Below are positions 1-23,415 of a DNA stretch of 23,415 bases, piece by piece. This DNA is from a virus. How positions within the stretch are numbered: position 1 is the first letter of the stretch; each line of letters starts with the position of its first letter. The DNA lies in IMG/VR virus record IMGVR_UViG_3300043568_000826, positions 1 through 23,415 of that record. One strand, written 5' to 3'. The position numbers were made by a program, and so were the translations under genes. The notes beneath the pieces were generated by a model. That model saw only the letters and a list, made by a program, of their open reading frames with translations. It had not been told where the DNA came from and did not search any database.

Positions 1-2206
1 CATCAAGAAGTTTGTAGAATCCTTCAGTTTCTAGATTTGCAAATGTCGTTGGGCTTGTGTAGCCACCATTTGTAACTAGTTTACTCCAGAAGTCAGAGTC
101 CCCGTTAGTAATATCAGTAGTGTTCGCATTAAATCCGTTTCTTGATTGGTTCATTGCCGCAACAAACGCTGCGCTTGCAACAACCACTGTATTATTACCA
201 ACCTGACGCAACGGGATATTTCCCATACTCATACCCATCGTTGCAAGAATTGTTGCAACATCTGCTGCCCCGACAACCCTCTCAACGCCATTACCTGACC
301 CAGGAGCGTTAAAGAGAACAACCTCAATAGGATTGCCCTTATCGTCAGTAATAACGCTAATCCAACCGACGGTTGCAGCCTTTAGACCAGCGTCAGTTGT
401 ATTGCCGCTAAAGGTTGAGTTAACAATACGGTAACGAGCATAAACGGCTGAGTGCTGAGTATCAACGGTTACGTCACCAAAGGAATTGCTAACCATCGTC
501 GTTCCGCCCATGCCTTGGCTATTGTCATAGGCGGATACGTCTTCCGACACAGCAGTTGCGACTCGCTCGCCAGTAATGCCGTCAATGTATACCTCACCAC
601 CACCAGCGTTAAATGTTCCTTGCTGGCTGTAGATCAACGCAATGGCTTCGGAGATAGATACATCTCCAGAGTCAACGCGTGGGTTAATGAGCCTTCCAAG
701 TTGGCTACCAACCGCAAGTGCGCTTTCCCCACCTGGTCCGCCATCAAGGTTTCCACTCCACTCGCCGTAAACCATGACACCTTGCTTTGGCTGCTTGCCA
801 CTTTCAAACAGGTCTGCCTCTGCCGTTAGTGCAGTCCTAACTGCGGTGTTTCCAGTTGTTCCAGCCAGCGTACGGATTGCCTTACCAAATGCCTTAAGCG
901 CATTAACGCGAGCATTGATATCGTCTGGGTTTGCCTCTAGCGCGGTTTCTAGCGTAGTGCGAGCATTGTCGTACGCATCCTCAACCTTTAGGTTTGGAAC
1001 GTTGTTAAAGAGCGCCGTGGCACTTGTTACGTAGTTACGGATGGCAATCTTGTTAGAAGCACTAACGTTAGGATTATTCTTTGCCCAGTTATTTGCAGAG
1101 ACGGCAGAAGCCTTGGTGTCGGCAATAACAGCATAGATGGTGTCGCGGTCAATCTCTACAACCTTACCGTCTACCGTAATGCTTGTTGATCCACCGTTCA
1201 TGGCAATTGCCATATCAATAGCATTGTAGGCAGCATTAGGATTTGTAAGCAGCAAGTTTGCAATTCCGCCCTCACCAGTATTAACGCCCATCAAGGCAAG
1301 CGCGTCGTCAATATCGTAGAGAGCGCCGTAGACCTCGGTATCCATACCAGAGATACGCTTGTTGCTGGACTCTTGACCAATGTTTGACTTGCTATTTGCT
1401 TCGTAACCCTCAATGGTTCGGATATTATCTAGGAGATCTACGCCAGCCTCGCCACCTTCTAGCCCCTGAGCCTTCAACTTGTCATAGGCTTTGCGAAGAA
1501 TGTTCAACTGGGCAACATACCCTTGCAACTTCTGAGAATCGGTAGTTCGTGAAACGCTTGCCCAAATAGCATTTGCCTGAGAAACGGCAACTGATACTTC
1601 AGCCTCGTACTTTTGACGATTGATCTTGTCTGCCATATCTGGGTTTGCCCGAGCAACGCTGTCGTAGATCTGAAGGAACTGTTCGTAGTTTGCGCCACCG
1701 TCAAAGTCAATTGTCTTGCCGTTGAATGTAATTTTCCCACTAGCATTAAACTGGTTCCTTGAGTTGTCAAAAAGCATCTGGACAGCAGTGCTCAATTCCT
1801 TGCGTAGTTCTGCTTCGTCGTCTGGGTTTAGCGTTGGGTCTAGAAGCATTTCCTGAATTGCCGTAACCATCTTTCCATAGTCGCCTTTCTCGGCTCCCAT
1901 CTCAGCCAAGTCTGCATCCAACTTGTTGAGGGTTCGCGTGCGGTTTGCCTTGCGGACTGCACGGATCATGTCGGCAATACTCTGACCAGTTCGTGTATCC
2001 TCAGTCGTTCCAGCCATCAACTTCTTCAGTTCGGCAATAGCAGTCTGAGCATCAATGACAGTACCGTCTAGGGCTTCCTCATTAATGTACGCGTCGTAGA
2101 TGCGATTTGTTCGCAGGGTAACGAACTCTGACGCAATGCTTGAGATAGCACTTGACAACGAGCCGTTACCCGTAAGTGCGCGACCAAACTGTCCAGTTAC
2201 TGCCAT
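1..2206 (-). CDS. Large phage virion-module protein, unknown function (3' end outside window)
   Basis: An open frame starts at the ATG at 2206 and stays open for 735 codons to the left edge, so the C-terminus is missing. The start follows AAGGAG with 8 nt spacing, and this ribosome site lies inside the end of the portal gene, so the two are probably translationally coupled. The N-terminus reads MAVTGQFGRALTGNGSLSSA. The first 250 residues are rich in charged helices (for example AIAELKKLMAG, DLAEMGAEKGDYGKMVTAIQ), while the later part is Gly/Asn/Thr-rich and looks more beta-structured (for example DGGPGGESALAVGSQLGRL). There is no signal peptide or membrane segment. Its position directly after portal is where many phages place scaffold, protease or capsid genes. 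I recognise none of these folds in it, so virion protein is an inference from location only. Confidence 0.85.
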   Translation of the reverse strand, partial: MAVTGQFGRALTGNGSLSSAISSIASEFVTLRTNRIYDAYINEEALDGTVIDAQTAIAELKKLMAGTTEDTRTGQSIADMIRAVRKANRTRTLNKLDADLAEMGAEKGDYGKMVTAIQEMLLDPTLNPDDEAELRKELSTAVQMLFDNSRNQFNASGKITFNGKTIDFDGGANYEQFLQIYDSVARANPDMADKINRQKYEAEVSVAVSQANAIWASVSRTTDSQKLQGYVAQLNILRKAYDKLKAQGLEGGEAGVDLLDNIRTIEGYEANSKSNIGQESSNKRISGMDTEVYGALYDIDDALALMGVNTGEGGIANLLLTNPNAAYNAIDMAIAMNGGSTSITVDGKVVEIDRDTIYAVIADTKASAVSANNWAKNNPNVSASNKIAIRNYVTSATALFNNVPNLKVEDAYDNARTTLETALEANPDDINARVNALKAFGKAIRTLAGTTGNTAVRTALTAEADLFESGKQPKQGVMVYGEWSGNLDGGPGGESALAVGSQLGRLINPRVDSGDVSISEAIALIYSQQGTFNAGGGEVYIDGITGERVATAVSEDVSAYDNSQGMGGTTMVSNSFGDVTVDTQHSAVYARYRIVNSTFSGNTTDAGLKAATVGWISVITDDKGNPIEVVLFNAPGSGNGVERVVGAADVATILATMGMSMGNIPLRQVGNNTVVVASAAFVAAMNQSRNGFNANTTDITNGDSDFWSKLVTNGGYTSPTTFANLETEGFYKLLD

Positions 2207-2209
2207 CTC

Positions 2210-4201
2210 TTATACTCCTTGCTGCTGACCAAGTTGCTCGCCCATTAGAGCGGCAGCACCCTCGGCTGGATTCTGTGGCTGAGCCTCTGCCGCTCCAGGC
2301 GGAATGAGGTTCTGATCGTTCATTGACTGACTTCCCTGTGGCGGTGGATTCTGACCGCGCATTGCAGCCATTGCCTGATTTTGGTCAAGAGGTGCATTAG
2401 GATCGCCAATGCCTTCTGGTGCGCCAAGACCAAGTTGCTTAAACGCACCGACCACGCTTGCCATCGTAGAGACGGCGGCTGGGTTAAGCGTTGCATCTGT
2501 CTGCTCGTCGCGGATAATTTCCTTCTCGTTCTGCACATCGTCCACGCCGACACGGTCCATTGCGCGCTCTGCGCTCCAGATACGGTTCTGCACAAGACTG
2601 ATCGCCGTATTTGCGAGTTCAAGCGTATCTCGTGGGGTAAGTTCAGGTGGCGTAATCTCAATACGGTAGTGACCGTTGATGATCATAGCAACTGAAGGAT
2701 CCTTCTCTTCCCAGATCTTAGCAGCAACCTTCCACACTTCCTTAATCCACTTGTAGAAGATCTTGCGCTTAGCGGCAATGCGCTGCTCGTAGTTTGCAAC
2801 AAGCGACGCAATAGCACGCGACGATCCAAGTACAGAGGACGGAGCAACGCCGAGTAGCAAGTCGTTCAAGCCAGAGACAACCGCAAGTTCGCGGTCAATA
2901 CGCTGGTTGTACTGCTCAATCTGAATGTTTGGAATAAACGGCTGGATTGGTTCAATACGGTTTCCAGCCCCAGGAGCAGCGATACGACCTGGCTTTGGAA
3001 TTGCGTTGGCTGGAACTTCCTCTGGCGCATCCTGCCCAATCAACTGGAACATCTGTCCGCCAACAACCTGCTGAATAAACTGGGCAGCCTGAGTAATACG
3101 CTCGTCTTTCTCGCGAAGCAACTGCTCTACGTCGTAGAGTTCTGGCTTGCCGTATGGCGACCCAGGAATGCGAGAGTTGACAAGTGGAAGGTATGGTAGT
3201 TTGCCGTCAAGTTCTGGGTGCTCGGTTTCGCTAACAAGTTTGTTGCCAACAAAGACGCAGTTGTAGACACGATCTTCCTTATCGTTTACTGGGACCTTGT
3301 ACCAGTAGTCAAAGACTGAGATCTGCATGCGCTCGTAAGCCGTATCTCGTCGGTCAACCATGCGCTCAGCAGAAGCAGCCCACGCCTGCATCAGCGGGTC
3401 AAGATGATCGCTGGAGTTTACATATGGGAAGTATTCGTTTCCATCTTTCATTGGGATAACGTCAAGACCAAACTCATCCTGCACAGCCTGCGGAGAAAGT
3501 CCGTAATGGTACAACGCCCAGTCAATCTTAGTGTAGTCGGATGCACCGTAACCGAGGTATAGGTTCTCTGGTGAAGAAACTACGCTGACCTTTGGAATAC
3601 CATCGTTTTCATTCCATTCAATCTTGGCGGCAGTATCACCGTATAGCGACTTGTACAGAGCGGCATCTTCCATAATGATATCCAGATCAGCCTCTTCCCA
3701 CCATCGGAGGAATAGTCGCTCACGAGCCTGAGCCTCCTTGCGGTCATCTCGCGTCGGACCATCTGGGAGATAGTTGATTACTGGTCGTACTGCCTGTAGC
3801 GACGCTGGAATTGAAACATAAGCAGGGTGAACGTTGACCGAAACGTGCGTTCGCCCAGCCATGCGAGCCGACGGATCTTCAGCCCAATGGTCTGCTCCGC
3901 CAGCCGTGATCGTCCTCGCGTGGAACAGATTATCAAAGCGGCGGAACAGTTGTCGTCGTCGGGCGTTCTCTGGCTCTACTGAACCCTTGCGCTCAAGCAT
4001 CTGCTGAAGTTTAGCAACGGCGTTCTCATCGTTAGAGGTCTTGGCATACTTGAGGATTCGCTTGTTCTCTTCAGAAAGAACTGGGCTGTTAAGGTTCTTC
4101 CTGCCCCCGCCTGCAATCTTAGAGACGAGCGCATTACCGCGCTGGGCAATGTCAATTACCTGTGGGTCGTTTGTCTGCAGACTTGGAATGTTCTTTGCCA
4201 T
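2210..4201 (-). CDS. Portal protein
   Basis: This 663-residue protein forms the dodecameric ring at the capsid vertex through which DNA is packaged and ejected. Portal identity rests on size, position immediately after TerL, and sequence character. The middle region carries a typical portal segment, with SRIPGSPYGKPELYDVEQLL at about residues 350-370, followed by a long helical stretch with RIDRELAVVSGLNDLLLG and SRAIASLVANYEQRIAAKRK. The final 80 residues are Pro/Gln/Ala-rich and look disordered (NPPPQGSQS, ending LGQQQGV), which is common in portals. The ATG overlaps the TerL stop by one base (TAATG) and is preceded by GGGGAG, so expression is coupled to TerL. The 3' end supplies the ribosome site of the next gene, starting 4 nt beyond its stop. 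Confidence 0.92.
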   Translation of the reverse strand: MAKNIPSLQTNDPQVIDIAQRGNALVSKIAGGGRKNLNSPVLSEENKRILKYAKTSNDENAVAKLQQMLERKGSVEPENARRRQLFRRFDNLFHARTITAGGADHWAEDPSARMAGRTHVSVNVHPAYVSIPASLQAVRPVINYLPDGPTRDDRKEAQARERLFLRWWEEADLDIIMEDAALYKSLYGDTAAKIEWNENDGIPKVSVVSSPENLYLGYGASDYTKIDWALYHYGLSPQAVQDEFGLDVIPMKDGNEYFPYVNSSDHLDPLMQAWAASAERMVDRRDTAYERMQISVFDYWYKVPVNDKEDRVYNCVFVGNKLVSETEHPELDGKLPYLPLVNSRIPGSPYGKPELYDVEQLLREKDERITQAAQFIQQVVGGQMFQLIGQDAPEEVPANAIPKPGRIAAPGAGNRIEPIQPFIPNIQIEQYNQRIDRELAVVSGLNDLLLGVAPSSVLGSSRAIASLVANYEQRIAAKRKIFYKWIKEVWKVAAKIWEEKDPSVAMIINGHYRIEITPPELTPRDTLELANTAISLVQNRIWSAERAMDRVGVDDVQNEKEIIRDEQTDATLNPAAVSTMASVVGAFKQLGLGAPEGIGDPNAPLDQNQAMAAMRGQNPPPQGSQSMNDQNLIPPGAAEAQPQNPAEGAAALMGEQLGQQQGV

Positions 4202-5685
4202 TACATCTCCCCAAAGTAGTTGAACTTAGCCTCGGCTACTGTCTCTCCAGCAGATCGCATTGCATGTCGCACCGCTACTGCCAGAGCCATTACCGCGTCA
4301 GTTTCTAGATTCCGATCCTCTAACTTATACCCCAGAAGTTGCCTTCGTAGTTCAAGCCAGATCCCCGACTTAGGGAACTTGATCATTTCTTTATCTATAA
4401 TAGTCTTAAGGTCAGACAGGATTTCTAACTTCTTAGATTTAGTACCTGCAAAGTCTACCTGTCTTAACGGTTTGATTATACTCAACTCCTGAGCAAACAT
4501 CTTACCACCAAATCCTGTATTATCAATGATAGTGGTACAATGACTTCCCTGATTATACAACAGATGGCTCTCTCGTAGCATATTTACTAAGGAGGTAACG
4601 GTTTGACGACCAGATTTCTTGCGGCAACGCACGCCTTGCATGCTCTTCTTGTCTGTAAAGTCAAGGATAATCGCCCAAGTGGAGTCCGAAGCAATGGCTG
4701 GGTCGCACCCCTGAACGTACCGCCTCTTAGCCACTGGCTCCTGCTCGTCAGGCATTGTATCGTCAAATACCTTCTCCACCTGAGGAGCATTGAAGTACGC
4801 TTCCCTAGCCTCAATAAAGTACCCGTCAATGTTCTGTGGAACAAGGTAGGCAACCTGCTGTCGGACAATGGAATCAAAGTTCTCTTGAGTAAGCCCGTAG
4901 CCAATGTTATCCCTAGTAGACATTCGGAACGAGATAAACTGGGAATCCCGCTCGCTATTCTCAGGATTACCAAGTTCCCAAAGATCCGCGTAATCGTTGA
5001 TGCCCTCCGTAGGGGTAGAGATAAAGTGAAGTTGTCCGCCAGTAGAAAGGCGGCGAAGGTTCAAGACCTCTTGATAAACGGTCATGAGATGGGAATCAAA
5101 CGCCGCTTCGTCAAACGAGATGCCGTTCATATCTTTACCGAGGAGGGCTTTCGCCTTGTCTTGCGTCGTACGAAAGTGGATGCTCGCACCGCCGACCGCC
5201 TTGTTGAACTGGAACCAGAGGTACTCGCCGCGATACTTCTTGTTGAAGGTCGCGATCTGTCCCAACTCCATAAAAAGTGGAGCCTTCCGCCCTTTCTGCG
5301 CTGGGTGAATACCCTGCGAGATCATGGTCAACTCGCGAAACACAAGTTCGGCGGTTTCCTGTTGGATGCCGATGTGATACCACTCGTACGGCTCCTTGAT
5401 CCAGCGCAGTGCGTCGTCCGAATCTCCAGCAAGTGGTGGCTTGACCCCAAGTTTATAGAACGCGGAGTGGAAGATGACGAGAGCCATAGCAATAGTCTTG
5501 CCAGCGCGATTGCCCGCGCTTACTACCGTGGTGAGGAACTTGGGAGACCAGCCATTCTCAGCCCGTTCTACACAAGAACGCGCCCACCGTTGCTGCCCAG
5601 GGTTCATTATGATTCCGAGGAATCTCTCGGCAAAGAAAACTGGATCTTCCCTACCAGCCTTTAGGTCTTCTAGGAGACTAGACAC
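4201..5685 (-). CDS. terL: Terminase large subunit (packaging ATPase and nuclease)
   Basis: This is the DNA-packaging motor that pumps DNA into the prohead and cuts it. Numbered from the GTG at 5685 (494 aa), the ATPase shows Walker A AGNRAGKT at about 57-64, Walker B GISFDEAAF at about 187-195 and coupling motif STPTEG at about 223-228. The RNase H-like nuclease shows its three acidic positions at D328 (QGCDPAIAS), D388 (IIDNTGFGG) and D463 (ETDAVMALA). The frame is open to another GTG at 5751, giving 516 aa and a 74-nt overlap. I prefer 5685 because the product then begins at the usual TerL N-terminus (SSLLEDLKAG...DPVFFAERFLG) and overlaps the preceding stop by only 8 nt, though neither start has a good ribosome site. 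Codons for roughly residues 360-455 are strikingly AT-rich compared with the rest. Confidence 0.95.
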   Translation of the reverse strand: MSSLLEDLKAGREDPVFFAERFLGIIMNPGQQRWARSCVERAENGWSPKFLTTVVSAGNRAGKTIAMALVIFHSAFYKLGVKPPLAGDSDDALRWIKEPYEWYHIGIQQETAELVFRELTMISQGIHPAQKGRKAPLFMELGQIATFNKKYRGEYLWFQFNKAVGGASIHFRTTQDKAKALLGKDMNGISFDEAAFDSHLMTVYQEVLNLRRLSTGGQLHFISTPTEGINDYADLWELGNPENSERDSQFISFRMSTRDNIGYGLTQENFDSIVRQQVAYLVPQNIDGYFIEAREAYFNAPQVEKVFDDTMPDEQEPVAKRRYVQGCDPAIASDSTWAIILDFTDKKSMQGVRCRKKSGRQTVTSLVNMLRESHLLYNQGSHCTTIIDNTGFGGKMFAQELSIIKPLRQVDFAGTKSKKLEILSDLKTIIDKEMIKFPKSGIWLELRRQLLGYKLEDRNLETDAVMALAVAVRHAMRSAGETVAEAKFNYFGEM

Positions 5686-5974
5686 GCTTGGCTTTGTTAC
5701 GGGCGCTGATTGCTGCAGCCTTCCGCTTTGCGTCAGCCTTGCTGCTTGCACCCCATACCCGTAGGCTCAGGAGTAGGCGGGTAGGCTTGCCGTTAGCATC
5801 GTACTCTGCTCCAGGCATTCCACCCATTCGGGCAAGGAACGACGCACGGCGCGGGTTATCCCCGCTCTTAACTGGAGCCTTGAGCGTGCCGCCCTTATAA
5901 GACGCACGACCCTTGGCGTTCAGCCCGCCTGCTGGGTTCTTTCCTTCTTTACGGGACCACGCTGGACTAGACAC
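5678..5974 (-). CDS. DUF6321-like small basic phage protein
   Basis: A 98-residue, Lys/Arg/Gly-rich protein. The segment SRKEGKNPAGGLNAKGRASY near the N-terminus, a central PRRASFLARMGGMPG and a C-terminal alanine/lysine helix match my memory of the DUF6321 family of phage proteins, whose role is unknown. It begins with GTG, with GGAGG about 10 nt upstream. The start overlaps the preceding stop by 8 nt in the sequence GTGTCTAG, and the same 8-nt overlap recurs at its own 3' end with the preferred terL start. Placement directly before terL in the packaging operon suggests a packaging or head-assembly accessory that binds DNA, but that is inference from charge and context. Confidence 0.82.
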   Translation of the reverse strand: MSSPAWSRKEGKNPAGGLNAKGRASYKGGTLKAPVKSGDNPRRASFLARMGGMPGAEYDANGKPTRLLLSLRVWGASSKADAKRKAAAISARNKAKRV

Positions 5975-6155
5975 AGAGTTTGTGCCTCCATAGGAATCGG
6001 GTATTAGCCTTAGCGCCGACGAAGTCCTTGACTAGTAGTCGGTTGGCTTCCTTCATTGTCTCAATCAGTTTGCCGCACCCACCGCAGGGCTTTGGTGTCC
6101 AGAACGTCTGGTTAGGCTTTGCGCTTGCGAGTTTTGCTGGCTTCTTGCCCGCCAT
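5967..6155 (-). CDS. Small zinc-binding protein
   Basis: A 62-residue basic protein starting at the ATG at 6155, chosen because AAGGAGG lies 6 nt upstream; the longer frame upstream lacks such a signal. It contains PCGGCGKL (C24, C27) and ends with RHKLCV (H58, C61), so one zinc site of the form C-x2-C ... H-x2-C is likely. The N-terminus (MAGKKPAKLASAKP) is a basic tail. It overlaps the metallopeptidase gene upstream by 44 nt and the DUF6321-like gene downstream by 8 nt. Nucleic-acid binding in packaging is plausible from the charge and zinc site, but the protein belongs to no family I can name. Confidence 0.8.
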   Translation of the reverse strand: MAGKKPAKLASAKPNQTFWTPKPCGGCGKLIETMKEANRLLVKDFVGAKANTRFLWRHKLCV

Positions 6156-6552
6156 CTTGAACCTCCTTGAAATCAGGGAGCGGCAATACCTTTGCCAAAG
6201 GAGTAGACAACGAGTCAGCCCCACGCTCTGTCTCCGTATCCCAGACGTGGTTTAGCACGTCAAAGACCATACTGCCAACCGATGTCTGAATGGTATTCAG
6301 CAACCGTTCAACGCCAGCATAGTGTACATGAATAAGTTCATGCGCAATAATACGGCGCTGATTCTCTGGTTTCTCTTTCCAGAAATCCTCCGAAAGACGA
6401 ATCGTCGCAGACCAGAGGTTCTCAGAAACCTCAATGTCTGCGTACGAATCGTCTGGCGGCAAAGACTCTGAAACCTTTACATCCCATTGCTTAAGGTTAA
6501 GCAAGGGGAGGGCTTTGGCGATATACGCCTGAGCCAGTTCCCTCTTTGTCAT
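6112..6552 (-). CDS. HExxH zinc metallopeptidase-like phage protein
   Basis: A 146-residue protein with the zinc-peptidase signature HELIH (H71, E72, H75) in the context RRIIAHELIHVHYAGVERLL. E108 in the ETERGADSL segment is a good candidate for the third ligand of a gluzincin-like site. There is no signal peptide or membrane segment, so it would act in the cytoplasm or in assembling virions. The tail is highly basic (SKTRKRKA). Small phage proteins with this motif are common among structural genes and are usually annotated only as metallopeptidase domain proteins. Substrates are unknown; cleavage of head proteins during maturation is one possibility. Start ATG 6552 follows GGGAGGGGAAT. Its 3' end overlaps the zinc-binding protein gene by 44 nt. 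Confidence 0.85.
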   Translation of the reverse strand: MTKRELAQAYIAKALPLLNLKQWDVKVSESLPPDDSYADIEVSENLWSATIRLSEDFWKEKPENQRRIIAHELIHVHYAGVERLLNTIQTSVGSMVFDVLNHVWDTETERGADSLSTPLAKVLPLPDFKEVQDGGQEASKTRKRKA

Positions 6553-6568
6553 ATTCCCCTCCCAGGGA

Positions 6569-7114
6569 TTACTTCTTGTTAAGTTCCTTTGCTACCAACT
6601 GAACAAGGGCTGCAAGTGCAGCGCCGCCAATCGCGCCCTTTACAGCGCCTCGCTTGGCACCCTGCTTGCCGCGAGCAGAAACAGTTGCCTTGCCGATAGT
6701 CCTTGCAACAAACTTGCTGACCTTTCGGTCGGACTTATATTCCTTTTTTCCTTCTGTTGCCATATTTTCTGAGAGCCATTCCGATGCTTGGCTATTGCGA
6801 CCCAACCTAGTCCTATAGCCAGCACTCATTACCCCAGTTCCAAATTTATCAGGAACTTGCTTGTAGCGAGTGCTTCCCCAGTTATCCTCTCCACTAGGAA
6901 CATCCTTGGAGCGACGAATATCATCTGTAGTTGGGTAGCGACCACTCATTGAAATATCGTTGAGCGCCGAACGTCGCCCAGCAGCGCGACCGCGAGCAGC
7001 CCCCGCAGCAGCGCCGCCAATTGCGCCGAGCGCAACAAGTCGTGGGTCAAAGCCATCCTTATTTCGTGGTGGAAGTGAACGCTTAATACGCTTAACAATC
7101 TTCTTCGGAGCCAT
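6569..7114 (-). CDS. Basic Gly/Ala-rich hypothetical protein
   Basis: A 181-residue protein of unknown function. The ATG at 7114 is used because GAGG lies 6 nt before it; an in-frame TTG two codons upstream has worse spacing. The N-terminus is strongly basic (MAPKKIVKRIKRSLPPRNK). Residues about 25-48 (LVALGAIGGAAAGAARGRAA) and the C-terminal stretch GAVKGAIGGAALAALVQLVA are glycine-zipper-like helices that may insert in a membrane or pack together. The middle is polar, with many Ser, Arg and Tyr. It starts 2 nt after the stop of the preceding, similarly basic gene. Candidate roles are a virion core or ejection protein, or a DNA-condensing protein; none is proven. Confidence 0.75.
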   Translation of the reverse strand: MAPKKIVKRIKRSLPPRNKDGFDPRLVALGAIGGAAAGAARGRAAGRRSALNDISMSGRYPTTDDIRRSKDVPSGEDNWGSTRYKQVPDKFGTGVMSAGYRTRLGRNSQASEWLSENMATEGKKEYKSDRKVSKFVARTIGKATVSARGKQGAKRGAVKGAIGGAALAALVQLVAKELNKK

Positions 7115-7116
7115 AA

Positions 7117-7713
7117 TCAACCTCTATCTTTCTTATTATTACCAGCGAGATGCGAGGCAAACATTGCCGCGATCCCCAATATACTACCGCGCTTACCACC
7201 GACAGCCTTGCCAGTTCTTAGCGTCCTTCTAGTTGCGCCAATCATCCTGTCCGTTTGTCGGACTTTGCGACCTACTCGCGTTGCCCCAGTAATCAGCGCG
7301 GAATCTTTCTTACCACGATTCTTTGCTTTGTTCGCAAGATCGTAAGGCGCTGCATCAGCACCCGCCTTGGCTACTTGACCAACGCCAATAAGTGCATCTC
7401 CAACAGAAATGCTTTTCTTTGCGCGAGCACCTTGCCCTGCTGCTGCCAATCTCTTGCCGCGAGCCAACTCTACTCCAGCCGCACGACCAAGAATTGTAGA
7501 TGCACGCTTATTATTGCTTAGCCTAGCAATGTCGCCTGTTATTGCTCCGCGAATTACTTCCGTAGCGACGCCAGTGTTTAACGGCTTAGCCTCTTTAGTC
7601 CTCTTTGGCTTTGCTGGCTTATTACCCTCAAGGTAAATATTAGCAATGCGCTCAAGTTCAGGGTCTACCCCGTACTTAACCTTTACTCTTCGTAGTGTCT
7701 TACGCTTCACCAT
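7117..7713 (-). CDS. Highly basic hypothetical protein
   Basis: A 198-residue protein very rich in Lys, Arg, Ala and Gly, beginning MVKRKTLRRVKVKYGVDPEL and ending with a Gly-rich hydrophobic segment (GSILGIAAMFASHLAG) followed by a charged tail. The composition resembles the next gene and the 578-residue protein at 10655-12391, so the three may share a role such as packing DNA in the virion. The start overlaps the end of the preceding DNA-binding protein gene by 14 nt. Repeated short basic helices (for example TRVGRKVRQTDRMIGATRRT) are visible, but no catalytic motif or known domain. Confidence 0.78.
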   Translation of the reverse strand: MVKRKTLRRVKVKYGVDPELERIANIYLEGNKPAKPKRTKEAKPLNTGVATEVIRGAITGDIARLSNNKRASTILGRAAGVELARGKRLAAAGQGARAKKSISVGDALIGVGQVAKAGADAAPYDLANKAKNRGKKDSALITGATRVGRKVRQTDRMIGATRRTLRTGKAVGGKRGSILGIAAMFASHLAGNNKKDRG

Positions 7714-8182
7714 CTGTAATCTCCATTCTTATTTCTCGTGCAGATCCTTCAATCACTGCAACACCGCCAAGTACTTGAGCCAGCATGATGGTTAGGTCGC
7801 GATCTGTTGACTTCTCATTCCGTCGGTCAATGATCTCCTGCGCCCGTAGCCCCTCCGCTAACGTAGGAAGAAGTATACCATCTTCCAGCATAAGGTTTAC
7901 TTGGTTTCGTACCAGCGAAGCCAAATCAACCTCAGATTTAATGGTCTTCTGCTGGCGCTGTAACACTTCGGCAGCCTCCTTGCGCTTCTTCTCAAAGGAG
8001 TCAATGAGATGCTCGCGCTTGTGGCGACCAAGAGTGATGCGGCTAATGTATCCGCCCTGCTCCTTGAGCCAATCGGCAATACGGCTGTCTGGCAGCCCCT
8101 CTTTCATCTTCTTATTAATAGACTCTACGAAGGGTGAGCGGCAAGCGTGGCAACCCGTAAGGACTGCGGCTAGTTCAGACAT
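7700..8182 (-). CDS. Zn/HTH DNA-binding protein, candidate small terminase subunit
   Basis: A 160-residue protein. C11 and C14 (GCHACRSP) precede a helix-turn-helix at about 31-59 that ends in TLGRHKREHL. H55 and H59 could complete a zinc site with the two cysteines, an arrangement I recall in phage DNA-binding proteins with a CxxC...HTH...RHxxxH layout. The C-terminal half is helical and charged (KKRKEAAEVLQRQQKTIKSE), suitable for oligomerisation. Being the DNA-binding protein upstream of terL in the packaging operon, it may be the small terminase subunit that recognises the packaging site; that is inference, since five genes separate it from terL. The ATG overlaps the preceding peptidase stop by 8 nt (ATGTCTGA). 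Confidence 0.8.
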   Translation of the reverse strand: MSELAAVLTGCHACRSPFVESINKKMKEGLPDSRIADWLKEQGGYISRITLGRHKREHLIDSFEKKRKEAAEVLQRQQKTIKSEVDLASLVRNQVNLMLEDGILLPTLAEGLRAQEIIDRRNEKSTDRDLTIMLAQVLGGVAVIEGSAREIRMEITDGEA

Positions 8183-8855
8183 TGCGGGTCACAGACCTAC
8201 GGATTTGGCTAAGCAGGGTGTTGACCTTAACTACCGCTTTCTTAGGCGCTACGGGCTTCGCAGGAGCCACTACGGGCTTCCTAGTGAAGATCAGGCAACG
8301 CTTATGTGGGGCATCTCCCTTAGAGGAGGCAATCTGCTTAAGTTCTGCCAATGTTACAGGGACGGCGTAGGACTCACTGCCCTTGCCCGACATGGTTGGG
8401 TCAGCCCACTGAGCGCCCTTCTCGTGCTGCGATGCGCAGGTCATGTGCCCGTAGGTCTTACCTGGCTTGCGAACCTGATGCTTGCGATGCCAGTCGCTCA
8501 TCTTGACTGGCGGGTAGTTCTTTGCTTGCTCTACGTTGATGCCGATGACCGCGCCAGCAGCCAGAGCCTTGAGCACATCATCCCACGACTTGGCGTAGCG
8601 GGCTGCAATGCCAGCCTTCTTAGCCCCAGCCACAAGTTGCGCAAGCGATGTAGGGTCTGGGAAGCCGTCTCGGTCATGCCGACCCACGGATTCGCCAATG
8701 ACAAGGGCTTGCTTGGTTGCAAGAGTAGAGCCAGTCAGGTGGTTGATCGCGCAGGCTAGTGTTGACCACGCGCAGTCGTCCATCCAGTTATCTTGAACTC
8801 CTGGTTTGCCAACCTCAATGGAGTCGCGCTGGGTAACAATTTTAAGTAGGTTCAT
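8175..8855 (-). CDS. Papain/C39-like cysteine peptidase, possible endolysin or virion peptidase
   Basis: A 226-residue protein from the ATG at 8855 (GAGG 6 nt upstream). Candidate catalytic residues are C28 in DDCAWSTLACAINHLTG, H137 in TYGHMTCASQHEK and D152 in AQWADPTMSG. The order Cys, His, Asp, with the Cys at the start of a hydrophobic helix, fits C39-like or papain-like peptidases. A linker PVVAPAKPVAPKK and a basic tail (LLSQIRRSVTRNV) follow the domain and could anchor it to the wall or to virion DNA. There is no signal peptide. Cysteine peptidases of this kind in phages cleave peptidoglycan cross-links (endolysin) or process virion proteins. No other clear lysis enzyme is visible among the left-hand genes. 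It lies between the fibre gene and the DNA-binding protein. Confidence 0.8.
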   Translation of the reverse strand: MNLLKIVTQRDSIEVGKPGVQDNWMDDCAWSTLACAINHLTGSTLATKQALVIGESVGRHDRDGFPDPTSLAQLVAGAKKAGIAARYAKSWDDVLKALAAGAVIGINVEQAKNYPPVKMSDWHRKHQVRKPGKTYGHMTCASQHEKGAQWADPTMSGKGSESYAVPVTLAELKQIASSKGDAPHKRCLIFTRKPVVAPAKPVAPKKAVVKVNTLLSQIRRSVTRNV

Positions 8856-8863
8856 TATTTTCC

Positions 8864-10654
8864 TCAAGTCTTAATAATAAAGTTCAACAACGTAGCCTTA
8901 GGAGTTAGTGTACCACCCGCGCTAGATGATGTTACGGATGTTGCGCCAAGAGACGTAACTCCACCAGTAACGGTGTGGGTAAGATTGGTGCTTTCTGCAC
9001 CAGAGGTTGTGGCGGCAATATCTGTGGAGTGTGTGTGCGTAGAACTTGCGACAGTTCGCTCCGTGCTACCTGTTGAGTGAAAGAACGTTGTGTTGCTGCT
9101 CGGCGCTCCAGAAGCAGTAGATGCTGGGTTAACGCTGTGTGTATGGTCGCCGTGTGTGGAAACGGCAATGGTGTCCGCGTGGGCGTGCGCAATGTTAGTC
9201 GTATGGTCGTGGGCTGTAGCGTTTGCCGTGTTTGGCGCAAACGTACCAGCGTTATTGCTGAGTGCTCCAACGGCGGCAAGACCAGCGGCAAAGCGGTCGC
9301 GCATATCTGGGAGGGTAAATGTCCCAGATCCCACCCCAAAGACTGCCGCAAGATCTGGGTATGCTGACTGGTTGTAAGTAGCCCCGTCTAGGAACAGCCA
9401 GCCAGTTGGAGAACTAGCCGTAGCCCACATAGCCACAGTACCAGTTACGATGCCTACGCCCGTTGCTCCAGTTGCCCCAGTTGCACCCTGAATCCCCTGA
9501 ATTCCCTGAATCCCTTGCGCACCAGTTGCTCCCTGTGGTCCAGTCGCCCCAGTCGGTCCAGTTGCGCCCGTCGCGCCAGTTGCGCCAGTCGGTCCAGTCG
9601 GTCCGACGGCACCAACGTTGACGATCATTAGGAGAACGGCGTGGTTATTTGAGAATCCTGTAGTACCAGTTCCTGCGCTTTCCACAAGCGTGACTGGGTA
9701 GTTGTTCCACGTGCTGTTGTAGGTTGGTGTTGAAGTTACTTCCCACTTCTGATAGTTTGCGGCGTCGCTAGTATCCTGAATAATAAGGAAGTCGCCAAGT
9801 GCTACGAGATCCAGGAATACCTCGTCGTCCTGATTGTCGCTGTCTACGTGATTGACCCTTAGCGCGGTAGCACTTACCTGCGTTGCGTTGTCCCATCCAA
9901 GGTATTGGCTATCTGGATCGCCAGATGTGTTAGTGGTCTTGGCTTTATAGTGGTAGTGAGAGGATGATCCGCCAGTTGCACCTGTTGCACCCGTGGCTCC
10001 AGTTGCACCCTGAATACCCTGAGGACCTGTTGCGCCAGTCGGACCAGTCGGACCCGTAGCACCAGTAGCGCCCGTATCGCCTGTTGCACCCTGAGGAATG
10101 CTAAAGTTGAATACCGCTGCGCTTGAGGATCCGCTGTTAGTAACTGCTGCTGAAGCACCAGGAGATAGCGTGGCGGTCGTGCCAACGTTAACACTTGCTG
10201 CTAAACCAGTCGCTCCCGTAGATCCCGTAGCGCCCGTCGCGCCCGTTGGACCAGTCGCCCCCTGAATACCTTGCACGCCCTGAGCGCCAGTGGCTCCAGT
10301 AGCACCAGTAGCACCAGTATCACCGCGTGGAATAGTAAAGTTAAGGATCGGGTCATGGGTCGTGCCACTGTTCGTGACAGAGGCAGTGCTGCCAGCAGCA
10401 CCAGTCGTAGTTGTGCCAACCGTGATCGTAGCATCGGTCGGGACTCCATTAGTCTCAAGATCAAGGACACGGTCTTCTAGATCCTGATCTTCGTTAATAG
10501 AATCCCAGATAAACTCAGGATCACCATGGCTGACTTCGGTAACAAACTCTTCATAGTATTCGTCGGGCAGCGTAAAGATTGTTCCCGCTGGACCCTTGAA
10601 ATATAGTCCATTCCATAGGATATCAATCCTCTTTGTCGCATGGAACTTAGCCAC
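8864..10654 (-). CDS. Collagen-like tail fibre with tail-collar domain
   Basis: A 596-residue fibre, probably trimeric and receptor-binding. Three Gly-X-Y collagen stretches lie at about 111-150, 188-228 and 351-399, dominated by [10 protein letters not shown]-type triplets. Before the first two are related modules ending [19 protein letters not shown] (about 92-111) and [19 protein letters not shown] (about 171-189), a repeat often seen in phage fibres. A tail-collar domain follows at about 403-460 ([35 protein letters not shown]). A His-rich region at about 481-560 ([21 protein letters not shown]) resembles metal-stabilised fibre tips such as T4 gp12. The C-terminus is [15 protein letters not shown]. 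Translation starts at GTG 10654, immediately after the preceding TAA, with AAGGAC as ribosome site. Confidence 0.95.
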
Positions 10655-12391
10655 TTAGTCCTTCTTCTTGCGCTTACTCTCACCATCAAGATGCCGAAGT
10701 GCCATCACCGCAAAACTGAGTAGCCCAGATGCCTTAGCAGCCTTCCGAACATTGGCGGATACTTCCATCTGCTTAGCACGGGTGCGAACTTCGGACTTCG
10801 GGAATCCCGTATCGCGGAGCGCCTTTAGCGCGAGGAAGTCCCTAACGTCCTTCTTGCCACCAGTCTCAGCAAGTTGCGAGAGAACAGCGTCTTGGAAGGT
10901 AGGCTTTCGCGTTACCGTTCCGACACGCTTGGGTCCGCGCTTCGCTGGCTTGGCTGCCCCTGCAAGGATACCCTCACCAGAGACAACCGTCTTGGTAACG
11001 GCTCGCGTTGCAGATGCTGGAACAACTGGTTCCCTTGCAGACTCTACGGTTGGGGTGTTCTGCTTCCGAACACGGATCTCGTCCTTAGCATTTAACTTTG
11101 CGCGACCCGCTTCAGGGGTCTGCGGAAGGAGTTTTACCACCTTGGGCTTGGCTGGTTTTACACCCTTACCAGACTGTCGCTCAACTCGTTCCTGCTGGCG
11201 CAACTTGCTAAGCGCACGAGCAAGTTTTGCTCGGTCAGCCGCGCTAAGCGTGTCGGCAAATTCAATTTCAACAAACTCTTTTGCGCTAATCCCTTGACCC
11301 TTTGGCAAGGAGGCGTTGTATGCCCTCCATGCTTCTCGGGTTGATGCAATTTCGTATTCAGCGTTCTGCTTTGCGCCAAGCGTAGAGAGCGCCTCAGCCT
11401 CTCCCTTGCGAGTACGACCTGGCTCCATTGCGCTACCCTTTGAGTCAATGCGGATCTTTACCTTCTTAGGCTTGCCGTTCTCATCAACTTCACCAGTCTC
11501 CATAAGGAAGATCTTTGATCCCTCGTCAGATGAAGCCTGAAGGTTCTTTGCGGTTTCCGCCTGATCAGCCTTGATCTGCTCAATGAGTTCGCTAAGCGCG
11601 TCGCCCCCAGTTGCCTTTACTGCGGCAACAGCAGTACCCTTTTCAGTCGCAGAAACACGCGTCTCGTCAGAGCCGCCCTTGACACCCTTGCCACGGCGCT
11701 TTGCAATTGTCCTAGTTCGCAGGCGCAACTTGCTGCGCTCTTCCTTTGGCAGTTCCGTCATCGCGGTAATTTCCTTTACGCCACGAACCGTAACGCCGAA
11801 CTCTTCTACTGGCTTGACAACGCCGCGCTCCTTGCCCCACTTATCAATAAGGGGAGCAAGATCCTCGCCGCCACGCGTCGTACCAATGCGCGTAGCAAGT
11901 GCGCGGATTGCGCCAACGGCAGCAGAGCCACGAAGTTCACTTACCTGCGGTACTGAAAGGACAAGTTTTAGTTTCTGCTCTGGAGTAAACGTACGCCACG
12001 CATCACCAGACTTCTCCTTTGCAATCTTAAATGCCTTTGCAGTAAGTTTTGCACCGAAGTCAGTATTGGCTTCGCGAGTGCTGAGTGGCTCTTTGCCGCT
12101 GGTCTCTGCAGCCTTTGCCTCAGGCGCTTCAGACTGTAGGAATGGTCCAGTCTTCTTTGCCTTTGGAGCCTTCCCCTTCTTTGCTGGCGCTTCCTCTGGC
12201 GCAGCGTCTGCAACCTTCTCCTCACCAAGACTCATGACATACTCAAAGGCAGCAAGATCTGATGCGCCGCGCTTGCGGGCTGCAATAAATTCTGCCTTCT
12301 TCTTCGGATCTTTGTTTAGGAGTTCAGCAGCATCACCCGTGGTGTAGTTTTTGCTACCAATCTTGATGAAGAACTTGTTTGGATCCGCCAT
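10655..12391 (-). CDS. Long polycationic virion-module protein, unknown function
   Basis: A 578-residue protein rich in Lys, Arg, Ala and Glu. The N-terminal 75 residues look folded (DPNKFFIKIGSKNYTTGDAA ... DLAAFEYVMSLGEEK). A disordered Ala/Lys/Pro linker (EEAPAKKGKAPKAKKTG) follows, then long charged helices. Basic low-complexity stretches recur (SKLRLRTRTIAKRRGKGVKG, AKPAKRGPKRVGTVTRKP) and the end is ESKRKKKD. No catalytic motif is seen. The ATG at 12391 has AGGGGA upstream within the end of the small basic gene. Size and charge suggest a structural or DNA-associated virion protein, possibly an internal protein delivered with DNA; this is inference. Confidence 0.85.
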   Translation of the reverse strand: MADPNKFFIKIGSKNYTTGDAAELLNKDPKKKAEFIAARKRGASDLAAFEYVMSLGEEKVADAAPEEAPAKKGKAPKAKKTGPFLQSEAPEAKAAETSGKEPLSTREANTDFGAKLTAKAFKIAKEKSGDAWRTFTPEQKLKLVLSVPQVSELRGSAAVGAIRALATRIGTTRGGEDLAPLIDKWGKERGVVKPVEEFGVTVRGVKEITAMTELPKEERSKLRLRTRTIAKRRGKGVKGGSDETRVSATEKGTAVAAVKATGGDALSELIEQIKADQAETAKNLQASSDEGSKIFLMETGEVDENGKPKKVKIRIDSKGSAMEPGRTRKGEAEALSTLGAKQNAEYEIASTREAWRAYNASLPKGQGISAKEFVEIEFADTLSAADRAKLARALSKLRQQERVERQSGKGVKPAKPKVVKLLPQTPEAGRAKLNAKDEIRVRKQNTPTVESAREPVVPASATRAVTKTVVSGEGILAGAAKPAKRGPKRVGTVTRKPTFQDAVLSQLAETGGKKDVRDFLALKALRDTGFPKSEVRTRAKQMEVSANVRKAAKASGLLSFAVMALRHLDGESKRKKKD

Positions 12392-12533
12392 GTTTGTTTC
12401 CCCTTTTCTTCTTTTTATTTTTTCTTGTCGCCATCTTGATGGCGATTGTCATCGCCTCTTTTTTAGAGTATCCAACTTCTAGGAGATCATACTGGTATTT
12501 ACCCAGATGGTCATTGTCTCGTTGTGTCGGCAT
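12354..12533 (-). CDS. Small lysine-rich hypothetical protein
   Basis: A 59-residue protein starting MPTQRDNDHLGKYQYDLLEV. The segment GYSKKEAMTIAIKMA followed by RKNKKKKRGNKHGG resembles the small phage proteins in which a GxSxxQAxAIA helix precedes a basic tail. The start at ATG 12533 lies 11 nt after the preceding stop and has no good Shine-Dalgarno, so translation probably depends on coupling. It overlaps the start of the 578-residue gene by 38 nt and its own codons provide that gene's ribosome site. The longer frame upstream (to 12593) would overlap the preceding gene's end and is less likely. Function unknown. Confidence 0.6.
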   Translation of the reverse strand: MPTQRDNDHLGKYQYDLLEVGYSKKEAMTIAIKMATRKNKKKKRGNKHGGSKQVLHQDW

Positions 12534-12544
12534 TTTAGCACATT

Positions 12545-13999
12545 TTAGGGTTCGTACGTCAGGTAGGCTACGGTTCTCCAGATGCCATTCCACTCGTCTT
12601 GAGTGTTGAGAAGCCCAGGATCTGCGGCGAACTCCTTGCCAGCCGCTGAAATCTCTGGAAGATACCTCTTCTTGTCCGCGTCGGTTCGGTATAGCGAGGA
12701 CTCAATCATGTATGCCTGATATGCAGCCTGGTCAATACCGTAGGTCCCATCGTAACTCTTAGCAACAAAGTATCCTTGCTTAATAAGTCCGTAGACTTCC
12801 TCGTTTCGCGGATCACCTGCGATAGGCGTACTATTGCTATAGTACTGAACAATCCATTTGTTTGCCTCATCGTACGGAATGAATCGGTTTGGGTCTTGCT
12901 GTGCAAGGTAGTCCGATACTCCCTTATTTGCCGATGACTCTGTCCAAGCGTTTGTAAAGAAGTTTGGATCCTCATAGGCGTTATAGGGGAGTGTTGAGTA
13001 TAGATTCGGGGCAGTATTTCCACTGAACATTGCTAGTACGTTATTTGCTCCAGCAATAATTGTTCCAGCGCCCCACCCAAAGGCAGCACCAGCAACGGCT
13101 CCAACGCCAAGACCAAACGCCCCAATCGCTGCGCCAAGTGCCGTAGAAGCACCAATGATTTGCGCATCATTTACTGTTCCAGCAGCAGTCATGTTGATAT
13201 AGGTAGGAATCTTCGCCTCGTCAATGTACTTCTGCACTGCTCCATCAAGGTACTCTTCGGGAACTCCGTTCTCCTTAAGGATGGCGTAGATCCTATCCCG
13301 CTCCCCCTCTAGCGCAGCGCCAGACATCCCTAGCATAGCGAGTTGCATCAGGGCACTAGTGATACCACCCTTGAGTGCTCCCCTTCTATTGCCACGGTAG
13401 AGTTCCATAAGTGGATCAGAAACTGGGGCAAAGGGGTTTAGTTTTCCTTGCGAACCAACCATTCCTGCAATTCCCGTAAGACCGAACTTGAAACCCTTGG
13501 TCAGGACGTTTTGTTCCCATCTCTTTTCCAGCATGCTCATTGTGGTAATGGAGTTTCTCCACGATTCCCCCTTCGCTGCTCCAGCCCTCCACCGTTCCAT
13601 AACTCCCATCTCTGGTGTCGTTAGATCCTTAGCGCCAATCATGGAGGCGGCTCGGAGTCGGGCATTACGCCACGTACTTGCGTTCTCTCCCCCAACTACG
13701 GTGCGGTTGCCACTGCGCTCACCAGATCGGGCGTTGTACGTAGCCTCGTCCAGATCCTCTACGCGCTGCTGCTCTACTGGATCTAGGGCTGGAACCGTAA
13801 TCTTACGGGTCGGCGGCTTAGGGGGAACTACCTTTGGGTTCTTCTTCGCCCGTCGCTCCTCTGCGTCGGGGCTAACATTGCCTGCCCGTGGGGTATTCAA
13901 TGTAGGCTTAACGGGCTTAATAGCAGATGGAACGGTGGAAGTTGGCATGGCGGAACCAACTCCCACCGTACCTGTTGGCAATCTATTGATCAAATCCAT
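12545..13999 (-). CDS. Glycine-zipper hydrophobic protein, candidate ejection or internal virion protein
   Basis: A 484-residue protein and the first gene of the leftward transcript. Residues 1-70 are Pro/Thr/Lys-rich and look disordered (TVPSAIKPVKPTLNTPRAG, PKVVPPKPPTRKI). Residues about 170-230 hold hydrophobic helices (GFKFGLTGIAGMVGS, ITSALMQLAMLGMSGAAL). Residues about 280-326 form a long glycine-zipper segment (ASTALGAAIGAFGLGVGAVA then GAAFGWGAGTIIAGA) capable of spanning a membrane as a hairpin. The C-terminal 160 residues are Tyr/Asp-rich and soluble. This mix of soluble and membrane-active parts is typical of proteins that phages eject to form a channel, but could also fit a tail protein. 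ATG 13999 has GGTGA upstream. Confidence 0.82.
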   Translation of the reverse strand: MDLINRLPTGTVGVGSAMPTSTVPSAIKPVKPTLNTPRAGNVSPDAEERRAKKNPKVVPPKPPTRKITVPALDPVEQQRVEDLDEATYNARSGERSGNRTVVGGENASTWRNARLRAASMIGAKDLTTPEMGVMERWRAGAAKGESWRNSITTMSMLEKRWEQNVLTKGFKFGLTGIAGMVGSQGKLNPFAPVSDPLMELYRGNRRGALKGGITSALMQLAMLGMSGAALEGERDRIYAILKENGVPEEYLDGAVQKYIDEAKIPTYINMTAAGTVNDAQIIGASTALGAAIGAFGLGVGAVAGAAFGWGAGTIIAGANNVLAMFSGNTAPNLYSTLPYNAYEDPNFFTNAWTESSANKGVSDYLAQQDPNRFIPYDEANKWIVQYYSNSTPIAGDPRNEEVYGLIKQGYFVAKSYDGTYGIDQAAYQAYMIESSLYRTDADKKRYLPEISAAGKEFAADPGLLNTQDEWNGIWRTVAYLTYEP

Positions 14000-14013
14000 T
14001 GTTCACCGCCATG

Positions 14014-14059
14014 GTTAGGGGGATATATAACCGTTATTAGACTTATTCTTATCCCTAAC
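14014..14059. repeat. Inverted repeat GTTAGGG / CCCTAAC in structural-gene leader
   Basis: The arms are GTTAGGG at 14014-14020 and CCCTAAC at 14053-14059, separated by 32 nt; ATA/TAT next to the arms can extend the pairing after a 2-nt bulge. It lies between the TATAAT box at 14067-14072 and the start of the first structural gene at 13999, so it would be in the leader of that transcript or act as an operator. No protein can be assigned to it. Confidence 0.4.
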
Positions 14060-14066
14060 GGGGTCC

Positions 14067-14072
14067 ATTATA
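14067..14072 (-). promoter_or_regulatory. Candidate -10 box for the structural operon
   Basis: The minus strand reads TATAAT, a perfect bacterial -10 hexamer, about 65 nt before the first structural gene. No matching -35 hexamer is found at 16-18 nt, so the promoter may need an activator or a phage factor, or the match is chance in an AT-rich segment. It is the best promoter candidate facing the left-hand genes. Confidence 0.35.
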
Positions 14073-14326
14073 CACCATAGAACCGTCGCAGCAGGGTAGA
14101 AATTATATATAAATACACTATCTATAGGGGTATGTTTGTTTATGAAGACATCTTAACAGGGTCTTCCACCCTATTGGAAGGCAGAAAGTAGGTGATAAAC
14201 ACTATGAACGGTCATCTACCCCCGCCTTATCAATGGGGTCGTTCAGTGCGGATAGGGGTTTAGTGTACCACCACCGCAGGCACACGCACGAAAGCACCCC
14301 ACCGACCCCCCCAATAAATTTCCCAC

Positions 14327-14825
14327 GCACAGGCGCGAGGCTTATCAACCCTGTTTGCCGAAGGTCTCCCGAGCACACGCACACTCACACTGCACAGGTC
14401 GTATACGGGGGCACAGGGGCGGGCACACCCTGCGCACAGGAAAGAACCACGAGGAGATTTGACACCGATTCCGAAAGGTGTTCTGATAGTGTTGTCAAGA
14501 GGCAGACTTTGCCTTGCGATGTGGTTTCCTGTCCTGCACAAGCACAGGAGAGATTTAGGAGGCACGCACATGACACAGGCAGAACTTCAGGCAATCGTTG
14601 CCGCAGCGGTCGCACAGGCACTCGCACAGGCGGGGAAGACCCAGCCGAAGGCGCGGAAGGCGAAGGTCGCGAGCACAGCCGCTCCCGTCGTGTGGGACGG
14701 CGATCTCACGGCTACGCGCAAGGGCTACAAGTTTGAGTTCACGCGCATCGGGATTGTGCGCGCACAGAGCAACCCAGCCGAGAAGTACTCGGTCGTATGC
14801 ACACGCCTGAGCGATGGCGCACAGG
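14327..14825 (+). repeat. Dispersed GCACAGG direct repeats
   Basis: The 7-mer GCACAGG occurs in the same orientation at 14327, 14392, 14411, 14434 and 14542 in the non-coding region, and at 14612, 14624 and 14819 within the first early gene, where it encodes Ala-Gln. Chance would give far fewer than one copy in 500 nt. Spacing is irregular (19, 23, 65 and 108 nt in the non-coding part). They could be binding sites for a phage regulator or initiator, similar to iterons; nothing in the window identifies the binding protein. Confidence 0.5.
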
Positions 14826-14935
14826 CGACCACGGGCGTGAAGATGCAGCACATCGGGCAGAGCGTTCGCGAGCGTTACGCGAGTGTGTCTGCGCTTGACG
14901 CGCTGTTCGGGTTCAAACTCGCCCGCAAGTTCTAG
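14570..14935 (+). CDS. First early gene, hypothetical protein
   Basis: A 121-residue protein starting at ATG 14570, with AGGAGG 7 nt upstream; an in-frame TTG at 14459 would add 37 residues but lacks comparable support. Residues 1-22 form an Ala/Gln-rich helix (AELQAIVAAAVAQALAQAGK), followed by a basic linker (TQPKARKAKVAS) and a compact C-terminal domain from about residue 40 containing KGYKFEFTRIGIVRAQ and GVKMQHIGQSVRERYASVSA. The layout of oligomerisation helix, linker and small domain is compatible with a regulatory or DNA-binding protein, but no family is recognised. It is the first gene of the rightward transcript and so probably strongly expressed early. Two GCACAGG repeats near its 5' end and one further in are coding. 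Confidence 0.82.
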   Translation: MTQAELQAIVAAAVAQALAQAGKTQPKARKAKVASTAAPVVWDGDLTATRKGYKFEFTRIGIVRAQSNPAEKYSVVCTRLSDGAQATTGVKMQHIGQSVRERYASVSALDALFGFKLARKF

Positions 14936-15066
14936 CACGAGCCTCGCACACGCGAGCGGTAGCCTCGCCCCTTCGGGGGCGGGGCGTACCCGCCTGCTCT
15001 CGTATGAGGGCAGACTGGTGCGCCCCAACGCTCAAGCGTTGGCGTACCCGCACATAGGAGGTGCTT
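14936..15066 (+). other. Hairpin-rich spacer, candidate structured RNA
   Basis: Four perfect or near-perfect hairpins follow one another. They are 14943-14956 (CTCGC/GCGAG, loop ACAC), 14966-14981 (CGCCCC/GGGGCG, loop TTCG), 14994-15013 (CTGCTCTC/GAGGGCAG with one G-T pair, loop GTAT) and 15025-15042 (CCAACGC/GCGTTGG, loop TCAA). The second and fourth each sit between CGCCCC and GGCGTACCCGC (14983-14993 and 15041-15051), so a hairpin module is duplicated. There is no T-run, so these are not ordinary intrinsic terminators. The ribosome site of the next gene (15056-15061) lies just beyond the last module, which would suit control of translation, RNA stability or processing. Confidence 0.6.
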
Positions 15067-15351
15067 ATGCACCACGCGGAATGCGGGTATCCCTTGCGGG
15101 AATGCTCGTGCGTAGCCGTGGAAGGCTCAAGCGTTGAGCCGATCGTGATCGTACGGAGGAAGGGCGAGAAGCCATTCCCGTCCGTACCCTGCCCGCGTTG
15201 CGGGAAGGCTGCCGTGTGGATCGGCAGACCCGACTACGGGAAGCGTGTGATGGCAACATACGCGTGCGTAGAGGATGATGGCTGTGGAGCCACGGGTTCT
15301 CGCCCCTTGCGAGCGGACAAGACCGAGGAGGTTGCAGATGTACAAGAGTAG
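15067..15351 (+). CDS. Zinc-ribbon small early protein
   Basis: A 94-residue protein from ATG 15067, with AGGAGG 5 nt upstream; an in-frame GTG two codons earlier overlaps that site. Cysteines at 6, 13 and 15 (ECGYPLRECSC) and paired cysteines at 42/45 (PCPRCGKAAVW) and 67/73 (YACVEDDGCG) indicate a zinc ribbon, probably C42-x2-C45...C67-x5-C73. The central segment is basic. A perfect stem GGCTCAA/TTGAGCC lies in its coding sequence at 15124-15140. The gene comes directly after the hairpin-rich spacer and overlaps the next gene by 14 nt. Function unknown. Confidence 0.8.
   Translation: MHHAECGYPLRECSCVAVEGSSVEPIVIVRRKGEKPFPSVPCPRCGKAAVWIGRPDYGKRVMATYACVEDDGCGATGSRPLRADKTEEVADVQE
15124..15140 (+). 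repeat. Perfect 7-bp hairpin inside a coding region
   Basis: GGCTCAA and TTGAGCC flank a 3-nt loop. The 12-mer GCTCAAGCGTTG is shared with the fourth hairpin of the upstream spacer (15030-15041), so the two elements could pair alternatively or bind the same factor. Confidence 0.4.
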
Positions 15352-15544
15352 CCGCACGCCAGTGATGGAGTGTGAGTTCATTACGCGCCCAGATGGGAAG
15401 ACGGGCGTGCCTTGCGGTAAGCGGCACGCTGACCTCGTACTCGTGAAGGCGAGCGAGATGGGTAAGACGAAGCGCACTTGGGCTTGGTGGTGCTCTGCTC
15501 ACGCAGACTTCTACCGCAAGTACCTTGCGCCTGTAGCGAAGTAG
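15338..15544 (+). CDS. Small Cys/His early protein
   Basis: A 68-residue protein from ATG 15338, with GGAGG 6 nt upstream. C12, C26, H30, C52 and H55 (VPCGKRH ... WWCSAHADFY) form a likely zinc-binding set, and the rest is basic with aromatic residues. The start overlaps the previous gene by 14 nt and the stop is 8 nt before the next gene. This size and ligand pattern is common among phage early proteins of unknown role; DNA, RNA or host-protein binding is possible. Confidence 0.8.
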   Translation: MYKSSRTPVMECEFITRPDGKTGVPCGKRHADLVLVKASEMGKTKRTWAWWCSAHADFYRKYLAPVAK

Positions 15545-15552
15545 GAGGATGT

Positions 15553-15720
15553 ATGTTTGAGGCATTCGTAGGATCGTTCTTGGGGGTAGGCTCGTTGCTT
15601 GCCCTACTCACGCTCAAGGATAAGGTGGAAGCGCATCGCGAGCGCAAGCAGCAGGAGGTTGAGAAGCGTATGCTTGATGCATACGCACGAACCCAGCGCA
15701 CCAAGCCATCGGCTTGGTAG
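15553..15720 (+). CDS. Small single-pass membrane protein
   Basis: A 55-residue protein starting at ATG 15553 after AGGAGG. Residues about 3-19 (EAFVGSFLGVGSLLALL) are a membrane helix, followed by a charged amphipathic helix (KDKVEAHRERKQQEVEKRML) with a coiled-coil look. An alternative ATG at 15549 is in another frame. The topology (short N-terminus, one membrane helix, long charged cytoplasmic tail) is seen in holin-like and membrane-anchored regulatory phage peptides; no closer call is possible. Confidence 0.75.
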   Translation: MFEAFVGSFLGVGSLLALLTLKDKVEAHRERKQQEVEKRMLDAYARTQRTKPSAW

Positions 15721-15732
15721 GAGGAGGCGCAA

Positions 15733-15984
15733 ATGGTAGACTCGCAAACGGGCATCATCAGGGAAGACGGAGGCGGCGACGCGTGCGTCGTTATTGAGTG
15801 CGGGCGTTGCGATAAGCGCATCTATGTGTACGCAGAGAACGGGGAACTTCCGATTACGATTGGGGATCTCCCGTGCTTCTGCCGTTGGTGCGGTAGAGCC
15901 TATGGCGCTTGGGAGATTGAGTTCCATGGCTCGTGGGATCCGATCGCTAGGGTGAGCAATGATGTGTCAAGCGAGGACGAGTGA
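15733..15984 (+). CDS. Zinc-ribbon early protein
   Basis: An 83-residue acidic protein with a strong ribosome site (AGGAGGAGG) before ATG 15733. IECGRCDKRIYVY (C23, C26) and PCFCRWCGRAYG (C48, C50, C53) form a classic zinc ribbon with two CxxC knuckles; C18 is extra. There is no obvious basic patch, so protein binding is as likely as nucleic-acid binding. It overlaps the next gene by 26 nt. Function unknown. Confidence 0.82.
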   Translation: MVDSQTGIIREDGGGDACVVIECGRCDKRIYVYAENGELPITIGDLPCFCRWCGRAYGAWEIEFHGSWDPIARVSNDVSSEDE

Positions 15985-16177
15985 ACTCTTCTGCGGGAGT
16001 GGAGTCTTCCGCAAGGTGCGTGGTAAGCACCTGTGCTACGAGCACTACCACGCATACTTCCAAGCACAAGGTGTAAGGTTCACGCCGAAGCGCATCCTCC
16101 AATGGGCGAGGGAGAAGCGTAGGCAGGAGTATCTCGCCCTTATGCAACTGAACAAGGAGTACTATGCAAGTCATTGA
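15959..16177 (+). CDS. Small Cys/His basic early protein
   Basis: A 72-residue protein starting MMCQARTSELFCGSG at ATG 15959 (ATG 15962 is an alternative), with GGTGAG as a modest ribosome site. C3, C12, C26 and H29 (HLCYEHYHAYF) make a plausible zinc site. The C-terminal half is a basic helix (PKRILQWAREKRRQEYLALM), consistent with nucleic-acid binding. It overlaps its upstream neighbour by 26 nt and its downstream neighbour by 14 nt. Confidence 0.78.
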   Translation: MMCQARTSELFCGSGVFRKVRGKHLCYEHYHAYFQAQGVRFTPKRILQWAREKRRQEYLALMQLNKEYYASH

Positions 16178-16451
16178 GCACTATCACGCGGAGATTAGTT
16201 TCCCCGCGTGTATGCCCGAATGGGAAGAGATCTACACTAGCGCACACGAGGCGGTGGAAGACCTCAAGGAGCATAGCGGGTGGAACGAGGAGGGCGAAGA
16301 GATTGACCTCAAGGTCGTGCATAACGACCAAGACTTCCTCGTTGTCGCACGCTGGAAGGGTAAGCCTAGCACCCTCAACTGCTATGCGTATTCGTGCAAG
16401 GAAGACCGCTGCGTTGAGCGGCTCGCTTGCTTGGAGGAAACCTATGTCTGA
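16164..16451 (+). CDS. Hypothetical acidic early protein
   Basis: A 95-residue protein with AAGGAG 4 nt before ATG 16164. It is acidic (EHSGWNEEGEEIDLKVV), with a Cys cluster near the end (LNCYAYSCKEDRCVERLACL). The pattern of alternating hydrophobic residues (EIDLKVVHNDQDFLVVARWK) suggests a beta-sheet core. No family is recognised. It overlaps the next, tiny membrane protein gene by 8 nt. Confidence 0.78.
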   Translation: MQVIEHYHAEISFPACMPEWEEIYTSAHEAVEDLKEHSGWNEEGEEIDLKVVHNDQDFLVVARWKGKPSTLNCYAYSCKEDRCVERLACLEETYV

Positions 16452-16566
16452 CCTAGTTATCCGATGGTTCTTTACGCTCTCAATCGTATACTTCCTCGTC
16501 CACACGGCAGTCTTTCTGCTACGGATGAATGGAGTAGAGGTAGGAGGTGTTCACTATGGCAAGTAA
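16444..16566 (+). CDS. Tiny single-pass membrane protein (40 aa)
   Basis: ATG 16444 has GGAGG 6 nt upstream and begins a 40-residue peptide. Residues about 4-27 (VIRWFFTLSIVYFLVHTAVF) form one membrane helix and the tail is short and polar (MNGVEVGGVHYGK). Overlap with both neighbours (8 nt and 11 nt) and the good ribosome site support it as a real gene. The longer frame reaching back to 16174 runs through the previous gene and is not credible. Role unknown. Confidence 0.7.
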   Translation: MSDLVIRWFFTLSIVYFLVHTAVFLLRMNGVEVGGVHYGK

Positions 16567-16894
16567 TCGGATCGTATACAACGCCACGATGAAGGCGATA
16601 GCGTATGTGAGCGAGCAGATCGCTCGCCAGAACTGCTGTGACCCATACGATTGTATGTGCCACGAGCAGTGCTATGTAAGTACCGATTGGGCGTGCGGCA
16701 CTTGCAAGTATAACGGCGAGTTGTACGATGACCTCAAGAGGTACACGCTCAAGCGTAATGTTTCTATGGGTGAAGTGATTGACCTTGCATACAAGGCAGT
16801 TGCCGAAGACCGACAGATGTACTATCGTGAAACCCGCCACGAAGAGAATGCGGGCGCACATTGGAGCGATAAGGGTGGATACAATGCCGAGTAA
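16556..16894 (+). CDS. Cysteine-rich early protein
   Basis: A 112-residue protein from ATG 16556, with AGGAGG upstream (a GTG at 16547 overlaps that site). Seven cysteines fall within residues 27-50 (NCCDPYDCMCHEQCY, then WACGTCKYN), an unusually dense cluster able to bind one or two zinc ions or an Fe-S centre. The C-terminal half is helical (KRYTLKRNVSMGEVIDLAYK). Function unknown. It overlaps the next gene by 11 nt. Confidence 0.8.
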   Translation: MASNRIVYNATMKAIAYVSEQIARQNCCDPYDCMCHEQCYVSTDWACGTCKYNGELYDDLKRYTLKRNVSMGEVIDLAYKAVAEDRQMYYRETRHEENAGAHWSDKGGYNAE

Positions 16895-17198
16895 GTATGA
16901 GCGCAAGATGAAGAAGTTTGATAAGTATGTCGCAGAAATGCGAGCGGCGGGGTGCGTAGTGATTGCGTACACTCCTGATGATGTGCGCAATGCCATCACA
17001 TACCAGTTCGCAGATAGTATGACCGACCCCGCGTTTGAGTTCCATCCGATGGTAGATCTTGTGCAAGTTGCACAAGATACGCACGAAGATGATTACCTTT
17101 GGGATGCTATGAGTAATGCAGTAGGGCACGCATACAAGTATGAGGTTGAGGGTATGGATGATTATGCCCGACAGCAGGATAAGGAAGAGGTGCTTTAG
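16884..17198 (+). CDS. Hypothetical early protein
   Basis: A 104-residue protein with start ATG 16884 after AAGGGTGG. The N-terminus is basic and helical (PSKYERKMKKFDKYVAEMRA), the middle has CVVIAYTPDDVRNAITYQF and FEFHPMVDLVQVAQDTHEDD, and the rest is acidic. No known domain is recognised. Its TAG stop shares one base with the GTG start of the next gene, so translation is coupled. Confidence 0.8.
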   Translation: MPSKYERKMKKFDKYVAEMRAAGCVVIAYTPDDVRNAITYQFADSMTDPAFEFHPMVDLVQVAQDTHEDDYLWDAMSNAVGHAYKYEVEGMDDYARQQDKEEVL

Positions 17199-17443
17199 TG
17201 TACGACCAATGGCGCAGACTACACCTAGCGTGGTATCGCATCGTCAAGTACAAGCGTGATGTACGCAAGTGGCTTGAGGATAACGAGTCGCTCGCTCACA
17301 ATAGTGGGTGGCACGAGTGGGTACGGGATGAAGGCAGCCCGTCTACCCTGAAGGAACATACTGCCCAAGCACTAATGGGATTGGATGATGCAACGAACAC
17401 TAGGTTCCTTGCCCGATTCCAACTAGAGAAAGGTGGTCGCTAA
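17198..17443 (+). CDS. Hypothetical early protein
   Basis: An 81-residue protein starting at GTG 17198 (TAGTG overlap with the previous stop; GAGG upstream). It is rich in Trp and charged residues (YDQWRRLHLAWYRIVKYKRD, NSGWHEWVRDEG) and mostly helical. There is no cysteine motif, signal peptide or membrane segment. The stop overlaps the next ATG by one base. Function unknown. Confidence 0.78.
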   Translation: MYDQWRRLHLAWYRIVKYKRDVRKWLEDNESLAHNSGWHEWVRDEGSPSTLKEHTAQALMGLDDATNTRFLARFQLEKGGR

Positions 17444-17745
17444 TGCGTGATCGCAAGACACCGCAGTTTACAAGGCGAGACTTCCAATGGATCGCCGACC
17501 AGTGCATCGCGCATTGGGAGTACCTCAAGTACGAAGGTGAGGAGCACAAGTACACGCTGTATGAGCGTGAACTTCTAGACTTCCATCATTGGAAGTTTGT
17601 ACAAGCGTTGAGCAAGCATCTTGCTGCAACGAATGGTATGTTCCAGCGTGACAAGTTTATCCGAGCAGCAGTACCCGCAGAGTTCCGAGATCGTTGGTAT
17701 CTTGGCTCTGTACCAGACCCAGTCAAGGAGGTTCCGCATGGATGA
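17443..17745 (+). CDS. Hypothetical early protein
   Basis: A 100-residue, mainly helical, slightly basic protein, with start ATG 17443 coupled to the previous stop (TAATG). Features are DFQWIADQCIAHWEYLKYEG, LLDFHHWKFVQALSKHLAAT and RDKFIRAAVPAEFRDRWYLG. It has several His residues but no recognisable metal or catalytic motif. The last codons contain AAGGAGG, the ribosome site for the next gene. Confidence 0.78.
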   Translation: MRDRKTPQFTRRDFQWIADQCIAHWEYLKYEGEEHKYTLYERELLDFHHWKFVQALSKHLAATNGMFQRDKFIRAAVPAEFRDRWYLGSVPDPVKEVPHG

Positions 17746-17986
17746 GGAAGAGAGAGCACATCGCAAGTACATACTTGACGAGATGATCCGCCCCCTATAC
17801 AACGGCAGGGTGGTAGGTGGCAATGTATCCGCAGACGGATTCCCTCTACTCAAGTTTGAGTTTAGGGATGATGCCGCGCAGACTATCCGCTATCGTTGGG
17901 TAGCAGTATCAATGGACGATGAGATGAACGATGGAGGTCGGCTGATCTTCATTGACGAAGGAGGAGCCTATGAGCGCCCACGCTAG
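17738..17986 (+). CDS. Hypothetical early protein
   Basis: An 82-residue acidic protein from ATG 17738 (AAGGAGG 6 nt upstream). It starts with a helix (DEEERAHRKYILDEMIRPLY) and continues with probable beta strands (PLLKFEFRDD, IRYRWVAVSMDD, GGRLIFIDEG), giving a small alpha/beta fold. No family is known to me. It overlaps its neighbours by 8 and 17 nt. Confidence 0.78.
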   Translation: MDEEERAHRKYILDEMIRPLYNGRVVGGNVSADGFPLLKFEFRDDAAQTIRYRWVAVSMDDEMNDGGRLIFIDEGGAYERPR

Positions 17987-18356
17987 GGTATACATTACGA
18001 TTGACAATGTAGGTACTGCAAGCATGAACAACTGGATGCCTGATGCAGTGAAGGCGCTGAACGAATGGCTCTATGATCAGGGCTTTGACATCAACGGTGA
18101 AAGGGCAGACAAAGGTACTGGTCCGCATCAGATTACGCACAAGGAACGCTACTGGATTGAGGTAGAGAGTACCTCGTGCACATACGATGTGTTTGATTAC
18201 ACATACATTACGCATACTATTGAGGGTTGGCTAGAAGAGTTTAAGGAACTGCGATACCAGTACGAGGTGTACAACCTAGACATGGAGCCAGACCTGTTCA
18301 TTGTACGAGAGACAGTAGGAGGTAGACCAAGTGGATACGACAGCCGAGGAGATTGA
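17970..18356 (+). CDS. Hypothetical early protein
   Basis: A 128-residue protein from ATG 17970 (GGAGG upstream; the frame extends 6 codons further back without a better signal). It is acidic and aromatic, with HARVYITIDNVGTASMNNWM, a helix MPDAVKALNEWLYDQGF and two strand-rich segments (ERYWIEVES, YTYITHTIEGWLEEFKELRY). No domain is recognised. It overlaps the next gene by 26 nt. Confidence 0.8.
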   Translation: MSAHARVYITIDNVGTASMNNWMPDAVKALNEWLYDQGFDINGERADKGTGPHQITHKERYWIEVESTSCTYDVFDYTYITHTIEGWLEEFKELRYQYEVYNLDMEPDLFIVRETVGGRPSGYDSRGD

Positions 18357-18519
18357 GGTAAGCACATACACCGTGCAGGGTAGCGGCGCAATCGTGTGCT
18401 CTGCTATGGTGAATGGGTATCGTAAGCAGACGGCGTACTTCTTGGTAGACAAGGAGACGGCGATCGCAGACTTTAAGGAGGCAGTACGTGAAGATCTTGC
18501 AAGTGCAACTAGAGCCTAA
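18331..18519 (+). CDS. Hypothetical small early protein
   Basis: A 62-residue acidic protein starting at GTG 18331, with TAGGAGG 8 nt upstream. It looks like a small beta-sheet followed by a helix: strands EEIEVSTYTVQG, AIVCSAMVNGYRKQTAYFLV, then KETAIADFKEAVREDLASAT. Its 3' coding sequence contains AAGGAGG, which serves the next gene, overlapped by 32 nt. Function unknown. Confidence 0.72.
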   Translation: MDTTAEEIEVSTYTVQGSGAIVCSAMVNGYRKQTAYFLVDKETAIADFKEAVREDLASATRA

Positions 18520-18895
18520 GGATTTGGTAGACATTCTGCACTGCGCCATTGAGGGTGGCATCAACTACTGGGGTGAGTGCAAGGGATACAAGTGGAGCAC
18601 GTGGTACGTAAACAATGACGCACCGTTTGGTACGGAGGAGTACGGCAAACTTGCCGATCTCCCCGATGACTTTGTGTACGTGTATGTTAAGGAAGATGAG
18701 GATCAGGGTGAGCCGACTCGCGACCCTAACACATGGGTTCCTATTCGTAGGGCTGACATTGAGCGCGGCTTTGCATTGGCATTCGCCAATCATCCGCACC
18801 TCTACCAAGCACGTGATGGTGAGGTAGACATGGACGCTACTGGTGGTGAGGTCATCATTCAGTACGCAGTATTTGGGGAGTTGGTGTATGGCTGA
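18488..18895 (+). CDS. Hypothetical phage protein of a recurrent early-gene type
   Basis: A 135-residue acidic protein from GTG 18488 (AAGGAGG upstream). It has GGINYWGECKGYKWSTWYVN, a central VYVYVKEDEDQG and a C-terminal half with PIRRADIERGFALAFANHPH and VIIQYAVFGELVYG. From memory, phage proteins with a GxxYW N-terminus, an IERGxxLAxxxHP helix and a terminal QxAVFGExVYG are widespread and uncharacterised. The match is by recollection only. It overlaps its neighbours by 32 and 8 nt. Confidence 0.82.
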   Translation: MKILQVQLEPKDLVDILHCAIEGGINYWGECKGYKWSTWYVNNDAPFGTEEYGKLADLPDDFVYVYVKEDEDQGEPTRDPNTWVPIRRADIERGFALAFANHPHLYQARDGEVDMDATGGEVIIQYAVFGELVYG

Positions 18896-19208
18896 GCACA
18901 TCCCTATTGGGTATCAAAGCGAAGACCCAGAGTTCTTCTGCAATGCCTGTGCGTTTGAGCACTACGGTGTAGTGGGTAATCCGCTAAGCCTTAGTACGCA
19001 TCAAACCCTATGGCACGAGGCAGGGGATGGACTCTACGCAATCTACAGTTGGGATGCGGACAACCCGCATGGCATCACGTGCGACCAGTGCGATGATGCA
19101 ATAGACGAGGGGTGGTGTGAACGTGTCAACAAAGGCAACGGCAATGGCTATTGCGAGGACTGCTACGACACGGCAGAAGCAGAAGGTAAGGATGGATACG
19201 ATGAGTAA
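18888..19208 (+). CDS. Zinc-ribbon acidic early protein
   Basis: A 106-residue protein from ATG 18888 (GGGGAG upstream). FCNACAFEHYG (C18, C21) is one knuckle; ITCDQCDDAI (C65, C68) and GYCEDCYDTA (C89, C92) form a second zinc ribbon. The tail is very acidic (TAEAEGKDGYDE). Zinc plus net negative charge favours a protein-interaction role, for example binding host polymerase or nuclease, but that is speculation. It overlaps the previous gene by 8 nt. Confidence 0.8.
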   Translation: MAEHIPIGYQSEDPEFFCNACAFEHYGVVGNPLSLSTHQTLWHEAGDGLYAIYSWDADNPHGITCDQCDDAIDEGWCERVNKGNGNGYCEDCYDTAEAEGKDGYDE

Positions 19209-19428
19209 GATGAAAGACGAGCACATCAAGCGACTAAACTGGGCTAGAGACATAGATGCGATTGACCGTGTCGTTACGGACGCGTTACGGATTGCATCAC
19301 TGGCAGAGCAGCAGTTCTTCTTTGACGGAGAGACAAAGTATTCGGAGAAATTCTTTAAGCAGGTGACGCTCCCGCTTCACCAGATTGTAGCGTTCCTTAG
19401 GAACGGAGAGGAAGTGGACTATGTCTAA
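19201..19428 (+). CDS. Hypothetical helical early protein
   Basis: A 75-residue protein (start ATG 19201 with AAGGA 8 nt upstream; ATG 19192, adding three residues, is equally possible). It is predicted to be mostly helical (IKRLNWARDIDAIDRVVTDA, LRIASLAEQQFFFDG, KQVTLPLHQIVAFLRNG). There are no cysteines or membrane segments. It overlaps both neighbours by 8 nt. Function unknown. Confidence 0.75.
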   Translation: MSKMKDEHIKRLNWARDIDAIDRVVTDALRIASLAEQQFFFDGETKYSEKFFKQVTLPLHQIVAFLRNGEEVDYV

Positions 19429-19975
19429 TCAGAATGATCTTATCAAGAGCGCAACCGACATTTCCGTACAGGTAGACGACCTCATCAATGACATTCGTAA
19501 CCTTGATGAGCATGAGCATGACGCAGATGAGTGCCGTGACTGCCAGACCATTCGCGAAGAGGCTGATGAGAATCATGACCACGACGCTTGGAACTGCACC
19601 AGTTGTGAGTCAATGCTTGAGGAGGCTGTATCCGACAAGGTCGGGTCGCTAGATGCTGATGACTTGATGGACATGAACTGGGATCTATGGCAGACCATTG
19701 GAGAAGAGGCAGTCAACGAGTTCCAAGAACGCAATGGCGGTACGGTCGTGGCGATCACCGAACTTGCACGTCTGGTCAATGAGTTGTATGATTCGGTAGA
19801 TAACACCGACCTCAGCGATGTGAACGATGCTATCGTCTTCATTACCAATCAGGTCTATGGTGTACGAGAACCAGCAAAGACCGACATCATTGAGGAGACC
19901 CTATCAAGCAATACCGATAAGTGCGCTTGCGGTTCTGACCATAGTCTTGTAGACTACACACCTAAGGAGGATTGA
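19421..19975 (+). CDS. Highly acidic Cys-paired early protein
   Basis: A 184-residue protein, one of the largest of the small-gene block, with GAGG 9 nt before ATG 19421. It is extremely rich in Asp and Glu. ECRDCQTI (C38, C41) and NCTSCESM (C59, C62) make a zinc-binding pair separated by a His/Asp-rich loop (ENHDHDAWN), and CACGSDH (C168, C170, H174) is near the C-terminus. Strong negative charge over a long protein raises the possibility of a DNA mimic or nucleic-acid competitor, which is inference. Its stop overlaps the next ATG (TGATG). Confidence 0.82.
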   Translation: MSNQNDLIKSATDISVQVDDLINDIRNLDEHEHDADECRDCQTIREEADENHDHDAWNCTSCESMLEEAVSDKVGSLDADDLMDMNWDLWQTIGEEAVNEFQERNGGTVVAITELARLVNELYDSVDNTDLSDVNDAIVFITNQVYGVREPAKTDIIEETLSSNTDKCACGSDHSLVDYTPKED

Positions 19976-20223
19976 TGCAGAAGATTACACAAGAAGAGAT
20001 CGCAACATTCCAGTCTCTCTTTAACAAGGAGAACAACGTCGCGCTCATGCGATGCACGATGTGGGGCGAGGACTGCGCGGTAATCGTGCGGGTCTTTGAC
20101 AATGGCGAGAAGGTGGAGGCATCACCTATCGCCCTCATGATGACCGATAGGGTCTTTGACCTTATCAGCCCACCAGAGAATCCCTATGTCGGGATGGAGA
20201 TTGAGGAGCAGATTGAGAACTGA
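19975..20223 (+). CDS. Hypothetical early protein
   Basis: An 82-residue acidic protein starting at ATG 19975, with AAGGAGG 4 nt upstream. It has a helix (QEEIATFQSLFNKENNVALM) and strands (CAVIVRVFDNG, ASPIALMMTDRVFDLI), ending EEQIEN. Small alpha/beta proteins like this are common in phage early regions, but no family can be assigned. It probably overlaps the membrane peptide gene downstream. Confidence 0.78.
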   Translation: MQKITQEEIATFQSLFNKENNVALMRCTMWGEDCAVIVRVFDNGEKVEASPIALMMTDRVFDLISPPENPYVGMEIEEQIEN

Positions 20224-20308
20224 CAACGACATGATGTTTGTTGCAGGGTTCTTGGCGGGGGCACTCATTGCCTCCGCCTTGATCACCGCATTCCAAGTGA
20301 GGTTATAA
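20213..20308 (+). CDS. Tiny membrane peptide (31 aa, or 25 aa from an internal ATG)
   Basis: A short frame fills the gap between two genes and ends 1 nt before the next ATG. From the TTG at 20213 (GAGGAG 4 nt upstream) it is 31 residues; from ATG 20231, which lacks a ribosome site, it is 25. Nearly the whole peptide is a Gly/Ala-rich membrane helix (MMFVAGFLAGALIASALITA). Such peptides occur in phage membrane and lysis-associated loci; it is too short to classify. Confidence 0.5.
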   Translation: MRTDNDMMFVAGFLAGALIASALITAFQVRL

Positions 20309-20309
20309 G

Positions 20310-20651
20310 ATGAGTGCTTTAGTTAAATCAGTAACGATTCCAGTAATGATTACGATCCTTGTCAAAGAAGCAGACGAAGACAATGAGATCGTAGAGAAGT
20401 CAGCACGCAAGTTGTTGATTGACATCGCTGAAGAGAACTGGTACGATCAGTTTGTTTATGACAACCAAGTCATGGAACTCATTGAGTGGGACTGGCTGGA
20501 TGGAACCTATGTATCAGACCTAGGTAGTGAGGAGACCGATGAAACTCAGGAAGCAACTGAAGATGGAACTAGCGAGACAAGCGGAGGACTACGCAGTCCA
20601 GTCGGAGATGTGCAGGCTGCACGGGAACGGGACGAAGGACTGCCGATGTAG
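20310..20651 (+). CDS. Hypothetical acidic early protein
   Basis: A 113-residue protein from ATG 20310 (GAGG 7 nt upstream). The first 70 residues appear folded (SVTIPVMITILVKEADEDNE, KLLIDIAEENWYDQFVYDNQ, LIEWDWLDGTYVSD). The rest is a low-complexity acidic tail (SEETDETQEATEDGTSETSG). The tail is encoded in the same DNA as the start of the next gene, an overlap of 113 nt, so either the two frames are both used or one gene boundary is wrong. Confidence 0.7.
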   Translation: MSALVKSVTIPVMITILVKEADEDNEIVEKSARKLLIDIAEENWYDQFVYDNQVMELIEWDWLDGTYVSDLGSEETDETQEATEDGTSETSGGLRSPVGDVQAARERDEGLPM

Positions 20652-21006
20652 TCTTACCTTAGATTCTTATCAGACAACGTTAAGATTATTTAACACTACC
20701 GATACTAAGGTTAAAGATAAAAGACGTAAGATAGTTAATGAACAACTAAAGATTAAGTCGTTCCCTCATTACGTTACCCCAGAGTTAGCCGAGTTCGTAG
20801 CCGATAACATCAATGGTGTTCGGGAACTTGGGCATAACGATCCAGAGATTATCTGGGATGACGGCTGCTGCGCCGCAGTGTACTGCGACAACTGCAAGAC
20901 ATGGGGATGGTTTACCTACAACTATGAAGCCGAGGGGGTCAGATGGTCTACCGAGGAGGAAGCAGAGTATGGAGGTAAGATCTTTGACAGTAAGTGTAAA
21001 GCCTAA
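20539..21006 (+). CDS. Zinc-binding protein with AT-rich core, upstream of dnaB
   Basis: A 155-residue protein from ATG 20539 with GAGGAG 4 nt upstream. C25, H28, C35 and C37 (MCRLHGNGTKDCRC) and C110, C111, C116 and C119 (DDGCCAAVYCDNCKTWGW) form two likely zinc sites; between them is a basic helical segment (KVKDKRRKIVNEQLKIKSFP). The region 20650-20830 has about 28-35% GC, unlike both flanks, suggesting a separate origin. It overlaps the previous gene by 113 nt and dnaB by 38 nt. Position next to the helicase suggests a replication accessory, possibly a loader or a DNA-binding factor, without direct evidence. Confidence 0.72.
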   Translation: MKLRKQLKMELARQAEDYAVQSEMCRLHGNGTKDCRCSLTLDSYQTTLRLFNTTDTKVKDKRRKIVNEQLKIKSFPHYVTPELAEFVADNINGVRELGHNDPEIIWDDGCCAAVYCDNCKTWGWFTYNYEAEGVRWSTEEEAEYGGKIFDSKCKA

Positions 21007-22285
21007 CAACACGGCAGCAGAGCGTGCCGTGCTTGGCTCAATGCTCATTGACGATAGCGTAGTAGTACCAGTTATGTCGGTGCTTAGCAGCGAAGACTTC
21101 TACGACTACGGCTATCGCTCAATCTTTGAGTCAATGGAATCACTAGTGAAGCAGCGACGTGCCGTTGATACGGTTACTGTTGCCGATGAACTAGGCAACA
21201 AGATCCTTACCATCGGTGGCAGCACGGTGCTTGGTGATCTGGTGCGGGACACCCCGACATCAGCCAACTGGGAATCATACGCTGCCCTCATTGAGGAGTC
21301 GGCAGTAAGCCGTCGTCTCATTGAGGCGGCAGGAAAGATCGCAGAGATCGGGTATCAGGGGCTGTCCTCTGACGAGGCAGTAGACAAGGCGCAGGCAGAG
21401 ATGTACCGCCTTGCCCGTACCCGTACCAACTCTACGTTCTTGGATCTGTCGCATGTCATTGGCTTGTCGTGGGATCACTATGACAAGGCGAAGGCTGGCG
21501 AGAACGACACCATCAAGTCGGGCATCATCCCAATGGACAAGTTGATCGGCGGATGGGGCAAGTCAGACCTCGTCATCGTCGCGGCTCGCCCATCGGTAGG
21601 TAAGACGGCACTGGCTGTCAACCTCGCAACCAACGCTGCAGTACGGCAGGGCAAGTCGGTTGCCATCTTCTCTCTTGAGATGTCAAGCGAGCAGATCGGC
21701 ACACGCATCCTTGCAGATGCAGCGCACGTAGACATCAGTAAGATCCGTGCGGGTACGCTTACCCAGGCGGAGGAAGAGAAACTTACCGTGGCATCGGACG
21801 CGATTGCTCGTGCGAAGATCTACGTGGACGACTCGTCTGCGCTGACCCCGCTTGAGATTCGCAGCCGTTGCCGTCGGCTCAAGCAGGAGCAAGGGCTAGA
21901 CATGGTGGTCATTGACTACATCCAGTTGCTGTCGGCTATCCGCCAGCAGAAGGATGCCAACCGTGTGATGGAGACATCGGAGATCAGCCGCAGTCTCAAG
22001 CAGATCGCACGGGAACTCAACGTCCCAGTCATTGCCTTGTCGCAACTCTCTCGCAACTCTGAGTATCGTGACAGCGGCGAGCCACGCCTCGCTGACCTAC
22101 GAGATAGTGGTAGTATTGAGCAGGATGCCGACGTGGTGATCATGCTCTGGCGACCCAAGGAACAAGGCGATGAGTTCTACGACAATGTGAATGTCAAGGT
22201 AGCGAAGCATCGCAACGGTCCGATTGGTGACCTGCAGTTGGTCTTCCGCAAGGCGACCACCTCATTCACCAGCGGAGAACAGTAG
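20969..22285 (+). CDS. dnaB: Replicative DNA helicase, DnaB family
   Basis: A 438-residue hexameric helicase that unwinds DNA ahead of the phage fork. The N-terminal domain covers about 8-150 (NTAAERAVLGSMLIDDS, DFYDYGYRSIFESM). The RecA-like domain has Walker A ARPSVGKT at about 206-213, LEMSSEQ at about 236-242, Walker B MVVIDYIQLL at about 312-321, SQLSRNSE at about 358-365 and the DnaB signature LRDSGSIEQDAD at about 377-388. Length matches the family. Start ATG 20969 has GAGGAGG 9 nt upstream; TTG 20984 is an alternative, and a longer frame to 20813 runs through the preceding gene. Its presence implies the phage supplies its own helicase; no primase or polymerase lies in this window. Confidence 0.96.
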   Translation: MEVRSLTVSVKPNNTAAERAVLGSMLIDDSVVVPVMSVLSSEDFYDYGYRSIFESMESLVKQRRAVDTVTVADELGNKILTIGGSTVLGDLVRDTPTSANWESYAALIEESAVSRRLIEAAGKIAEIGYQGLSSDEAVDKAQAEMYRLARTRTNSTFLDLSHVIGLSWDHYDKAKAGENDTIKSGIIPMDKLIGGWGKSDLVIVAARPSVGKTALAVNLATNAAVRQGKSVAIFSLEMSSEQIGTRILADAAHVDISKIRAGTLTQAEEEKLTVASDAIARAKIYVDDSSALTPLEIRSRCRRLKQEQGLDMVVIDYIQLLSAIRQQKDANRVMETSEISRSLKQIARELNVPVIALSQLSRNSEYRDSGEPRLADLRDSGSIEQDADVVIMLWRPKEQGDEFYDNVNVKVAKHRNGPIGDLQLVFRKATTSFTSGEQ

Positions 22286-22293
22286 GAGGAAAC

Positions 22294-22968
22294 ATGCGTA
22301 CAGCAGGCGAACAGTTTGACGCTGTGCTCGCAGAGAAGTCTAAGGTTGGTCGTCCGTCCAAGGCGTTCTGGCGTGGCTCCCTTATGGGGGGCTGCCTCAG
22401 GGCGCACTGGTACGACAGCACTGGCGTGAAGGGGGAACCCTTTGACCAGAAGACATTGCGTATCTTTGAGCGCGGTCATGCCGTGTCCGAGTGGATCAGT
22501 AGTGTCTTTGCAGATGCGCCAGACATCCTTGGATACGAGACGGAAGTTCCAGTGGCTATGCCGTACTATGACTTTGCGGGAAACATTGACGCAGTAGTCA
22601 CTTGGAAAGACGGCAAGCAAGAAGTATGGGAGTTCAAGTCTACTAAGGCGACAGCATTTAAGTGGCTGAAAGATTCAGCCAAGCCAGAGCACGCCACTCA
22701 AGCGGCGCTCTATGCCATTGCCCTAGAAGATGGAGACGGCATCACCCGTCCAGCCCGTGTCATTTACGTCAACGCCGACGACTTCTCCTTCAGGGAGTAC
22801 ATCGTCAGCGAAGAGGAGCGTGACCGTGCGTGGCGTACGCTGAAGGTAGCACGGCAGTTCAGGGATCAGGATCGTATGCCGCCACAACTTCCCATCCCTG
22901 ATGGCAAGACGGTAAGCACCCGATACCCCTGCTCATACTGCAGGTTCAAGACAGTGTGTCGTGGATGA
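22294..22968 (+). CDS. Cas4/RecB-like PD-(D/E)XK nuclease with Fe-S cluster cysteines
   Basis: A 224-residue nuclease with AGGAGG 4 nt before ATG 22294. Active-site elements are H62 (FERGHAVSEW), D99 (GNIDAVVTW), E113 and K115 (WEFKSTKA), and Q136 with Y140 in the QAALYAIAL helix (motif QxxxY). One N-terminal cysteine (C34, GGCLRAHWY) and three C-terminal ones (C213, C216, C222; PCSYCRFKTVC) match the 4Fe-4S ligands of Cas4 and AddB-type nucleases. No cas1 or CRISPR array is present, so this is a phage replication/recombination exonuclease rather than a CRISPR protein. It starts 8 nt after dnaB and its stop overlaps the next ATG (ATGA). Confidence 0.93.
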   Translation: MRTAGEQFDAVLAEKSKVGRPSKAFWRGSLMGGCLRAHWYDSTGVKGEPFDQKTLRIFERGHAVSEWISSVFADAPDILGYETEVPVAMPYYDFAGNIDAVVTWKDGKQEVWEFKSTKATAFKWLKDSAKPEHATQAALYAIALEDGDGITRPARVIYVNADDFSFREYIVSEEERDRAWRTLKVARQFRDQDRMPPQLPIPDGKTVSTRYPCSYCRFKTVCRG

Positions 22969-23415
22969 TCGCGCTGCTCTTGTCCGCCTTCTTGCTGCTT
23001 ACACCACACGGTGTGAGAACAGAGGGGACGGCGACATGGTACGGGAATACCAATCCTCACAGTCAGAAGTTCTGCTACGGAGGCTACAAGAATACCTGCA
23101 ATCCCTACCTGAAGGGGGAGAAGGTATGGTACGCCGCAGTAGGATCATGGAAATGGGGGAATAAACCATATAAGATCATGGTATGTAGGGCGGACAACAC
23201 TACCCGTTGTGTAGTTGTAGTAGTCCGCGACTACTGCCTTGGTGCGGAAGCCGCCCTTCAGGGAAGGGGGAACCGCGCAGTAGACCTGTCACCTAAAGCA
23301 TTCTTAACATTGGCTCCGCTGAGAATCGGTGTAGTCCATGTTATAATCAAAGAGGTTAACTGGAATACTGAGGTAGGAATAGTATTAGTTAATAATAATA
23401 AATGGAGGAACCAAT
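22965..23415 (+). CDS. Secreted double-psi beta-barrel (RlpA/expansin-like) protein, 3' end outside window
   Basis: The frame from ATG 22965 is open for 150 codons to the right edge. Residues 1-20 (MIALLLSAFLLLTPHGVRTE) look like a signal peptide. The mature part begins TATWYGN, and later has VVVVVRDYC and RAVDLSPKAFLTLAPLRIG, in order and spacing resembling RlpA-like domains (WYG ... V.V.D ... R.xDLS..AF..LA). D89 and D107 occupy the conserved Asp positions. Five cysteines (37, 45, 74, 82, 91) could form disulfides outside the cell. RlpA proteins cut or bind peptidoglycan and expansins loosen walls, so envelope attack, lysis or superinfection control are candidates. The ATG overlaps the nuclease stop and lacks a strong ribosome site. 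GGAGGAACCA at the very edge looks like the ribosome site of another gene. Confidence 0.78.
   Translation, partial: MIALLLSAFLLLTPHGVRTEGTATWYGNTNPHSQKFCYGGYKNTCNPYLKGEKVWYAAVGSWKWGNKPYKIMVCRADNTTRCVVVVVRDYCLGAEAALQGRGNRAVDLSPKAFLTLAPLRIGVVHVIIKEVNWNTEVGIVLVNNNKWRNQ

Follow-up and report, generated by a model that had tools for sequence, protein, structure and literature searches.

A predicted double-psi beta-barrel protein encoded within the replication and recombination block of an uncultured phage

Gene order at the locus and distribution of the barrel gene

The window, by which the whole analysed stretch of 23,415 nucleotides is meant, belongs to an uncultured, freshwater-type phage and ends with a gene for a small protein of the predicted double-psi beta-barrel (DPBB) fold. 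The features discussed below are:

8175-8849, minus strand: C39-like cysteine peptidase, probable lysin (conserved DDC / GH / AxPT pattern)
20969-22285, plus strand: replicative helicase of DnaB type, encoded upstream in this run of genes (Pfam DnaB_C, 8.2e-93)
22294-22968, plus strand: Cas4-like PD-(D/E)XK nuclease (Pfam PDDEXK_1, 2.2e-13; phrog_1706, phrog_1990)
22965-23414, plus strand: DPBB protein gene, 150 aa (open reading frame, Pfam DPBB_1, AlphaFold2, PDB matches, purifying selection)
22965-23000, plus strand: N-terminal hydrophobic stretch MIALLLSAFLLL, a probable signal for export that has no Lys/Arg
23229-23231, plus strand: Asp89 of the RDxC motif, invariant in 44/44 relatives and aligned with the NDRG Asp of E. 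coli RlpA
23283-23285, plus strand: Asp107 of the VDLSPKAF motif, invariant in 44/44 relatives, by motif the equivalent of EXLX1 Asp82
23414-23415, plus strand: first two bases of the gene for an Erf-like ssDNA annealing protein, present whole in contig L002

The window stops one base into the stop codon of the DPBB gene, which is otherwise entire. In sister contigs the frame is closed by a TGA directly after ...NQ, so that nothing but the stop codon is lost from the window. The gene is identical in one sister contig (L002) and 84-93% identical in the others, with a dN/dS of 0.12-0.19 for this frame between them; it is a real gene under purifying selection. Its translation contains ATWYG, VVVVVRDYC and RAVDLSPKAF together with five cysteines (residues 37, 45, 74, 82 and 91), as a sequence-only reading of the window had described for the last gene. 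The same reading had named the overlapping frame 22961-23164 as the one which might be translated instead. This frame was rejected as a gene and is regarded as non-coding because its dN/dS is 0.77-2.0 and extra stops interrupt it in a relative (L004).

The start of the DPBB gene lies within the stop codon of the Cas4-like gene, giving the 4-bp ATGA overlap (GATGATC) which had been pointed out earlier, and the match to PDDEXK_1 agrees with the nuclease identity then proposed. The DPBB stop codon lies in turn within the start of the Erf-like gene in a second 4-bp ATGA overlap (CCAATGAAG); the complete Erf-like gene of L002 matches Pfam ERF (2.2e-12) and phrog_155 (PHROG Erf, 7e-27). The DPBB gene is thus the central member of a recombination trio whose genes overlap closely and which follows the DnaB gene.

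A profile scan found the DPBB family in at least 165 IMG/VR contigs, from which 80 loci were retained for context mapping, and in all 80 the gene is placed inside the replication/recombination block, so the earlier claim that it lies next to replication genes holds for every mapped relative. The immediate neighbours vary by lineage: Cas4-like and Erf genes, DnaB and a C5-methylase, an HJR-like resolvase, or RusA. An NTGA overlap with an upstream open reading frame of at least 50 codons occurs in 35 of 61 distinct DPBB sequences, which means that the gene often stays translationally coupled to whichever early gene precedes it. The overlap begins with CTG, always as CTGA, in 12 of these 35 (for example L033, L034, L050 and L081), which suggests CTG start codons for the DPBB gene in 12 distinct sequences. 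Scans for promoters and terminators gave no excess over shuffled sequence, therefore the operon limits and the timing rest on gene order, and it is from gene content that we infer early expression. In one 37-kb contig (G015; L090, L195) two DPBB copies are found, at about 6102-6512 and 34150-34605, one of which follows an HJR-like resolvase gene.

A virion role was also considered. The DPBB fold occurs in phage tails, as in a cyanophage baseplate (8kea), yet the window gene is located outside the structural block and there is no sign of such a role in this lineage, in agreement with the sequence-only reading, which had disfavoured it. A tape-measure-like protein containing a DPBB domain (L019, 3862-5646) is a further instance of the same fold being used in tails.

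This branch of barrels has been seen so far in viruses only, the profile scan of bacterial genome contigs having returned no DPBB relative. Among GenBank phages no close member was found; there is only a 37% identical RlpA-like barrel in Moraxella phages that are unrelated to the window phage, where the protein has a standard signal and its gene adjoins a helicase gene or lies near an integrase gene. In Moraxella phages Mcat17 and Mcat8 (L098, 5995-6324; L099, 3968-4297) this barrel is annotated as hypothetical and is devoid of the RlpA active-site His. PHROGs has no family for the window protein, with some relatives matching phrog_7930 ('lipoprotein precursor') weakly, and plasmids gave nothing beyond a 34% match in Streptantibioticus. 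As to the host, a relative of the terminase was absent from bacterial genome contigs, no terminase match was obtained among GenBank phages, and neither a tRNA nor an RNA family was found.

Fold, nearest relatives and N-terminus

The window protein matches Pfam DPBB_1 with an E-value of 2.4e-6 and 28.1 bits, which is 0.7 under the curated cut-off of 28.8, and 13 of 13 close relatives match this family. The AlphaFold2 model built with 44 diverse relatives has a mean pLDDT of 75 and 88-93 in the barrel core, the confidence being low in residues 28-51 and in the first nine residues; it superseded a model from only 13 sequences (pLDDT 35). Structural matches obtained with Foldseek and VIA-align were PA4485 (Z 10.2), cerato-platanin (9.9), kiwellin (9.6), expansins (8.8-9.7) and the Streptomyces papain inhibitor, SPI (8.8). 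The model and these solved DPBB structures, with Z of 8-10, uphold the double-psi barrel which the sequence-only reading had proposed to check by structure: as modelled, the protein is a double-psi beta-barrel of the DPBB superfamily (PF03330-type). Fold likeness alone does not establish function.

Three NCBIfam families are relevant to the question of which barrel this is. Papain_Inhib is the only one matched by every one of the 44 relatives (best 1.5e-10), followed by expansin EXLX1 with 35/44 and rlpA (TIGR00413), weakly, with 10/44 (best 0.0034). The window protein itself scores 18.1 bits against Papain_Inhib (NF041659), where the equivalog cut-off is 150. When the family profile was compared with PDB sequences, the best matches were SPI (5ntb, 2e-8) and a Clavibacter expansin (5e-5).

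The protein had previously been called RlpA/expansin-like, and the two halves of this label fared differently. The septal ring lytic transglycosylase RlpA shares with it the DPBB fold and an NDRG-type Asp; its active-site residues in P. aeruginosa are E120/H131/D157. After alignment of E. coli RlpA to the 44 relatives, the position of the His (TAAH) is occupied by Val in 41 and by Met in 3, and the position of the Glu (TASGE) is Glu in none of them. The RlpA architecture comprises a lipobox and a C-terminal SPOR domain (PMC6895207). No lipobox was found in the 44 sequences and no SPOR domain either, DPBB_1 being the sole domain found and the chain ending after the barrel, and the TIGR00413 profile gave no match in the window though the E. 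coli control was positive. Membership in RlpA was rejected because lipobox, SPOR domain and active-site His and Glu are all missing from this close DPBB family. The expansin half is upheld in part, in that the expansin-type pair of Asp residues is invariant and expansins are among the structural matches.

The nearest characterised relatives are SPI and domain 1 (D1) of bacterial expansins, and the protein looks like SPI or like an expansin D1 standing on its own. With EXLX1 D1 (PDB 4jcw, 3d30, 9ms5) it has in common the barrel (Z about 9), the conserved Thr of ATWYG and the groove Asp of the DLS motif; EXLX1 binds peptidoglycan tightly and its Asp82 is essential (PMC5072189; for Asp82 see also PMC5444802). 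It differs in its extra cysteines and in the lack of the second, carbohydrate-binding domain (D2), the 150-aa chain being finished after the barrel. SPI is likewise a small single-domain secreted DPBB protein and shares the RDxCxxC and DLSxAAFxxLAPLxxGVV motifs, but the window protein is far below the equivalog cut-off, phage-borne and co-translated with recombination genes. Cerato-platanin and kiwellin are secreted, cysteine-containing DPBB proteins of similar fold, but both are eukaryotic and only 11-20% identical in sequence. Proteins of the same kind are deposited in UniProt from uncultured Caudovirales as 'RlpA-like, double-psi beta-barrel' (for example A0A6J5MTZ7, 48% identity); they were found by fold search in BFVD and are known by annotation only, no description of their gene context or function having been found in the searched literature. 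Literature searches for RlpA or DPBB early genes of phages returned nothing relevant.

Of the export signal claimed by the sequence-only reading, the hydrophobic part is real. A hydrophobic N-terminus is present in nearly all of the 42 relatives whose N-terminus was usable (one shortened by start choice), with a mean best 10-residue Kyte-Doolittle value of 2.6, but the usual Lys/Arg before the hydrophobic core is found in 1 of 42 only, and Asp/Glu in 5 of 42. It may be described as an unusual, atypical Sec signal. Cysteines 45, 74, 82 and 91 are conserved in at least 42 of 44 relatives and favour an oxidising compartment; as five is an odd number, one cysteine of the window protein would be unpaired. 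Among distant members, which were found via the lysin search, one has a textbook lipobox (L209, ...LFAACTPL) and another a Lys-containing signal (L207). The region around the lipoprotein-signal member (L209, 1339-1869) looks structural, not early. It is likely, judging from these sequence features, that the DPBB protein is exported.

Probable lysis genes and possible functions

The protein encoded at 8175-8849 carries a C39/papain-type Cys-His pattern and matches no Pfam or PHROG family, therefore its C39-like assignment is by motif. In relatives the peptidase is followed by a holin-like transmembrane segment or fused to one, for which reason it is probably a lysin. Together with 13 related loci it forms a C39-like family which is probably a common, unannotated lysin of these phages. 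A Holin_LLH gene with a clear match is present in a sister contig, away from the DPBB gene. At 8864-10654 (minus strand) the window also encodes a large protein with collagen-like GxT repeats, which is probably a tail fibre. The peptidase was found in 20 of 25 DPBB-bearing contigs, including 13/13 of those of at least 35 kb, and conversely DPBB was found in 11 of 20 contigs selected by the peptidase, including 8/8 of those of at least 40 kb; taken together these contigs have at least three terminase types.

Built upon the gene, its fold (predicted model and database matches), its conservation, its position and its translational overlaps, the reading preferred here, at a probability of roughly 0.45, is that the DPBB protein would be an early exported, probably non-lytic envelope-binding protein, by analogy with EXLX1 and cerato-platanin. 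A small barrel of the expansin-D1/SPI type would be co-translated with the Cas4-like nuclease encoded before it and the Erf-like annealing protein encoded after it, cross the cytoplasmic membrane early in infection, fold with disulphides, and attach through the groove of Asp89 and Asp107 to some component of the host envelope. If expansins are a guide, and likewise cerato-platanin, a single-domain barrel which loosens walls non-catalytically (PMC5444802), the action of the phage protein would more probably be binding, loosening or masking than lysis. The envelope of the infected cell might then be altered or protected while the genome is replicated, presumably to the advantage of the phage. 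A lytic role of the DPBB protein is not supported.

The co-occurrence with the peptidase means that another reading, in which the barrel is an exported SPI-like protease inhibitor and which the sequence-only reading had left out of account, merits attention. Its target could be an envelope protease of the host or a papain-like phage lysin, own or a competitor's, and its purpose the timing of lysis or the shielding of the infected cell against lysin that neighbouring cells release. Such a function would fit the universal match to Papain_Inhib among the 44 relatives, the top rank of SPI among PDB sequences with its two common motifs, and a DPBB-peptidase pairing which is complete in the longest contigs and spans at least three terminase types. 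The distance between 18.1 and 150 bits speaks against it, however, expansins match likewise, and the C39 assignment is motif-based. The co-occurrence itself may only mean a common lineage, gene pool, host or host wall, not physical partnership. On balance the inhibitor is considered doubtful, and its narrow form, where the early exported barrel inhibits the C39-like lysin of the same phage as an immunity-type partner, the genes travelling together across terminases, is very improbable.

Somewhat less credible than an inhibitor in general is the possibility that the barrel weakens peptidoglycan as an accessory enzyme with muralytic activity, of a lytic-transglycosylase-like or GH45/GH75-like kind. 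Pfam describes DPBB_1 as lytic transglycolase and both acidic groove residues are retained, which recalls the two acidic residues that PMC9485262 discusses in DPBB glycosidases, but equivalents of the RlpA His and Glu are missing in 44/44, the gene is situated among recombination genes while the probable lysis genes are elsewhere, and constant early cleavage of the wall would presumably harm the phage. It is still less probable that the protein is not exported at all, its N-terminus anchoring the barrel in the inner membrane so that it faces the cytoplasm and serves the recombination/replication complex. The missing Lys/Arg and the tight coupling to the Cas4-like and Erf-like genes would suit such an arrangement; against this, the cysteines are conserved, most of the related barrels whose structures have been solved are secreted, a lipobox or a standard signal occurs in distant members, and the small RlpA-like barrel of the unrelated Moraxella phages, encoded near a helicase or integrase gene, has a standard signal.

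Wall-active barrels of phages are usually treated as parts of the virion or of the lysis system. In the present case the fold is a known one, the gene is real and conserved, and the setting is both unusual and conserved. In phages whose terminases differ, this branch of barrels, known so far from viruses only, keeps its place among the replication/recombination genes, and this placement predicts an early envelope function, which may be remodelling, protection against superinfection or inhibition of a lysin.
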